A stretch of DNA of 64,000 nucleotides. Origin: Glaciimonas sp. CA11.2 (GTDB lineage: Bacteria > Pseudomonadota > Gammaproteobacteria > Burkholderiales > Burkholderiaceae_D). Shown here one piece after another: positions 1-64,000 of this stretch (the stretch's first letter is position 1; each line of letters starts with the position of its first letter). The position numbers were made by a program, and so were the translations under genes. A model generated the notes under the pieces. The model was not told where the DNA came from. It did no database searches and was given only the letters and a program-made list of their open reading frames with translations. The DNA is taken from NCBI RefSeq assembly GCF_034314045.1, contig NZ_JAVIWL010000001.1, forward strand, positions 2,790,001 to 2,854,000, in the 5' to 3' direction.

Positions 1-79
1 CTGGCGTTATTTTTTTACAAATAAGCCTCCAAACTAGCAAATATGATGAATGAATAACGAATCGCGTTCCACCCGACGG

Positions 80-96
80 TGGCATGGATTCTGCTA
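80..96 (+). promoter_or_regulatory. sigma54 promoter of glnA
   Basis: The string TGGCATGGATTCTGCT has the sigma54 layout: GG at 81-82 and GC at 93-94 with exactly ten bases between them. The -24 box differs from TGGCAC at one base and the -12 box is CTGCT. The predicted start is near 106, giving a leader of about 165 nt before glnA. A 5-bp inverted repeat (CCACC 69-73, GGTGG 78-82) overlaps the -24 box. NtrC sites normally lie about 100 bp further upstream, which would be outside the window. NtrC, encoded downstream, is the expected activator. Confidence 0.75.
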
Positions 97-271
97 TCAT
101 TCTCCGTTGAATTCAGTTGTATCGTTTTCTTGTTGTATTGATATTCTCTTGTTTCGCTTATGTGTTGCTTGCATGAGTGAGGCAGGCAGGACATTTATGC
201 ACATATTGAATACCCAAATTTGCAAGTCCATTTAAAACATTCGCAGTACTTTCTGATATTAGGAGCTCCAC

Positions 272-1687
272 ATGGCAATGACGGCCGCAGAAGTCTTGAA
301 GATGGTGAAAGACAACGAAGTAAAGTTCGTTGATTTTCGCTTCGCTGATACCAAAGGCAAGGAGCAGCACGTAACTGTCCCTGTTTCCCATTTTGATATG
401 GACAAATTTGAGTCCGGTCATGCTTTTGACGGTTCTTCGATTGCTGGCTGGAAGGGTATTGAAGCATCAGACATGATTCTGATTCCTGATCCTAATACCG
501 CCAACATCGATCCGTTCATGGAAGAAACCACATTGTTCATGCAATGTGACGTAATCGAGCCAGCCGATGGTAAAGGTTATGATCGTGACCCGCGTTCGAT
601 CGCCAAGCGCGCTGAAGCGTACTTGAAATCGTCCGGTCTGGGCGACACTGCCTATTTCGGTCCAGAGCCGGAATTTTTCATTTTTGATAATGTTCGTTGG
701 GGCGCCGACATGTCGGGTTCCTTCGTCAAGATCGGTTCCGAAGAAGCATCATGGAGTTCGAGCGCGGACCTGCCAAACGGCAATACAGGTCACCGTCCTA
801 CCGTAAAGGGTGGTTACTTCCCAGTCCCACCAGTCGACAGCTTCCAGGACATGCGTTCGGAAATGTGTTTGATTCTGGAATCTCTGGGTATCCCGGTTGA
901 AGTACATCACCACGAAGTTGCAGGCGCTGGTCAGAACGAAATCGGTACCCGGTTCTCGACGCTGGTTGAGCGTGCTGACTGGACCCAGAATCTGAAATAT
1001 GTGGTCTGGAACGTGGCCCATACCTACGGCAAAACAGCGACTTTTATGCCTAAGCCTATCGTTGGCGATAACGGCTCCGGTATGCACGTTCACCAATCGG
1101 TCTGGAAAGACGGCGTCAACCTGTTCGCAGGCGACGGTTATGCTGGTTTGTCTGAATTCGCACTGTATTACATAGGCGGTATCATCAAGCATGCCAAGGC
1201 ATTGAACGCGATTACCAATCCGGGTACTAACTCGTACAAGCGTCTGGTCCCAGGCTACGAAGCGCCGGTCAAACTGGCTTATTCAGCTAAAAACCGTTCT
1301 GCTTCTATCCGTATTCCACACGTGTCGAATCCAAAAGGACGTCGGATCGAAACACGTTTCCCTGATCCACTGGCTAACCCGTACCTGTGTTTTGCTGCGT
1401 TGCTGATGGCTGGTCTGGACGGCGTGCAAAACAAAATCCATCCGGGCGAAGCAGCATCGAAAGATCTCTACCATTTGCCGCCAGAAGAAGACAAGTTGAT
1501 CCCAACTGTCTGCGCGTCATTGGAAGAAGCATTGGAAGCGCTAGACAAGGATCGTGAATTCTTGACCCGCGGTGGTGTTTTCAGCGACAGCATGATCGAT
1601 GCTTATCTAGAGTTGAAGATGCAAGAAGTACAGCGCTTCCGCATGGCGACGCATCCGATTGAGTTTGACATGTATTACTCGGTGTAA
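272..1687 (+). CDS. glnA: glutamine synthetase, type I (GSI-beta)
   Basis: This enzyme makes glutamine from glutamate, ammonia and ATP in the cytoplasm and is the main route of ammonia assimilation. At 471 residues it matches the dodecameric bacterial GSI length. The beta-Grasp N-terminus and catalytic domain are intact, including the [10 protein letters not shown] segment and the late [20 protein letters not shown] stretch. The segment DLYHLPPEE places the adenylylation tyrosine at Tyr400, so activity is probably controlled by GlnE. The start follows AGGAGCTCCAC. It lies behind a sigma54 promoter and ahead of ntrB/ntrC, the usual Burkholderiales order, and ends at a strong terminator. Confidence 0.98.
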
Positions 1688-1805
1688 TTCGTTACGAGTT
1701 CGTAATGAATTTATAACGGATTTGTTTCGAATTTGTATCGATAGATAGCGATTTAAAATATTGTTTTAATTCGTCATATTTTTTAAGCGATATTTTGATC
1801 AAAAA

Positions 1806-1841
1806 AAAAGGACCGGAAAAGTCATCTTTTCCGGTCCTTTT
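1806..1841 (+). terminator. rho-independent terminator after glnA
   Basis: A perfect 16-bp stem (1806-1821 with 1826-1841), core GGACCGGAAAAG, closes on the loop TCAT. A-runs on the left and T-runs on the right make it usable in both directions. It separates glnA from the DUF4124 gene, so glnA is probably mainly monocistronic. Confidence 0.92.
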
Positions 1842-1978
1842 ATACTATTGGACATCGTTTTAATAGTCATTCTGGCACGATAGAATACCAAGTAATTACC
1901 TAGCAACTACTTAGCAGGTAGTCACGACAGTCTGGTTTGACTTAAACTAACGTCTTCATTGAATTGCGAAGAGAGTCT

Positions 1979-2476
1979 ATGAAGCACCTCATTCCGGGAA
2001 TTCTGATCGTTGCTGCCATGAGCGCAATCGGTGGGGCTGCCATGGCCCAAAGTAATATCTATCTTTGTGTCGATGCGCAAGGCACCAGGGAATATAAAAA
2101 TACAGGTGATACCAAAGGCTGCAAAAAGGTGGATTTACCACCGTTGTCAGTAGCGTCATCACCGCGTCCAGCAGTTGGATCAAACGCGGCGAATAAGTCG
2201 TCGCCAGTGACGCCGCCAGACTTTCCTAAAGTCGACGGTGGGACTCAAAAAACGCGTGACAATGACCGCCGTCAGATTCTGCAGGACGAATTAAAGACAG
2301 AACAGCAGAAGCTCGCAGATATTGAAAAAGTGTACAACAACGGTGTGCCGGAACGTCAGGGCAATGAGCGCAACTATGCGAAATACCAGGAACGGGTAGC
2401 ATCGATGAAAGATGATTTGGCGCGCACTCAAAAAAATATTGAAGCGCTTAACCGCGAGCTTTCGAATTTAAAATAA
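1979..2476 (+). CDS. DUF4124 domain-containing secreted protein
   Basis: The 165-residue protein starts at the ATG at 1979, preceded by GAAGAGAG; an upstream TTG in frame only adds five residues. It has a Sec signal peptide ending near AMAQS. A short DUF4124-type domain follows (IYLCVDAQGTREYKNTGDTKGC, given here as spaced segments IYLCVDAQG and REYKNTGDTKGC), with two cysteines. A Pro/Ser-rich linker leads to a C-terminal helical coiled coil (about residues 90-165). The function of DUF4124 proteins is unknown; an envelope location is inferred from the signal. Its position between glnA and ntrB is common in Burkholderiales but does not show a nitrogen role. Confidence 0.85.
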   Translation: MKHLIPGILIVAAMSAIGGAAMAQSNIYLCVDAQGTREYKNTGDTKGCKKVDLPPLSVASSPRPAVGSNAANKSSPVTPPDFPKVDGGTQKTRDNDRRQILQDELKTEQQKLADIEKVYNNGVPERQGNERNYAKYQERVASMKDDLARTQKNIEALNRELSNLK

Positions 2477-2503
2477 AGATAGTGCGCTATTGCATGTAGC
2501 ACT

Positions 2504-2520
2504 TGGTATTAACTTTGCTT
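2504..2520 (+). promoter_or_regulatory. possible sigma54 promoter ahead of ntrB
   Basis: TGGTATTAACTTTGCTT has GG at 2505-2506 and GC at 2517-2518 with ten bases between, and a good -12 box (TTTGCT), but a weak -24 box. The predicted start, near 2530, would fall inside the terminator hairpin at 2524-2553, so function is uncertain. Confidence 0.35.
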
Positions 2521-2523
2521 GGA

Positions 2524-2553
2524 ATAAGGCCGCGTATGCGGCTTTATTTTTTT
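2524..2553 (+). terminator. terminator after the DUF4124 gene
   Basis: ATAAGGCCGC (2524-2533) pairs with GCGGCTTTAT (2538-2547) with one G-U pair and a GTAT loop. It is followed by a run of seven T from 2547. It would isolate ntrB/ntrC from upstream transcription. Confidence 0.85.
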
Positions 2554-2658
2554 GCTATAGATACTGCGCGGCAGCCTGCACTAAGTTCCACTCATTTAAG
2601 AGGACGTTGAGGTGTAAAGTGCATTCTCATAGTTTGTTTATATTAAAGAGATTTTTGA

Positions 2659-3741
2659 ATGACAACTAAAACTGCAGTACCGACAGCAACTGAAGGGCTT
2701 GAACTACTGGCCTCGGCGGTTCTATTGCTGGACAGAGAAGGACGTATTGTCTATGCCAATCCTACCGCAGAAAGTTTACTCGAAAGTTCGGTTAAGGCAC
2801 TCAAGCAACAAAAGCTGAGTGATCTATTTTTAAATGGTGGTCAGCTGGCTGCTGTCTTTGAGAAGGCGGTCGCGCATCAGTTTGACGATCTGCGGCAGGA
2901 TTTGATTTTGGACCGCATTGGTCGCGAACCGCTTTGGGTCGATACCATCGCGAAGGTACTCGACAATCCCGCCACACCTGTTCTGATCGAGTTACGAGAA
3001 AATGTTCAACAACTCAGATTAGAAAGAGAAGAACGGCTGTTCGATCAAAGTCAGGTGAATAAGGAATTAATTCGCAATCTGGCGCATGAAATTAAAAATC
3101 CTCTCGGTGGCATTCGGGGTGCTGCGCAGTTGCTCGAACTGGAACTGCCCGAGCGTCACCTGAAAGAGTTACGCGAATACACGCAGGTAATTATTAAGGA
3201 AGCCGATCGGCTGCAAACATTGGTGGACCGTCTACTCGCGCCGCATCGACGAGCGCACATCGTCGGCGATGTCGACATCCATGAGGTGTGTGAGAGGGTG
3301 CGCAGCCTTATGGTCGCCGAGTTTCCGCATGGCTTAAGGATTAATCGCGATTACGACTTGTCGATCCCACAATTTCGCGGTGATAAAGAGCAGCTCATTC
3401 AAGCCATACTCAACATCGCGCATAATGCCGCGCAGGCTTTAGCGCACCGTATTCAGGACGGAGATGCCGATTTGACATTTCAGACCAGAATTGTGCGTCA
3501 GGTAACGTTGGCGAAGGTCCGTTATCGCCTGGCATTAGACTTGCATATCATTGATAACGGACCGGGTATTCCTATCGACATTCAGGAGCGTATTTTTTAT
3601 CCTCTCGTATCGGGGCGTGATGGTGGGAGTGGTTTGGGGCTGACGCTGGCACAGACCTTTGTACAACAGCACTCGGGAGTAATCGAGTGCGAAAGTCGCC
3701 CGGGCTGTACTGATTTCAGGGTATTGATTCCTCTGCCTTAA
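2659..3741 (+). CDS. ntrB: nitrogen regulation sensor kinase/phosphatase NtrB
   Basis: NtrB (GlnL, NR-II) phosphorylates or dephosphorylates NtrC according to PII signalling of nitrogen status. The 360-residue protein is soluble, without membrane segments. A PAS domain occupies about residues 10-120. The dimerisation/phosphoacceptor helix carries LAHEIKNPLGG with His143. A HATPase domain follows, with the N box (HNAAQAL), DNGPGIP and GGSGLGL. Length and order match the family. It lies 100 nt upstream of ntrC on the same strand, consistent with one transcript. Confidence 0.97.
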   Translation: MTTKTAVPTATEGLELLASAVLLLDREGRIVYANPTAESLLESSVKALKQQKLSDLFLNGGQLAAVFEKAVAHQFDDLRQDLILDRIGREPLWVDTIAKVLDNPATPVLIELRENVQQLRLEREERLFDQSQVNKELIRNLAHEIKNPLGGIRGAAQLLELELPERHLKELREYTQVIIKEADRLQTLVDRLLAPHRRAHIVGDVDIHEVCERVRSLMVAEFPHGLRINRDYDLSIPQFRGDKEQLIQAILNIAHNAAQALAHRIQDGDADLTFQTRIVRQVTLAKVRYRLALDLHIIDNGPGIPIDIQERIFYPLVSGRDGGSGLGLTLAQTFVQQHSGVIECESRPGCTDFRVLIPLP

Positions 3742-3841
3742 TAGACTGCGTGGACCGCGTAGTTGTGCAGCTCAGAGGATCACAAGGCCGAAAAGCTACC
3801 GACAGAATGCTAACCGCAAGATTATTGAAGCCTGGACACAT

Positions 3842-5395
3842 ATGAAACCAATTTGGATTGTTGACGACGACGAATCGATACGATGGGTGCTGGAAAAAGC
3901 GCTGGCCCGTGAAAATCTGGTCACCAAGAGTTTTTCGAATGCACGCGATGCGATGGATGCGTTGCAATCCAGCACACCACAAGTGCTTGTCTCAGACATT
4001 CGTATGCCGGGGACATCCGGACTTGAATTATTGCAAACAATTAAAGCGCAACATCCGGGCGTGCCGGTTATCATCATCACCGCGTTTTCGGATCTTGATT
4101 CAGCCGTCGCCGCATTTCAGGGCGGTGCGTTTGAATATCTCGCAAAGCCGTTCGATCTGGAAAAAGCAGTCGAACTCATTCGGCGTGCGCTGGACGAAAG
4201 CTTACGCGAAGTCAATATAGAGCAAGCCTCCGCCGAAACGCCGGAAATTCTGGGTCAGGCGCCCGCAATGCAGGATGTGTTTCGCGCCATTGGACGTCTT
4301 TCACAATCGCATGTAACCGTTTTGATAACGGGCGAATCGGGTACTGGAAAGGAACTGGTGGCGCGCGCTCTACATAAACACAGCCCACGTGCGTTACAAC
4401 CTTTTATCGCATTGAACACAGCCGCAATTCCAAAAGATTTGCTTGAATCCGAATTGTTCGGGCACGAGCGTGGTGCATTTACCGGTGCGCAGGCGTCACG
4501 ACGCGGGCGCTTTGAGCAAGCTGAAGGTGGAACCCTGTTTCTGGATGAAATTGGTGATATGCCGTTTGATTTACAAACGCGCTTATTACGCGTTCTCTCT
4601 GATGGTCATTTTTATCGGGTTGGCGGTCATCAGTCGCTCAAAGCCAATGTCCGTGTCATAGCCGCCACGCATCAGAATCTGGAAACGCGGGTGCGGGAAG
4701 GTCTGTTCCGTGAAGACTTATATCACCGACTAAATGTCATCCGTTTGCGCTTGCCAAGTTTGCGTGAGCGACGTGAAGATATTCCCATTCTGACGCGTCA
4801 TTTTCTAGGACAAAGTGCTAAGCAACTAGGCGTTGAAAGCAAACGTGTTTCCGAAGGTGCGATGCGTTTTATCAGTGCTTTGGACTTGCCCGGTAACGTC
4901 CGACAGCTAGAAAATCTCTGCAACTGGATCACTGTGATGGCGCCCGGCCAGACAGTTGAAATCAAGGATTTGCCGCAGGAATTAATTGCTGAATATGATA
5001 AGCCGCTTGGCCAGCTTAGCCACGATGTGACTGGTAACACCTATGTATCGGCTGGTCTGGCGCCATTTGATCTGCACGTCGCGTCGACTACAAATATCTC
5101 TCCGGAAGATGTAAATCGATTTGCAAAGTTGTCAGATACGAACTTAACTTCTGCTGCCAACGATGGCCGAAATTGGATCAGTCTTTTAGAAGTGGAGGCC
5201 GCTACGATGCTGACCGGCGGTGATACCGACGTGATGGATGTATTGGGACGGCAATTTGAATCTGCGCTGATCAAGATCGCTCTGAAGCATACTCATGGAC
5301 GCAAGAACGATGCAGCAATCAGATTGGGGATCGGGCGCAATACTATCACGCGGAAAATTCAGGAATTAGGAATAGCTGGCGCAAAGGACGATTAA
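3842..5395 (+). CDS. ntrC: nitrogen regulation response regulator NtrC
   Basis: NtrC (GlnG, NR-I) activates sigma54 promoters such as that of glnA when nitrogen is short. The receiver domain has the acidic pair DDDE near the start and Asp52 in SDIRMPG. The AAA+ domain carries Walker A GESGTGKE near residue 165, the sigma54-contacting loop GAFTGA and [12 protein letters not shown]. The C-terminal Fis-type helix-turn-helix is near GRKNDAAIRLGIGRNT. At 517 residues it is about 45 longer than the E. coli protein. The extra length is a variable linker between the AAA+ and DNA-binding domains (about residues 385-450), as in other betaproteobacteria. Confidence 0.97.
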   Translation: MKPIWIVDDDESIRWVLEKALARENLVTKSFSNARDAMDALQSSTPQVLVSDIRMPGTSGLELLQTIKAQHPGVPVIIITAFSDLDSAVAAFQGGAFEYLAKPFDLEKAVELIRRALDESLREVNIEQASAETPEILGQAPAMQDVFRAIGRLSQSHVTVLITGESGTGKELVARALHKHSPRALQPFIALNTAAIPKDLLESELFGHERGAFTGAQASRRGRFEQAEGGTLFLDEIGDMPFDLQTRLLRVLSDGHFYRVGGHQSLKANVRVIAATHQNLETRVREGLFREDLYHRLNVIRLRLPSLRERREDIPILTRHFLGQSAKQLGVESKRVSEGAMRFISALDLPGNVRQLENLCNWITVMAPGQTVEIKDLPQELIAEYDKPLGQLSHDVTGNTYVSAGLAPFDLHVASTTNISPEDVNRFAKLSDTNLTSAANDGRNWISLLEVEAATMLTGGDTDVMDVLGRQFESALIKIALKHTHGRKNDAAIRLGIGRNTITRKIQELGIAGAKDD

Positions 5396-5417
5396 TCTGT
5401 GAAATTGGCAGGGCTAA

Positions 5418-5441
5418 AGCCGACGCTAGTGAGCGTTGGCT
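5418..5441 (+). terminator. hairpin downstream of ntrC
   Basis: AGCCGACGCT (5418-5427) pairs with AGCGTTGGCT (5432-5441), ten pairs with one G-U and an AGTG loop. No T-run follows, so it may be a weak or Rho-assisted terminator, or an mRNA end-stabilising stem. Confidence 0.4.
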
Positions 5442-5540
5442 GGCTCGCTGATTATTTAATCGACACTGATTAGCCTCGAAGCAGTCAAAAATGGTGGACA
5501 CCAGTAAAATAGGGCCTTTACTATCCTGGTGAGGCAAATA

Positions 5541-6302
5541 ATGCGTCTTGCGATCCTGTCCGATCTACACCTGACCGTCGCGGAAATGTCCGTACCGCCC
5601 AGCAATTGCGATGTCGTGATTTTGGCCGGAGACATCGCTCGCCCGCAACAGGCGATTACCTGGGCGCGTCAATTTGACGTGCCGGTTGTCTATGTTCCTG
5701 GTAATCATGAATATTACGGTGGCAGCCTGACCGGTACTTTGGCAACCTTGCGCACACTTGCAGAAGGTACGAACGTTCATATTCTTGAGCGTGACGAAAT
5801 GTGCTTGCATGGCGTACGCTTTCTAGGATGTACCTTGTGGACTGATTTTCGACTGGCACCGACCGTCGAAGAATGTGACGCATCAATGACCATGGCTCGC
5901 GAGCTTGTTCGTGATTTCAGTCGTATAAAACTGGATGTGGACAATGAAACTTTATTTACGCCTGTTATATCGCGGCAGATTTTTGATCAGTCGGTAACTT
6001 GGTTGGGGCACAAATTTGCTGAATCTTTCGACGGTACAACAGTCGTTGTCTCGCACCATGCGCCTACAAGAGATAGTATTCATCCAAAATATGAGGGCTC
6101 ACCTTTCAATGGATGTTTCGTTTCTGACATTGAACAAAAACTTGCATCCTGGCAGCCAGCGTTATGGGTCCACGGACACCTGCATGACAGTTCCGATTAC
6201 CAAATAAAGCAGACGCGTGTGGTGTGCAATCCGCGTGGTTATGTACGCGATGGCATTGCCGAGAATCCGTTGTTCGATCCGCATCTGGTGATCCAGATAT
6301 GA
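5541..6302 (+). CDS. calcineurin-like metallophosphoesterase
   Basis: The 253-residue protein is a calcineurin-fold metal-dependent phosphoesterase. Metal-binding motifs run in order: LSDLHL near the N-terminus, AGDI, PGNHEYY, SHHAPT and HGHLHD. Their spacing supports an active dinuclear site, but the substrate cannot be told from sequence. The start at 5541 is chosen because GGTGAGG lies 7 nt upstream; an in-frame GTG at 5529 falls inside that ribosome-binding site. The stop overlaps the next ATG by four bases (ATGA), indicating coupling to the glutathione transferase gene. Confidence 0.9.
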   Translation: MRLAILSDLHLTVAEMSVPPSNCDVVILAGDIARPQQAITWARQFDVPVVYVPGNHEYYGGSLTGTLATLRTLAEGTNVHILERDEMCLHGVRFLGCTLWTDFRLAPTVEECDASMTMARELVRDFSRIKLDVDNETLFTPVISRQIFDQSVTWLGHKFAESFDGTTVVVSHHAPTRDSIHPKYEGSPFNGCFVSDIEQKLASWQPALWVHGHLHDSSDYQIKQTRVVCNPRGYVRDGIAENPLFDPHLVIQI

Positions 6303-6931
6303 CCGATCAAGGTCTGCCGATCCTGTACACATTTCGTCGCTGCCCTTATGCGATCCGTGCACGTTTGGCAATCAAGGCCAGCGCAGTGCCGGTTCGGATG
6401 GTAGAAGTCAGCCTGCGTAATAAACCACAAGCGATGCTGGATTGCTCTCCAAAAGGGACTGTGCCGGTATTGCACTTTCAGGATGGAACAGTCATCGACC
6501 AAAGCATCGATATTATGCGATGGGCGCTGGCGATTAACGATCCGCAGGATTGGTTGATTGGGTGCGATGACTTGTCGCCTGATGTCGCTGCGTTGATCGC
6601 GCAAAATGATGGCAGCTTTAAGCACAGCCTTGATCGTTATAAATATGCAGAGCGATTTCCAACATTCTCCGCAGCAGATTATCGCCTTCAGTGTGAACTA
6701 TTTCTATCGATCTTAAATGCGCGCCTGTCGTTGCATGGCTACTTATTGCGAGACCAGCCGAGCCTCGCCGACATGGCACTTTTTCCATTCATTCGGCAAT
6801 TCGCGCACGTGGATAAGGAATGGTTTTATGGCGTCAATAATGCGCATATACACGTTATCCGATGGTTAGATTCGTTGATCGAATCGCCCCTGTTTGGTGC
6901 CGTCATGGAAAAGAAATGCGCGCCAACATAG
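6299..6931 (+). CDS. glutathione S-transferase family protein
   Basis: This 210-residue protein has an N-terminal thioredoxin-fold domain beginning ILYTFRRCPYAIRAR. The Cys in CPYA takes the place of the usual catalytic Ser/Tyr, as in Omega/Beta-like transferases. The GTVPVLHFQDG and DQSIDIM segments bind glutathione, and an all-helical C-terminal domain follows. It probably acts as a glutathione-dependent thiol transferase or reductase in the cytoplasm; its substrate is unknown. The start was placed at the ATG overlapping the preceding stop rather than at an upstream TTG/ATG within that gene. Confidence 0.88.
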   Translation: MTDQGLPILYTFRRCPYAIRARLAIKASAVPVRMVEVSLRNKPQAMLDCSPKGTVPVLHFQDGTVIDQSIDIMRWALAINDPQDWLIGCDDLSPDVAALIAQNDGSFKHSLDRYKYAERFPTFSAADYRLQCELFLSILNARLSLHGYLLRDQPSLADMALFPFIRQFAHVDKEWFYGVNNAHIHVIRWLDSLIESPLFGAVMEKKCAPT

Positions 6932-6989
6932 CGACTTTTGTCGTTGTTGCCAACGCACGTCGAGTACATTTTTTTGGTGAGGTTCTACA

Positions 6990-7343
6990 TTGACCGACAA
7001 CATGCAAAAAATAAGATTCTTTCGGTCGCACATACCGACATTTGCTTGCGTTCCCGGTTGCCACGATTGCTGTGGACCGGTAAAGGCCTCATCTGACGAG
7101 ATGGCGAGAATGCCCGTTAAAAGTGACACAGAACATGATGTTGCATTAGCCAACTTAAGCTGCCCACATCTCGGTGAGAAGGGCTGTCAGGTTTATGAAG
7201 ACCGGCCGATCATTTGTCGTCTGTTTGGCACTACGCCGCGACTTGCATGTCCAAACGGGATGCGCCCGGACCAGATGATCGATACACGAATCGAGGCAAA
7301 AATTGATCAGTTTTTTCGAGGAGTGCGCCATGTGTTGGTGTGA
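6990..7343 (+). CDS. YkgJ-family cysteine-cluster protein
   Basis: The 117-residue protein is a zinc- or iron-chelating Cys-cluster protein (YkgJ/UPF0153 family). The cysteines sit in CVPGCHDCCGP, CPHLGEKGC, ICRLFG and ACPNG. The order CxxxCxxCC...C...C...C is the family signature. The biochemical role is unknown. The TTG start at 6990 is favoured because GGTGAGG lies 7 nt upstream; an ATG at 7002 would remove four residues. It follows the glutathione transferase gene by 58 nt and may be co-transcribed. Confidence 0.85.
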   Translation: MTDNMQKIRFFRSHIPTFACVPGCHDCCGPVKASSDEMARMPVKSDTEHDVALANLSCPHLGEKGCQVYEDRPIICRLFGTTPRLACPNGMRPDQMIDTRIEAKIDQFFRGVRHVLV

Positions 7344-7952
7344 AGTGGCAAACAGTTATGCTATGTGCTGCATGCGCCAGTCTGAGAGCGCGAGTTTGTA
7401 GAAATTTCTGCACGCGTTTGTTCTCCTCATAAAATACGATTTCCCTCAAAATCAGGTGCGACGCCCTATCGGTCATTAGTCCAAACACTCAAAATATTAT
7501 CGCGTTTATGTGGAGCTTTCAGGGAAGCGCTATTTTGATTATGTCGACGCGTTTAGCTGCAAATCTTCTCATTAATTCTAAGCTGCCGTTGTTAAGTGTT
7601 GATGTTTGGATAGATACTACTATCGTTTTACCGGCCCACGCATTGGAGGGATGACCTGTTTCGTTGTTGTGGCGCAATCAGTTTTCTCATAAAAATTATT
7701 TTTTTGAGCAATACACGTTATCCCTATAAAGATAGATTGGATTATTTTCCATTGTAGGTCACGTGTAGGGAAGCACTGTCGGCGCTGACAGTTTCCTCCG
7801 ACGAGAAAATCAGACGAAACACTATAGAAATCATCTGCTTCAACTCATACCATGGTTAGGCATTTCACCGGGTAATCTTTTCAGTTTAGTTGCCGGGAAA
7901 AAATGCGTATTTGCAGCATTGTCACTCTTTCGAACTTTGAAAAGGAACTATG
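7344..7952. other. 609-bp intergenic region
   Basis: I see no convincing gene here on either strand. The one structured piece is an inverted repeat at 7775-7792 (ACTGTC, spacer GGCGCT, GACAGT) flanked by GGAA and TTCC, which would extend the stem. It lies about 160 bp upstream of the small hydrophilic gene and could be an operator or leader hairpin. Confidence 0.5.
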
Positions 7953-8207
7953 ATGAGCTCATCAAATAATACTGGTAATAATCAAAATGATCCAAGTAGA
8001 ACAAGCCGCGACGGCACTCAAGGGCAGCATGTGAGAGCTGGCGACCAAAACCAAAAGAATACCCCTCAACAAGATACTGGCCGTAGTGGCACTCAGGATC
8101 AAAATACAAAGTCTAACGATCAAAATAAAAATGCTGGCGGCGGAGATAAAAACGGCCAACGTCAAAGTGATCAAAGAGACCAATCAGGCCCCGGACGTTC
8201 AAAATAG
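7953..8207 (+). CDS. small Asn/Gln/Asp-rich hydrophilic protein
   Basis: I do not recognise a named family. The 84-residue product is almost devoid of hydrophobic residues. It is rich in Asn, Gln, Asp, Gly, Ser and Lys and should be intrinsically disordered. Two related stretches, SRDGTQGQ and GRSGTQDQ, suggest an internal duplication. AAAGGAA lies 6 nt before the ATG at 7953 (an ATG also sits at 7950), and a very good terminator follows, so it is likely expressed. The composition recalls hydrophilin/stress-type proteins; that is inference. Confidence 0.65.
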   Translation: MSSSNNTGNNQNDPSRTSRDGTQGQHVRAGDQNQKNTPQQDTGRSGTQDQNTKSNDQNKNAGGGDKNGQRQSDQRDQSGPGRSK

Positions 8208-8339
8208 TTGAATCCATCCCGGCGGCGTTGGATGGGATTGGTTATACGAAAACTTGAGCCTTGCTGAATTGCATTAATTTTTATTGAAATCAATCATCTG
8301 TTCGGCAGAAATGAAGAAGTGAAGAAACAAAGAAACGAG

Positions 8340-8373
8340 GTAAAGCCAACTGACTAGTTGGCTTTACTTTTTT
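8340..8373 (+). terminator. terminator after the small hydrophilic gene
   Basis: GTAAAGCCAACT (8340-8351) pairs perfectly with AGTTGGCTTTAC (8356-8367) around the loop GACT. Six T follow. It ends transcription before the opposing prpR gene. The rest of 8208-8545 holds no gene I can support. Confidence 0.9.
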
Positions 8374-8545
8374 CTACTAATGTTTTGTACTAAACAGGGA
8401 GAGGGATGTTGGCCCATAAGTCGGCGCATCAATTAGAGAAAAGTGATGCGGTGCCAGCACAGGGAAGTGGCGACAAACTTTTTAACGTTATTTTTGATGA
8501 GGCAGGATGCGTGGTTAAGGGTGATTTTTACGAATATTGGACTGC

Positions 8546-10198
8546 TTATTTCATTTTCCGCCACAGGGTGGTTCGGCTAATGCCAAGGTGTTTCGCCGCG
8601 GCCTCCCGGTTTCCTGCAAAGCGCTTGAGAACCTCTTCGATCGATTCTGTCGGTATGTCGGCGATGCGCGTGGCGCTATCCTGATATTCAATCTTGATTG
8701 CACCCAATTCCGGTGCAAGTCTTAATATAAATGCGGGGGTTAGCGCCTGCAACGGTTCGGCTGCCAGATACAATGCCAGACGTTCCATCAGATTTCGGAG
8801 TTCGCGCACGTTGCCTGGCCATGAATAGCGTGCGAGCAACGGCATGCAGGCCACGACTTCGGCGTGTAGGTTGGCGTGTGGTCGCACTCCTAAGGATGCC
8901 AGCGCGTGTTTTAAACGCCACTCCGCAAGTGTGACCAGATCGTCCGGGTGTTCACGTAAAGGCGGCAAATTCATCCGCAATACCGTCAGGCGATAAAATA
9001 GGTCACCACGGAAGCGACCGTCTCGGACACGTTCGTCCAAATCGCAATGTGTGGCGCTGATAATGCGTACATCGACGGGAATTGGTCTGGTACCGCCGAC
9101 ACGCACGACTTCGCGTTCCTCCAGAACGCGCAGCAATCGGGTCTGTAACGGAAGCGGCATTTCGCCTATTTCATCAAGAAATAAGGTCCCTCGATTGGCG
9201 GCTTCGAACAAACCAGCCCGACCACCGCGACGGGAACCGGTGAAGGCACCTTCTTCATGCCCGAATAATTCCGACTCCAGTAACGACTCAGCCAATGCCC
9301 CGCAATTAACGGCGACGAAAGGCCGGCCTGTTTTGGCGGCGGTTCCTTGTTCGTGAGGATGCTCCCGATGAATAGCTTGCGCGGCTAGCTCTTTGCCGGT
9401 GCCGGTTTCTCCCTGAATCAACACGGTTGCTGGCGAGCGCGCAAATAAGACGATCGTTTGGCGTATTGTCTCCATCGCTTCCGAGTTGCCACGTAAATCG
9501 TTGATGCTATGTTTGGTACGTAAGGTGTCGCTGACGGAATGGCCGCGGCCGCGCGAAGATTCCAGCTGCGTTAAGCGTGCCACTTCCAAGGCATCTTCAA
9601 AAGCCTGCCGAATAGAATTGGAGGAGTAAACAAAAATGCCCGCCAGACCCGCTTCTTCCGCCAGATCGGTGATCAGTCCGGCACCGACGATCGCTTTAAT
9701 GCCGATTGATTTCAGTTCGTTAATTTGGGCGCGTGCGTCCTCTTCTGTTGCATAAGCGCGCTGTTTGATATTCAAGCCGAACACGGTTTGAAATTCTCGT
9801 AAAGCCGGTAATGTTTCCTGATAAGTAATCACTCCCAGGTAAGGAGAAATTTTGCGCGCCTTTGCTAGCGCTTGCATAAAATCGAAGCCGCTGGCCTTGG
9901 CGATAATCACCGGCACGGACAAACGGCTTTTTAGGTAGGCGGCGTTTGAACCGGCTGCAATGACGGCATCACAACGTTCAGTGATCAGCCTTTCGCGAAT
10001 ATGTTGCACCGCATCTTCAAAGCCAAGATTGATCGGAACAATATGCGCCTGATGATCGTATTCCAGCGTGATGTCGCGGAAAAGGTCGAATAGGCGCGAA
10101 ACCGATACTGTCCAAATGACAGGCTTATCGGCATTGTCGGTATTTCCCGCCTGACGATGCGGGGTAGCGTTGCTGGAAAAAGGACGAGACTGGGACAT
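8546..10198 (-). CDS. prpR: propionate catabolism activator PrpR, sigma54-dependent
   Basis: PrpR senses 2-methylcitrate and activates propionate genes with sigma54 polymerase. The 550-residue protein has the PrpR N-terminal sensor domain (about residues 25-220). The AAA+ domain follows with GETGTGKE, the loop GAFTGS (Ser in place of the final Ala, as usual in PrpR) and [12 protein letters not shown]. The C-terminus is a Fis-type helix-turn-helix ([20 protein letters not shown]). It is divergent from the lipoprotein-prpD-prpE genes, so the 257-bp gap between them should hold its operators. Confidence 0.95.
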
Positions 10199-10229
10199 GA
10201 TGGTTTTGCTTCAATGGATGTTCAATAGA

Positions 10230-10288
10230 TGTTTCAATCAATCGTTCCATCACTGTTTCATATTCTCACATGTTACGCAACATGAAAC
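10230..10288. promoter_or_regulatory. putative PrpR operator region
   Basis: TGTTTCA occurs at 10230-10236 and again 24 bp on at 10254-10260, and the reverse half-site TGAAAC at 10283-10288. Nested inside is a perfect inverted repeat, CATGTT-ACGC-AACATG (10269-10284). The group lies 105-175 bp upstream of the sigma54 promoter at 10392, the usual distance for an enhancer site of a sigma54 activator. Assignment to PrpR is inferred from position. Confidence 0.55.
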
Positions 10289-10391
10289 GAGGAATAACCC
10301 GCGATAATAAAAATTATTCCTCCATCGGCATAATGTGGGTCCAGAAGACTTAGAATTTGTACTAATTGGTCTGCGAAAATAAACGCCTGAA

Positions 10392-10407
10392 TGGAGAAGG
10401 GCTTGCA
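10392..10407 (+). promoter_or_regulatory. probable sigma54 promoter of lipoprotein-prpD-prpE
   Basis: TGGAGAAGGGCTTGCA has GG at 10393-10394, ten bases, then GC at 10405-10406. The -12 box TTGCA is perfect; the -24 box keeps only TGG of TGGCAC. The predicted start, near 10418, is about 38 nt before the lipoprotein ATG. The adjacent sigma54 activator gene supports it. Confidence 0.55.
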
Positions 10408-10455
10408 GAGTGCCAATTTATCTCATGTCCCGTTCTCTATTTTCAGGAAAATGCT

Positions 10456-10884
10456 ATGAATGTATCAAAGATTGCAGTGAGTGTAATAAGCCGTCGGTTT
10501 GTGAAAATCTCGATTGTTGCTGCAGTGGTTGCTATGACGGGTTTGTTGGCCGCGTGCGGATCGTCGGTGCCGCTGACCGAAACCCGATCACCTGCCGCAG
10601 AGTTGCCGATACTCAGCAAGCTGGTTGCGCCGCCAGCATTGGTGACGGGACGATTTAATTGCGAATTAGGCAATCGCGTTGAAATTGAGTCGGATGGAAA
10701 TACTGGTGCAAATTTAACCTGGAAGGGTAGTAAGTACCCGATGGTGCCGGTGGTAACAACGACTGGCGCAGTGCGTTTTGAAAATCTGGCCAGTGGGTTG
10801 GTGTGGATACAGATACCGGCCAAATCAATGTTGTTAAATACAAAGCAGGGCGCGCAGTTGGCGAATGAATGCAGAGTGCAGTAA
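10456..10884 (+). CDS. lipoprotein, possibly MliC/PliC-like lysozyme inhibitor
   Basis: The 142-residue precursor has a basic N-terminus, a hydrophobic segment and the lipobox LLAAC, so it should be lipid-anchored. The mature part has two Cys (FNCELG and NECRVQ at the C-terminus). Between them lies a pattern resembling MliC-type inhibitors of c-type lysozyme: a WKGSKYPM strand, then TTTGAVRFEN, then a terminal Cys. The match is loose and the family call is tentative. The ATG at 10456 follows AGGAAAATGCT; an upstream frame start at 10366 would bury the signal. It lies between prpR and prpD, an odd neighbour for propionate metabolism. Confidence 0.6.
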   Translation: MNVSKIAVSVISRRFVKISIVAAVVAMTGLLAACGSSVPLTETRSPAAELPILSKLVAPPALVTGRFNCELGNRVEIESDGNTGANLTWKGSKYPMVPVVTTTGAVRFENLASGLVWIQIPAKSMLLNTKQGAQLANECRVQ

Positions 10885-11012
10885 CACATTGATTTTTTTG
10901 CCAGATTGAAATTCAAACCGTGAGGGCGGTTTCGGAGCACAACTTTGCTTCCAGCAGGGAAGAAATTAAAGCAATCCAGCCAGCCGTGACCCCGCCATCA
11001 ACAAGGAAAAAA

Positions 11013-12464
11013 ATGCCTACTCATATTTCCAACGTCCGCCCAAAATACGACAAAGTCCTGGTCGATATCGTCGACTACGTCACCAATTACAAGATTGTCT
11101 CAAAAGTAGCCTTCGACACGGCACGCAACTGCCTGATCGACACGCTAGGTTGTGGTTTGGAAGCGTTGGAATATCCGGCTTGCAAAAAATTGATGGGTCC
11201 GATAGTGCCTGGTACCGTTGTGCCAAACGGTGCGAGAGTTCCCGGAACGCAATTTCAGCTTGATCCGGTGCAAGCCGCTTTCAATATCGGCATGATGATC
11301 CGCTGGCTCGATTTTAATGATACCTGGTTGGCCGCAGAATGGGGCCATCCATCGGATAACCTGGGCGGCATTCTGGCCACGGCTGATTGGTTGTCTCGTA
11401 ACGCCGTCGCCGCTGGCAAAAAGCCGTTGAGGATGAAAGACGTGTTGACCGCCATGATTAAGGCGCACGAAATTCAAGGCTGTATTGCGCTCGAAAATTC
11501 TTTCAACAAAGTCGGTCTGGATCACGTTGTGCTGGTCAAGGTTGCTTCCACTGCGGTGGTCTCTGAAATGTTGGGACTGACGCGCGAAGAGGCGCTCAAT
11601 GCCGTGTCGTTGGCGTGGGTCGACGGTCAGTCGCTACGGACATATCGTCATTCGCCCAATACCGGTTCACGCAAATCATGGGCCGCTGGCGATGCAACTT
11701 CGCGCGCGGTACGTCTGGCGTTGATGGCAAAGACCGGCGAGATGGGTTATCCGTCGGTCTTGACCGCCAAGACCTGGGGATTTTACGACGTCCTGTTTAA
11801 AGGTCAGGCGTTTACATTTCAGCGCAAATATGCGTCTTATGTGATGGAAAACGTCTTGTTCAAAATTTCGTTTCCTGCTGAATTTCACTCGCAAACAGCG
11901 GTCGAAGCCGCAATGGTATTGCATTTGCAATTAGCCAAAGCGGGGAGATCAGTTGACGACATCAAAAAAATCACGATCCGCACCCACGAAGCGTGCATTC
12001 GTATCATCGACAAAAAAGGTCCACTGAACAATCCCGCTGATCGCGACCACTGTATCCAGTACATGGTTGCTATACCATTGATTTATGGCCGACTGACAGC
12101 CGGCGATTACGAAGACCATATTGCTGCCGACAAACGTATTGATATCCTGCGTGACAAAATATTCTGCGTTGAAGATCCCGCTTTCACCAAGGATTATCAT
12201 GATCCTAAAAAACGTTCAATCGCCAATGCGTTGACTGTTGAATTGAACGACGGCAAGAAACTGAAAGAAATCGTCGTAGAATATCCTGTCGGTCATGCAC
12301 GGCGTCGCAAAGAAGGCATTCCATTGTTGGAAGAAAAGTTTAGAATCAACCTCGCGCGTCAGTTTCCGATCAAACAACAGCAGCGCATTCTGGAAGTGTC
12401 CCTCGACCAGAAAAAGCTGGAAGCAATGGCAGTGAATGAATATGTAGATCTATATGTCATTTAA
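11013..12464 (+). CDS. prpD: 2-methylcitrate dehydratase PrpD
   Basis: PrpD (MmgE/PrpD family) dehydrates 2-methylcitrate to 2-methyl-cis-aconitate in the methylcitrate cycle of propionyl-CoA breakdown. From the ATG at 11013, which has AAGGA 6 nt upstream, the protein has 483 residues, a typical PrpD length. Family segments include [34 protein letters not shown] and the C-terminal [18 protein letters not shown]. An in-frame GTG at 10920 would add 31 implausible residues. Its usual partners prpB and prpC are not in the window. Confidence 0.95.
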
Positions 12465-12718
12465 CGGCGGTTTACCTGTTTCAATGATAGTGTTATGGGG
12501 GAATGGCGCTACGTGATTTTCTGAGTGCGTAAAAAATAACAATGCAATAGTGTGGTAATCGATTTTTAAATCAAGACGTTCTGTAAGCCGTAGTGTGGTT
12601 TAAGCGCAACTCTGTGATGCTTCTCGCGGCAGTTAGAACATATGGACGACTGCATGTGGACGTGGATCTTGAATTGCTCGTGCGCGCTTCTGAAAACGTC
12701 CCTACGCGAGGAGACAGC

Positions 12719-14602
12719 ATGACTTACGCCAGCCTGTATAAACGATCGATCGACGACCCACAAACTTTTTGGGCTGAGCAAGCCAGAAGAATCGATTGGC
12801 ATAAACCCTTCACCCAAGTCCTTGATTACAGCAGACCACCTTTTACCAAATGGTTCGTGGGCGGTACCACCAATTTATGTCACAACGCCGTTGACCGCTG
12901 GGTTGCGACCCGAGGCGAGCAGGCAGCGCTGATCGCGATTTCCACTGAAACCAATAGCGAACGGGTGTATTCGTATCGCGAATTGCAGGCCGAAGTCATC
13001 CGTGCGGCAGCGATGATGCAATCACTTGGTGTGGAGAAGGGCGACCGCGTACTTATTTATATGCCGATGATCGCCGAAGCAGCGTTTGTGATGTTGGCAT
13101 GCGCGCGGATTGGTGCGATCCATTCAGTGGTATTCGGCGGCTTTGCGTCCCATAGCCTGGCAACCCGCATTGATGATGTCAAGCCAGTGTTAATTGTCTC
13201 GGCAGATGCCGGATCACGCGGCGGCAAGGTCGTGCTTTACAAGGGTTTGCTGGACGCCGCCATCGCGCTTTCGCCGTATAAGCCAGCGCATGTCCTCATG
13301 GTCAATCGGGGATTGGCGGACATGCCGATGACGGGCGAGCGCGATGTTGATTACGCCGAACAAAGAGCGTTGCACATGAACGCAAATGTGCCGGTTGTCT
13401 GGCTAGAATCGAATGAAATATCGTATGTTTTGTACACATCCGGCACAACTGGCAAGCCAAAAGGCGTGCAGCGAGATGTCGGTGGTCAGGCGGTCGCGCT
13501 GGCGACGTCTATCGACTACATTTTCTGTGGCAAGGCGGGCGGTACGTTTTTCAGTACCTCCGATATCGGTTGGGTGGTGGGACATTCTTACATCGTCTAT
13601 GGACCATTGATCGCGGGTATGGCGACCATTATGTACGAAGGATTGCCTATTTCTCCCGATGGTGGAATTTGGTGGAGCATCGTCGAAAAATATAAAGTTA
13701 CACAGATGTTCTCAGCACCAACGGCCATCCGCGTGTTGAAAAAGCAACCGCCAGAATTGCTGGAGAAATACGACGTGTCGTCGCTACAAGCGCTTTACCT
13801 GGCCGGTGAACCACTTGATGAAACGACTTCTAGCTGGATTGCCGATGCGCTCGGCGTGCCGGTTTACGATAACTATTGGCAAACCGAATCCGGCTGGCCC
13901 ATGATGACAATCGCCAAAAATGTCGAAGACAAACCGACGCGCCTGGGTAGTCCCGGCGTGCCGATGTACGGCTATAAAATGCAGCTCGTCAACGAAACCA
14001 CAGGCGTCGTCTGCAAAGCGAACGAAAAAGGTGTGTTGGTGGTCGATGGACCACTACCGCCCGGCTGTCTGCAAACGATCTATGGTGATGACGAGCGGTA
14101 TGTTAGTACTTACTGGTCGAATTTTGAGCGTCAGGTCTACTCGACCTTCGATTGGGGCGTACGTGATGATGACGGTTACTATTTCATTTTGGGTCGCACC
14201 GACGATGTGATTAATGTCGCCGGTCATCGTCTCGGCACGCGAGAAATTGAAGAGAGTATTTCCAGCCATCCAAACGTATCCGAAGTCGCGGTGGTTGGCG
14301 TCGAAGACAAACTGAAAGGACAGGCTGCCGTAGCGTTTGTGATTTTGAAGGATGCCAGCGGCCTGACCGATGACGCCGCCAGAGCAAAGACAGAAAAAGA
14401 AATCATGGGTGTCGTTGACAAGCAAATCGGTGCAGTCGGCCGCCCGTCGAGAGTGTATTTCGTCAACTTGCTACCGAAGACGCGTTCTGGCAAATTGTTG
14501 CGACGCGCGATTCAGGCAATTTGTGAGGGCCGTGATCCCGGCGATTTGCCGACGATTGAAGACATCACCTCACTCCAACAAATACGCAGCGTGCTGATTT
14601 AG
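12719..14602 (+). CDS. prpE: propionyl-CoA synthetase PrpE
   Basis: PrpE activates propionate to propionyl-CoA through an adenylate. The 627-residue protein has the acetyl-CoA-synthetase N-terminus (SLYKRSIDDPQTFWAEQA). The AMP-binding signature YTSGTTGKPKGVQRD and the core YDNYWQTESGWP follow, and the C-terminal domain holds the acetylation-site lysine in PKTRSGKLLRR. The start follows GAGGAGACAGC; an ORF start at 12593 is only read-through. The stop codon TAG is supplied by the first three bases of a dispersed repeat (see 14600). Confidence 0.95.
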   Translation: MTYASLYKRSIDDPQTFWAEQARRIDWHKPFTQVLDYSRPPFTKWFVGGTTNLCHNAVDRWVATRGEQAALIAISTETNSERVYSYRELQAEVIRAAAMMQSLGVEKGDRVLIYMPMIAEAAFVMLACARIGAIHSVVFGGFASHSLATRIDDVKPVLIVSADAGSRGGKVVLYKGLLDAAIALSPYKPAHVLMVNRGLADMPMTGERDVDYAEQRALHMNANVPVVWLESNEISYVLYTSGTTGKPKGVQRDVGGQAVALATSIDYIFCGKAGGTFFSTSDIGWVVGHSYIVYGPLIAGMATIMYEGLPISPDGGIWWSIVEKYKVTQMFSAPTAIRVLKKQPPELLEKYDVSSLQALYLAGEPLDETTSSWIADALGVPVYDNYWQTESGWPMMTIAKNVEDKPTRLGSPGVPMYGYKMQLVNETTGVVCKANEKGVLVVDGPLPPGCLQTIYGDDERYVSTYWSNFERQVYSTFDWGVRDDDGYYFILGRTDDVINVAGHRLGTREIEESISSHPNVSEVAVVGVEDKLKGQAAVAFVILKDASGLTDDAARAKTEKEIMGVVDKQIGAVGRPSRVYFVNLLPKTRSGKLLRRAIQAICEGRDPGDLPTIEDITSLQQIRSVLI

Positions 14603-14696
14603 GACTTACGGAAAACCGCTCCAGCGGCGTTGTGCGCTCCTTGCTGCCGACGCGGCCAGGTACTTGGGTACTATCTGCGTCGCAACGCGGCGTAAG
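14600..14696 (+). repeat. dispersed repeat, partial copy A (MITE-like)
   Basis: The first 49 bases, starting TAGGACTTACGG, align without gaps to the ends of the elements at 25280-25458 and 41802-41958 (40 of 49 identical to the latter). The left end overlaps the prpE stop codon. The right end is decayed; CGTAAGCC near 14689-14696 may be what remains of the inverted end. The 14-bp tandem array found in the other two copies is absent. Confidence 0.7.
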
Positions 14697-14779
14697 CCAG
14701 TCTCCACAAAATGCGGCTTAATGCTCTGTACTCCTTTGGTCCCCGATAAAGAGGGGAGCGGGTTTGAACGCCTGATAAC

Positions 14780-14813
14780 AAAAAACCGCACAGACGGCGT
14801 AAAGCCGGTTTTT
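14780..14813 (+). terminator. hairpin with T-run downstream of prpE
   Basis: AAAAACCG at 14781-14788 pairs with CGGTTTTT at 14806-14813. The intervening segment holds a second short stem (GGC with GCC). It could terminate prp transcription 180 bp after the prpE stop. Confidence 0.5.
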
Positions 14814-14856
14814 ACCTGTGTTGGTCTTCGTGCGTCCTCTTTGGGCGGCGGTGACG

Positions 14857-14886
14857 GGGAAGCCTTCGGGCTTGCCGGTTTTTTGT
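14857..14886 (+). terminator. UUCG-loop terminator-like hairpin
   Basis: GAAGCC and GGCTT close a perfect TTCG tetraloop (AAGCC 14860-14864, TTCG 14865-14868, GGCTT 14869-14873). T-rich sequence follows from 14879. With the hairpin at 14780 it forms a tandem terminator. No gene I can support reads into it directly. Confidence 0.6.
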
Positions 14887-14975
14887 TGTTTTTTCACCGG
14901 TCGTTCAATCCTGTTATTTGCCGCCCACCCCGTTTGAACGCGGGAAGCGATTTAACCGTATAGAGAAAAAACACA

Positions 14976-15095
14976 ATGCCTGACATCAAATTTCACCAAG
15001 CCTTGTTACACACCATTCCGCGCATTCCTGGTCGACTCAAAGTCGGAGGCGTAGCCGATGTTACCCTTCACGCAGCCAAAGTGATGCCATCATGA
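14976..15095 (+). CDS. possible 39-residue small protein
   Basis: An ORF of 39 codons begins MPDIKFHQALLHTIPRIPG and follows GAGAAAAAAC. It lies between the tandem hairpins and the decayed transposase on the other strand, with which its end overlaps. I recognise no family. It may be a chance ORF in a decaying mobile region. Confidence 0.2.
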   Translation: MPDIKFHQALLHTIPRIPGRLKVGGVADVTLHAAKVMPS

Positions 15096-15328
15096 TCCAT
15101 GCAATGGCCTGCGTGCGTGACGATCTGTTCGGCCTCAAGCGCAACCACCTCTTTTGGTATGGCCGCAAGCAGCGTTTTCGCTTCCAGAAAAGTCAAACCA
15201 AGGCCGATTGGTGGAATGGTTGATTCGACGCTTTGTTCGATACGGAGAACTTCCCTTTCATTTGAGACACGGGAATCATCGTCCGAATCCATGATCATTT
15301 TCAGCGCAATATGCATCGCCGCCTCCAC
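15068..15328 (-). pseudogene. ISKra4-family transposase, N-terminal remnant
   Basis: The 86-residue frame begins MEAAMHIALKMIMDSDDDS and continues EREVLRIEQS, then LGLTFLEAKTLLAAIPKEVV. This order resembles the N-terminus of ISKra4-type transposases as I know them (MHI-mKM-E-DD, EVLRIERS, LGLTLAEAKALL, then a zinc-finger Cys pair). Only HAGHC remains where the finger should start, and the DDE catalytic domain is missing. The frame ends at 15068 and nothing in the next 100 bp restores the family. I infer an old insertion that has decayed. Confidence 0.55.
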
Positions 15329-15680
15329 TCGACTATCGAGAGTTCTTATGGTGAAGCAAACGCGACCTTAATTCAGTGCTTTCAATTTCCCGCGTTTTTC
15401 GCACTCTCTGCTGCATGGGTGGGCAGCTTTTTGCATGTATTTTGTTACTTTATAATCAATATTTATCTCCATTATCAGGTATGGGAGTAGCTATTTTTTC
15501 ATCATCCTTCGATTGTTGGCGCATTGGCAATTCCGCATGGTTATCAATAGCGCGTTATCATTACAGTCATTCGCTGGTTGAGTTCGTTATGCCGTAGTTG
15601 TTTGTCGCGGGGGTTACTTCGGATTTGACTGTGAATAACTTATTTTTACGCCGGCAGTTTCCTTTCTTCATATCCACACT
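15329..15680. other. 352-bp intergenic region
   Basis: I find no supported gene, hairpin or repeat. A 73-codon plus-strand frame (15376-15597) has no ribosome-binding site and no recognisable motif. The stretch probably holds the promoter of the GNAT gene and decayed transposon sequence. Confidence 0.4.
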
Positions 15681-16196
15681 ATGACTTATATTATTCGTCC
15701 CGCGACGGTCAGCGATGCCGCCGCAATCTGCGACATTTACAATCCCTATGTATTGAATACAAACATTAGTTTTGAGACGGTCGCTGTAAGCGTGCCGGAG
15801 ATGGCGCAGCGCATCCTGGATATCACGGCGTCTTTTCCCTGGTTGGTATGTGTTGACGATGGCGACGATGGTGACCATAGCGGCATAATCCAAGGTTACG
15901 CCTACGCGACTAAATGGCGCGCGCGTGCCGCCTACGCGCAGGCGGTGGAAAGCTCGGTTTATCTATCGGATAACGCTGCTGGAAAGGGCCTCGGAACAAT
16001 GTTGTATCGTGCGCTGTTGGACGGTCTGGAAAAACTTCCCGTTCATACCGTGATCGGCGGGATTGCGCTGCCCAATGCCGGTAGCGTGGCTTTGCACGAA
16101 AAAATGGGTTTTGAAAAGGTCGGCGTTTTTCGAGAAGTCGGCATTAAATCGGATACGTGGATTGACGTTGGTTACTGGCAACTGAACCTTTCATGA
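15681..16196 (+). CDS. GNAT N-acetyltransferase, phosphinothricin acetyltransferase-like
   Basis: The 171-residue protein transfers acetyl from acetyl-CoA to an amine. It begins IIRPATVSDAAAICDIYNPYV and has the FET motif after NTNISFET, as in the PAT/YncA group. The CoA-binding loop is in the segment AAGKGLGTMLYRAL. IGGIALPNAGSVALHEKMGF and a C-terminal WIDVGYWQ end complete the family pattern. The natural substrate may be methionine sulfoximine-type compounds or amino-acid analogues, but this cannot be read from sequence. The stop overlaps the next ATG by four bases (16193-16196). Confidence 0.88.
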   Translation: MTYIIRPATVSDAAAICDIYNPYVLNTNISFETVAVSVPEMAQRILDITASFPWLVCVDDGDDGDHSGIIQGYAYATKWRARAAYAQAVESSVYLSDNAAGKGLGTMLYRALLDGLEKLPVHTVIGGIALPNAGSVALHEKMGFEKVGVFREVGIKSDTWIDVGYWQLNLS

Positions 16197-17158
16197 GAGC
16201 GACCGCCACTCCGTCCGGAGTCAAGACAGAGGAATGCATAACGGCAGAACTGACCGAAATTTCTTTGTCCCCGGAATCGTCACCGCTGCCTATCGTCGAC
16301 GGTGTTGCGCCCAGTTATGTCTGGTTGCCAGCGGGCGACTGGCCGGATTTGCTGACATTTTTGATTCAACGCTTTCCGGCTATTCCCGCAGCGACGTGGA
16401 TTGCACGGATGGAGAGCGGCCAGGTGGCGGATGCTAACGGCGTCAAGCTGACATCATCGGCACCGTATCGGCATGGTTGTCGTATCTATTATTATCGCGC
16501 GCTGGATGCAGAAACGCCGATTCCTTTTGAAGAAGTCATCCTGTATCAGGATGAGCGTTTGTTGGTGGTGGATAAGCCCCATTTTCTGCCGGTGATTCCG
16601 GCGGGGCGCTTTTTGCGTGAGACACTATTGGTACGATTGAAAAAGAAGACGGGCCTGTCAGAACTTTCGCCGATTCACCGACTTGATAGAGAAACCGCGG
16701 GAGTGATGATGTTTTCACTCGACATTGCGACGCGTGGCGCTTATCAGTCATTATTTCAGCAGCGTTTAGTGAAGAAGGTTTATGAAGCGTTGGCACCGAC
16801 CATGCCGCAAATGGCTTTTCCGTTGATACACCGTAGCCGCATGGTGGAGGGTACGCCTTTTTTTCGGATGGAAGAAGTTGACGGAGAGCCAAACTCTGAA
16901 ACGCAGATTGATTTGATCGAACATCGGGAAGAAAATAGTTTGTATCGATTGCAACCGCTAACGGGGAAGAAACATCAGTTACGCGTTCACATGGCAGCGC
17001 TTGGTGTGCCTATCGTTAATGACATTTTTTATCCGACGATTAATCCATGCAAAGGCGATGACTGGTCGTCGCCACTAAAGTTGCTGGCGAAATCGATTTC
17101 TCTTAACGATCCGGTAACCGGCCAGCGCCTGGTCTTTGAAAGTAATCGCACGCTCTGA
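16193..17158 (+). CDS. RluA-family RNA pseudouridine synthase
   Basis: The 321-residue enzyme isomerises uridine to pseudouridine in rRNA or tRNA. The catalytic motif HRLDRETAG carries Asp165. Other family segments are LLVVDKPHFLPV (motif I) and the C-terminal TGKKHQLRVHMAALGVPIVNDIFYP. An N-terminal region of about 50 residues before the S4-like part is variable. The exact RNA target is not assignable. It is translationally coupled to the GNAT gene by an ATGA overlap. Confidence 0.92.
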   Translation: MRATATPSGVKTEECITAELTEISLSPESSPLPIVDGVAPSYVWLPAGDWPDLLTFLIQRFPAIPAATWIARMESGQVADANGVKLTSSAPYRHGCRIYYYRALDAETPIPFEEVILYQDERLLVVDKPHFLPVIPAGRFLRETLLVRLKKKTGLSELSPIHRLDRETAGVMMFSLDIATRGAYQSLFQQRLVKKVYEALAPTMPQMAFPLIHRSRMVEGTPFFRMEEVDGEPNSETQIDLIEHREENSLYRLQPLTGKKHQLRVHMAALGVPIVNDIFYPTINPCKGDDWSSPLKLLAKSISLNDPVTGQRLVFESNRTL

Positions 17159-17392
17159 AATTGTTTGAAATTGTCTGAAACTATCGGGATAGTTTATCGC
17201 CTCAACGACGCTGACCTGGCCTTAGTTGAAAACGCGCAATGCAGCATGCGCGGGAAAGCCTTATGAGGCTAATTAAGCCTGAAAGCAATGAGGCAGATCC
17301 ACCCAAAAGCGCCCGGAACTATATTACATCCTTGCATTAAGGTTATCAAGAATCTTCAGGGATCAGGAAAAAATGTATATCAGGAGTAAATT

Positions 17393-17650
17393 ATGAGATC
17401 TACCCGCGCCACCTATGCTATTGAACGCCTCAATGCCCGAAGCACTGATTTGCGCTATTCAATGATCCGCACAGCGACTGAGTTATTTATTCTGGCTCAA
17501 AATGCGGGTCACGATCTTCCTATTCGGGTTAGCGAACCATTGGAACTGGATGCGTTTGTCAAGTTTGTTAACGCCTATGGACCGCAAAAACCCAAGCGCG
17601 TCAGCAAACTGGATGTCGAGTTCGAAAAGCAATTACAGAAAAGAGACTAA
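17393..17650 (+). CDS. hypothetical protein, 85 residues
   Basis: I do not recognise a named family. The protein is soluble, basic at the N-terminus (MRSTRATYAIERLNARSTDLR) and ends with a charged helix (KLDVEFEKQLQKRD). A strong site CAGGAG lies 8 nt before the ATG. It is followed 11 bp later by the hydrolase gene, so the two are probably co-transcribed. Confidence 0.65.
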   Translation: MRSTRATYAIERLNARSTDLRYSMIRTATELFILAQNAGHDLPIRVSEPLELDAFVKFVNAYGPQKPKRVSKLDVEFEKQLQKRD

Positions 17651-17661
17651 TAGCCGTCATC

Positions 17662-18324
17662 ATGGATGCCGATCATGCCGCGATAACCGACAAAAGCGCT
17701 ACAAAAGTGCGCGCTATCCTGGTCCATGGAATGGGGCGCACCCCTTTGTCGATGCTGATTCTTGCTGCTCGTTTGCGCGCTGCAGGACTGCGCCCGGCGT
17801 TGTTCGGCTACTCTGCAGCATTCGAACGATGGGATCCATGCGTAAAAAAGCTGCATCACTATTTAGCGCGGAATGTAGCTGGGCAGCGTTATATTGTCAT
17901 CGGACATTCGCTTGGTTGCCTGCTTACTCTTGCGGCTTTGCCGGATATGGTGCAACAACCAGAAGCATGTTTTTTTCTGGCACCTCCCATGCAAGCCAGT
18001 CAAATGGCGCGCACCTTTTCGCGTTGGCGTTTGTTCAAACTGATGACAGGCGAAATTGGCCAATTTCTTGGGCAACAAGATTGGACCAGGCAGTTGCCCA
18101 TCCCCGCAGTCCCCACCACTATCTACGCTGGAAGCGCCGGACCACGCGGGCGCTGGTCTCCTTTTGGCGGTGAAGCGAATGACGGAATTCTGACCGTTTC
18201 TGAAACGCAAATGGCGAATATTCCGTCGATTGTTGTCCCTTCCCTGCATACTACGATCATGAACTCGCGGCGCGTTTGTGATGATATCGTCGCCAAGGTC
18301 AACAATAAAAAGTTTGTCGAGTGA
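17662..18324 (+). CDS. alpha/beta hydrolase, lipase/PGAP1-like
   Basis: The 220-residue protein has the alpha/beta-hydrolase fold. It shows an oxyanion strand AILVHGMGRTPLS, nucleophile elbow IGHSLGCLL (Ser at its centre) and a late His in SLHTTIMNS. It resembles small esterase/lipase proteins of the PGAP1-like group; no signal peptide is seen. The substrate is unknown. The ATG lacks a clear Shine-Dalgarno sequence, so translation may depend on the upstream 85-residue gene. Confidence 0.85.
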   Translation: MDADHAAITDKSATKVRAILVHGMGRTPLSMLILAARLRAAGLRPALFGYSAAFERWDPCVKKLHHYLARNVAGQRYIVIGHSLGCLLTLAALPDMVQQPEACFFLAPPMQASQMARTFSRWRLFKLMTGEIGQFLGQQDWTRQLPIPAVPTTIYAGSAGPRGRWSPFGGEANDGILTVSETQMANIPSIVVPSLHTTIMNSRRVCDDIVAKVNNKKFVE

Positions 18325-18401
18325 CGGATCAGCAAGCGATGAATTGAGCAAAATACGCAACAAAATTCAGCAACACATACATGCCGCACTCAGGAGAAAT
18401 A

Positions 18402-19181
18402 ATGGCTATAGGAATACTAGCGGCGATGCATGATGAAGTCGCCGACTTGATCAGCGTGATGACAAAGCAGAGCGGCAATCATGTGCAACGGATCGGTATG
18501 CGGGATTATCACGTGGGTAAACTGGATGGACAGGCCTGTGTGGTGGTTCTTGCCAGAATTGGTAAGGTCGCTGCGGCGGCGACGGCGGTGACATTGATCA
18601 GAGAGTTTGGGGTCACTGAGATTGTTTTTACGGGACTTGCGGGTGGAATTGGCGCGCAGGTTGCGGTGGGCGATATCGTTATCGCAGACCGCTTAATCCA
18701 ACACGACCTGGATGCGCGTCCGCTATTTCCGCATCACGAGGTACCGCTATTGGGAATCGCCGAATTTATGGCAGATATCGCACTTAGCGCCGAATTGAAA
18801 ACTGCCGCTGATATTTTTTTAAGAGAAGATTTGCAAAGTATTGTGCCAGCTCATGTGCGGCGACATTTTCAGATTGGTCAACCAGTCTTACATATTGGGT
18901 TGATTGCCAGCGGTGACCAGTTTGTGGCTGACCTTGAAAAAACGAATAACATCTTAGCTGATTTGCCCGATGCCCTGGCCGTTGAGATGGAAGGCGCTGC
19001 CGTGGCGCAAATTTGTTTTGAATACGGGGTATCTTGCGCGGTGTTACGCACCATTTCTGATCGCGCTGACGCCAGCGCCCACGTTGATTTTGGGTCATTT
19101 TTAGGTGAAGTTGCCAGCCACTATTCAAGCGGTATTTTGCGACGGTTTTTCGCTGGGCGTCTTGCTGATCGGGTGAAATAG
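18402..19181 (+). CDS. mtnN: 5'-methylthioadenosine/S-adenosylhomocysteine nucleosidase
   Basis: MtnN (Pfs) removes adenine from methylthioadenosine and S-adenosylhomocysteine, clearing products of methylation and polyamine synthesis. The 259-residue protein starts MAIGILAAMHDEV, a typical N-terminus. Family segments include the glycine-rich FTGLAGGIG, SGDQFVAD, AVEMEGAAVAQICFEYG (ribose-binding Met-Glu) and TISDRADASAHVDF with the catalytic Asp. AGGAGAAATA precedes the ATG at 18402; the in-frame ATG at 18381 would add seven residues. Confidence 0.93.
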   Translation: MAIGILAAMHDEVADLISVMTKQSGNHVQRIGMRDYHVGKLDGQACVVVLARIGKVAAAATAVTLIREFGVTEIVFTGLAGGIGAQVAVGDIVIADRLIQHDLDARPLFPHHEVPLLGIAEFMADIALSAELKTAADIFLREDLQSIVPAHVRRHFQIGQPVLHIGLIASGDQFVADLEKTNNILADLPDALAVEMEGAAVAQICFEYGVSCAVLRTISDRADASAHVDFGSFLGEVASHYSSGILRRFFAGRLADRVK

Positions 19182-19306
19182 AATACTGCGCCTATTTTTC
19201 CACTTCAACTTTTTCATTCTCGATATTTGATGGAATAAAAAATGGACCCACATAATCGTCTGTCCGTTTTAGGCGCTATATTAGTTGCTGTATTGGTCCC
19301 CGAGTA

Positions 19307-19633
19307 TTAACGCATCGCGGAATAGGACGTTGGTGTCAGAAATTGATTTTCAATTCTCTCGACAATAATCGCTTGTGCCTCTGTTTCTGCACGTTTCGCC
19401 AGCCATTCCGGATCGCTGGCAAACGCGTTCCACTTGGTCTCACGTTCCGCTAAGCTTTCCCATTGCAACATATAAGTCAACGTTTGGTTGCTTGCACCCA
19501 CCAACGTCGTCCAAAATCCGACTTGCCGAATCCCATACTGCTCCCAGAATTTGAGTGTAATTGTTTCAAATCGGTTATTCAACGCTGGTAATCGTCCTGG
19601 TGCACAATGATAAGTACGCATTTCATAGATCAT
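19307..19633 (-). CDS. NIPSNAP family protein
   Basis: The 108-residue protein is a NIPSNAP-domain dimeric alpha/beta-barrel protein. It begins MIYEMRTYHCAPGRLPALNNRF, and the middle segment has GFWTTLVGASNQTLTYMLQWES then WNAFASDPEWLAKR. Bacterial members are small cytoplasmic proteins of uncertain function, often near catabolic genes. AGAGAAG precedes the start. It stands alone, convergent with mtnN. Confidence 0.9.
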   Translation of the reverse strand: MIYEMRTYHCAPGRLPALNNRFETITLKFWEQYGIRQVGFWTTLVGASNQTLTYMLQWESLAERETKWNAFASDPEWLAKRAETEAQAIIVERIENQFLTPTSYSAMR

Positions 19634-20075
19634 TTTTCTTCTCTTTCTATTCTGCTTTGCTGTTGATAGTCGCCTGTTGGTAGGAGCGACAATTTAAATG
19701 CTTTGTGTTGCTTTGCTTCGCTTCGATCATAGCGCAGAGAATAAAACCGCGCTGGCGCTTATCCTAAGTCGAATATTACAGCGTTCGTTCTCCCCGCTAT
19801 TTAAATCCCAGACTTGATCATAAAAATATCGCCAGTAATAAGCCACCCTCTGAAAGTCAGTCGTACTTTCTATTCAAAACATCGATTGATCATCGTTTTA
19901 TTCACCAGAAATTTATCAAAAACTGTGGACGCCTAAAAATATAAAAAAAAGAAAAACTATTTTTGAATCCGCTTGGTTAGTTACTGCGTATCAACGTACG
20001 GGTTAAAAAAAATGTTGATCGGTTTCGCCTTTGGCGTCCGAATCTATCGGGATGGACAAATTTTAGGAGGACGAT
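19634..20075. other. 442-bp intergenic region
   Basis: AT-rich between the divergent NIPSNAP and DUF3034 genes. I see no gene and no clear inverted repeat. It should hold both promoters. Confidence 0.4.
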
Positions 20076-21002
20076 ATGCGTATAAACACCACTATGGTGG
20101 CGATGGTTGGTTTGTTGATTTCCGTGAGTGTGCATGCAGATACGGGAAAACTGCTACTGACCGGCGGTGTGAGTTCAATTGACGGTGCGGCAGGCGGGGG
20201 ATTGACGCCGTGGGCTGTGATTGGCAGCAATGCTACAGCAGATCAAATTGGCGGAACGGCACATATATCGCGCGCGGTAGTAAATGACTATTCGTTGACG
20301 ACCTATGGCGCGGCTGTGGGAATTATGGACCGCGTGGAAGTCAGTCTGGCACGTCAAGACTTTAATGCGTCGCCGGTAGTTGGCGTCAACGGCTTGGGTT
20401 TTAATGTGAGTAACAACCAACACATAAGGATGGATATTTTAGGTGTGAAGGTAAAAGTTGCCGGTGATGCGATCCTGGACAGCGATTCATTCATGCCGCA
20501 AATTTCAGTCGGGATGGAGTATAAACACACGGATGCAGGATCGTTCGCCCCGGTCATTTCTGCGTTGGGCGCGAAGAACAGCGACACAGATTTCTACGTG
20601 AATGCGACTAAATTATTTTTAGCCCAGGGAATTTTGGTCAACGCCACGTTGCGGGCTACAAGAGCTAATCAAAATGGCTTGTTAGGTTTTGGTGGTGCCG
20701 TCGGTGAAAATAATTACAAATTCGAACCGGAACTATCAGTCGCTTATTTGGTTACGAGAAAAATCGTTATAGGTGCCGAATATCGCTTCAAACCAGACAA
20801 TCTGCGGAGAGTGGGCAACACCTTGCCTTTGCCGGCGAACGGCCTGCGCGAAGAAGACTGGAAGGATATTTTTATTGCTTACGCCCCGACCAAAAATGTT
20901 TCGTTCACGCTGGCATATATTGATTTAGGTCACATTGCGCCGGTGCTGGTCAACAATCGGAAGCAGACCGGTGTCTTTCTTTCTTCACAGATAGCATTTT
21001 AA
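20076..21002 (+). CDS. DUF3034 family outer-membrane-like protein
   Basis: The 308-residue protein has a Sec signal peptide ending VSVHADT. Alternating amphipathic strands rich in Gly, Asn and aromatic residues follow, ending in QIAF, like an outer-membrane beta-barrel. The motif DTGKLLLTGGVSSIDGAAGGGLTPWAVIG (read as separate short segments) is typical of DUF3034. AGGAGG lies 7 nt before the ATG. DUF3034 genes often accompany exported quinoprotein dehydrogenase loci; the neighbouring globin and relay genes fit that pattern. The molecular function is unknown. Confidence 0.85.
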   Translation: MRINTTMVAMVGLLISVSVHADTGKLLLTGGVSSIDGAAGGGLTPWAVIGSNATADQIGGTAHISRAVVNDYSLTTYGAAVGIMDRVEVSLARQDFNASPVVGVNGLGFNVSNNQHIRMDILGVKVKVAGDAILDSDSFMPQISVGMEYKHTDAGSFAPVISALGAKNSDTDFYVNATKLFLAQGILVNATLRATRANQNGLLGFGGAVGENNYKFEPELSVAYLVTRKIVIGAEYRFKPDNLRRVGNTLPLPANGLREEDWKDIFIAYAPTKNVSFTLAYIDLGHIAPVLVNNRKQTGVFLSSQIAF

Positions 21003-21018
21003 ATTTCGGGGCATTAAC

Positions 21019-21486
21019 ATGAAAAAAATTCTTTATACTCTGCTATTCTCCGCTGCCGGCATGATGTCAACAAATCTGCTGGCTCAAAGTCCGCCGCTTC
21101 AAAATACGCCATTAATGAAGCCAGCCCCGGTTGCTGTGTATGAGGCGTTTGGCGAGAAGCCGGGCCTCGTTAAATTGATGGATGATTTTATGGTGCGACT
21201 GGTGGCGAACCCTCTGACCGGTCCTGTATTTGGTCCGGCCAATCAGGTCCGAATCAAGGCAGAACTCGTCGAGCAATTTTGTCAGCTCTTAAGTGGTCCG
21301 TGTACCTATCAAGGCCTTAGTATGAAAGCGGCACATGCCAGCCTTCACATCAATAAGCCGCAATTTAATGCATTGGTGGAAGAGTTGCAGAAATCGATGG
21401 ATGCGATGAACATTCCGTTTCGGGACCAAAATCAACTTCTGGCACAACTCGCTCCGATGTATCGGGATGTGATAACCGTTAAGTAA
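21019..21486 (+). CDS. exported group 1 truncated hemoglobin
   Basis: The 155-residue precursor has a signal peptide (MKKILYTLLFSAAGMM to LLAQS), then a truncated-globin fold of about 115 residues. The proximal His is in MKAAHASLHI, followed by FNALVEELQKSMDAMNIP; GPCTYQGLSMK is the loop before it. Truncated globins are usually cytosolic, so the export signal is notable. It probably binds oxygen or handles reactive oxygen/nitrogen species in the periplasm; this is inferred. It lies 16 bp after the DUF3034 gene and is probably co-transcribed with it. Confidence 0.88.
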   Translation: MKKILYTLLFSAAGMMSTNLLAQSPPLQNTPLMKPAPVAVYEAFGEKPGLVKLMDDFMVRLVANPLTGPVFGPANQVRIKAELVEQFCQLLSGPCTYQGLSMKAAHASLHINKPQFNALVEELQKSMDAMNIPFRDQNQLLAQLAPMYRDVITVK

Positions 21487-21555
21487 TGTATCAAGATTTG
21501 GTTGATAGATTGCTATAAAAAATGGTGATCTATTTAATCGACAATCGACTCTATC

Positions 21556-21590
21556 AAAAATGTCCCTTTGAAGTTCGGAGGGACATTTTT
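21556..21590. terminator. bidirectional terminator between globin and flavoprotein genes
   Basis: AAAAATGTCCCT (21556-21567) pairs perfectly with AGGGACATTTTT (21579-21590) around an 11-nt loop. A-runs on the left and T-runs on the right serve the convergent genes on both strands. Confidence 0.88.
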
Positions 21591-21638
21591 TAATGAGCAA
21601 CGCAGGTAACGTAATGCAGTCTCGTTTGGATCTGTGAT

Positions 21639-22898
21639 TTAGGTCAACACATCTGCCCAAATATTGAGTGCCCAATATTGCGCATCTGCAAATTCTTGAG
21701 AAGATGCATGGGCCGAAATGCCACCGCCCGGTGACGATTTCATTAATTTTTCCGCTGCATCATAGCGATACACTGTCGTTACATGCATTGCCGTTTTGTC
21801 GTCGGCGTAGCTATAACAAGTGTTCGCAAATACCGGAGCCGGGTCGGGCTTTTCGTTTCCCATCATAAACGCTAGCGCATTAGCGCACACTTTCGCCTGC
21901 GAGGTGGCGATGTGAGCAGATTTGGGTAGTCCTGAATCTACTGCATCGCCGATGACGTGAATGTTGGGAAATACTGTTGACTCGTAAGTCAGAAAATCAA
22001 CTTCGCACCAACGTCGACTAACGTTTGCAAGGCCGGTATCGATAGTTAGTACGCTAGCTCTTTGGGGGGGAATCACGTTTAATACATCGGATTTTACTTT
22101 GTCAAAATCCGTTTTTACGGTGCGGGTAGCCACGTCAATGTCTTGTATGCTGCTGCTGGGAATATACTCAACCATGCCGGGATATAAATCTAACCATGCG
22201 CGCTCGAACAACGGTCTCTTTGAAGTGATGGCGGGATTGGCATCCAGCACTAGCACTTTCGATTTGGGCTTGTGATTTTTTAAATAGAAGGCTACCTGGC
22301 ATGCGCGTTCATATGGCCCTGGTGGGCAGCGATAAGGCAGCGCTGGAATCGTGATAGCAAACACGCCGCCGTCCGGCATCGCCAACAATTGATTTCGCAG
22401 ATTTTGTGTTTGTGGTCCGGCTTTCCACGCATGAGGAATCTTTTCTTGCGCTTCTTTATTGTTCAGCGTCGGCATACTTTCATACATAAAATCGATGCCT
22501 GTCGCGACGATCAACTTATCGTAAGAAAGCTTTCCTTTGGTAAAGCGTACTTCCGCTTTATCGGGATCAATGGCGACTACTTTATCCTGTATCCAATGTA
22601 TCCCGTGATTATGTTTCAGGAGGTCATAGGGAAGGGTTATATCGTCCAGTGTTTTCTCTCCACCAAGAACAAGATTGCTGACCGGGCATGATACAAAATG
22701 GGGATTCGGTTCAATCACAAACACTTCTATTTTCCCGCCGCTCCACATTCTTAAATATTTCGCTGCAGTGGCACCGCCATAGCCTGCACCGATGATCACC
22801 ACGCGTCCTAATTTTTTTTGGTTTGCATATACCGGTGACGACATGGATGCCCATAATGCACCGCCAACGCTATATTTTAAAATTTCCCGACGATCCAT
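21639..22898 (-). CDS. flavocytochrome c sulfide dehydrogenase-like flavoprotein (FccB/SoxF-like)
   Basis: The 419-residue protein begins MDRREILKYSVGGALWA, a twin-arginine-like export signal ending VYANQ. The FAD-binding fold starts VVIIGAGYGGATAAKYLR, with CPVSNLVLGG and later LPYRCPPGPYERACQVA supplying cysteines typical of FccB/SoxF. The C-terminal flavocytochrome domain ends in LNIWADVL. In known systems this subunit oxidises sulfide or a protein persulfide and passes electrons to a cytochrome c partner. The ATG at 22898 follows the cytochrome stop by one base; a GTG at 22907 is the alternative. Confidence 0.88.
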   Translation of the reverse strand: MDRREILKYSVGGALWASMSSPVYANQKKLGRVVIIGAGYGGATAAKYLRMWSGGKIEVFVIEPNPHFVSCPVSNLVLGGEKTLDDITLPYDLLKHNHGIHWIQDKVVAIDPDKAEVRFTKGKLSYDKLIVATGIDFMYESMPTLNNKEAQEKIPHAWKAGPQTQNLRNQLLAMPDGGVFAITIPALPYRCPPGPYERACQVAFYLKNHKPKSKVLVLDANPAITSKRPLFERAWLDLYPGMVEYIPSSSIQDIDVATRTVKTDFDKVKSDVLNVIPPQRASVLTIDTGLANVSRRWCEVDFLTYESTVFPNIHVIGDAVDSGLPKSAHIATSQAKVCANALAFMMGNEKPDPAPVFANTCYSYADDKTAMHVTTVYRYDAAEKLMKSSPGGGISAHASSQEFADAQYWALNIWADVLT

Positions 22899-22899
22899 T

Positions 22900-23283
22900 T
22901 TATTCACCGAACCTTGTTTGAGAATGAGATTTCAAGGAGTGACTTTGAAAGCGAGTAAATGATCTTGGTTGCATCGAAAAGTATTCTCCAAGCAGGATGA
23001 GTTCTTCAGATGTCAGTGCCCGCGCTTGTTGCGGCATGACCTCGGTTGATTCAGTTTGCTTTTGATACTCTAGCATTCGCTTGACGAAATAGCCTTTATC
23101 TAATCCGGCGAGGACTGGCGTTCCGCCCAGGCTTAATCCGTTGGTTCCATGGCATGCTGCACAGGAACCTGCCAGCACCAGAATATGAGGATTACCCACG
23201 CTTGGGAGCGCGGGCGTTATAGACATTGCAGGCGTTGTAAATGAAAGCAAAACCAGTAATGTGAACAACGAATTTTTTAGCAT
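22900..23283 (-). CDS. monoheme cytochrome c, partner of the flavoprotein (FccA/SoxE-like)
   Basis: The 127-residue precursor has a signal peptide (FTLLVLLSFTTPAMS). It has one heme-binding CAACH motif near residue 42 and a likely axial Met in STEVMPQQAR. It should be a small c4-like class I cytochrome in the periplasm. Classical FccA and SoxE are dihemes of about twice the size, so this is a reduced version. Tight coupling to the flavoprotein gene supports a functional pair. Confidence 0.85.
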   Translation of the reverse strand: MLKNSLFTLLVLLSFTTPAMSITPALPSVGNPHILVLAGSCAACHGTNGLSLGGTPVLAGLDKGYFVKRMLEYQKQTESTEVMPQQARALTSEELILLGEYFSMQPRSFTRFQSHSLKSHSQTRFGE

Positions 23284-23424
23284 GGATTTTTTTTATGGTT
23301 CTAGTGACGTTTCGGGCCGCGTAGTTAGTTTATATTTATCTCATCGCGCAGGTTCCTGCGTTGGCACGTTGGTTGAGGTCGAGGAAACGGTCCCTAATAT
23401 GGACTGACCAGTTTGTCGTCATGT

Positions 23425-24366
23425 TTATTCCCATTCCAATACCGGATAAATTAAATTGACGTTGCGGCGATTCACCCTGTCAAAAAGCATCCATCGTGAT
23501 TTTTCTGTTTGAGCGGCCGAACCCATGGCGCGGGTCATGTCTTCGCCATTTTTGATGCTGGTCCTGACATCTTTTAACAGTATTTCCAAATACCTACGTT
23601 CATCTTCAAATGCGGCATTCTTATTTTTGGTTGCCGGACCGTGGCCCGGTATCGTCAGATTAGCCTGCATTTCTTCTAGGGGCGCAATCACACTGAGCCA
23701 GCCTTTAATATCGCCATCGATCGAGGGTGTTCTTTCAACGAACAGCAAGTCGCCGGTCCAGAGGGTCTTGGTGTTCGTATCGAATACGGTCAAGTCGGTA
23801 TTGGTATGTGCGGTTGGCCATGCTTTTAGTTCAAGAACGCGATTGCCTAAATCGATTTGCCGAGGTTTGCTGACAGTCTCAGTGGGGGCAATAATTTTGC
23901 TACGATCAGCATCCGTACCTAACTCGGTTTTAAGATTGCGTAAATAGGCGTCCTTGCGTAACGCCATCGCATGCGGCAAATTTTCATGTCCGAGAAAAAC
24001 CGGATGATCATCGGTAAATGCCGCGTTGCCAAAGATATGATCAGGATGAACATGGGTATTGATTACATAGCGTATGGGGAGTTTGCTGATGAGCCGAAGC
24101 GCTTCTTTCAAAGACACCCCGGTTTTGTACGAGCCACCGGTATCAATGACAGCAACGGCATCAGCGCCGATGACAAAACCTATATTTGCTATATCACCGT
24201 GATAGTTCTCATCAAAATCTTCATGCACGCCCTGATGAACATACACACCGGCAGCTACCTCGGTTACTGACAGTGGCTTGGCTTGCGTTTGGTGAAAACC
24301 GCTGAGTGCTGTCAATAACGCGGTCGTTAGCAAGGCGGTGAAATAGTGTGAACGAAATCTCTGCAT
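23425..24366 (-). CDS. quinoprotein relay system zinc metallohydrolase (SoxH-like)
   Basis: The 313-residue precursor starts MQRFRSHYFTALLTTALLT, a signal peptide ending TQAKP. The metallo-beta-lactamase fold is complete: NTHVHPDHIFGN (HxHxDH), a His in WPTAHTNTD, Asp in WTGDLLF, and IPGHGP. The pattern matches the family named quinoprotein relay zinc metallohydrolase. These are related to SoxH and found with exported quinoprotein dehydrogenases; the reaction is unknown. The ATG at 24366 lies 4 bp after the SoxYZ-like stop, and its ribosome-binding site GAGGAAAG is inside that gene. Confidence 0.85.
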   Translation of the reverse strand: MQRFRSHYFTALLTTALLTALSGFHQTQAKPLSVTEVAAGVYVHQGVHEDFDENYHGDIANIGFVIGADAVAVIDTGGSYKTGVSLKEALRLISKLPIRYVINTHVHPDHIFGNAAFTDDHPVFLGHENLPHAMALRKDAYLRNLKTELGTDADRSKIIAPTETVSKPRQIDLGNRVLELKAWPTAHTNTDLTVFDTNTKTLWTGDLLFVERTPSIDGDIKGWLSVIAPLEEMQANLTIPGHGPATKNKNAAFEDERRYLEILLKDVRTSIKNGEDMTRAMGSAAQTEKSRWMLFDRVNRRNVNLIYPVLEWE

Positions 24367-24370
24367 CAGG

Positions 24371-25177
24371 TTAGCTTTCCTCGACATCAATTGATGCACT
24401 GAATGTCTCACCTTCATTATCTTTTATCGTCAGCTCAAGCTTGCCAGGTTTGTCGGGTATAAATCCAAATTGTACATTTGGGTCCTCGCTAATTCCTATG
24501 AAGGTATCGGCATGCATGACGATTTTGCCGTTATATTTTGCCTCGATTTTATTGATAAAAAAGGCTGGGCGAAAGGACTGCGTCGCAAGATCTTTTTGTA
24601 GTCCAGTGAACATTGGATGTTTGATTAATAGCTTCACCCGATTGAGACTGCCTATCTTCAGTGGTTTCTCTATGGCTAACCGCATCTTTCCTGCCGAGGC
24701 TTTGGCTGCCGCTTCGTCGCCATCTACGGTACCACCACAGCCGCCTTCAGCGCGAATGGGGACCGCGTTTATGTAGAGTCGACCATCATTTGCTTGAGCT
24801 ACTACATGGACAAGAGAATCACTTTCAAGGCGGATTCTTGTGGAAATTTCTGCTTTACCGCTGAGTGGATTAAAGTAAAAAGTAGCAGCCAGGGGAACCG
24901 GATTTTGGTCGACATATATCGCCACTGATTTGATGTATTTTTCAGCCAGCATCGGATAATCGACGCTAAAGACAAACGGTACTTGTGCACCGCTATCGGC
25001 GCGGCGCGGAGCAGTCAAGTGAATAAAGGGACCGGGTTCTATTTTTTTTCCGTGGTAATACATGTCTTGCAGCGGTGTCCAGTATTTATCAACTATCTCC
25101 GCTCGGACGTTAGCCGAGAGCAACACGTACGCGGCCATAACTAGCAGACGCACAATCACTTTTAGTTGAGTGTTCAT
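24371..25177 (-). CDS. SoxYZ-like fused carrier protein, quinoprotein-associated
   Basis: The 268-residue precursor has a signal peptide (MNTQLKVIVRLLVMAAYVLL to VRAE). A SoxY-like domain follows. The carrier cysteine sits in EGGCGGT (about Cys147), followed by a linker and a SoxZ-like immunoglobulin fold (KIGSLNRVKLLIKHPM to the end). In true SoxY the GGCGG motif is the C-terminus; here it is internal at the fusion point. Sulfur may ride on this Cys, as in SoxYZ; that is inference. The start at 25177 puts the signal first; in-frame ATGs at 25192 and 25219 are possible. Confidence 0.85.
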   Translation of the reverse strand: MNTQLKVIVRLLVMAAYVLLSANVRAEIVDKYWTPLQDMYYHGKKIEPGPFIHLTAPRRADSGAQVPFVFSVDYPMLAEKYIKSVAIYVDQNPVPLAATFYFNPLSGKAEISTRIRLESDSLVHVVAQANDGRLYINAVPIRAEGGCGGTVDGDEAAAKASAGKMRLAIEKPLKIGSLNRVKLLIKHPMFTGLQKDLATQSFRPAFFINKIEAKYNGKIVMHADTFIGISEDPNVQFGFIPDKPGKLELTIKDNEGETFSASIDVEES

Positions 25178-25279
25178 GAGCGTGGCCTGCATGACTTTAG
25201 GCGGCGATATAAATGGCATTTTTTGCCGTGGTCGGGCATTGAGCGAAGGGGCAATGGCATTGCACTTCTCCAGTAAATA

Positions 25280-25458
25280 TAGAACTTACCCAAAATCGTC
25301 TCAACTGCGCTGCGCTTTCCTAGCCACCTAAGCGGCTTGACCTACGAGGCCCGACCTACGAGGCCCGACCTACGAGGCCCGACCTACTCGAAACAGCATG
25401 CTGTATTCGTTGGCTGTGTTGATATGTCCGTTGCTAGGACAGTTTTGCGTAATTCCTA
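25280..25458 (+). mobile_element. MITE-like element B
   Basis: A 179-bp non-coding element has imperfect terminal inverted repeats: left TAGAACTTACCCAAAATCG, right (reverse strand) TAGGAATTACGCAAAACTG. They match at 16 of the first 21 positions. AAATA flanks both sides (25275-25279 and 25459-25463), consistent with a 5-bp target duplication. Inside are three exact copies of a 14-bp unit (25339-25380) and the palindrome CAGCATGCTG. Related elements lie at 41802-41958 and 14600. Confidence 0.7.
25339..25387 (+). repeat. 14-bp tandem repeat in element B
   Basis: GACCTACGAGGCCC occurs three times exactly (25339-25352, 25353-25366, 25367-25380), followed by a half copy GACCTAC (25381-25387). Apart from this element, the region 25178-25867 holds only promoter sequence for xth. 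Confidence 0.95.
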
Positions 25459-25867
25459 AAATAGATCGACGGACCATCGCCTTCATCTTTTATTGAAAGG
25501 TCAGGGCAGTGCTCGTTTCATTCATACAGGGTGAACAGATTCATGTCTCATTGGCGAGTTTTTATTAAATTCTTCGGCCCAATTATTTTTGAGTATGTTC
25601 TTATTTTTCTAAAGCGACAAGCCTAAATGTAAATAAATGCAGATGACATAGAGTGAAAACCATATGTTGGTTTGAGCATAAGCGAGGCTTATGGGTGATG
25701 TAAACGACGATCCTCTTCCGATTGTTTTTTGATAAAGCTTCGGGCGCGTTCACAGAAAAGCAGGGCAGGTCAGGTGATAGTCATCGCCGGTATTGAGACG
25801 AAACGTGAAATGCTAAAAATCTACGATAAACTGCTGAAAAACTCGTTTTAATCAAGGATTCGAAATA

Positions 25868-26638
25868 ATGTTGAAAATCGCAACCTGGAATGTTAACTCT
25901 ATCAAAGTACGCTTACCGCAAGTTCTGCAATGGTTAGCCGATAATCCGGTTGATGTGTTGGCGGTGCAAGAAACCAAAATGACTGACGATAAATTTCCTC
26001 AGGCTGAAATAGAAGCGGCTGGTTTTCACGTCGTGTTTAGCGGGCAGAAAACGTATAACGGGGTGGCAATCATTGCACGCCATCCTATCGAGGATGTCGT
26101 AAAAAATAATCCGCTATTCGAAGATGAGCAACAACGTTTGCTGACCGCCACGATCGCCGGAATTCGCATCGTCTGCGCCTATATTCCGAACGGACAATCG
26201 TTGGAATCGGATAAATATCAATACAAGCTGAAGTGGCTAGATGCCTTGCACGACTATCTGGATGCCGAGCGAAAGTTACATTCGAATCTTGCGTTGCTGG
26301 GCGATTACAATATCGCACCAGAAGATCGTGATGTCTACGATCCCGCCGCGTGGGTCGGTGAAAATCTGGTGTCACCACCGGAACGTGCCGCGTTCGTGCG
26401 CTTGCAGCATTTGGATCTGACCGACGCATTTCGGATGTTCGATCAAGCAGATAAGCTATTTAGCTGGTGGGATTATCGACGCATGGGATTTCGCCTGAAC
26501 CGCGGCATGCGTATTGATCATATTTTATTGTCGCCGCCACTAGCTGCGAAATGTACGGCTTGCGTGATCGACAAAGTGCCGCGTAAATGGGAGCAGCCAT
26601 CAGATCACGCCCCCGTCATTGCGACTCTGAGTGATTAA
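25868..26638 (+). CDS. xth: exodeoxyribonuclease III
   Basis: Xth is the major AP endonuclease and 3'-5' exonuclease of base-excision repair. The 256-residue protein has the endonuclease/exonuclease/phosphatase fold: MLKIATWNVNSI, VQETKM, the DYNIAPEDRDVYDP segment, RIDHILLS and SDHAPV. All catalytic acids and the final His are present. AAGGA lies 9 nt before the ATG. It is monocistronic with a terminator about 170 bp downstream. Confidence 0.95.
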   Translation: MLKIATWNVNSIKVRLPQVLQWLADNPVDVLAVQETKMTDDKFPQAEIEAAGFHVVFSGQKTYNGVAIIARHPIEDVVKNNPLFEDEQQRLLTATIAGIRIVCAYIPNGQSLESDKYQYKLKWLDALHDYLDAERKLHSNLALLGDYNIAPEDRDVYDPAAWVGENLVSPPERAAFVRLQHLDLTDAFRMFDQADKLFSWWDYRRMGFRLNRGMRIDHILLSPPLAAKCTACVIDKVPRKWEQPSDHAPVIATLSD

Positions 26639-26808
26639 TTGGCTAAATTGCGCTAGGTAATGTTGCCGGATGAATAGCAATTTATGTGTAGTGATTGCCT
26701 GGTATTGCTGGTCGACGGTTTACGAATTACCCACGGGAGTTGTGGCGTTTTATAAATTGCATTTTTAGCATTTAAATTTGCTAGCGAAATCACTGTGAAA
26801 TTTTTTGA

Positions 26809-26839
26809 AAACCACTCAATTGAAGAGTGGTTTTTTTTT
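26809..26839 (+). terminator. terminator downstream of xth
   Basis: AAACCACTC (26809-26817) pairs with GAGTGGTTT (26825-26833) around AATTGAA and is followed by a run of T to 26839. Confidence 0.88.
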
Positions 26840-26870
26840 GCTTGATGCATTTAATGTGCTTGAATATAAA

Positions 26871-26892
26871 ATTGATTGAACGTCCAATCAAT
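26871..26892. promoter_or_regulatory. BetI operator
   Basis: A perfect 8-bp inverted repeat, ATTGATTG-AACGTC-CAATCAAT, lies 69 bp upstream of betI. It closely matches the known BetI operator pattern of proteobacterial choline genes (TTGATTGNACGTTCAATNNA type). BetI should bind it without choline and repress the betIBA genes. Confidence 0.85.
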
Positions 26893-26960
26893 TTAAAGTA
26901 CACTCAAGTGATGAAACGGATTGGCTATTTGCCATTCTCGGCGGCTTTAGCGGAGAAATA

Positions 26961-27560
26961 GTGAGAAAAAGAAACGAAATGCTGCCTTTACGACGGCAGC
27001 AATTAATTCAGGCAACACTTGCCGTGATTGACCGGGTCGGTCTCGCTGATGCGACGATTGTATTGATTGCGCGTGAGGCGGGACTGTCTACAGGGATTAT
27101 CAGCCACTATTTCGGTGATAAAAGCGGTTTGTTGGAAGCGACCATGCGTCAGATATTGCGCGATCTAAGCGACGATTCATCGCGTCGTCGACATACATTG
27201 TCGGGGCCAGAAGATACTGCCCGAAATCAGTTAATGGCATTAGTCGATACTAATTTTAGCGACAATCAGATTAGCGGCCCGGTGATGAAAACATGGTTTG
27301 CTTTTTGGTCGTCAAGCATGCATCAACCAGCGTTAAGGCGCCTCCAACGAGTGAATGATCGCCGTCTTTATTCCAACTTATGCAGTCAATTTGGACGCAC
27401 GTTAGCATTGGCGCAGGCGCGTCAGGCGGCACGCGGTTTGGCGGCAATTGTCGATGGATTATGGTTGCGTGGATCGCTGTCGGCTGAAAAGTTTGATGTC
27501 AGCGCTGCCCGTCAAATTGCCTATGAATACCTGAATATGCAGTTGCGTCAAGCCAACTGA
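26961..27560 (+). CDS. betI: TetR-family choline-responsive repressor BetI
   Basis: The 199-residue repressor has an N-terminal helix-turn-helix ([16 protein letters not shown], then [23 protein letters not shown]) and the BetI C-terminal domain ([24 protein letters not shown]). BetI represses glycine betaine synthesis genes until choline is present. The GTG start at 26961 follows GGAG. It is first in betI-betB-betA with its operator just upstream. Confidence 0.95.
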
Positions 27561-27586
27561 AACTATCGAAGAACGAAGGAACTCCT

Positions 27587-29056
27587 ATGTCAGTCTTTCC
27601 ATTGCAACAGCTTTATATTGACGGTCGTCGAGTCGACGCAACTGGTGGAAAAACCTTTGAAAGCATCAATCCCGCTAATGGCGAAGTGCTGGCGGAACTG
27701 CAATGCGCCTCAAAAGCCGACGTTGATTTAGCGGTTGATAGCGCAAAAAAAGGCCAACGTGTTTGGGCGGCGATGACTGCCATGCAACGTTCACGCATAC
27801 TGCGCGGCGCCGTGGAAATTTTGCGTGAGCGTAATGATGAATTGGCAGCCATCGAAACCCTGGATACCGGAAAAGCTCTGTCGGAAACACGCTACGTCGA
27901 TATCGTCACCGGTGCGGACGTGTTGGAGTACTACGCCGGTTTAGTGCCATCGATAGAAGGCCAGCAAATCCCTTTGCGTGAAAGTGCATTTGTCTATACT
28001 CGGCGTGAACCGCTTGGCGTCGTGGTCGGCATCGGCGCATGGAATTATCCGATTCAAATTGCATTGTGGAAATCAGCACCTGCGCTGGCTGCGGGAAATG
28101 CGATGGTTTTTAAGCCAAGCGAGGTGACGTCGCTGACGACCTTAAAATTAGCAGAAATTTATACGGAGGCAGGTTTGCCGGATGGTGTTTTTAACGTGCT
28201 AACAGGTGGTAGTGAAGTTGGAGCGTGGTTGACAGAACACCCTGGCGTGGCAAAAGTATCGTTCACTGGTGGTACCACTACTGGCAAAAAAGTGATGGCC
28301 AGTGCTTCAGGTTCAACACTAAAAGAAGTAACGATGGAGTTGGGCGGTAAGTCGCCATTGATCGTGTTTGCCGACGCTGATCTGGAGCGCGCCGCTGATG
28401 TTGCAGTGATGGCTAATTTCTACAGTTCTGGTCAGGTCTGCACCAACGGCACGAGAGTGTTTGTACATCGCTCGTTGAAAGAGTCGTTCGAGGCCAAGGT
28501 GTTGGAACGAGTTGCACGCGTCCGTCTTGGTGATCCGCAAGACATGAATACAAATTTTGGGCCTCTGGTCAGTTTTGCGCACATGAATAACGTGCTGGGT
28601 TATATCGCTTCCGGGATTGCGGAAGGTGCGCGATTACTCATCGGTGGTGAGCGTGAAATGCGCGGTGATTTTACGAAGGGCGCGTTTGTGCAGCCAACCG
28701 TGTTCACTGATTGCCATGACGAGATGAAGATTGTCAGGGAAGAGATTTTTGGCCCGGTGATGAGTATTTTGGTGTTTGATGACGAGGACGAGGTGATTCG
28801 CCGCGCCAACGATACGCAGTATGGATTAGCGGCTGGTTTGATCACGGAGAATGTAAGCCTTGCGCATCGGGTAATTCATCAGTTGGAAGCGGGGATTTGC
28901 TGGATTAATACGTGGGGTGAATCAGCGGCTGAGATGCCAGTTGGCGGGTATAAACAGTCGGGAGTCGGGCGGGAGAATGGCTTGGCTACGTTGCAGCATT
29001 ACACGCGTGTTAAGTCGATTCAGGTGGAGTTAGGTGGTTTTTCGTCGGTATTTTAG
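27587..29056 (+). CDS. betB: betaine aldehyde dehydrogenase BetB
   Basis: BetB oxidises betaine aldehyde to glycine betaine with NAD(P)+. The 489-residue protein carries the aldehyde dehydrogenase core: [35 protein letters not shown], the catalytic Glu in MELGGKSPL and the catalytic Cys in [18 protein letters not shown] precedes the ATG by 8 nt. It follows betI by 26 bp. Confidence 0.95.
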
Positions 29057-29217
29057 GGCGTCTGGTGACGGTCTTACTTTATTTGCCAAGCATCCACAGA
29101 GTAAGAGCTGCGTTAATTAGAGATGACCATAAAAGACATGAACCTAAAACGCGTGAACGTTATAACTCATCGTCAACGTAGCTGAAATTACCTCAAAAAA
29201 ACCGAAGGAGTGATCTC

Positions 29218-30894
29218 TTGCACCAATCAAAAGAATACGACTACATCATCATCGGAGCTGGTTCCGCTGGCAACGTTCTAGCGGCCCGCCTGACCGAAGA
29301 CCCGGACGTTACCGTGCTATTGCTAGAGGCTGGCGGCCCGGATTACCGGCTCGATTTCCGTACGCAGATGCCAGCCGCATTGGCTTTCCCGCTCCAAGGA
29401 CGTCGCTACAACTGGGCCTACGAAACCGATCCCGAGCCGTTTATGAATAATCGCCGGATGGAATGTGGGCGCGGTAAGGGGCTCGGTGGATCATCGCTTA
29501 TTAACGGCATGTGCTACATCCGCGGCAACGCGATGGACTATGACGGTTGGGCGCAACTTGATGGACTGGAGAGCTGGTCTTATCTGGATTGTCTTCCCTA
29601 CTTCAAAAAAGCGGAAACCCGCGACGTCGGCGGCAATGATTATCACGGCGGAGAAGGGCCGGTTAGCGTGACCACGCCAAAGGCGGGGAATAATGTATTG
29701 TTTCACGCTATGGTTGAGGCCGGGGTTCAGGCGGGATATCCCAGAACCGATGATCTCAATGGATTTCAGCAGGAGGGTTTCGGTCCGATGGATCGCACCA
29801 CCACGCCTAATGGTCGTCGTGCCAGTACCGCGCGCGGTTATCTGGATCAGGCGCGTGGTCGTCCCAACTTGCATATCCAGACACATGCATTGACGGATCG
29901 CATTCTATTCTCCGGAAAGCGCGCTATCGGCGTCGCCTATCTACATCGCGATAAGTCAGTTGTATCTCGCGCTAAACAGGAGGTGTTGTTGTGTTCGGGG
30001 GCAATTGCGTCGCCCCAAATTTTACAGCGATCAGGTGTCGGACCGGCAACATTACTACGCCAACATGGCATCCCTGTGGTACAAGATCTGCTTGGTGTAG
30101 GAGCGAACTTACAGGATCATCTGGAAGTTTATCAGCAGTATGAATGCAAGCAACAGGTCTCACTTGCACCCGCATTGAAGCTATACAATCAGCCAGTGAT
30201 TGGGGCGCAATGGTTGTTTATGGGAACCGGAACCGGGGCTAGCAACCAGTTTGAAGCTGGTGGGTTTATTCGTTCTGATGAACGCTTTGAATGGCCAAAT
30301 ATTCAGTATCATTTTTTGCCGGTGGCGATCAATTACAACGGTAGTAATCCGATTAAAGTGCATAGCTTTCAAGCGCATATGGGGTCGATGCGCTCGTTAA
30401 GTCGGGGGCGTATTCAGTTGCTTTCGAAAGATCCACGTGATCATCCGAGCATTCTGTTTAACTACATGTCTGATGATCAGGATTGGCAAGAGTTCCGCGC
30501 TGGTATTCGCATTACTCGCGAGATCATTGGCCAGCAAGCATTGGCCGCTTATGCTGGCAACGAAATTTCTCCAGGCAAAAATGTGCAGACGGATGCTGAG
30601 CTTGATCAGTTTGTCCGTGACCATGCAGAAACAGCGTTCCATCCATCTTGTTCAAACAAAATGGGAGTGGACGAAATGGCGGTGGTTGATGCGCAGGGGC
30701 GCGTACATGGAATTGAAGGATTACGCGTAGTTGATGCATCGATTATGCCGATTATCACCACTGGTAATTTGAATGCTCCAACGATTATGATCGCGGAAAA
30801 AATTGCTGATTTAATTCGTGGGCGTACACCTTTACCACGACTGGAAGTGCCGTACTACAAGGCAGGCGATGCACCTGCAAAACGTCTGAAATAG
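29218..30894 (+). CDS. betA: choline dehydrogenase BetA
   Basis: BetA is a membrane-associated GMC flavoenzyme that oxidises choline to betaine aldehyde. The 558-residue protein starts with the FAD fold [17 protein letters not shown]. It has the GMC signatures [20 protein letters not shown] and [16 protein letters not shown], and the catalytic His in [11 protein letters not shown]. The TTG start at 29218 is supported by AAGGAGTGAT 4-12 nt upstream. No choline transporter (betT) gene is present nearby. Confidence 0.95.
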
Positions 30895-30910
30895 CGATTT
30901 ATCTTAGTTG

Positions 30911-30942
30911 AAAAAAATGCGACCAGATGGTCGCTTTTTTTT
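30911..30942 (+). terminator. terminator of the bet operon
   Basis: GCGACC (30919-30924) pairs with GGTCGC (30929-30934) around AGAT, with an A-run before and eight T after. Confidence 0.9.
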
Positions 30943-31086
30943 GGCTATGCTATCTGTGCCCACTCCGAACTTTGAGTGCTTATAGTTAGATACTAGTTGC
31001 CAGGCAACATTTTCTAGGTGGCACACATTACCGTTACAGAGCATAAATACCCAATGACTAATGCCCAAGGAGCATTGGTTAATGAC

Positions 31087-31197
31087 TTATTGACGTTTCT
31101 TTTCTTCTTTTTTAACTTTTTTATCAGCCTTTTTTTCTTTCATTGTCTTGGCTGGTTCTTTCTTTACCGCTTTTTTTGTATCTTGACCCTTGCTCAT
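31087..31197 (-). CDS. 36-residue lysine-rich small protein
   Basis: On the minus strand an ATG at 31197, with GGAG 7 nt upstream, opens a 36-codon frame beginning MSKGQDTKKAVKKEPAKTMK and ending in KKEEKKRQ. Nearly half the residues are Lys and the protein is highly basic and disordered. Similar MSKGQ-type Lys-rich small proteins occur in Burkholderiales, usually unannotated. The role is unknown; nucleic-acid or ribosome binding is a guess. The overlapping plus-strand frame is hydrophobic only because it is the complement of Lys codons. Confidence 0.7.
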   Translation of the reverse strand: MSKGQDTKKAVKKEPAKTMKEKKADKKVKKEEKKRQ

Positions 31198-31284
31198 GAT
31201 TTAACTCCATTGGTAAATTTCGATACGCCATCGTTGATCAAATAATCGCCGTAATCGGTATCGTTGCGTGATGATAATCCTTTA

Positions 31285-31330
31285 GTCACAGTCTGTGACG
31301 GGTTACATGCAATAACCGTAGGTATTGCAT
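31285..31330. promoter_or_regulatory. paired inverted repeats upstream of the lysine-rich gene
   Basis: GTCACAG-T-CTGTGAC (31285-31299) is a perfect 15-bp palindrome. ATGCAATA-ACCGTAGG-TATTGCAT (31307-31330) is a perfect 8-bp inverted repeat. They lie 88-133 bp upstream of the minus-strand small gene and may be operator sites. No other element is visible in 31198-31588. Confidence 0.5.
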
Positions 31331-31588
31331 AGAAAAAACACTATTTATCTTCAATAGTTATTGGTCTGAGCAACTATCGCGTTGATCCATGCGTATTTTT
31401 ACACTGAAATTTCTTTTGGTGTGTCAGGTTTTGAATGCAATTTTAATTCATAAACCGACTGTCAGATATAAGCAGATCGGTGCGATTTTGATGGAATCAG
31501 TCTATAAGCCAGACCATGATTTTATGAGGCGCTATTCTAGTGCGCTCATCCGAGCGCGTCCTGTTGATTGCTGCGGTTTATTGTCGAT

Positions 31589-32494
31589 TTAAGACATCGC
31601 CTTAGAGAGTGTGGAAGCGCGGATAAAATTGACCAGTTCGCGCGCATATACCGGCAAAATATCTAATTTCTGAACCACGATACTTCTTTCACGTAGTGCC
31701 CATGGTTCATCTAGTTCAATGATAGAAAGTTGCATGGTGTGACTGTGGCGCTGCGCAGCTGATTGGGGCATGACGGCGATACCGACATTAGTTTCAACCA
31801 TCCGACACATGGCTTCAAAACTCCGTACCTTAATCCGTAATCGTAGGGTTTTTCCGCTCTCAGAGACGATTTGATGCAAAAAATGCTGTAGCGAACTTCC
31901 TTCATACAAGCCGATTTGCTCGTAAGGAATTGTGTCGGCAAAGGTGATATTGCCGGTTACCGCAAGCGGATGATTGACCGCCGTCACCAAAACCAATCGG
32001 TCGGTCGAAAAATTAATAATCTCAAGGCCTTGATTGTGAACTGGTCCCGCGACAATACCGATGTCTGCAGTACCTTCCAGTATGCCTTGCAAAATACCCT
32101 GATTGAGTCGCTCTTCGAGTGAAATGTTGACATGCGGATACTTGGTGAGAAAAGCACCGAGAACTTCTGGCATGAATTCTGTTACGGCAGTAGTGTTGGC
32201 GAAAATCCGAATATGACCTTTGATGCCATTGTTGTATTGCTGCAAATCGCTTGTCAGTCGTTCAACCTGTTGCATGAATTGCTGTGCGTGATGTAAAAAA
32301 GTTTCGCCTGCGGGCGAAAGGCAAATGCCTTTATTTTCTCGATAAATCAGCCGCATACCGAAGCGTCCTTCCAACGCCTTGACCCGGCTGCTGGCAGCGG
32401 CAAGAGACATGTGAATTCGCTCGGCACTGCGGGTAAGACTTTTCAACTCAGCGATATATATAAATAAGCGTAAATCAGTCAGGTCAAACAACAT
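31589..32494 (-). CDS. LysR-family transcriptional regulator
   Basis: The 301-residue regulator has the LysR winged helix-turn-helix at the N-terminus (LRLFIYIAELKSLTRSAERIHMSLAAASSRVKALEGRFG). A periplasmic-binding-protein-like effector domain follows from about residue 90. The ATG at 32494 follows GAAGGAA; an ORF start at 32521 is read-through. Its target and effector are unknown; no divergent structural gene is adjacent, so it may control distant genes. Confidence 0.9.
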   Translation of the reverse strand: MLFDLTDLRLFIYIAELKSLTRSAERIHMSLAAASSRVKALEGRFGMRLIYRENKGICLSPAGETFLHHAQQFMQQVERLTSDLQQYNNGIKGHIRIFANTTAVTEFMPEVLGAFLTKYPHVNISLEERLNQGILQGILEGTADIGIVAGPVHNQGLEIINFSTDRLVLVTAVNHPLAVTGNITFADTIPYEQIGLYEGSSLQHFLHQIVSESGKTLRLRIKVRSFEAMCRMVETNVGIAVMPQSAAQRHSHTMQLSIIELDEPWALRERSIVVQKLDILPVYARELVNFIRASTLSKAMS

Positions 32495-33270
32495 AGAGTA
32501 ATTTCCTTCGAAAAATAGCAAATGTCGGAATATTGTCGAACGGTAATGAATATGCTGTCTGCTTTGGTATTACCGCGATTATGAATGGGTTGCGTGTTAT
32601 AGATTAGTTTGTAAGTTATTAAACTTTAATTTGGCTTTTTTTTTCTATATCCAGTGGGAAAATTCTTTTATTTTCATGTGTTTTTAGACCACAATTTATT
32701 CTTGGAAATGTTGTAAAATAAAAAATTCTTAGCTTCACGGTTGTTGTAATAAAACATCTTTCTGATAGTTTGAATGTGAAAATTCCCTATAAATATGTGG
32801 ATGTAGCTAACTTCTCGTGGTTTGAATTACGAGGTAGCGCAGTTGTACACTATTTTCTGGGTTATAAATTTCTGTGTAAAAAATCCTTTAAACTTTGTCG
32901 GATTATGTTTGGTTTGCCGGATTTTATGTTCTGCATTTTTTTAGCTTACGCTTACTGCAATATAGAAAAAAATGGCTATGTGTTTAATTTCTTAAACCTT
33001 TTTGTTGTCCATCCTTTTTTAATTGTTGCGGCGCTGTTGATAAGCGTTCGGTTTTTTCTGAAACCTGCGTTGATGCGGACTTATTGCATGGCATGGTTGG
33101 CAATACAAGCTCTTTCCGAGATTAAGGTGGCAAGAAAATGTATTGCCCAAAAGATGAATTTTTTTGGGCTCAGGATGGATAGATAAAACTGATTTCTTAT
33201 GCTATTCAACGGGATCGTTTAGCTATAACTTTTTTACGATCCGCATCTACTCTCTTAGACTAGTTTCTGA
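32495..33270. other. 776-bp AT-rich intergenic region
   Basis: This region lies between the LysR gene and rpfF and is distinctly AT-rich. A 138-codon frame at 32770-33186 has a TTG start, no ribosome-binding site, and Phe/Cys/Lys-rich content typical of AT-rich non-coding DNA. I do not call it a gene, although two hydrophobic stretches are present. The promoter of rpfF should lie here. Confidence 0.4.
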
Positions 33271-34221
33271 ATGCCATTATTCAATCACCCTAAAACCCGG
33301 CGTTTTATCGAAGCCGGTAACCTATCTCAAATGTCCGCGTGGTACGAGGCTGAGCGAAATGTAATGTGGATGATGCTACACGCGCATCCTCGGCCCTGTT
33401 TCAACCCCGAACTTCTGAAGGACATTTCAAATCTCACGCGTGCGGCGCGTGAGTGTCATCTACCGATCGATTTTTGGGTCACTGGTTCAACGGTGCCCGG
33501 CCTTTACAATGTGGGTGGCGATCTATCTTACTTTGCGCAGCATATCAGGTCGGGTGAGCGCGCACCATTAATGGCATATGCCCGCGCTTGTGTCGACGCC
33601 GTCTATGAGGCGATGAATGGCTTTGGGGTTGGTGCCATTACGATTGCAATGATAGAAGGAACCGCTTTAGGAGGTGGTTTTGAAGCTGCTTTGGCGCACG
33701 AATATGTATTGGCGCAAAAGGACGCGAAGCTAGGCTTTCCAGAAATTGCGTTTAACCTATACCCCGGCATGGGAGCTTATTCGTTGGTCGCCCGGAAGGC
33801 GCATATGCGCCTTGCCGAACAGCTTATCAGCACGGGTGAAGCGCATAGTGCAACCTGGCACCACGAAAAAGGATTAGTTGATCGCTTATTCGAGCCGGGC
33901 GAGGCTTATAAGGCAACGCGCACTTTCATTGATAACGTCAGGCCAAAGCTCAACGGGATTCGCGCCATGCTGCGAACCCGTCGGCGCGTATTGCCGATTA
34001 CGAAGACGGAACTGCTTGATATCACTGAAGATTGGGCGGAGTCGGCGTTTCGTCTGCAAGAGAAAGATCTCGCTTATATGGAGCGTTTGGTACTGCTTCA
34101 AAATAAGCGCGGTATTAAACCCGCTGCGATTTCTTCAAATGAAGGTCTGGCCACATCTACTGTAGTAAATGCCGGACCAGACAAACAAGCGTCGTCGAGC
34201 GTATCGTTGTCCAACGGTTAA
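33271..34221 (+). CDS. rpfF: DSF-family signal synthase RpfF (crotonase fold)
   Basis: RpfF makes cis-2-unsaturated fatty-acid quorum signals (DSF/BDSF) by dehydrating 3-hydroxyacyl-ACP and releasing the acid. The 316-residue protein has the Burkholderia-type pattern: RNVMWMMLHAHPRPCFN, DFWVTGSTVPGLYNVGGDLSYF, IEGTALGGGFEAALAHEYV and LGFPEIAFNLYPGMGAYSL. These segments hold both catalytic Glu residues. A C-terminal tail of about 35 Ser/Ala-rich residues extends beyond the usual end. It is convergent with rpfR, its usual partner. Confidence 0.93.
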   Translation: MPLFNHPKTRRFIEAGNLSQMSAWYEAERNVMWMMLHAHPRPCFNPELLKDISNLTRAARECHLPIDFWVTGSTVPGLYNVGGDLSYFAQHIRSGERAPLMAYARACVDAVYEAMNGFGVGAITIAMIEGTALGGGFEAALAHEYVLAQKDAKLGFPEIAFNLYPGMGAYSLVARKAHMRLAEQLISTGEAHSATWHHEKGLVDRLFEPGEAYKATRTFIDNVRPKLNGIRAMLRTRRRVLPITKTELLDITEDWAESAFRLQEKDLAYMERLVLLQNKRGIKPAAISSNEGLATSTVVNAGPDKQASSSVSLSNG

Positions 34222-34291
34222 ATCGCGTTGCAAAGGCGGATGCGTGTTGGCACATTTTATTTATCGGTGAGCTGCTAACGCTTGTCATTGA

Positions 34292-34331
34292 CTCGGCGTG
34301 TTCAAGAATAACTATTCCTGAGCACGCCGAG
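34292..34331. terminator. hairpin between rpfF and rpfR
   Basis: CTCGGCGTGTTCA (34292-34304) pairs with TGAGCACGCCGAG (34319-34331), thirteen pairs with one G-U; the loop itself can pair (GAATA with ATTC). No T-run follows on either strand. It is a likely shared end for the convergent transcripts. Confidence 0.6.
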
Positions 34332-34425
34332 GTAGCATAAATTCCCGAGGGAAAGCTATTCTCAAGTCTGCTTTAATTCAGATTCCGGTGCGAATGCGCA
34401 CTAGTAAATAGGTATTGATTTTGCA

Positions 34426-36450
34426 TTAAATAGAGCGTGCCTTTGTCACGAGGCGCACGACCTTGTTAGAGGATGCTGGCATCCAAGCGTTAAAATCTGA
34501 CAGTTTCATCGGTTTTGCAAACAGATAACCCTGCGCGTAGTCAATTCCTATATTACGCAGAAATTCTGCTTGCTCGGGTGTTTCGACGCACTCAGCCACA
34601 ATTTTTAGACTCAACTCATGACCTACTGCAACCATAGAGCGGACTAAGGCCTGGGCTTTGGCATCGGTGTGAATCGAATGGATGAAGCTGCCGTCGAGTT
34701 TAATGACGTCTAATGGTAAACGGGATAATTGCGATAGCGACGAGTAGCCAGTACCGAAGTCATCCAGATGTACTTCTGCGCCCAGTTCGCGGAACATCCG
34801 AATAAGACGATGCGCTAGTTTTTCGTCCTCTATCAGGCAGCTCTCGGTTAACTCAATGTCGACCATGGATGGACATAAATCGTTAGACAGAATGGCTTTT
34901 GTAAAGTCTTCTATGATGGTTGGAATACGTAATTGGCGGGCCGATATATTAATGGCTACGCGCACGTTGAGGCCTTGCTTCTTCCATGCTCCAGCTTGCT
35001 TGGCAGCTGTCTCCATCACCCAGCGCCCGAGTGGAACGATCAATCCGGTCTCTTCAGCATAAGGTATAAACTCACCCGGCATGATTAGGCCTCGCTCTGG
35101 ATGATTCCAGCGAATTAAGGCTTCAACGCTATCCACCTTGCCAGTCAAAAGCGATACTTTCGGTTGGTAGTACAACTCGAACTGATTATCAGCCAGTGCG
35201 TTGCGCATGTTAGTGTCAAGCCACACGTATTCGCTGGCTTTTTTATTCATCTCCCTTGAAAATATACAAAATGTGCGTTTACCGTTGTCCTTAGCGACAT
35301 ACATTGCGGTGTCGGCGCTTCGAATCAACTCTTCGAGGTTTGCCCCATGTTCCGGGAACATGGCAATACCAATTGAACAGCCGGAATAGACTTCTGTGCG
35401 TTTAAGGTGGAACGGCAACTTCATCCGTTCCAAAATACGTTGCGCGGTAGCCTCAATAACGTCCTGCGAAGGACTAGCTATCATGATCAGGAATTCATCT
35501 CCACCGATTCGCGCTAGCACATCCTTTTCTGTAAGGCATGATGAAAGAGCAACGGACACTTCTTTAATAAGCTCGTCACCGGTGATATGGCCATAATGGT
35601 CATTCACTTTCTTAAAGTTATCCAAATCAAGGAATATTAGCGCAAAGGCTTCAGCATTCGGTGGCGCAATGGCGGTTGTGATTTTATCTTGAATAGCATT
35701 GCGGTTCGGCAAACCGGTCAACATGTCCGTTGTAGCCATCTCGACCATTCGCTCTTGCGTACGAAGTTCGTCGGTCACATCGGTACCAGAGCAGACCAGA
35801 AATTTTTCTTGTACGCCGCTTCCAGATTCGATGATGGTGTTGCGCCACTTTATGATTCGCACCCCTTTCTTTGTATTGATGGGGCGCAATGTTTCGTAAG
35901 TCTTTTCGCGGTGAAAAAAACTATTGACATTTGACCGCGTGTCTTCGCGTTGTTTCTCGTGGACAAACAAATCCAAAGCATTTTTACCCACAACATCGGA
36001 TTCCATGACGCCTGTCACTTCTTCGCACAGCCGATTGAATCGTTGAATTTTTCCTGCGCTGTCGATGATGACGACTAATGAGTTAACCTCGGAGACAACT
36101 TGTTCAGCAAATGAGAGACCGCTTTCTAAGTCCTTTGCGACAGTATCTGTATCCCCGTATTGCGCTGCAGTCCCGCCCCATAACCAGGTATCAGTTTTTC
36201 TACCCACGAGATGAAGGCGAATGGGGTTGCCAAAAATAGTTACTGAAATCGCTATGCTTGAAGTGACCCCGGTCATTGATCGAACGTCCCGAGCTTGTGC
36301 CGGAGAGAGTTCAACTGAAACGGTGACTGAATTAACGTCGCCAGATAAATCGAGTGCATCGCTATCGGTTGTTAATCTCCAGCAGGGACTAGAGGTGCCG
36401 AAATGGGTAAAAAGCTGTGGGTTATCAATGTCTTCTTCGAAGTTAAGCAT
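34426..36450 (-). CDS. rpfR: RpfR: BDSF receptor with FI-PAS-GGDEF-EAL domains
   Basis: RpfR binds the fatty-acid signal through its PAS domain and then changes cyclic-di-GMP turnover. The 674-residue protein has an N-terminal RpfF-interaction region (about 1-100) and a PAS domain (about 110-230, LVVIIDSAGKIQRFNRLCEEVTG). GGDEF follows (about 240-400, RIGGDEF intact), then EAL (about 415-665: EALIRW, NISARQL, ELTESCL, LDDFGTGYSSLS, AECVE). All phosphodiesterase ligands are present. Length and order match Burkholderia cenocepacia RpfR. It is convergent with rpfF. Confidence 0.92.
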   Translation of the reverse strand: MLNFEEDIDNPQLFTHFGTSSPCWRLTTDSDALDLSGDVNSVTVSVELSPAQARDVRSMTGVTSSIAISVTIFGNPIRLHLVGRKTDTWLWGGTAAQYGDTDTVAKDLESGLSFAEQVVSEVNSLVVIIDSAGKIQRFNRLCEEVTGVMESDVVGKNALDLFVHEKQREDTRSNVNSFFHREKTYETLRPINTKKGVRIIKWRNTIIESGSGVQEKFLVCSGTDVTDELRTQERMVEMATTDMLTGLPNRNAIQDKITTAIAPPNAEAFALIFLDLDNFKKVNDHYGHITGDELIKEVSVALSSCLTEKDVLARIGGDEFLIMIASPSQDVIEATAQRILERMKLPFHLKRTEVYSGCSIGIAMFPEHGANLEELIRSADTAMYVAKDNGKRTFCIFSREMNKKASEYVWLDTNMRNALADNQFELYYQPKVSLLTGKVDSVEALIRWNHPERGLIMPGEFIPYAEETGLIVPLGRWVMETAAKQAGAWKKQGLNVRVAINISARQLRIPTIIEDFTKAILSNDLCPSMVDIELTESCLIEDEKLAHRLIRMFRELGAEVHLDDFGTGYSSLSQLSRLPLDVIKLDGSFIHSIHTDAKAQALVRSMVAVGHELSLKIVAECVETPEQAEFLRNIGIDYAQGYLFAKPMKLSDFNAWMPASSNKVVRLVTKARSI

Positions 36451-37475
36451 TGCGACTCTTTCATGTCAGCGTCTAAAGATATGTTGTGGAATATGTTCTT
36501 ATAAGTAACATTACGCTAATAGTGTTTTTTACGCCAGAAATAATAATTTGTTTTATCATAAGAACGTTCTTTCGACAGAATAGCAAAGGAATAGTCTTAG
36601 CAAGTGAAGAAAGTATGACATTAATTAATTAGCACCACTATGACGTAATGTTTAATTAATTTCATCAACCAATTTGAACTAATTTGCCCAATCGAAGGAT
36701 GCACGATGGCTGTACATAATCAAGGTACCCCAATTGCGTCTCGCTCCCGTGTGTTCCTGAATGTCCAAAAACTCACGGTTAGTTCTTCCCTCAGCGACCG
36801 TAAGCTGACTAACAGATAATATATTTTCGCCCTTTTATTGACCTTAACGAAGGCTGACCTAAAGTCGCTATTCTTATTTATGTTGGTGATCTGGAAAACA
36901 TGGCTGCAACGTTGTATTCTACGAGAAGTTTGGCAATATAATAATCATAAACATCTAGTGAATAATGTTAAGAACTGCATAATCATGCAAGCCTCTAGTG
37001 GGAAAAGAAAATGCATAACAAACCAGATCGAGGCAATTTCAAATTGTGTGATGAGTCGGTATATATGAGCAGAGATATAAGCCCAAATACGAACCCGGCC
37101 GGACAGGGGTCAGACAGGGGTTGCATCTTGAGCGTGCCGTTCCAATCATGCTGAGGAACGTAAGCATGTAACGGAAAGAGAAAGATTAGTCACTGCTTAT
37201 TGCGCTTTTGCGTTGCACCATTCTGAGGATGGTGTTGTTGCTTATATAACTGGGCGCAATATTGCCAGCATCACCAGCGAGGCTAGTCTGTAGTCGTGGA
37301 CATGTTAGCCGGTTGTTTGTAACTGATGGAATGACGACCCGCGGTGATCCCGCCGTACATCTTCGATTAAGGAATATAAAACGTGCGCTACTAAATTGAT
37401 TCTGAAGTGGCGAATAGTCGACTAGACAGTGTGTGACCAAGAACCACCCAATACAATAATTACATGGAGATAACG
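36451..37475. other. 1.0-kb intergenic region between rpfR and the MFS gene
   Basis: Besides the small frame at 36706-36819, I see AT-rich inverted repeats upstream of rpfR (ATTAATTAA-type, 36620-36661). A short duplication of GACAGGGGT lies near 37103-37122. CACCAT-N7-ATGGTG at 37216-37234 is a possible operator about 240 bp before the MFS gene. A 76-codon frame at 36838-37068 has no start signal and is not called. Confidence 0.4.
36706..36819 (+). CDS. possible 37-residue small protein
   Basis: A 37-codon frame starts at 36706 with GAAGGA 6 nt upstream. It encodes a basic, Ser/Asn-rich peptide (MAVHNQGTPIASRSRVF, then NVQKLTVSSSLSDRK). I recognise no family. The good ribosome-binding site is the only support, so it may be a chance frame. 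Confidence 0.35.
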   Translation: MAVHNQGTPIASRSRVFLNVQKLTVSSSLSDRKLTNR

Positions 37476-38780
37476 ATGTTAAAAACAGCAACTGGCAATA
37501 CCACGCAAGAAAAGAGCTTTGAGGAGGAAACGTATGCCAAGGTGACCTGGCGTCTGATTCCGTTTCTATTCATATGCTACGTATTCGCTTACCTGGATCG
37601 GGTGAACGTCGGTTTCGCCAAACTACAAATGCTGTCAGATTTAAAGTTCAGCGAAACCGTTTATGGACTAGGTGCAGGGATCTTTTTCATCGGCTATTTT
37701 CTGTTTGAAGTGCCAAGTAACATCGCCTTACATCGTTATGGTGCGCGTAAATGGATTGCGCGAATAATGGTCACTTGGGGCGTTGTTGCGGCAGCGATGG
37801 TGTTTGTAAAGACGCCAACCATGTTTTATTTGCTGCGTTTTCTTCTGGGGGTTGCTGAAGCTGGCTTTTTCCCTGGCATCATTCTGTATCTGACCTACTG
37901 GTATCCTGCCGCACGTCGCGCAAAAATCACCGCGCTGTTCATGACTGGTATCCCTATTGCCGGAGTCGTCGGTGGACCGCTCTCGGGCTGGATTTTAAAC
38001 AGGTTTCATGGCGTCAATGGCCTTCCTGGCTGGCAATGGTTGTTTTTGCTGGAAGCGATTCCATCGGTCTTGACCGGTATTGCTGTGTTCTTTTATCTTG
38101 ACGATAAGATCAACGTGTCCAAATGGCTGACGCCAGCGGAGAAATCGTTATTGGAAAAAAATATCGCGGGCGATCAAGGCAATCTGGAAGTGCATAGTGC
38201 CATGGGCGCATTTAAAACCAAACGCGTCTGGGTGTTGTGTGCAGGCTACTTCGGTATCGTGATGGGACTTTACGGAGTCGGTTTTTGGTTGCCAACCTTG
38301 ATCAAGGCATCCGGCGTTACTGATGCGCTCGATATTGGTTTGCTGACGATGATTCCATATGGCGCTGCCGCGATCGTGATGGTATTGGTAGGTCGTAGTG
38401 CTGATCGCATGAATGAGCGCCGCTGGCACGTTGCGGCACCTGCGGTGTTGGGCGCCATCGGTTTGGTGTTCAGTACCTTTTATGCGGACAACACAGTATT
38501 AGCCATTCTAACCTTGACCGTCGCAACAGTCGGTATCCTGGCAGCACTCTGCCAGTTCTGGTCAGTGCCAACCGCATTTTTGGGTGGTGCGGCAGCGGCA
38601 GCGGGTATTGCGCTGATTAATTCGGTCGGTAACCTTGCCGGTTTCGTCAGTCCTTACCTTGTCGGATGGATTAAGGACAAGACGCATAGTACAGATATTG
38701 GTCTGTACCTTATCGCCGTTTCATTGGTGATCGCTGCAGTGATAATGTTAAGGATGCCAAAAGCTATTGTAAATCGATAA
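37476..38780 (+). CDS. MFS transporter, anion:cation symporter (ACS) family
   Basis: The 434-residue inner-membrane protein has 12 predicted membrane segments. ACS-family signatures are YLDRVNVGFAKLQM in segment 1, the GYFLFEVPSN segment and RFLLGVAEAGFFPGIILYLTYWYP. Such carriers take up organic acids (tartrate, 4-hydroxyphenylacetate, glucarate and others) with protons. The substrate is not determined. The ATG at 37476 is chosen because GGAGA lies 5 nt before it; the ATG at 37464 contains that site. A hairpin terminator follows. Confidence 0.9.
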   Translation: MLKTATGNTTQEKSFEEETYAKVTWRLIPFLFICYVFAYLDRVNVGFAKLQMLSDLKFSETVYGLGAGIFFIGYFLFEVPSNIALHRYGARKWIARIMVTWGVVAAAMVFVKTPTMFYLLRFLLGVAEAGFFPGIILYLTYWYPAARRAKITALFMTGIPIAGVVGGPLSGWILNRFHGVNGLPGWQWLFLLEAIPSVLTGIAVFFYLDDKINVSKWLTPAEKSLLEKNIAGDQGNLEVHSAMGAFKTKRVWVLCAGYFGIVMGLYGVGFWLPTLIKASGVTDALDIGLLTMIPYGAAAIVMVLVGRSADRMNERRWHVAAPAVLGAIGLVFSTFYADNTVLAILTLTVATVGILAALCQFWSVPTAFLGGAAAAAGIALINSVGNLAGFVSPYLVGWIKDKTHSTDIGLYLIAVSLVIAAVIMLRMPKAIVNR

Positions 38781-38816
38781 ATTCTAGCGATTGAGTCAGA
38801 TTTTTTAGATAAGATT

Positions 38817-38854
38817 GCTGCGGCTGCGGAAATATTCGGCAGTCGCAGCTTTTG
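38817..38854 (+). terminator. terminator after the MFS gene
   Basis: A 15-nt arm (38817-38831) pairs with 38835-38849 at 13 positions around a 3-nt loop. The stem starts GCTGCG and ends CGCAGC, followed by TTTTGC. Confidence 0.8.
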
Positions 38855-38867
38855 CATTTAAAAGTGC

Positions 38868-38927
38868 AATAAGCGTGCCATTAAGCGTGCCCATAAGTAT
38901 GCCAATAAGCGCGTCAATAAGTCGCTA
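38868..38927 (+). repeat. degenerate 12-bp tandem repeat, five units
   Basis: Five 12-bp units start at 38868, 38880, 38892, 38904 and 38916, with consensus AATAAGCGTGCC; the last two have diverged. They lie just upstream of the Fe-alcohol dehydrogenase gene, within its promoter region. Confidence 0.75.
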
Positions 38928-38977
38928 GACAGCGGTTCGGTCCATAATGCTGGAAGTGCTTTAAACAGGAGGTCATG

Positions 38978-40150
38978 ATGCAAGCAGCCGTTCTCAATCC
39001 ATTTAGTTTCGACACCGTGGCGCACATTCATTCTGAGCCTGGTGCGACCAAGCGTCTCGGCGCACTCTTGACGCAACGCTTTCCCGCGGCGAAATGTGTG
39101 CTGATCGTCACCGATAGTGGCTTTTTATCTACCGGTCTGGTTGATCCAATTGTGGCCAACGTACGCAGCGCCGGTCTAACGGTACAGATTTTTTCCGAAG
39201 TAGTGGCCGATCCACCTGAAGCCGTAGTGTTACAGGCGGCTGCTTTCGCGCGACAGCATCAGATTGATGTGGTGATCGGATTGGGCGGTGGTAGTTCTAT
39301 GGACGTCGCCAAACTGATCGCTGTGTTAGCCGGAGGAGCGCAAGCACTTGATACGATGTATGGCATCGGTAATATCAACGGTCATCGCCTGCCGCTGGTG
39401 CAGATTCCGACGACCGCCGGGACGGGATCAGAGGCAACCCCGATTGCGATTGTGACGACCGGCGAGACGACCAAAATGGGCGTCGTTGCGCCGCAACTTT
39501 ATGCCGATCTGGCGTTACTGGATGCCGAATTGACGCTCGGCTTACCATCGCACATTACTGCTGCTACCGGCATCGACGCCATGGTGCATGCGATTGAAGC
39601 TTACACCAGCAAGGTGAAGAAAAATCCACTATCAGATATGCTGGCGCGGCAAGCCCTGACGTTGTTATGGAATAACATTCTTCCAGCGTGCAGAGATGGC
39701 CGCAATTTGGCCGCCCGACAAGCCATGCTGCTGGGGGCGCTTTTAGCTGGGCAAGCCTTCGCGAATGCGCCAGTAGGTGCGGTGCACGCGCTGGCCTATC
39801 CGATTGGCGGCATTTTTCATGTTCCGCATGGACTATCGAACTCTTTAGTGTTGTCGCATGTTTTGCGTTTTAACGCGCCGATTGCAGCGCCGCAATACGC
39901 AGAGCTGGCCGACATCATCGCGCCATCTGCAAGCGGCAGCGCTGAAGCACGTGCCGAGACCATGATTATGGCAATGACGAGGCTGGCCCAAGAACTAGGG
40001 ATTGAAACGCGGTTGCAGCAAGTTGGGATTAAGGCGACTGATCTTGATCGTCTGGCGGACGATGCAATGCTGCAAACACGACTGCTAGGCAACAACCCAC
40101 GCGAAGTTACCCGGGCTGATGCGCATGCCATTTATAGCGCTGCATTATAA
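38978..40150 (+). CDS. iron-containing alcohol dehydrogenase
   Basis: The 390-residue protein belongs to the group III metal-dependent alcohol dehydrogenases. The NAD-binding loop is GLGGGSSMDVAK; IPTTAGTGSEAT follows. Metal-ligand His residues are in MVHAIEAYTS and in HALAYPIGGIFHVPHG. It should oxidise an alcohol or 4-hydroxyacid (or reduce the aldehyde/ketone) with NAD(H). AGGAGG lies 5 nt before the ATG at 38978; the ATG at 38975 is too close to it. It is a separate unit with a strong terminator. Confidence 0.92.
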   Translation: MQAAVLNPFSFDTVAHIHSEPGATKRLGALLTQRFPAAKCVLIVTDSGFLSTGLVDPIVANVRSAGLTVQIFSEVVADPPEAVVLQAAAFARQHQIDVVIGLGGGSSMDVAKLIAVLAGGAQALDTMYGIGNINGHRLPLVQIPTTAGTGSEATPIAIVTTGETTKMGVVAPQLYADLALLDAELTLGLPSHITAATGIDAMVHAIEAYTSKVKKNPLSDMLARQALTLLWNNILPACRDGRNLAARQAMLLGALLAGQAFANAPVGAVHALAYPIGGIFHVPHGLSNSLVLSHVLRFNAPIAAPQYAELADIIAPSASGSAEARAETMIMAMTRLAQELGIETRLQQVGIKATDLDRLADDAMLQTRLLGNNPREVTRADAHAIYSAAL

Positions 40151-40302
40151 GAAGCAGCTAAAAGCTGGGCGGCTTATTGTGCATCTTGAATACTGAGCCG
40201 GTCGCGCATCACGTTTTATGCTGCGCACAGAACTTTGTCAACGTTTGTTTCGCAGCGGTTGAGGCGATATTTATGTAGGCTTATAAGCTGATCTGAAATA
40301 CC

Positions 40303-40343
40303 ACGGCGACGACCTTAAATGCACGTCGTCGCCGTTTTTTTTT
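40303..40343 (+). terminator. terminator after the Fe-alcohol dehydrogenase gene
   Basis: ACGGCGACGAC (40303-40313) pairs perfectly with GTCGTCGCCGT (40325-40335) and is followed by a run of nine T. It also lies 19 bp past the end of the opposing binding-protein gene. Confidence 0.93.
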
Positions 40344-40361
40344 CAAGTTTTTAGAGTTTGC

Positions 40362-41582
40362 TTATTTCCAGAGTGAGCATTTTGATTCTGCTTTGGTGGT
40401 GAATGCCTGATCGCCTGGAATCGTTTGAATGACTTTGTAGTAATCCCAAGGATATTTGGATTCTGCTGGCGTCTTGACTTGCATCAGGTACATCTCATGG
40501 ACCATGCTGCCGTCTGGACGGATCTCACCATTTTTGGCGAAGAAGTCATTAACTTTGGTTTTGCGCATTTGCGCCATGACTTTCTCACCATCGTCAGTAC
40601 CGGCGGCTTTAACCGCATTCAGATAAAACATGGTTGCTGAATAATCGGCGGCATGTAGCATCGATGGTTCTTTCTTTTCCTTGGCAAAATATTTTTTCGC
40701 CCAAGCGCGGCTTTCTTCATTTTGATCCCAGTACCAACCGTCGGTCAGGTACATGCCTTGGGTCAGCTTCAGACCGAGAGAATGCACATCGTTGATAAAC
40801 ATCAGAAGACCGGCCAGCTTCATGTTTTTAGTCAAACCAAATTCGTTGGCGGCCTTGATCGAGTTAATCGTATCGCCACCAGCGTTTGCCAAACCTAGAA
40901 TTTGTGCCTTGGATGCTTGGGCCTGTAACATGAATGAAGAAAAATCGGCCGCTGAAAGGGGATGCTTGACTTCACCTAACACCGTACCACCGTTGGCTTT
41001 CACCACCGCAGATGTATCTTTTTCCAGTGACGCGCCAAACGCATAATCGGCGGTCAAAAAGTACCATGATTTACCACCTTGCTTAACGATTGCCGAACCT
41101 GTGCCTTTTGCCAGCGCCACGGTGTCATACGCATAATGAATGGTGTAAGGAGTGCAATCTTCATTGGTCAAACGGGCAGTGCCACCACCGATGGAGAGGA
41201 AAGGTTTTTTCTTTTCTGCCGCGACCTTGGCCATGGCCAGACTGGTTGCTGAATTGGTGCCACCAATCAACATGTCGACGCCTTGCTGATCGAACCACTC
41301 GCGTGCTTTGCTAGCCGCAATATCAGCTTTATTTTGATGATCAGCGACTATAAATTCAATTTTTTTACCGTTCAGCGTTCCGCCGAAATCGGCAATTGCC
41401 ATTCGGATGGCATTGGCGCCACCGGGGCCATCGATATCTGCATACACGCCGGATAAGTCGGTAATGAAACCGATTTTAACCACGTCGCCTGAAATTTGCG
41501 CTGAAGCCGGACTGATCAACCCGGCCGTAGCCAGGGTGACGAATGTGGCAGCTAATATCTTCATTTTTGGTTTGATTTTCAT
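40362..41582 (-). CDS. branched-chain amino-acid-type ABC transporter substrate-binding protein
   Basis: The 406-residue precursor has a signal peptide (ILAATFVTLATAGLISPASAQ). A LivK/AmiC-type periplasmic binding fold follows (VVKIGFITDLSGVYADIDGPGGANAIRMA), with GGTNSATSLAMAKVA and HAADYSATMFYLNAV. It binds a small organic or amino acid in the periplasm. GGAGAAGAC precedes the ATG. No permease or ATPase genes are adjacent. It is the next gene after the lva-like operon on the same strand, but element C separates them. Confidence 0.9.
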   Translation of the reverse strand: MKIKPKMKILAATFVTLATAGLISPASAQISGDVVKIGFITDLSGVYADIDGPGGANAIRMAIADFGGTLNGKKIEFIVADHQNKADIAASKAREWFDQQGVDMLIGGTNSATSLAMAKVAAEKKKPFLSIGGGTARLTNEDCTPYTIHYAYDTVALAKGTGSAIVKQGGKSWYFLTADYAFGASLEKDTSAVVKANGGTVLGEVKHPLSAADFSSFMLQAQASKAQILGLANAGGDTINSIKAANEFGLTKNMKLAGLLMFINDVHSLGLKLTQGMYLTDGWYWDQNEESRAWAKKYFAKEKKEPSMLHAADYSATMFYLNAVKAAGTDDGEKVMAQMRKTKVNDFFAKNGEIRPDGSMVHEMYLMQVKTPAESKYPWDYYKVIQTIPGDQAFTTKAESKCSLWK

Positions 41583-41801
41583 GTCTTCTCCGTTGAGTGT
41601 CTGAACAGGGTCTTGAGGTTAAAAAATGCGTTGATGGTTCTTGTTTTTTATACGCCGGAATAGTGTGCAACACTGATAGCCTGGCCGTCAACCCCGTCTT
41701 ATAGAGCTGCCGATAAATTATCCGTGTCGATCACTTAAAACTGATTCGTCAACTTGGTAAAAAATTTATTACTGTATTTTTCATGTTGATCTAATAAATT
41801 A

Positions 41802-41958
41802 TAGAATTTACACAAAACCATCCCAACAACGGGCTTGCTAACCCTGCCGACGACGACAGTGTGCTAGTACCGGGCCACGCTGGCCGGGCCACGCTGGCCG
41901 GGCCACGCTGGCGGTTAGGAGAGCACAACGCAGTTGGGGCGATTTTGCGTAAGTCCTA
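41802..41958 (-). mobile_element. MITE-like element C
   Basis: A 157-bp non-coding element: left end TAGAATTTACACAAAACCA, right end on the reverse strand TAGGACTTACGCAAAATCG. The right 49 bases match element B and the partial copy at 14600 (40 of 49 identical to each). TTA flanks both sides. Inside are three exact copies of a 14-bp unit (41871-41912), as in element B but with a different sequence. The right end abuts the stop codon of the SDR gene. Confidence 0.7.
41871..41912 (-). repeat. 14-bp tandem repeat in element C
   Basis: CGGGCCACGCTGGC occurs three times without change (41871-41884, 41885-41898, 41899-41912). Confidence 0.95.
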
Positions 41959-42750
41959 TTACAAACTGCTGCATAAATGGCCACCGTCGACCACGATTTC
42001 CGAACCTGTCATATAACGACCTGCATCGGAAGCCAGCAACAGCAATGCGCCATCCAAACTTGAACATTCTCCGAAGCTGCGTGAGGGTATTCGTGACTTG
42101 AGCTGATCGCCAGCCGGACTGCGTAAAAATTCTTCATTTAACTCGGTCACAATATAGCCCGGAGCAATCGCATTAACCCGTATTGCGTAGCGGGCCAGTT
42201 CCAGCGCCATGGAGCGGGTGAGATGACTTAATCCCGCTTTCGCTGCACAGTAAGGGCCGACGCCACCTGAAACGCGCTCTGCGAGGATAGAGGTCACGTT
42301 TATTATGCTGCCGCCACGGTTGAAACCGACCATGCGCTGGGCTGCTTCCTGTGCCAAAATCCATGCACCTTTGAGGTTGGTGTCGATGATGGCGTCCCAA
42401 TCGTCATCGTCGTACTTTAAGACATTTTTAGTGTTGCTGACGCCCGCATTGTTGACGACAATATCGAGTCGGCCGCACGTCTCAACGGTGGCATCAAGAC
42501 ACGCCTGTATTGAGTGACGACGGGTGACGTCAAGTGCAATTGCATGGGCTTTACCGCCGTTGGCTTCGATTTCCGCGACCAGTGTATGCAGCAGATCAAT
42601 GCGTCGGGCGGTGACCATAACCTCAGCACCAGCGGCAGCAAGCGTCACCGATAGATGTCGACCGATGCCGCTGGAAGCGCCGGTAACCAACGCGACGCGG
42701 CCACTGAGGTCAAAAATGCTCATAATCGATTTAACCGAACTATCAGTCAT
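41959..42750 (-). CDS. SDR oxidoreductase, LvaD-like
   Basis: The 263-residue short-chain dehydrogenase has TGASSGIGRH (NAD(P)-binding), NNAGVSNTKN and the catalytic YCAAKAG, with VDGGHLCSSL at the end. In the Pseudomonas putida levulinate pathway the SDR LvaD reduces levulinyl-CoA to 4-hydroxyvaleryl-CoA; the operon context suggests the same kind of role here. The ATG directly follows the acyl-CoA dehydrogenase stop. An internal ATG ten codons in (MSIFDLSG) is an alternative start. Confidence 0.88.
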   Translation of the reverse strand: MTDSSVKSIMSIFDLSGRVALVTGASSGIGRHLSVTLAAAGAEVMVTARRIDLLHTLVAEIEANGGKAHAIALDVTRRHSIQACLDATVETCGRLDIVVNNAGVSNTKNVLKYDDDDWDAIIDTNLKGAWILAQEAAQRMVGFNRGGSIINVTSILAERVSGGVGPYCAAKAGLSHLTRSMALELARYAIRVNAIAPGYIVTELNEEFLRSPAGDQLKSRIPSRSFGECSSLDGALLLLASDAGRYMTGSEIVVDGGHLCSSL

Positions 42751-43917
42751 TTAATTCTCCGGTGACCGCAGCATAATTTTTTTAGCCAGACTCATCCGAT
42801 GTATTTCGCTCGGACCATCGTAAATACGGAAAGCGCGCACATCGCGGAAGATGCGTTCGACGATGGTTTCACCAGTGACGCCTCGCCCACCGAGGATTTG
42901 GACGCAACGATCAACCACGCGCCAGATGGCTTCGGAGCTGATGACCTTGGTCATGCTGGATTCGACGTTACCGCGACCGCCGCCGTCAAGTACATCAGCG
43001 CAATGCCAGATCGCCAGTCTGGTTGTATGCATATCCATCTCGTTATCTGCCAACATAAAACCGACGCCTTGATGATCGCCTAGCGGTTTTCCGAAGGATT
43101 GCCGGGTGCGCGCGTAGTCGCAGGCGATATCGTGGGAGCGTTGCGCGGCACCTAGCCAACGCATGCAATGCGTCAGGCGCGCCGGTGCCAGGCGGATTTG
43201 TGCATAGCGAAATCCTTTGCCGATTTCGCCCAAAATGTCGGTCGCCGGTATCCGCAGATTTTCGAAACGGAGTACTTGATGACCGCCAGCAAAGCAGCTG
43301 TCGAGAGAATCCATGGCGCGCTCGATGATAAATCCCGGACGGTCGGTGTCGGTCAGAAACATGGTGGCTGAACCGTCTTCCATTTTCGCCATGATGATGG
43401 ATACACTCGCACCTTCAGCGCCAGTGATAAGCCATTTGTGACCATTGATCACATAGTCGTCACCATCTCGCACCGCTGTGGTGGCGAGCATTTGAGGATC
43501 GGAACCAGCACCATCCGGTTCACTCATCGCAAAGCAGGAACGGGTTAAACCTTGAACCATTGGTACTAGCCAGCGTTCTTTTTGTGCTTCGGTAGCCACC
43601 ACTTCCATCAGATGGACATTACCTTCATCAGGTGCATGGATGTTTAATGCAACCGGGCCAAGTGGCGAATAACCTGCCTCTTCAAACACGATCGCTTTTT
43701 CGATATGCGAAAGACCCAGGCCGCCCATTTTTTTCGACGCATGGGGCGTGAGCAAACCATGCGCCCGAGCTTTCTCGATCAGCACTTGCCGCAGTTCTGC
43801 ACTTGGGCCATGCGGCGACTGACGTGGATCGTTCTCCATCGGAATAATTTCTTCGGCAATAAAGCGCCGGGTTTTCTTCTGCAAAGCCAGCAGATCTTCG
43901 GGAATACTAAAGTTCAT
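42751..43917 (-). CDS. acyl-CoA dehydrogenase, LvaC/ACAD10-11-like
   Basis: The 388-residue flavoprotein has the acyl-CoA dehydrogenase domains in order: helical N-domain (MGGLGLSHIEKAIVFEEAG), FAD-binding beta-domain (CFAMSEPDGAGSDPQ, INGHKWLITGA) and C-domain ending RIYDGPSEIHRMSLAKKI. It clusters with a phosphotransferase gene, as in LvaA/LvaC and human ACAD10/11. There the dehydrogenase-type domain removes phosphate from 4-phosphoacyl-CoA to give an enoyl-CoA. That reaction is inferred from the operon. AGGAA precedes the ATG. Confidence 0.9.
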   Translation of the reverse strand: MNFSIPEDLLALQKKTRRFIAEEIIPMENDPRQSPHGPSAELRQVLIEKARAHGLLTPHASKKMGGLGLSHIEKAIVFEEAGYSPLGPVALNIHAPDEGNVHLMEVVATEAQKERWLVPMVQGLTRSCFAMSEPDGAGSDPQMLATTAVRDGDDYVINGHKWLITGAEGASVSIIMAKMEDGSATMFLTDTDRPGFIIERAMDSLDSCFAGGHQVLRFENLRIPATDILGEIGKGFRYAQIRLAPARLTHCMRWLGAAQRSHDIACDYARTRQSFGKPLGDHQGVGFMLADNEMDMHTTRLAIWHCADVLDGGGRGNVESSMTKVISSEAIWRVVDRCVQILGGRGVTGETIVERIFRDVRAFRIYDGPSEIHRMSLAKKIMLRSPEN

Positions 43918-43992
43918 CTTGTTATTCCTATCGTAAAAAATTGTGTCAATACCTGCTCAATGCGCCTGAATGTAAGCGCAGTTGGGATCGCC

Positions 43993-44745
43993 TTAGTGGG
44001 CTTGCGTATAGGCCTGGTATATTTTTTCCATGACTGTGAGATTGCTATCGGATTTTGATAAATCATATGGCGTCAGATTAACGGTCCTGACCAGACGACG
44101 TATTACCTGATCACCAAGCATATCGATATCGATAATATTGACGCAGGCGGTATCTTGCTCCAACGCAGACAATCCGCTCAGACCGCAGCCGATGGCCCAC
44201 CCAAGAAGAACGCGATTGACGCCATCGTGACTGGCAATGAGCAAACTGTTCCAATCCGGCTCGGCCAGAAAAAGGAGAAATTGCTCCACAACGCGGCGCT
44301 CAAATGCGACCCATGCTTCGCCGCCGATAAACTGCCCATTTGTGCGGTTTGCCAGTTCGTAGGCATAGCCCATTTCCGCCGACTGTTCTGATGTTGGAAT
44401 GTCTGATAACCGGCCCGCCCTGATCTCGCGTAATGATGCTGTTTCCTGGATGTCGAGGCCGCGCCCTGCGACTAATAGATCCAGCGTTTGCCGCGCGCGC
44501 GGGTAGTCTGAACAAACTGCGCGATCCAATGGTAACGGCTGCAACATTTCGGCCAGTTTTTCAACTTGCTGCACGCCTAGTGTGGATAGCGCTACTGTGC
44601 GTGGATCAAGCGGTTTTCCATCATCGCTAAAATAGCGCACGTCACCATGACGTACCAGATAACAGCGACGCCGGCGAATTGCGTGCACTGACGTCTCCGA
44701 CGACGGTGTTAATGTATTTGATATCTCCATAGACAGTTTATCCAC
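43993..44745 (-). CDS. histidine phosphatase family protein in the lva-like operon
   Basis: The 250-residue protein has the histidine phosphatase catalytic motif YLVRHGDVRYF near residue 30. DYPRARQTLDLL and a late catalytic His in LIASHDGVNRVLL follow. It should remove phosphate from a small molecule through a phosphohistidine. Its place between the DUF6285 and acyl-CoA dehydrogenase genes, where 4-phosphoacyl-CoA is expected, suggests it acts on a pathway intermediate or side product. The GTG at 44745 overlaps the preceding stop; an ATG at 44730 is possible. Confidence 0.85.
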   Translation of the reverse strand: MDKLSMEISNTLTPSSETSVHAIRRRRCYLVRHGDVRYFSDDGKPLDPRTVALSTLGVQQVEKLAEMLQPLPLDRAVCSDYPRARQTLDLLVAGRGLDIQETASLREIRAGRLSDIPTSEQSAEMGYAYELANRTNGQFIGGEAWVAFERRVVEQFLLFLAEPDWNSLLIASHDGVNRVLLGWAIGCGLSGLSALEQDTACVNIIDIDMLGDQVIRRLVRTVNLTPYDLSKSDSNLTVMEKIYQAYTQAH

Positions 44746-45139
44746 GGTGAATTGCTCGCGGATTGGAGATCGCCAGCTTGGCCAGGGTAATCTCTGTCAG
44801 CGCTGTTATTAACGCGTCTTGTTTAGTATCGGTGGTATCAAACTCTCCAGCGCGGATAGCGAGACACAATGTACGCTGGTCTTTTGCGATTTTCTCTGCA
44901 ATAGTGGATGGAGAGATGCTGCTATCGGTCTGCGTGCTGCCGACTAGCTGACTTAATATGTCCAACTCCAGATGGTTGGTGCTGGCACCTAGCGCTAGCT
45001 CACGACTGGCAATGCGCATTGCATTGGCAATCATTCTGACTTCGTAGTGCAGTCCTTCCGGCAGGTTCGGCAAAATATTTTGCAGCAACGCGTCGCGTGC
45101 GGTTGTCAACAGTTCTCGTGCATCTACTTGCTTATTCAT
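44738..45139 (-). CDS. DUF6285 protein, LvaB-like
   Basis: The 133-residue helical protein begins with a helix-forming segment (ARELLTTARDALLQNILPNLPEGLHYEVRMIANAMRIASREL, read as a run of helices) and matches DUF6285. In P. putida the small protein LvaB is needed with the kinase LvaA to phosphorylate 4-hydroxyvaleryl-CoA. Position right after the kinase gene (8-nt overlap) supports the same role here. It has no catalytic motif of its own and is likely a kinase subunit. Confidence 0.8.
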   Translation of the reverse strand: MNKQVDARELLTTARDALLQNILPNLPEGLHYEVRMIANAMRIASRELALGASTNHLELDILSQLVGSTQTDSSISPSTIAEKIAKDQRTLCLAIRAGEFDTTDTKQDALITALTEITLAKLAISNPRAIHRG

Positions 45140-46196
45140 CGTGTGCCCCTTTTGTCAGAGCCAGGATTTCACGTTCCAGGTCTGGCAGCATGCGACCGGT
45201 CAGAGCGAGTTCTAAAGATGTCTGTTGGCCGGATAAATGACGGTCTGCTTGTTGTAGCGCAATAATGGCCCATCGTAAATGCGCCATGACTTGCCAATAC
45301 GTCAGATCGCGGCGTGTTACGACCATGTCGGATACCGTGGCATATCCGCGTAAAAAGTCATCAATGTCACCGACACCGCCGGCTTCACGTTGCGGGGCGA
45401 CAAAACGCCAGCACCTGGCGGTAAACCAGCCGATGTCTTCCCGTGGATCACCCCAGCCTGTGAATTCCCAATCGAGTAAGCCGCTCAATGCGCCGTCGTG
45501 AATCATGTAGTTTCCGGTGCGGTAATCCCGATGAAGCAAACAAATAGGGGCAACTGACGGACTGTTGAGTTCGCACCAGCGCAAGCCCCATTCCAACACC
45601 GGTGCAGATGCATTAAGTGCATCCAGATAACTTCGGTAGGCGGCAATGGTGGCGAGTGCCGGATTAAGGGCTGGCGGTGGTAAAAATGCGAGATCGTCAT
45701 TCGGTGGTTTGATCGTATGCAAGCGTGCCATGTTGGCGCCGAGTTGTTCGACCAATGCAGAGCGATCAGGGACGAGAGCGTCATTGCCGGTGATGCGGTG
45801 TCCGGCCGCCACGCCCGGCACACATTCCATGAGGAAGAAATCGCGTCCGATGATGCTCCGATCCTGACAGCACCACAAAACCTTCGGAGCCTTCACGCCC
45901 GCCTGGTATGCCACACGCAATACGGCAAACTCTTGCGCCCGACTGAGACTGACAGGAACGCTGGACAGTGCGTCTGTGCGTAATACCCAACGCTGACAAC
46001 CTTCGTAGGCACCACCGCTGACATGGGCAACGAGAAGCCAGTTCTCTTGTATTGCTCCACCTGAAAGTCGTTCGAGTTGCGTGATACGTACTTCCCTCGC
46101 GGCAGTCATCGCGCAAAGGTAATTTGTTAGTTGATCCTGTGATTCTGTTATTTCGCCTGAAGAAACGAGGGCTGCCTTATTGTTACTAGTTGTCAT
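45132..46196 (-). CDS. phosphotransferase (APH-fold kinase), LvaA-like
   Basis: The 354-residue protein has the aminoglycoside-phosphotransferase/choline-kinase fold. The catalytic loop is LLHRDYRTGNYMI, the metal-binding Asp is in LLDWEFTGWGDP, and the N-terminal lobe has RLSGGAIQENW. Relatives are LvaA and the kinase domain of ACAD10/11, which phosphorylate the 4-hydroxyl of 4-hydroxyacyl-CoA. It is first in a five-gene operon that runs phosphotransferase, DUF6285, histidine phosphatase, acyl-CoA dehydrogenase, SDR. A sigma54 promoter lies 75 bp upstream. Confidence 0.88.
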   Translation of the reverse strand: MTTSNNKAALVSSGEITESQDQLTNYLCAMTAAREVRITQLERLSGGAIQENWLLVAHVSGGAYEGCQRWVLRTDALSSVPVSLSRAQEFAVLRVAYQAGVKAPKVLWCCQDRSIIGRDFFLMECVPGVAAGHRITGNDALVPDRSALVEQLGANMARLHTIKPPNDDLAFLPPPALNPALATIAAYRSYLDALNASAPVLEWGLRWCELNSPSVAPICLLHRDYRTGNYMIHDGALSGLLDWEFTGWGDPREDIGWFTARCWRFVAPQREAGGVGDIDDFLRGYATVSDMVVTRRDLTYWQVMAHLRWAIIALQQADRHLSGQQTSLELALTGRMLPDLEREILALTKGAHDE

Positions 46197-46270
46197 GTTT
46201 TACGTGCTCGCTTGTTCAAATAGTCGATGTCTGCGACATCAGAGTTTCATGAAGGCTAATACGCGAATAA

Positions 46271-46286
46271 TGCAAAGGGCGTGCCA
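46271..46286 (-). promoter_or_regulatory. sigma54 promoter of the lva-like operon
   Basis: On the minus strand the sequence is TGGCACGCCCTTTGCA, essentially the consensus: TGGCACG, four bases, TTGCA, with GG and GC ten bases apart. The predicted start is near 46260, giving a 64-nt leader before the phosphotransferase ATG. The divergent sigma54 activator gene at 46573 is the obvious regulator. Confidence 0.92.
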
Positions 46287-46424
46287 GATTAATTGGGAAG
46301 TAAAATGATTGCATAAGGGAAATTATCCACATAAAGAAAGATAGGATTTCCTCTGAGGAAGCACGTTCTTATTTTTTCTACAATACACCTATTCGCTGTG
46401 AATGTAAGGCGTCTTTTAAGTGTG

Positions 46425-46515
46425 AGTTTCAAACTATTGATTAACATATAGTGATTTTTTGTATCGCCTGAATATGTGTCATATTTGAAAAATAATGTTT
46501 CAAATTTGCGATACA
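46425..46515. promoter_or_regulatory. inverted-repeat cluster, putative activator binding sites
   Basis: Three perfect inverted repeats lie 140-245 bp upstream of the sigma54 promoter. They are AGTTT-C-AAACT (46425-46435), ATTTGAAA-N7-TTTCAAAT (46483-46505), and an outer pair TGTATCGC (46460-46467) with GCGATACA (46508-46515). The TTTCAAA/TGTTTCA half-sites resemble those upstream of prpD. Distance and orientation suit enhancer binding by the activator encoded at 46573. Confidence 0.6.
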
Positions 46516-46572
46516 CTGAAATGCCAGAATCAATTAGCGTGAATTGATTAAAAGGCTATTTAGTCAAATGCC

Positions 46573-48744
46573 ATGTCAGCAACTATGCGAAATACTATGT
46601 TTAACTCTTCTGTCGCCGCCATCTCCCCCGCTTCAGCCATCACTTCCTCTTATCGTCCGCAAGTCGTGGTGCTGATCAGTCACTTGCGACGCCCTGATTT
46701 TCCTAGTCGGCTGGCACAAGTGGTACAAGAGGTCATGCCTGCTTATGAAGCCAATGCCCGTATTCAAGTTGTCGATACGGCCCTTTCGGATGCTTTGCAG
46801 ATTGCGCGTGAACTTGAGAAGAACAACGCTGTAGATGTTTTTGTGTGTGCCAGTGCGACTGCAGCCTATCTGCGAAAACGTCTCTCCAGCGCCGTAATCT
46901 CGATGCGCGTGGGCGGACCGGATTTATTGCGCACACTGGACCAGGCCCGTATTGTCTCGCCAAAAGTGGCGATTCTCAGCTATCGAAGGATTAATGCGGA
47001 TCTCGACAAAATGGGGCCGCTGTTCACTGTACAAATTCGGCAAGAAAGTTACACCACATTGGAAGAGGCGAGGCGCATTGTTCAACGCCTGGCGGTAGAT
47101 GGCTATAAGGTGCTGATCGGTTCTTCGTCGACTACGGATCTGGCAAAAGAAGCGGGTATCGAAGGTATCTTGTCGTTGACAACAGATGCCGTGCGAAAAG
47201 CGCTGGACGACGCATTGGCGATATGTCGTAGCCAGAGAATTGAGGTGGTTAAGAGTCAGCGACTTAACGTCGTTCTACAACATTTGACTGACGGCGTCAT
47301 CGCGGTTGATAGCAAAGGCGATGTACAGTCGATTAACCCGTCAATGTTACGGCTTCTCGATGTGAGTCTGGAATGGGCGCAAGGACGACCGATTAGTTCC
47401 GTTGCTCCGGGATTGGATGTAACCGACGTTCTACGCACAGGAATTAGCGAAGAGAATCGGGTAATTTTGATCAGTCATAAGTCAGGCGTCAGGCCAGAGA
47501 ATAAGCTCGGTGAAAAGCCAAATGAAAAGATCGGTACTTTCGGAGACGACAAAGTAAGCAATAAATCGGGCAATACGCTTAGTAATCGTACGGTGATCGC
47601 TAACATCATGCCGATTCATGAGGACGGAATACTGACTGGAGCGGTGCTGACCTGTCAGGAGATGACGGCAGTGCAGCGCGCAGACCGACGTATTCGTTCT
47701 GCTACACGACCTAGCCAGTTTACGGCCAAATACCAGTTGGATCAGATAAATGGGCATTGCCCCGAAATTCGTGAAGTAGTGCGTCTCGCTCAGCGCTATG
47801 CCAGTACCGATTCAACCATTCTGGTGACGGGAGAAAGTGGAACCGGAAAGGAACTCCTCGCGCAAGGTATTCATAATGCGAGCCGCCGTCATCGTGGTCC
47901 ATTTGTCCCGATCAACTGTGCGGGCTTTCCTGAGACGTTAATTGAAAGCGAATTGTTTGGTTATGAAGAGGGCGCTTTTACTGGCTCACGCAAAGGTGGG
48001 AAGCCTGGTTTGTTTGAAGCAGCGCATACCGGCACGGTATTTTTGGATGAAATAGGCGATATGCCGGTTTTTTTACAAACGCGGCTACTCCGCGTTTTGC
48101 AAGAACGTGAAGTGTTACGTCTGGGGGCCACAGAGCCGATCCCGATTGATATTCGGATTGTGGCGGCCACGCATTGCGATCTTCGTCAGCGAATACGCGA
48201 AGGGCGATTCCGTGAAGATCTGTTCTACCGATTGAATATTTTGCGTCTGGAGGTACCATCCTTGCGCGAAAGAAAAGCCGATATTCCAGTTATTGCACGT
48301 AGCGTATTGCAGCATATGATTGCGCGTTCGGATAAGCCGATACAGATTGATTTGTTGCTTGAAGCACTCACACCTTATCTGCAAGAATATCACTGGCCAG
48401 GCAATATTCGGGAGCTTGAGAATATTATTGAACGTGCGGCATTATCGGTCGGTGATTTGGCCCAAGGTCGCGGTATTGACCAACACTGGCTGCGTAGTCT
48501 GGTCCCGGAGTTTTTTGAAAAGTCAGCCAGGATAGATTTTACAGATGGTATAGAGGGGATATCAACAGTAGGATCTGTCCCCGCAGTGTCTGATTTGCGC
48601 TCTCTAAGCAAAGCCGCAGAAATTTCGCATATCAAACAGGTACTCGACGATTGCGATGGCAATCTGGAGAGTGCAGCTCGCCAATTAGGCGTAAGTCGAT
48701 CAACCTTGTGGCGGCGCTTGCGTTCCGGTCGGATAGTGGAATAG
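46573..48744 (+). CDS. sigma54-dependent activator with PrpR-type sensor and PAS domains (LvaR-like)
   Basis: The 723-residue protein has an N-terminal PrpR-type sensor domain (about residues 30-215) and a PAS domain (about 225-390). The PAS region is interrupted by a Lys/Asn/Ser-rich insertion (near residues 300-340). The AAA+ domain has GESGTGKE, GAFTGS and GTVFLDEIGDMP, and the C-terminus is a Fis helix-turn-helix (NLESAARQLGVSRSTLWRRL). It should activate the divergent operon when an acid or CoA-related effector binds. It resembles LvaR in context; the effector is unproven. The start could also be one of the next ATGs at 46585 or 46597. Confidence 0.9.
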   Translation: MSATMRNTMFNSSVAAISPASAITSSYRPQVVVLISHLRRPDFPSRLAQVVQEVMPAYEANARIQVVDTALSDALQIARELEKNNAVDVFVCASATAAYLRKRLSSAVISMRVGGPDLLRTLDQARIVSPKVAILSYRRINADLDKMGPLFTVQIRQESYTTLEEARRIVQRLAVDGYKVLIGSSSTTDLAKEAGIEGILSLTTDAVRKALDDALAICRSQRIEVVKSQRLNVVLQHLTDGVIAVDSKGDVQSINPSMLRLLDVSLEWAQGRPISSVAPGLDVTDVLRTGISEENRVILISHKSGVRPENKLGEKPNEKIGTFGDDKVSNKSGNTLSNRTVIANIMPIHEDGILTGAVLTCQEMTAVQRADRRIRSATRPSQFTAKYQLDQINGHCPEIREVVRLAQRYASTDSTILVTGESGTGKELLAQGIHNASRRHRGPFVPINCAGFPETLIESELFGYEEGAFTGSRKGGKPGLFEAAHTGTVFLDEIGDMPVFLQTRLLRVLQEREVLRLGATEPIPIDIRIVAATHCDLRQRIREGRFREDLFYRLNILRLEVPSLRERKADIPVIARSVLQHMIARSDKPIQIDLLLEALTPYLQEYHWPGNIRELENIIERAALSVGDLAQGRGIDQHWLRSLVPEFFEKSARIDFTDGIEGISTVGSVPAVSDLRSLSKAAEISHIKQVLDDCDGNLESAARQLGVSRSTLWRRLRSGRIVE

Positions 48745-49075
48745 AAATAGGGTTTTTCAATTGCGTCCAACGTGTCATTTTTGTTTTGAGATTATCGCGC
48801 GCGATTGTGTTCGGTTGATTGTCTAAAATTGTGACCGGAAAAACACACAAAAATGCGCTGCGGGAACGCGCAAAAAATTATAGTGCGCGAAAGATATGTC
48901 CGGCAAATTGCACTCGGGAATATTATCCGATCGAGTTGTCGGGTAGATGTGAAGGCATTGAATAACTTTATTTCCCAGGTGATATTTTCATGGCGGATGT
49001 TGCATAATATTTAATTAATACATAATGTTTTATATCGTTTATGATCGGATTTTATGACCTTCTAAATGGTATGAA
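48745..49075. other. 331-bp intergenic region
   Basis: I see no gene. A weak hairpin TGCGC-N9-GCGCA near 48854-48872 followed by an A/T-rich stretch may end the activator transcript. The rest should be the promoter of the CHASE kinase gene. Confidence 0.35.
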
Positions 49076-50914
49076 ATGCTTCGCCGTCGCCTTCCTGTTT
49101 CCCTAAAGTTATCGGCGACTTGCATTTTGATGTTCGGATTACTTGTGTCCGTTGCGTTGTTTTTCTGGGTCTGTCATCAAGAGCAGCACAGCGAACAGAT
49201 TAATTTTGAACGGCGTGCGCAGTTCCGGGCGGCAATGGTGAAACAGGGCATGCGGGATGCCGTGGAAGCGCTACGCGTGGTCAATCAGTTATTTGCGACA
49301 GACGGCAATGTCACTCGGGAGCAATTCCATTCTTTCACGCAGCCGCTGCAAGAACGCTATCCCTATATTGAAGCATTTGGCTTTCATCGATTGGTTTCTG
49401 CAGCGCAGAGATCTGCCTTTGAGGCGCGTATTCGTGCGCACTCTCCCGGTTTTACCATCGATGACATGGTCAACGGAAAGCGTGTAGTTGCAGGCGTAAA
49501 GAAAATTTATCGGGTGGTTGAATATATTGAACCGATGAAAGGTAATGAAGAAGTTTTTATTGTAGATGCCTCTTCTTTACCCTATCAAAATGAAGCGATT
49601 CAACGTGCCGAAGATACCGGTCTGCCTTCGGCAACCGGGTTGTTTCGATTCTTCAGGGTGACGGGTGAGCAGCGCGGTTTCCACATTATGATGGCGGTGT
49701 ACCGGGATGGTGCGGCCCATGATAGTGTTGCTTCACGGCGACTCGCTGTCGTTGGCTATACCGTGGCGATGTTAAGGGCCGGCGATCTGTTTGAGAAAAT
49801 ATTTGCACCTTCGGATGGCTTTGCGAATGCTGGTCTGGATGTTCGTGTGTACGCTTCAGCGGCGGCGGATGAAAGCAAGCGTGTATATGGTGCATCAACT
49901 AGCATGGACGGTCAGCTTGACGGCAGGTGGTCGGAATGGATGCTTGGCGCTTCACCGCAACCTCTTGGCTATAGCATTGATATCGCAGGTACGACATGGC
50001 ACATGATCGTTTCTGCACTTCCTAATCCGTTCATGGCAAGCCATGCCAGCGCAGTGTATGTCCTGATAATGGGGCTCATGGCCACGCTCGCCGCTACTGC
50101 TTACTTACAGTCGAACGCATTGGCCGCTCAGGGCGTAAAAAAATTAGTGACTCAGCGTACCGCCGAACTTAAACAGGTAAACCATCTGTTGATTGCAGAT
50201 ATCAAAGCGCGGAAACGGGCCGAAGAGGCGCTCCAGATTTCTCGCGCAAAGCTGCGCAAAATGGTTGATCACCAAGAGAGTATCAAAGAAGAGGAGCGCA
50301 AACGGATTGCGCGAGAAATACACGATGACCTGGGCGGCGTATTAACCGGCATTAAAGCAAACGTCTCGGTGTCTATCGAACGGGCTATCCGCGCAGGATA
50401 CGCTGCAGACCCATTACTCCTTGAAGCAGCCGATCAGGCAGATACGGCCATCGAAACTGTTCGCCGCGTGATTTCTGACTTGCGACCAAGCGTGCTCGAT
50501 CAGCTTGGCGTATGGGCGGCGTTGGAGTGGTACGCGGAGCAAATTCAAGAGCGGACCGGACTCCTTTGCATCTGCAGTATTAGCGAAAGCGCTGGCAAGA
50601 TTGATCTTGATCCCGAGCGTAGCACGATGTTGTTTCGGGTAGTGCAGGAAGCGCTCACGAACGTGGTGCGACATGCTGGCGCAACTCAGGTATTGATCGT
50701 AATATTGCACGAAAAAAACACCATCATTGCAGATATTAGAGATAACGGTAAAGGCATTGATGCGCAGCAATTACTCAATGGCGAGGCTTGGGGTATCTTG
50801 GGTATGCATGAGCGTACGCGGCATTTCGGAGGAGAGTTAAAAGTCAGTGGCGTGTCAGGTGTTGGTACGGCGGTGCTGTTGCGCCTGCCATTGGAACAGG
50901 ATTATGTTGAATAA
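49076..50914 (+). CDS. CHASE-domain sensor histidine kinase, NarL-type
   Basis: The 612-residue membrane kinase has a first membrane helix (about residues 12-32), a periplasmic CHASE domain (about 75-235) and a second membrane helix (about 318-338). A coiled coil and a HisKA_3 domain follow, with the phosphoacceptor His416 in REIHDDLGGVLTGIK. The ATPase domain ends the protein (NVVRHAGATQ, DNGKGI, GILGMHERT). Bacterial CHASE domains bind small ligands; the one here is unknown. The stop overlaps the response-regulator start by 11 bases. Confidence 0.92.
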   Translation: MLRRRLPVSLKLSATCILMFGLLVSVALFFWVCHQEQHSEQINFERRAQFRAAMVKQGMRDAVEALRVVNQLFATDGNVTREQFHSFTQPLQERYPYIEAFGFHRLVSAAQRSAFEARIRAHSPGFTIDDMVNGKRVVAGVKKIYRVVEYIEPMKGNEEVFIVDASSLPYQNEAIQRAEDTGLPSATGLFRFFRVTGEQRGFHIMMAVYRDGAAHDSVASRRLAVVGYTVAMLRAGDLFEKIFAPSDGFANAGLDVRVYASAAADESKRVYGASTSMDGQLDGRWSEWMLGASPQPLGYSIDIAGTTWHMIVSALPNPFMASHASAVYVLIMGLMATLAATAYLQSNALAAQGVKKLVTQRTAELKQVNHLLIADIKARKRAEEALQISRAKLRKMVDHQESIKEEERKRIAREIHDDLGGVLTGIKANVSVSIERAIRAGYAADPLLLEAADQADTAIETVRRVISDLRPSVLDQLGVWAALEWYAEQIQERTGLLCICSISESAGKIDLDPERSTMLFRVVQEALTNVVRHAGATQVLIVILHEKNTIIADIRDNGKGIDAQQLLNGEAWGILGMHERTRHFGGELKVSGVSGVGTAVLLRLPLEQDYVE

Positions 50915-51545
50915 AAAAATAAAAGTATTACTTGTGGACGATCATGCTGTCGTAAGAAACGGGGTGCGACTGATGCTGAGTGTGGCACAGGATATCTTGG
51001 TAATGGGCGAGGCAGAAACAGCCGAGCAAGCAGCAAGGCTGGTGAGAAAACAGGAGTTCGATGTTGCGTTGGTAGATATCGCACTCGCGGGACAAAGTGG
51101 TCTGGATCTGTTGAAGCGTCTGCGTGTCGAAAAGCCGACATTGGCTGTGTTGATTCTTTCGATGTATTCCGAAGAAGTGTATGCGGTCAGGGCGCTTAAG
51201 TTAGGTGCGGCCGGTTATCTGACCAAGAGCAATTCAGCTACAACGATGATTGAAGCAGTACGAAAAGCCGCCACAGGGGGGAAATATCTCAGTCCAGCCT
51301 TGGTAGAACGGTTAGCAAACATGATTGGGAATGACCGCGTGATCCCGCATGAGGCACTTTCTGATCGCGAACTGGAGGTGCTAAAACTGCTTGCACTGGG
51401 TGAAAGCTTGGTTAACATCGCCAAAAAACTACATCTAAGTCCGAAAACCGTCACGACTCACCGAACCCACATTTTGGAAAAAATGGGTATGAGTAGTAAT
51501 ACTGCTTTGGTGCGCTACGCCTTGGAAAATGGCCTCCTGATTTGA
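50904..51545 (+). CDS. LuxR/NarL-family response regulator
   Basis: The 213-residue regulator has a receiver domain (VLLVDDHAVVRNGVR; phosphoacceptor Asp58 in ALVDIALAG) and a C-terminal LuxR helix-turn-helix (LSDRELEVLKLLALGESLVNIAKKLHLSPKTVTTHR). Overlap with the CHASE kinase gene identifies its partner. AGG lies 5 nt before the ATG at 50904; the longer frame from 50847 is unlikely. Its targets are not visible; the phasin and phaB genes follow. Confidence 0.92.
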   Translation: MLNKKIKVLLVDDHAVVRNGVRLMLSVAQDILVMGEAETAEQAARLVRKQEFDVALVDIALAGQSGLDLLKRLRVEKPTLAVLILSMYSEEVYAVRALKLGAAGYLTKSNSATTMIEAVRKAATGGKYLSPALVERLANMIGNDRVIPHEALSDRELEVLKLLALGESLVNIAKKLHLSPKTVTTHRTHILEKMGMSSNTALVRYALENGLLI

Positions 51546-51798
51546 TGGCACGCGCAAGGCGTGTCAGTTGGTTTCCGTCAGCAATAAGTCTGGTTATAGC
51601 AAAATATTCTCATTCCATATGGAACATTGTTTCTGTGTGGTATCAGGCAATCCCTTATACATAAAACTGTATTCCCCGATGGTAACTATCCCCTTGATTG
51701 GGGATACTGGTTGTGGAATCGCGATTTTATGCACCTTCTTTGCAGTTGCGGTGGTTTATCATTTTTATTGCTGTAAGGCTATTTATGGGGAGATATAT

Positions 51799-52296
51799 AT
51801 GTCGATTTCCAACGAATCGTACGGCACCATGGTTGCCGATTTTATTAATTCACAGCGCGCATTATCGAGGACACTTGGAGAAGCCTCTAGTGGCTGCTCT
51901 GAGGAATTAATGCGCATTAGTATGGTTGCTGTTAAAACCGGGCTCGCAGAGAGCATAGTTTTTACCCGTCAATTAATGACCGCGGTCAATGCTAGTGATC
52001 GGTTTGAATTGATCTCCGCTCGGATGCAAGCGCGGATAGAAAGTTCTCTTTCTCTCACGCAACGGATTAGCGACATTTGCTTCAATGCACGATCACAGAT
52101 GAGCGATGCAGTTCAGCGACAGATAGAAGTCGTAAAACCCAATGTTGATGGCATAGAAAATAATGTTGTGATCGCGGCGATTGATGGTCTGGAAATTCCT
52201 GCCGAAGTTACGGAGCCAGTAGTAATCAACGCGCAACAAGAGCCTGACAATTTAATTAGGTTAGAGAAAAATAAATTGCAGATCGACAAGATTTGA
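51799..52296 (+). CDS. phasin family protein
   Basis: The 165-residue protein is mostly amphipathic helix and matches the phasin family, which coats polyhydroxyalkanoate granules. The core runs ADFINSQRALSRTLGEASSG to MTAVNASDRFELISARMQARIESS. The Asn/Glu-rich tail is extended. The ATG at 51799 follows GGGGAGATAT; the longer frame from 51568 has an implausible hydrophobic front. Its neighbour phaB supports the assignment. Confidence 0.82.
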   Translation: MSISNESYGTMVADFINSQRALSRTLGEASSGCSEELMRISMVAVKTGLAESIVFTRQLMTAVNASDRFELISARMQARIESSLSLTQRISDICFNARSQMSDAVQRQIEVVKPNVDGIENNVVIAAIDGLEIPAEVTEPVVINAQQEPDNLIRLEKNKLQIDKI

Positions 52297-52413
52297 CTGA
52301 AATTTATGTAGTTGATTTACCCTAAATAACCAAAATCGTTACGACGAACCGTCGGCGTCCTTCACCGGCGAACCGCTCATGAGTAGCGACAAAAATAAGA
52401 TGGAGACGTACAG

Positions 52414-53154
52414 ATGAAACGTATTGCGTTAGTGACTGGTGGTATGGGTGGCTTGGGTGAAGCGGTGTGCATAAAGTTGGCTGCCTTGGGTTATCAGGTA
52501 GTGACGACTTATTCACCTGGTAATAAAACAGTGGATCAATGGTTGACGGCAATGCGTAAGATGGATTTTGAATTTCGTGCTTACCCGTGTGACGTCGCGG
52601 ATTACGAGTCCGCCAGAGAGTGTATCAAAATGATTCAGACCGAAATTGGCGCCGTTGATGTGCTGGTTAACAACGCCGGTATAACGAGAGATATGACATT
52701 CAAGAAAATGGATAAAACCAACTGGGATGCAGTGATGAGTACCAATTTGGACTCAGTGTTCAACATGACCAAACCGGTCTGCGATGGCATGGTCGAGCGT
52801 GGTTGGGGGCGTATTGTGAATATTTCGTCGGTCAACGGTCAAAAAGGCGCATTCGGTCAAACCAATTATGCCGCGGCAAAAGCGGGTATGCATGGCTTCA
52901 CCAAGGCTTTAGCGCTGGAAGTAGCGCGAAAAGGCGTAACTGTTAACACGATTTCGCCAGGGTATATCGGCACCAAGATGGTCATGGCGATTGATAAAGA
53001 GGTATTAGAGGCCAAAATCATTCCGCAAATTCCAATGGGACGCTTGGGGAAGCCAGAAGAGATAGCAGGGTTGGTCGCATACCTTGCATCGGATGAGGCG
53101 GCATTTTTGACAGGCGCGAATATTGCAATCAACGGTGGACAACATATGTCCTGA
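52414..53154 (+). CDS. phaB: acetoacetyl-CoA reductase PhaB
   Basis: PhaB reduces acetoacetyl-CoA to (R)-3-hydroxybutyryl-CoA with NADPH for polyhydroxyalkanoate synthesis. The 246-residue SDR has the PhaB-type N-terminus RIALVTGGMGGLGEA, NNAGITRDMTFKKM, the catalytic NYAAAKAGMHGFTKAL and PGYIGTKMVMAI. GGAGACGTACAG precedes the ATG. No phaC or phaA is in the window; it stands with a phasin gene, a common satellite arrangement in Burkholderiales. Confidence 0.93.
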   Translation: MKRIALVTGGMGGLGEAVCIKLAALGYQVVTTYSPGNKTVDQWLTAMRKMDFEFRAYPCDVADYESARECIKMIQTEIGAVDVLVNNAGITRDMTFKKMDKTNWDAVMSTNLDSVFNMTKPVCDGMVERGWGRIVNISSVNGQKGAFGQTNYAAAKAGMHGFTKALALEVARKGVTVNTISPGYIGTKMVMAIDKEVLEAKIIPQIPMGRLGKPEEIAGLVAYLASDEAAFLTGANIAINGGQHMS

Positions 53155-53299
53155 AGTGGACTGGATTCGTCGAAGTAAGGAGTTACTTATCGTTGATGTA
53201 GAAGCAGTGGAGCGCGCTGACCAGCGCATTCGCAGAGAATTTATTTTTAAAAATTTGTGCAACGTCTGGGGCGTCTCGGAAAAAGCGAATAAGGACAAT

Positions 53300-53638
53300 A
53301 TGGAACGCCAACAAAAAAGTAATCCGGAGATGCGGGAAATTGGACATCTTCAACCGGCCTTATTCGCAGAGCTTACAGCGCTTCGCTCCTGTGACGACAG
53401 TGAATTTGAGGACGGTTTCAGCACGTTTATTGTGAACCTTAAAGAGGATTTTTTTATTAAAGAAAAATTAATGGAGTCCAAGAATGTTCGTCAAGTCAAA
53501 GCCTATAAAAAAACGCATGCGGAGTTATTGATGCTGCTGCAACATGCGGAAGCACGTGCGATGTTAAAAGACCTCAATCTTGGTCGAAAAATTGTAGATA
53601 TGCTTCCGCATTGGTACCTTCGCCATTGTTTTGTTTGA
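53300..53638 (+). CDS. degenerate hemerythrin-like protein
   Basis: The 112-residue protein has the four-helix pattern of small bacterial hemerythrins: FSTFIVNLKEDFFIKEKLM, KKTHAELLMLLQHAE and a final LPHWYLRHCF. Several metal-ligand positions are altered. No His precedes the first Glu, and the terminal Asp after LRH is missing, so it may not hold a di-iron centre. The family call is tentative. AAGGA lies 6 nt before the ATG at 53300; the longer frame from 53123 overlaps phaB. Confidence 0.5.
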   Translation: MERQQKSNPEMREIGHLQPALFAELTALRSCDDSEFEDGFSTFIVNLKEDFFIKEKLMESKNVRQVKAYKKTHAELLMLLQHAEARAMLKDLNLGRKIVDMLPHWYLRHCFV

Positions 53639-53928
53639 TGGCATAAGCGTAATTCTTTCATTCGTGTGTCCGGTCATGAATGAGAAAGACGACTTTTAAG
53701 CGTTTTTTAACCAGACATTGGTTTTACTTTCATCCGAATTTTCAGGATGGATGTCGTTGTACTGATTAATCGGGGACGCATTAGACGGTCTTCATACGCT
53801 TATTTGAATTTTCTGTGGGATCAAAGGCGATCCTGCTCAAGATTGTTCATTCAAAATATCGCCTGTCCTACCCTCGTGCGTGCGCGTCCAATGTCAGATC
53901 ATGCTTAAACATTAATTGAGGCTCAGCA

Positions 53929-54450
53929 ATGCCGATTTTCTGGAATGGCTACTTGATAGCTCTCTCGTTATTGGTTCCTATGTTCGGCGTATTTGCAGCG
54001 CTTTCCCATGTTGAAAATATGCGCGAAAGTAACGGCAGAGTGGCATTTTTATTGATGTGCTGTGGCGCCGGTACGTTGGGAGTAGCTATATGGTCGATGC
54101 ATTTTATTGGAATGTTAGCATTCAATATGCCAATTCGTATGGCATACGATATTTCGCTCATCGCCTTGTCAATCGTACCTGCCATAGCGGGCACACTTGC
54201 CGCGTTTTTGTTAGTTCAAAATCAAAAGTTAACGTTGGATCGGATTTTAATCGGTGGAACTGTAATGGGCCTTGGCATCGCTGCGATGCACTACACCGGT
54301 ATGGCGGCATTGAAAATGCAGCCCGCCATTAGCTATGATCCATTGTTGTTCTCCCTGTCGATTTTTATCGCGATTGCTGCGTCTATTGGAGCTCTTCTGA
54401 TCGTTTTCAGTGGGGAAAAAAAGCACCGATGGCACTTAAACAGCAAATGA
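53929..54450 (+). CDS. MHYT membrane sensor, 5' part of a split MHYT-PAS-GGDEF-EAL gene
   Basis: The 173-residue frame holds the first two MHYT repeats (SMHFIGM and AMHYTGM), each between membrane helices, and then leaves frame at a run of seven A (54416-54422). The third MHYT repeat and all catalytic domains are in the next frame (54429-56435). MHYT domains are seven-helix copper- or gas-sensing membrane modules. GAGG precedes the ATG. The split is either a frameshift mutation/sequence error or a -1 programmed frameshift (see 54416). Confidence 0.85.
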
Positions 54451-54458
54451 TGGGTGCT
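54416..54458 (+). other. candidate -1 frameshift site A-AAA-AAG
   Basis: In frame with the first ORF the codons are GAA AAA AAG, so the heptamer A-AAA-AAG matches the dnaX slippery site. Slipping back one base gives [11 protein letters not shown] and joins the second ORF. AGCACC (54422-54427) can pair with GGTGCT (54453-54458) downstream. GGGG lies directly before the A-run rather than about 10 nt upstream as in dnaX. Confidence 0.4.
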
Positions 54459-56435
54459 ATGGTGATGGGGTTTGCTGTTGCTGCCATGCATTACACGGCG
54501 ATGGCTGGAGCGAGCTTTTCTGCCCAGAGTTTTTGTATGGCTAAGGGTTTCGGTATTGACACCACTTCACTTGCTTTGATTGTGACGGCTCTGGTGCTGA
54601 TTTTGTTCATGGGAAGTTTTATTATTAGCACTTTCAGGCGCAGCGCCGTGCTGGAAAAACTGCGTATGGCCCATTCGCGGTTAATGTTGCACAGTCATGA
54701 GCTCTCGGAGGTAGAAGATAAACTGTCTGGAATTTTAGAGTCCATTCCGATGGTGCTCTGGTCTGTCTCTACCACGCACGAGCTACTTTATATAAACCAG
54801 GCTGCCGATGTTATTTATGGTCGTGCGGTGGCCGATTTTAAAGCTGATCCAGCGTTGTGGAGAAGTATTGTTCATCCGGATGACCGGTTGCGCGTGATGC
54901 AATGGCTGGTGCAAGTGTTAGCCGCTAAGCCTCTAACGCTCAAATATCGGATCGTACGTCCAGACGGTGAAATTCGCTGGTTAGAGGACCGCGCGAGGAC
55001 AGTACGTGATGCGGAAGGACACCCGTTGCGTCTGGATGGCGTTGCGACAGATATTTCTGAACGCAAGGCGAGTGACGAACGGATTGAATATCTGGCGAAT
55101 TACGACGCTTTAACGAACCTCCCTAACCGCAATTTGTTGATGAACAGATTGCATCAGGGATTAATCCGGGCACGCCGATCACATGGAAAACTGGGAATTT
55201 TATTTCTGAACATTGATCGGTTTAAAAATATCAATGACTCCTTCGGACACCCTTTCGGCGACAGCTTGCTCAAGGAGTTCGCGCACCGTTTGAAATTAAC
55301 ATTACGAGAGGGCGATACAGTCGCCCGTCTAGGAGGTGACGAGTTTGTGATCATCCTGAGCGATATACGCGAATCTGGGAATGCAGCGCATTTAGCGATG
55401 CGGGTTTTAAAAACATTCTCACAATCAGTCTTTTCGGGCGGTCGCGAACTGCATGTTACGACCAGTATCGGCGTCAGCGTTTATCCTGAAGATGGCGACG
55501 AAGCGGATTTGTTGCTGAAGCATGCGGACGTCGCGATGCTCCGTGCAAAAAAGGAGCAGGGCGGTAATTGTTTTCAGTGCTATACGCTGGAAATGGGGTG
55601 TAAAGCTCTGGAAAAAGCAAAGCTCGAACATGCCTTACATCAGGCACTCGATAATAAAGAGTTCGTTTTGCATTATCAACCGCAGATAGATTTACAAAGC
55701 GGCCACATCGTCAGCATTGAAGCATTGATACGCTGGAATCATCCAGAAATGGGTGCGATTCCCCCAGGACGCTTTATTCAGTTGGCCGAAGAAACCGGGT
55801 TGATCATTCCGATTGGCGAATGGGTGTTAAAAACAGCGTGCGCTCAATTGAGTGCATGGCGCGATGAAGGGTTCCAGTTGAATGTTGCCGTCAACGTATC
55901 GGGGCGGCAGCTTGAGCAAAAAAATATGCCTTTAATGGTGCAGTCCATATTGGCTAGTAGCGGGCTGGATCCGTCATGTCTTGAGCTCGAGTTGACAGAA
56001 AGTATGTTGATGAATGATTCCGAAGGCACGATTTTAATATTGAATCAGTTGAAAGAAATCGGCATCAAGATGTCAATTGATGATTTTGGAACCGGTTTCT
56101 CTAGTCTGAGTTACCTCACGCGGTTTCCTGTCGACATTATTAAAATTGATCAATCATTCATTGCAAATTTAGATAAAAAACCGGAAGCCGGATCCATTAT
56201 TCTGACTGTCATTGCACTCGCAAAATCGCTTGCACTTCGTACCGTCGCCGAAGGGGTTGAGACGGTTGAACAATTGGATTTTTTACATGCGAACGCGTGT
56301 GATGCAATCCAAGGTTATTATTTTAGTCGACCATTACCCAGTAGCGAAGTCCTCGCATTATTGCGTTCAGGGAAACGCCTAAGCCTCGACAGCGTTGCGC
56401 TATCCGGTCCAGCCCTCCAATTGATTCGATGTTAG
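54429..56435 (+). CDS. MHYT (third repeat)-PAS-GGDEF-EAL cyclic-di-GMP protein, 3' part
   Basis: The 668-residue frame begins with the third MHYT repeat (AMHYTAM) and a last membrane helix (near residue 60). A PAS/PAC domain follows (about 105-215), then GGDEF (about 220-390, [10 protein letters not shown]) and EAL (about 400-650: [38 protein letters not shown]). Both catalytic domains look intact. It may be reached by frameshift from 53929 or start at the ATG 54429, which overlaps the first frame by 22 bases. Confidence 0.88.
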
Positions 56436-56447
56436 TAATCCACTTCC

Positions 56448-57320
56448 ATGACCCGACTTTTTATCCCCACCCTGTTGATGATTTTTTTTATTACCGTATT
56501 TCTCACCGCATGCAATCGGCAAAATGCAACGGACGATAGCGGTGCTAACGGTACTGCGCCAGCCGGTTCAGTCCTGAAAGGACATTTGCTGATAACTGGA
56601 TCAAGTACGACAGCACCGTTGATGGCACAAATTGTCAAACGTTATCAGTTGCTGCATCCAAACGTTAACATTAGGATCGAAATGGGTGGTGCCGAGCGTG
56701 GTATTACCGATACGCGGAATGGTATCGCGGACATAGGAATGGTATCGCGACTGGTGACAGATGAAGATGTCTACTTGAAGGGTTTTCCGGTAGCACGCGA
56801 TGGTGCCGGATTGATTATCCATAAAAGTAATCCGGTAACGTCGCTGACTTCATCCCAGATTGCGGATATTTTTAGAGGGCGTATCAAAAACTGGAAAAAG
56901 GTTGGGGGGGTAGATGCTCCGATCATGGTCATAAACCGAGAGGAAGGGCGTGGTACCGTGGTACTGTTTATGCATCATTTTAAGATGAACTATAGCGAGA
57001 TGAAGGCAGAACAAGTCTTGGGTGAAAATGCCGATGTCATTGATGCAGTTGCAGCAAGCTCGAATGCAATTTCGTTGATGTCAGTTATCGTAGCCGAAGA
57101 TCAAATACGGGGAAGTGTTCCGATCAAGATTCTATCGGTTGATGGGATTGCAGCAACCCAAGCGAATATTTTCAGCGGTGATTATCCGCTGACGCGGCCG
57201 CTGATGCTCGTAACACGCGGTCTTCCACAAGGTTTAGCCAAAAAATTAATTGAGTATTCTCTTTCCCCTCAGGTGGCCGATATCATTGATAAAATGGGCT
57301 TTGTGCCCTACCAGGAATGA
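56448..57320 (+). CDS. PstS-like substrate-binding lipoprotein
   Basis: The 290-residue precursor has a lipoprotein signal with lipobox FLTAC. A PBP-like domain of the phosphate-binding PstS type follows (ITGSSTTAPLMAQIVKRYQ, GGAERGITDTRNGIADIGMVSR). The anion-binding Ser/Thr run TGSSTT near the start fits phosphate or a similar oxyanion. No pst transport genes are near. Its stop overlaps the start of the diguanylate cyclase gene by four bases, so it may be the cyclase's ligand-sensing partner. Confidence 0.85.
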   Translation: MTRLFIPTLLMIFFITVFLTACNRQNATDDSGANGTAPAGSVLKGHLLITGSSTTAPLMAQIVKRYQLLHPNVNIRIEMGGAERGITDTRNGIADIGMVSRLVTDEDVYLKGFPVARDGAGLIIHKSNPVTSLTSSQIADIFRGRIKNWKKVGGVDAPIMVINREEGRGTVVLFMHHFKMNYSEMKAEQVLGENADVIDAVAASSNAISLMSVIVAEDQIRGSVPIKILSVDGIAATQANIFSGDYPLTRPLMLVTRGLPQGLAKKLIEYSLSPQVADIIDKMGFVPYQE

Positions 57321-59527
57321 TGGCGCTTCTGCGGCTTATAGTAGCGCTACTTCGGAAATTTTGGACGTTTTGCACAGTACCTTCCATGAGTTTAAGCGGC
57401 TCTCTAGCGGCTGGTTTTGGTGTGGTTCTGGGACTTTTTGCGATTGTTCTTGCGTTTGCTATTTCGGCAGAGCGTACGACGGTTGGAGATTTCAACAAAC
57501 TTTTGGCCGTCGATATCAAAACTGCTGGTTTGAGTCAAAAGAGCGTCGTATCGATGATGAACGCGCGGCGTTACGAAAAAGCATTTTTAATGACATATCA
57601 TGAGTTCGGCTTTGAGGAAGCTAAGTCGCGTTACGTGATGCTGATGCAAGCCAATCTGGCTGATGCTCGGCAGTCGCTTGAGGATATTCGCCATTTAGTA
57701 ACCGCTCCACGTTCGCTAGAACAACTTAGGTTGGCAGTGGACGGTATCGATAATTACGAAAAATCTTTTGTCACTGTCGTAAATCTGCACGGGCGATTAG
57801 GGTATATCGATACCGGTCTAGAGGGTGAATTCAGGGATATGGGCCGGCAGATGGAGGCGCTGCTAAATCGAGACAAGGAACCCTTACTTATAATCGACAT
57901 TTTGACGATACGTCGACATGAAAAGGATTATTTGTGGCGTGGTCGCAGTATTGACAATCAAGTTGTTCAATTGGCGCTAACCAAATTTAGAAAAGATGTT
58001 TCTTTGGCAGTAAAGGGTGATCGCGAGAAAAAATTATTTGAGTTAGCGGACCTTTACGAAATACATTTTTCAAATTACGTAGAAACAAATCTGCAAATCG
58101 AGCGTGAAAAACGTCGCTATCTGGCTGCAGCCCAGACTATCGAACCCTATTTGGAAAACTTGTTAGCTGACGCTTTGACTAAAAGCAACGTGACCCAAAA
58201 TATGATTCTCAGAAAGGCAATGCGGACCGAGAGATTGATCGAGGCAGTTGGTGTGATTGCTATCTTTCTTGGCATCTTGATGGCATGGAAGGTGTCGCAA
58301 CGGATTACGACGGCGATCGGCCTAATGATAATCTTCGCCAAGCGTATCACCGCCGGTGATCTGCGTACTCGTACTTACACTGGTAAAGATGAGTTCGGCG
58401 TACTTGGCCGCTCATTAAATCACATGGCAAATGCGCTGCAAGAGGCGATACAGGCACGGGAAGATCGTGCAGCGGAACTAGAAAGTATTAACGCGACATT
58501 GAAAAATGAAATTATTGGTCGAAAACAAGCAGAACTGGAGATAAGAGAAGCTAATGCAGCGCTGGAGCAACGCGTCTTAGACCGGACCGCAGAGTTGGTA
58601 AAAAGCGAAAAACGTTTCCGCCAGTTGGTGGACTTGTCATCAGATTGGCATTGGGAGCAAGATGAGAGTTTTTGTTTTGTCGTTATTTCGAATGCATTGA
58701 CGACGCTTTGTGGCCAACATATTCAGCAATACGTTGGACGTCCACGGTGGGATATGCCGACTAACTTGACTCCAGACCAATGGGCAGCCCATCGGCTAAT
58801 ATTGAATGCTCATCAAACGTTTTCCGATTTTGAATTCCAAATTTTATTTGATCCTGCCAATCCTCAATGGTTAAGCGTCTCGGGTGAACCGCAGTTCGAT
58901 GTTCATGGCACGTTTACCGGTTATCACGGAATGGGAAAGGATATTACAGAACGTAGGAAAATCGAAGAAAGCATCAAACATCTTTCACTCCATGACGTGT
59001 TGACCGGGCTACCTAATCGGACCTTGCTGCATGATCGTCTGGCGCAAGCATTGACCTATGCGGCACGTTATACACACGCTGTCTGGGTCTTGTTTATCGA
59101 CCTTGATGACTTTAAGTGCGTCAATGACACATTTGGACACAAAGCTGGTGACAAGGTGTTGAATTTGGTTGCAAAACGGCTTCAATCGGCTGTCCGTGAA
59201 AGCGATACCGTAGCGCGTTTGGGAGGAGATGAATTTGTTTTGGTGTTGGCAGAACACACGCATGGTGAGGAAATTTCGAGTGCGATAGAGCGTATTATGA
59301 AAAAATTGAGTCCGCCATTAATCATTGATGAGAAAGAGATTACTCTGGGATGCAGTATCGGTATTTCTTCGTATCCCCGCGATGCGACCGATGCTGATGC
59401 GCTAGTCGATTGTGCGGACGTGGCAATGTACCGTGCCAAGCAACGCGGTCGTAATAACATTCAGTTTTATGAATACAAAGCGAAAGAGAGGCTAAGAACT
59501 AAAAACGATTTTCGTTACGTCTCTTAG
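57317..59527 (+). CDS. HBM-HAMP-PAS-GGDEF diguanylate cyclase
   Basis: The 736-residue membrane protein has an N-terminal membrane helix (about 30-50) and a periplasmic helical bimodular (HBM)-like domain (MMNARRYEKAFL and TIRRHEKDYLWRG). A second helix near 310-330 precedes HAMP (AKRITAGDLRTRTYTGKDEFGVLG), a coiled coil, PAS (about 430-550) and GGDEF ([11 protein letters not shown]). It should make cyclic-di-GMP in response to a periplasmic signal. ATGA overlap links it to the upstream PstS-like lipoprotein gene. Confidence 0.9.
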   Translation: MMALLRLIVALLRKFWTFCTVPSMSLSGSLAAGFGVVLGLFAIVLAFAISAERTTVGDFNKLLAVDIKTAGLSQKSVVSMMNARRYEKAFLMTYHEFGFEEAKSRYVMLMQANLADARQSLEDIRHLVTAPRSLEQLRLAVDGIDNYEKSFVTVVNLHGRLGYIDTGLEGEFRDMGRQMEALLNRDKEPLLIIDILTIRRHEKDYLWRGRSIDNQVVQLALTKFRKDVSLAVKGDREKKLFELADLYEIHFSNYVETNLQIEREKRRYLAAAQTIEPYLENLLADALTKSNVTQNMILRKAMRTERLIEAVGVIAIFLGILMAWKVSQRITTAIGLMIIFAKRITAGDLRTRTYTGKDEFGVLGRSLNHMANALQEAIQAREDRAAELESINATLKNEIIGRKQAELEIREANAALEQRVLDRTAELVKSEKRFRQLVDLSSDWHWEQDESFCFVVISNALTTLCGQHIQQYVGRPRWDMPTNLTPDQWAAHRLILNAHQTFSDFEFQILFDPANPQWLSVSGEPQFDVHGTFTGYHGMGKDITERRKIEESIKHLSLHDVLTGLPNRTLLHDRLAQALTYAARYTHAVWVLFIDLDDFKCVNDTFGHKAGDKVLNLVAKRLQSAVRESDTVARLGGDEFVLVLAEHTHGEEISSAIERIMKKLSPPLIIDEKEITLGCSIGISSYPRDATDADALVDCADVAMYRAKQRGRNNIQFYEYKAKERLRTKNDFRYVS

Positions 59528-59662
59528 GCCCACAAAATTATATAGTTGAGAGGACGATGTGGAAGAATCGCACTTTTTTGATTCTTCTTACGGCCCTCAT
59601 TCCCTTTAGATCTCTTGAATTGGTCTGTATCTTGCCGTCAAACCTGGACTCAGAGACACGAC

Positions 59663-60337
59663 TTAAATGACAGATGAATCATCGTTGCCAGTATCGTTAT
59701 CATTGGAAGCAATGTCATCTGCGCTACTGTCCGAATTATCCGAGCTTGAATCGTCGCCGTAATAATTATTGACGGTGGTATTTTCTACAGTTCCAGCTGA
59801 TGGGACCATGCCATTTTGATTCATTAGTCCTGAACCGCTGTTCGGGTGCATTAGATGTTCAATTCCCTGAAATAAAAATGCACCGCCCGCGACGCCAGCT
59901 GCAGTAGCAGCAACGGTCCCAAGTATATTGCCAGCACCACCGCCAAAAAATCCCGGTGATGCGGCTGGCGCGGCACTTTGCATAGTCGATGCTGGCTGAT
60001 ATACCGGCGCTGGCGCAGCCATCATAGGTGCCGCCGGGCGGGTCGTCGGCGCAGGCGCTGAATTACCCCAGGCATTTGCATCGAAGAAATTGCCTGCTGG
60101 CGCAGCCTGCAGCGCTTGCGATTGTATTTGGCGCTGTAATGTGGCGATTTGCGTTTTTGCGGTATTTAATGCTTGCTCCATCAATAGCGTGCGCTGGACG
60201 AGAAGGTAGGCCGCGTCCGGTTGTTGTGCGACAGCATTATTGATCACCGCATCGGCTTGCGGATCTTTCGCAATGCCGCGTACCTGAATAAGCTGATTCA
60301 AAAAGGCCTGCAGCGACTGGGTTTCTTGTGGTGACAT
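59663..60337 (-). CDS. DUF2076 domain-containing protein
   Basis: The 224-residue protein begins MSPQETQSLQAFLNQLIQVRG, with a coiled-coil helix to about residue 75. An Ala/Pro-rich linker leads to a Gly-rich hydrophobic segment (GGGAGNILGTVAATAAGVAGG) near residues 140-165 and a tail rich in Asp and Ser (SSSDNSDSSADDI). This layout is DUF2076; function unknown. AAGGAGCAAC precedes the ATG. It is convergent with the cyclase gene. Confidence 0.88.
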   Translation of the reverse strand: MSPQETQSLQAFLNQLIQVRGIAKDPQADAVINNAVAQQPDAAYLLVQRTLLMEQALNTAKTQIATLQRQIQSQALQAAPAGNFFDANAWGNSAPAPTTRPAAPMMAAPAPVYQPASTMQSAAPAASPGFFGGGAGNILGTVAATAAGVAGGAFLFQGIEHLMHPNSGSGLMNQNGMVPSAGTVENTTVNNYYGDDSSSDNSDSSADDIASNDNDTGNDDSSVI

Positions 60338-60713
60338 GTTTGTTGCTCCTTTGGCAGCGAAGGGAAGTAGTTTCGACCAATATTATGCGCTTTATTTGCA
60401 ACCGGGAGTCGGTGGGGGCTGCTTTGATTCTGGCTAGCTATGGTGAAATTATCTTCCGTGTACCAGCCAAAAAACGTGACCATTGAAACTGCCGTTGTTA
60501 AGTACTCAATTAGAGGCGAAAACACTTTGACGAACACGCAATGGATCCACATAATTCAGAGGTAACGTTACGAACAGAGTCTTTGTTAAATCTGATGACT
60601 CCTATGGAAAAGGAAAGTTGATTCTTTTTTGAACTACTTATTTATCCTATTTTGACCATACAAAAAATGACAATGTGATGTTCTTTCATCGCACAAATAC
60701 CGGAGACCGCAGC
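60338..60713. other. 376-bp intergenic region
   Basis: Divergent spacer between the DUF2076 gene and acuI. I see no gene, hairpin or repeat I can support; an apparent minus-strand frame (60298-60552) lacks any start signal. Confidence 0.4.
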
Positions 60714-61703
60714 ATGTTTAATGCAATATTGCTTAACAAGAATGATGATGGGTCAACTAGCGCCAAATTGACTCAGATTAGCGATGAACAATTACCAGCA
60801 GATGGGGATGTAACGGTCCGTATTGATTATTCCACCGTTAATTACAAAGACGGCCTGGCGATTACCGGTAAAGCGCCGGTAGTGCGCAACTGGCCAATGG
60901 TGCCGGGCATTGATGGCGCGGGAGAAGTGATTGCATCTTCCCACCCGGATTGGAAAGTGGGGGACGCATTTATCCTCAACGGTTGGGGTGTTGGAGAAAC
61001 GCATATGGGTTGCCTCGGGCAACGTGCCAAACTGAAAGGCGATTGGCTGATTAAACGACCCGCAGGCATGTCGGCACGGACGGCGATGGCGATCGGCACA
61101 GCAGGTTACACGGCGATGTTGAGCGCAATTGCGTTGCAAGAGCAAGGTGTCGATAAGGGCGACGGTGAGATTTTGGTCACCGGCGCTTCGGGCGGCGTCG
61201 GAAGTATTGCTATTGCCATTTTGTCGGGTTGGGGTTATCGGGTAGTTGCGTCAACCGGTAAGTTGGACGAGTCCGATTATCTGAAATCTTTGGGGGCGAC
61301 GGAGATCATTGATCGTGCAACCTTATCAGCCCCGGGAAAACCATTGCAAAGAGAGCGCTGGGCGGGAGTCATCGATTCAGTTGGCTCGCATACGCTGATG
61401 AATGCCGTCGCGCAAACTTGTTACGGTGGAACGGTCACGGCATGCGGTTTAGCGCAAGGGCTAGATTTTCCAGCGTCGGTTGCTCCGTTCATTTTACGCG
61501 GTGTCAAATTGATCGGGATCGATAGTGTGATGGCACCGTTGAATAAGCGCATCGCTGCGTGGCAATGTCTGGCCGATGAGTTGGACCTGGATAAACTGGC
61601 CACGATCACGCAGGAGATTTCACTTGCTGAGGCGCTGGTTAAGGCACCCGAAATTCTGGCAGGAAAAGTACGGGGTCGTCTGGTGGTGAACGTTAATGCC
61701 TGA
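60714..61703 (+). CDS. acuI: acrylyl-CoA reductase AcuI/YhdH, MDR family
   Basis: AcuI reduces acrylyl-CoA to propionyl-CoA with NADPH, detoxifying acrylate. The 329-residue protein has the YhdH-type pattern: DYSTVNYKDGLAITG, PMVPGIDGAGEV, MAIGTAGYTAMLS, the nucleotide loop TGASGGVGSIA and CGLAQGLDFPASVAPFILRGVKLIGIDS. It links to propionyl-CoA, which the prp genes would use. The ATG at 60714 gives the family N-terminus MFNAILL; an upstream frame start adds 13 residues. Confidence 0.92.
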   Translation: MFNAILLNKNDDGSTSAKLTQISDEQLPADGDVTVRIDYSTVNYKDGLAITGKAPVVRNWPMVPGIDGAGEVIASSHPDWKVGDAFILNGWGVGETHMGCLGQRAKLKGDWLIKRPAGMSARTAMAIGTAGYTAMLSAIALQEQGVDKGDGEILVTGASGGVGSIAIAILSGWGYRVVASTGKLDESDYLKSLGATEIIDRATLSAPGKPLQRERWAGVIDSVGSHTLMNAVAQTCYGGTVTACGLAQGLDFPASVAPFILRGVKLIGIDSVMAPLNKRIAAWQCLADELDLDKLATITQEISLAEALVKAPEILAGKVRGRLVVNVNA

Positions 61704-61787
61704 GATGGTCAGCGACTGCTTACCTTTTTAAGCTAGATATAATCAGCAAGGTCATAGATAGCTATGTAAAAGATAGCAAGACGTCAA

Positions 61788-61809
61788 AATGCCGGGCGTG
61801 CCCGGCATT
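61788..61809 (+). terminator. hairpin downstream of acuI
   Basis: AATGCCGGGC (61788-61797) is followed by its exact reverse complement GCCCGGCATT (61800-61809), with two bases between. No T-run follows, so termination efficiency is uncertain; it separates acuI from the opposing ahpF. Confidence 0.55.
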
Positions 61810-61919
61810 CTGGTAGGAATTGCGTTGAGTTAAATCGTAGTAAACGATCTTTAACCACATAATCTGCTACCTATAAGAAGCACAATGTCCCAGGATTATT
61901 TACATCCTCAGTAACAGTG

Positions 61920-63518
61920 TTACGCGGTAACTGCTACTTGCTCCGCAGGGGCAACTACTTCTTCGTCATCAAACGAATTCCGGATCAGGTGATCGAATGC
62001 ACTCAACGATGCTTTAGCACCTTCGCCCACGGCAATCACGATCTGCTTGAATGGGACCGTTGTGACGTCACCCGCTGCAAACACACCAGGAATAGAAGTT
62101 TGACCTTTTGCGTCTATTTCGATCTCACCATGACGCGATAAAGCAACCGTACCTTTTAACCATTCAGTGTTTGGCACCAAGCCGATTTGGACGAATACGC
62201 CTTCCAGTTCAACCTTTTTGCTGTTGCCTGACACGCGATCGGTGTAGCTTAAGCCATTAACTTTTTTGCCATCGCCATGGATTTCTGTGGTTTGTGCTGA
62301 AGTATGAATCGTTACGTTGCCAAGACTTTTCAGTTTCCGTTGCAGGACCGCGTCAGCGCGCAATTCTGCACCGAATTCGATCAGGGTGACGTGGCCGACG
62401 ATACCAGCCAGATCAATTGCTGCCTCGACACCAGAATTGCCGCCGCCGATAACCGCCACGCGTTTGCCCTTGAATAACGGACCATCACAATGCGGGCAAT
62501 AGGCAACGCCGTGGTTACGGTATTGCTGTTCGCCAGGAACATTGATCTCTCTCCAGCGTGCACCGGTGGCGAGAATAACGGTTTTGCTTTTCAAGATGGC
62601 GCCGCTTGCAGTTTTGATTTCGATCAGCTTGCCAGGAACCATACTTGTGGCCCGTTGCAAGTTCATGATGTCGACTTCGTACGACTTAACGTGCTGCTCC
62701 AGCGCGACCGCAAAATGCGGACCATCGGTTTCTTTCACCGAGACAAAATTTTCAATCGCCAACGTATCGAGAACCTGACCACCAAAACGCTCCGCCAGGA
62801 CACCTGTGCGGATGCCTTTACGTGCTGCATAAATTGCGGCAGCCGCGCCAGCAGGTCCGCCGCCGACGATCAATACGTCAAACACTTCTTTACTGCTAAG
62901 TTGTTCGGCCTTACGTGTACTTGCACCACTATCCAGTTTTGCGAGGATTTCTTCGACGCCGGAACGACCTTGGCCGAACACTTCACCGTTCATATACATA
63001 GTCGGTACAGCCATGATCTGGCGACTCTCGACTTCTTTTTGAAACAGTGCGCCGTCGATCGTGACAGTGCGAATACGCGGGTTGATGATCGACATGACGT
63101 TGAGCGCCTGAACAACTTCAGGGCAGCTTTGGCATGACAAAGAAATATAGGTTTCAAACTGATAGTCGCCGTCCAGATTGCGGATTTGTTCAATCACAGC
63201 ATCGTCCAGCTTGACTGGATGGCCACCAACTTGTAGCAGCGCTAAAACCAGCGAGGTAAATTCATGGCCCAACGGAATACCGGCAAAACGTACGCTGATA
63301 TCTGTTCCAGGGCGGTTAATACTAAACGACGGCTTGCGCTCTTCGTCGTCAGTGCGTTCAACCAACGTAATGCGGTCGCTCAACAGGAGGATTTCCTGGA
63401 GCATGGCCTGCAATTCGCGGGATTTGTCGCTATCATCGAGAGACGCGATGATCTCAATCGGCTGCACGACCTTTTCCAAATAGGTTTTCAACTGGGTTTT
63501 GAGATTTGCATCTAACAT
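61920..63518 (-). CDS. ahpF: alkyl hydroperoxide reductase subunit F
   Basis: AhpF passes electrons from NADH through FAD and two disulfides to AhpC for peroxide reduction. The 532-residue flavoprotein has an N-terminal double thioredoxin-like domain with the Cys pair in [11 protein letters not shown]. The FAD domain follows ([21 protein letters not shown]), then the redox-active CPHC ([13 protein letters not shown]), the NADH fold [17 protein letters not shown] and GVFAAGDVT. It lies downstream of ahpC on the same strand, the usual order. Confidence 0.95.
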
Positions 63519-63549
63519 GATGTTGCTTTCTATTTAAATAATTTTTGAA

Positions 63550-63575
63550 GCCGGTCTGGACAATTCCCGACCGGC
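63550..63575 (-). terminator. hairpin between ahpC and ahpF
   Basis: A 7-bp perfect stem (GCCGGTC 63550-63556 with GACCGGC 63569-63575) sits in the 89-bp gap between the two genes. The downstream sequence on the minus strand is only moderately T-rich. It may attenuate read-through so that AhpC is made in excess of AhpF. Confidence 0.55.
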
Positions 63576-63607
63576 GTCGGTGTTGCTAGTAGACCCTGAG
63601 TGGGATC

Positions 63608-64000
63608 TTAGATCTTGCCAACCAAATCAAGCGATGGTGTCAATGTTGCAGCGCCTTCAGTCCATTTCGCAGGGCAAACTTCGCCTGGATGTGATGCGAC
63701 GTATTGTGCTGCTTTTACTTTACGCATCAATTCTGAAGCGTCGCGGCCAATACCGTTGTCATGCACTTCCATGACCTTGATCTGACCTTCTGGATTGATC
63801 ACAAAAGTACCGCGCAGTGCCATGCCTTCTTCTTCGATCAACACTTCGAAGTTGCGTGACAACACAGCAGTTGGGTCACCGATCAGTGCGTATTGCACTT
63901 TTTTGATGGCTTCTGATGTGTCGTGCCATGCTTTGTGAGCAAAATGGCTATCAGTTGATACGCCGTAGACTTCAACGCCCAATTTTTGGAATTCAGCATA
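63608..64000 (-). CDS. ahpC: alkyl hydroperoxide reductase subunit C (partial, 5' end outside window)
   Basis: The window holds the last 130 residues of a 2-Cys peroxiredoxin. The frame is open to base 64000 ([18 protein letters not shown] at the edge), so the start and peroxidatic Cys lie beyond it. The resolving Cys is in [10 protein letters not shown], and [22 protein letters not shown] matches AhpC. It forms a pair with ahpF downstream and removes hydrogen peroxide and organic peroxides. Confidence 0.95.

Follow-up and report, generated by a model that had tools for sequence, protein, structure and literature searches.

The window, i.e., the whole 64,000-nucleotide stretch of Glaciimonas sp. 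CA11.2 DNA that was analysed, contains a five-gene operon on the minus strand that encodes, in order, an LvaA-type kinase, a DUF6285 protein, a histidine phosphatase, an acyl-CoA dehydrogenase, and a short-chain dehydrogenase (SDR). A sigma54 activator gene diverges from it on the plus strand. The open reading frame (ORF) list and a Pfam scan of the window placed all six ORFs where the first-pass annotation had them, and the coordinates and domains bear out its description of five coupled genes with a divergent sigma54 activator. By ORF coordinates, the kinase and DUF6285 genes overlap by 8 bp, as do the DUF6285 and phosphatase genes; 75 bp separate the phosphatase and dehydrogenase genes, and the gap between the dehydrogenase and SDR genes is zero.

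We compared the operon with an annotated lva (levulinate) operon, using as reference a Pseudomonas aeruginosa plasmid locus that carries an NCBI LvaB label and the lva gene order, rather than the locus of P. putida KT2440. The kinase (45132–46196, minus strand; 354 aa; Pfam APH, 136.4 bits), a predicted 4-hydroxyacyl-CoA kinase of the APH fold, shares 59% identity over 92% with LvaA and groups among lva-type kinases in a kinase tree. Identities are 78% to LvaC for the LvaC-type acyl-CoA dehydrogenase (42751–43917, minus strand) and 67% to LvaD for the LvaD-type SDR (41959–42750, minus strand; adh_short_C2). The best PDB match of a dehydrogenase profile built from seven relatives was ACAD11 (2wbi), and the aspartate of the YDGPSEIH motif aligns with ACAD11 DGPDEVH, at what we take, from other ACADs, to be the catalytic-base position. 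The DUF6285 protein (44738–45139, minus strand; 133 aa; Pfam DUF6285, 74.6 bits) is 42.5% identical to the annotated LvaB, which itself matches DUF6285 at 85.3 bits. Judged by these profile matches, DUF6285 is LvaB, which ties the family, of which we found no mention in the literature, to an lva protein. It is predicted to form a helical bundle (model pLDDT 94.3), and a fold search of the model against the PDB gave no match at E ≤ 0.001. Since the kinase, dehydrogenase, SDR, small partner, and regulator (53% identity) are all orthologue-like with respect to the annotated lva genes, the cluster is, by homology, an lva operon in the phosphatase-bearing form of Pseudomonas citronellolis LA18T. 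The first-pass annotation had likewise proposed an lva-type operon; a position of the kinase and dehydrogenase outside the lva clades, which it had raised, is ruled out by the 59% and 78% identities and the kinase tree. In Stutzerimonas a full lva operon carries the phosphatase at this position, and one on plasmid p12939-PER lacks it.

The LvaR/PrpR-type activator (46573–48744, plus strand; 723 aa; PrpR_N, PAS, Sigma54_activat, and HTH_8 domains) is 53% and 58% identical to the regulators of two lva operons. Both it and the regulator of the annotated lva operon pass the TIGR02329 PrpR model (519.2 and 502.6, respectively, against a cut-off of 499.2). A predicted sigma54 -24/-12 promoter, TGGCACGCCCTTTGCA, lies at 46271–46286 on the minus strand and was found to be a perfect match (TGGCACG-CCCT-TTGCA), where a near-perfect one had been reported. 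At up to two mismatches, the pattern is no more frequent in the window than in shuffles (12 sites against a mean of 14.0), so the weight of the site rests on its perfection, position, and conservation. In the 750 bp around the kinase ORF start, the best site had at most one mismatch in 19 of 35 divergent-regulator loci, the window included and some of the 35 being mutual copies, compared to 18 of 400 random 750-bp pieces of the same loci. A second perfect match in the window (38865–38880, minus strand) lies within degenerate repeats and is directed away from the operon. An inverted repeat at 46484–46504, TTTGAAAAATAATGTTTCAAA, is a candidate activator-binding dyad. Similar dyads lie upstream of the kinase in Glaciimonas immobilis (loci L057 and L105, which are one region) and in loci L114, L120, and L125; the pattern was not found in the other 29 of the 35.

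The third gene of the operon encodes a branch 1 histidine phosphatase of 250 aa (43993–44745, minus strand; GTG start; His_Phos_1, 113.5 bits). R32, H33, R83, E107, and H173 are present, and the catalytic residues are conserved in 30 of 30 lva-type sequences; with the active site complete, a phosphoacyl compound is a plausible substrate. The nearest relatives in sequence and fold are alpha-ribazole phosphatases of the CobC type, which are the closest PDB entries to the model (pLDDT 93.6) and have the fold and catalytic residues in common with it. In contrast to CobC, the window phosphatase scores far under the family cut-off (NCBIfam TIGR03162; 66.8 against 162.9 bits), has a conserved C-terminal stretch of its own, and is linked to lva genes. 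The genome contains four other His_Phos_1 matches. None of the 120 listed of 126 homologues (lengths 0.55–1.75 of the query) was fused to another domain, and we therefore rejected the idea of such fusions within this set.

The lvaRABCDE(FG) operon of KT2440 has the kinase, LvaB/DUF6285, Asp-bearing dehydrogenase, and SDR in the same order and shares a PrpR-like sigma54 regulator with the window, as far as the available text of PMC6692424, PMC11342911, and PMC12440821 goes. By that same text, the window adds the phosphatase between lvaB and lvaC and has no lvaE, lvaF, or lvaG in the operon. This phosphatase-bearing form is an already published kind. The accessible part of PMC6692424 (2019) describes a histidine phosphatase in the levulinate-associated cluster of LA18T and suggests that it removes the phosphate from 4-phosphovaleryl-CoA; lvaR diverges there from lvaA, histidine phosphatase, lvaC, and lvaD, as in the window, whereas lvaR has lvaE2 and transporter genes as neighbours. 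Its authors, in that part, found no lvaB in the cluster; all nine loci of the LA18T layout that we inspected match the DUF6285 model (9/9), with L109 and L111 confirmed by Pfam.

We surveyed the phosphatase gene in 80 named loci, i.e., the best 80 of at least 583 confirmed relatives (at least 597 matches), a sample biased to close kin. It lies beside the kinase gene in 25 of these 80 and directly follows DUF6285 in all 25; with the 2019 description, this removes the novelty that the first-pass annotation had given to its presence. Two Glaciimonas congeners lack the gene. None of the 31 phylum-wide DUF6285 loci that were opened has it, and it is also missing from 54 of the 80 named loci and from 15 of the 17 operons of the P. 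putida type, which argues that the lva pathway runs without it. P. japonica has two operons, one with the phosphatase and one without. The adjacency of DUF6285 and phosphatase genes that had been put forward for checking holds throughout the phosphatase-bearing named loci and in none of the opened phylum-wide ones. Searching 298 Pseudomonas genomes with the phosphatase as anchor, and scoring a part of the initial candidates in each, we found 10 of 13 strong matches in a kinase cluster, one more by another APH-family gene, and two with no kinase gene in view; generic phosphatases lay near such kinase or dehydrogenase genes in 0 of 25 control cases. A quick kinase tree of 104 rows implied at least 10 changes of phosphatase state, 7 of them forced by starred branches. 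Two rows were misscored in that count, L177 as phosphatase-free and the Azotobacter remnant L100 as phosphatase-bearing; for the 80 named loci the states were counted afresh. This tree cannot give the direction, gain or loss, for Glaciimonas. Phosphatase and kinase distances correlated at 0.94 over 28 loci, compared to 0.76 for dehydrogenase and kinase; without six outliers (22 loci) the values became 0.93 and 0.91, which removes the case for closer tracking of the kinase by the phosphatase and shows joint inheritance alone. We regard the phosphatase as a long-standing, often missing member of the operon rather than a local addition. The viral contigs examined gave no lead.

No lvaE CoA ligase is encoded among the ORFs of the window operon, in agreement with the first-pass annotation, which took this absence as a sign that the substrate may differ from levulinate. 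That conclusion does not follow. In G. immobilis lvaE adjoins the regulator gene, and the genome of the window encodes elsewhere a CoA ligase with 50% identity to lvaE; it is no closer to lvaE of G. immobilis, and hence probably a paralogue. Moreover, a P. putida lvaE deletion mutant still grows on levulinate, as relayed in the available text of PMC6692424, and for this reason we did not count lvaE as defining for an lva operon.

Homology, gene order, the promoter match, the conserved active-site residues, and the phosphatase–kinase linkage are established here, and the kinase and dehydrogenase chemistry is published for relatives. We lean, with modest confidence, towards an lva operon whose substrates are levulinate or related 4-oxo/4-hydroxy acids and in which the phosphatase is an off-route side enzyme acting on unused LvaAB products. 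The LvaR-type activator and sigma54 would switch the operon on, a CoA ligase encoded elsewhere would make the acyl-CoA, the LvaD-type SDR would reduce its 4-keto group, LvaAB (kinase and DUF6285) would phosphorylate the 4-hydroxyacyl-CoA, and the LvaC-type dehydrogenase would eliminate the phosphate to yield an enoyl-CoA for beta-oxidation. The phosphatase, predicted to be catalytically competent, probably clears phosphorylated intermediates or by-products: it would stand off the main route and hydrolyse LvaAB products unused by the dehydrogenase, be they surplus or wrong-isomer phosphoacyl-CoA or free phosphoacid, thereby protecting CoA and phosphate pools. That close relatives repeatedly lack it agrees with a dispensable side role, and free 4-phospho-acid has been measured beside its CoA ester in mammalian cells (PMC11342911, available text). 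Against this reading, a phosphatase acting on a central intermediate would create a futile cycle unless selective, and both the closeness to alpha-ribazole phosphatase and the two Pseudomonas relatives with no kinase gene in view point elsewhere; the many loci without the phosphatase also count against it.

Mammalian ACAD10 and ACAD11 combine kinase and ACAD chemistry on 4-hydroxyacyl-CoAs, with a catalytic Asp, as in the window operon, and ACAD10 adds a phosphatase-type domain as the window adds a phosphatase. The first-pass annotation drew this parallel, which is enzymatically a poor one: according to the available text of PMC11342911, the ACAD10 domain is of the HAD type, its motif is incomplete, its phosphatase activity was negligible, and it seems to hold the kinase in check, whereas the window protein belongs to the histidine-phosphatase family and fold. 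On that precedent, the phosphatase would have a regulatory role, holding back the kinase without any catalysis of relevance. Although its gene adjoins those of the kinase and DUF6285, and a second subfamily without the second histidine occurs beside ACAD11-type genes, we consider this unlikely given that the catalytic residues, unlike those of the HAD domain, are intact in every lva-type sequence. Equally improbable in our estimate is that the phosphatase serves another metabolite (e.g., alpha-ribazole phosphate) and shares only the promoter; its best matches in the PDB and NCBIfam are of the CobC type and two relatives have no kinase in view, but the score far under the CobC cut-off, the linkage to kinase and DUF6285, and the four other His_Phos_1 matches in the genome speak against it. 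The main-route role proposed in the accessible part of PMC6692424, in which the phosphatase strips phosphate from 4-phosphovaleryl-CoA instead of or along with LvaC, seems very unlikely. The gene does sit between those of kinase and dehydrogenase, but hydrolysis would give back 4-hydroxyacyl-CoA, an LvaC-type enzyme with its Asp is present in the operon as well, and most of the 80 best-scoring loci lack the phosphatase.

The second, distant histidine-phosphatase subfamily has serine in place of the second histidine in 33 of 33 sequences. In 18 of 25 sampled loci, its gene has an ACAD11-type kinase or dehydrogenase gene no more than 1.5 kb away, compared to 0 of 25 controls. The models used, KINx and ACADx, derive from plasmid loci L282, L284, and L287–L289 (KINx also from L283), which match by construction, a fault from which the 25 class-sample loci are free. 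The occurrence of this subfamily beside ACAD11-type genes is new in the present analysis and, together with the degenerate HAD domain of ACAD10, suggests that a phosphatase-fold partner has been repeatedly recruited. A tentative and rather doubtful extension is that 4-hydroxyacyl-CoA kinase/dehydrogenase systems have repeatedly acquired such a partner as a third component, at least three times and from different sources: the complete histidine phosphatase of lva operons, the Ser-variant of bacterial ACAD11-type operons, and the degenerate HAD domain of ACAD10. On this view, all three would edit the phospho-acyl-CoA step or keep it in check, the lva enzyme by hydrolysing and the other two by binding or inhibiting. 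The contrast between an intact lva phosphatase and a relative without the second histidine beside ACAD11-type genes sharpens the 2019 suggestion, and bears on the role of the ACAD10 HAD domain in mammals and on how phospho-intermediates accumulate in engineered levulinate pathways.

The six genes lie where the first-pass annotation had placed them, with open reading frames and domains confirmed. The kinase and DUF6285 genes overlap by 8 bp in the window, as do the DUF6285 and phosphatase genes; 75 bp separate the phosphatase gene from that of the dehydrogenase, which the SDR gene directly follows. The sigma54 promoter proposed for the operon also held, with the -24/-12 site at 46271-46286 (minus strand) being a perfect match. 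Among 35 loci with a divergent regulator (some rows being copies), the best site near the start of the kinase gene had no more than one mismatch in 19, compared with 18 of 400 random pieces; at two mismatches, the counts were 33 of 35 and 87 of 400. The activator may bind at an inverted repeat (46484-46504), a candidate site with similar dyads in G. immobilis and at three other loci; a pattern search found none in 29 of the 35 divergent-regulator rows. A second perfect sigma54 consensus at 38865-38880 (minus strand), inside degenerate AATAAGCGTGCC-like repeats, is directed away from any fitting gene and is probably due to chance.

Judged by sequence, this gene set is an lva operon, as previously proposed. 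All five comparable proteins match those of the lva operon on Pseudomonas aeruginosa plasmid p12939-PER at 42.5-78% identity (kinase 59%, DUF6285 42.5%, dehydrogenase 78%, SDR 67%, regulator 53%). NCBI names the small gene of that operon lvaB, and its product matches the DUF6285 model with 85.3 bits (cut-off 28.1); the window regulator passes the NCBI PrpR model, as does the annotated lva regulator. The best PDB match of a profile of seven such dehydrogenases was ACAD11, and both share the Asp of a DGP(S/D)EVH-type stretch. From this alignment and by comparison with other ACADs, we take this residue to be the catalytic Asp. Earlier papers describe a catalytic Asp in ACAD10/11 (PMC11342911, PMC12440821) and also in LvaC (PMC12440821). 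In seven loci (L064, L072, L074, L090, L094, L157, and L159), kinase and DUF6285 occupy one open frame; these natural fusions support LvaA-LvaB acting as one functional unit.

A histidine phosphatase in a levulinate cluster has already been published, in P. citronellolis LA18T (PMC6692424). In that cluster, the regulator gene is divergent from those for a kinase, the histidine phosphatase, a dehydrogenase, and an SDR; the two genes that rose most on levulinate belong to the same 11-kb region, and the authors suggest that the phosphatase may take phosphate off 4-phosphovaleryl-CoA (PMC6692424). Searches for levulinic acid and histidine phosphatase together returned this paper alone, and in wider literature searches none of the other papers listed on levulinate or ACAD10/11 contained the latter term; three listed papers that do contain it are on other subjects (PMC10512309, PMC5757984, and PMC10855836). 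Whereas no lvaB is reported from the LA18T cluster (PMC6692424), DUF6285 and the phosphatase were each present in all nine loci of this layout among the best 80 of 583 relatives (L109, L110, L111, L113, L114, L119, L120, L125, and L133; eight Pseudomonas and one Paucimonas MAG), defined by transporter, ligase, and regulator genes opposite. The G. immobilis locus L105 has ligase and regulator opposite, no transporter match, and no phosphatase.

Across these best 80 kinase-anchored loci, the phosphatase occurs in 25, another subfamily in one (L148), and neither in 54; two have DUF6285 fused to the kinase, and the other 78 have it as a separate gene. Only 2 of the 17 P. putida-type operons among them, with a divergent regulator and lvaE downstream, carry the phosphatase, both with a Stutzerimonas-type kinase; both kinds of operon, one of each, are found in P. 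japonica (L125, of LA18T layout with phosphatase, and L127). The kinase is encoded by 7 of the 195 genomes from the family to which the window belongs, and three of these seven also encode the phosphatase. Two congeners (G813 and G832) have the operon without it, with weak, generic phosphatase matches alone elsewhere in the genome; two others (G752 and G790) have no kinase at the threshold used. At least 13 of 298 Pseudomonas-genus genomes gave a strong phosphatase match (171.9 bits or more; next score 64.4): ten in a kinase cluster, one beside another APH-family gene, and two with neither. The first-pass annotation had suggested searching for DUF6285 beside a histidine phosphatase; this pairing was borne out in Pseudomonas (adjacent in 10 of at least 24 DUF6285 genomes among the 298) but not phylum-wide, where none of 31 DUF6285 loci, opened from 50 rows with the window's genome excluded, had the phosphatase. 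Phosphatase-bearing loci also occur in Thermus, Azospirillum, Thauera, and Aromatoleum.

Several loci show other arrangements. Azotobacter keeps a decayed phosphatase remnant in the slot, lying between lvaB and lvaC on an A. salinestris plasmid (L100, 1729-1994); that plasmid also carries another kinase gene, identical in protein accession, and after it a shorter small gene still matching the DUF6285 model. One P. putida genome has a phosphatase of the lva-operon family away from any kinase cluster (L250, 9213-10031) and an lva operon without one (L251). At L253 (7406-9119), a family member directly follows an APH-family gene unlike LvaA, itself preceded by a gene that by eye resembles an FAD oxidoreductase.

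All 30 operon copies compared, some of which are near-copies, share residues R32, H33, R83, E107, and H173 (window numbering), which presumably play the roles that they have across the histidine phosphatase superfamily. The structural model (pLDDT 93.6) best matched putative and known alpha-ribazole phosphatases, a riboflavin-pathway phosphatase, and RosC. In contrast to CobC, the protein falls well below the family cut-off, and a conserved C-terminal stretch sets it apart. Its active site is intact, which argues for catalysis, unlike that of the HAD domain of ACAD10 (PMC11342911); that so many operons lack the protein speaks for a role that is useful yet dispensable. The simplest reading of these comparisons is that the putative phosphatase would clear, within the lva operon, kinase products not consumed by the dehydrogenase.

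In Azoarcus KH32C, the corresponding operon slot holds a phosphatase from a different subfamily (24% identity). Eight of 39 plasmid records with relatives were opened: six have an adjoining phosphotransferase gene, in five of these the cluster also contains a gene scoring as an ACAD11-type dehydrogenase, and two (L285 and L286) have neither; L282, L284, and L287-L289 (for the kinase also L283) supplied the models and match by construction. The best matches of the Ideonella dehydrogenase were 4hr3 (uncharacterised, mycobacterial) at 543 bits and ACAD11 at 454, the next kind reaching 142; for its kinase, two bacterial entries (267 and 187 bits) came ahead of ACAD11 (181). This subfamily occurs in at least 25 of 369 genomes of the class. 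Within 1.5 kb, the kinase is present at 13 of 25 class loci (10 strong matches, and 3 partial ones at the edge that are accompanied by a dehydrogenase), the dehydrogenase alone at five more (some partial), and neither at seven, against 0 of 25 generic phosphatase control loci with either. Ser replaces the second His in each of the 33 sequences. Literature searches, with most subscription journals outside their coverage, found no paper on this link. There seems to have been a second recruitment of the phosphatase fold to kinase/dehydrogenase systems; most interesting to us is that phosphatase folds seem to be paired with such chemistry in three separate forms.

Downstream of the SDR gene, in the same direction, lies a branched-chain-type periplasmic binding protein gene (40362-41582, minus strand) that is found at the same position in two further Glaciimonas genomes (93% and 86% identity) and perhaps encodes an uptake protein in place of LvaF/G. 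An iron-type alcohol dehydrogenase gene (38975-40150, plus strand) separates it from an MFS gene; tblastn (E ≤ 1e-15) found no match to this dehydrogenase in the corresponding region of G. immobilis, in which the MFS and binding-protein genes are direct neighbours. A GGGCCACGCTGGCC-like unit occurs three times in direct orientation at about 41870-41914, between the binding-protein and SDR genes.
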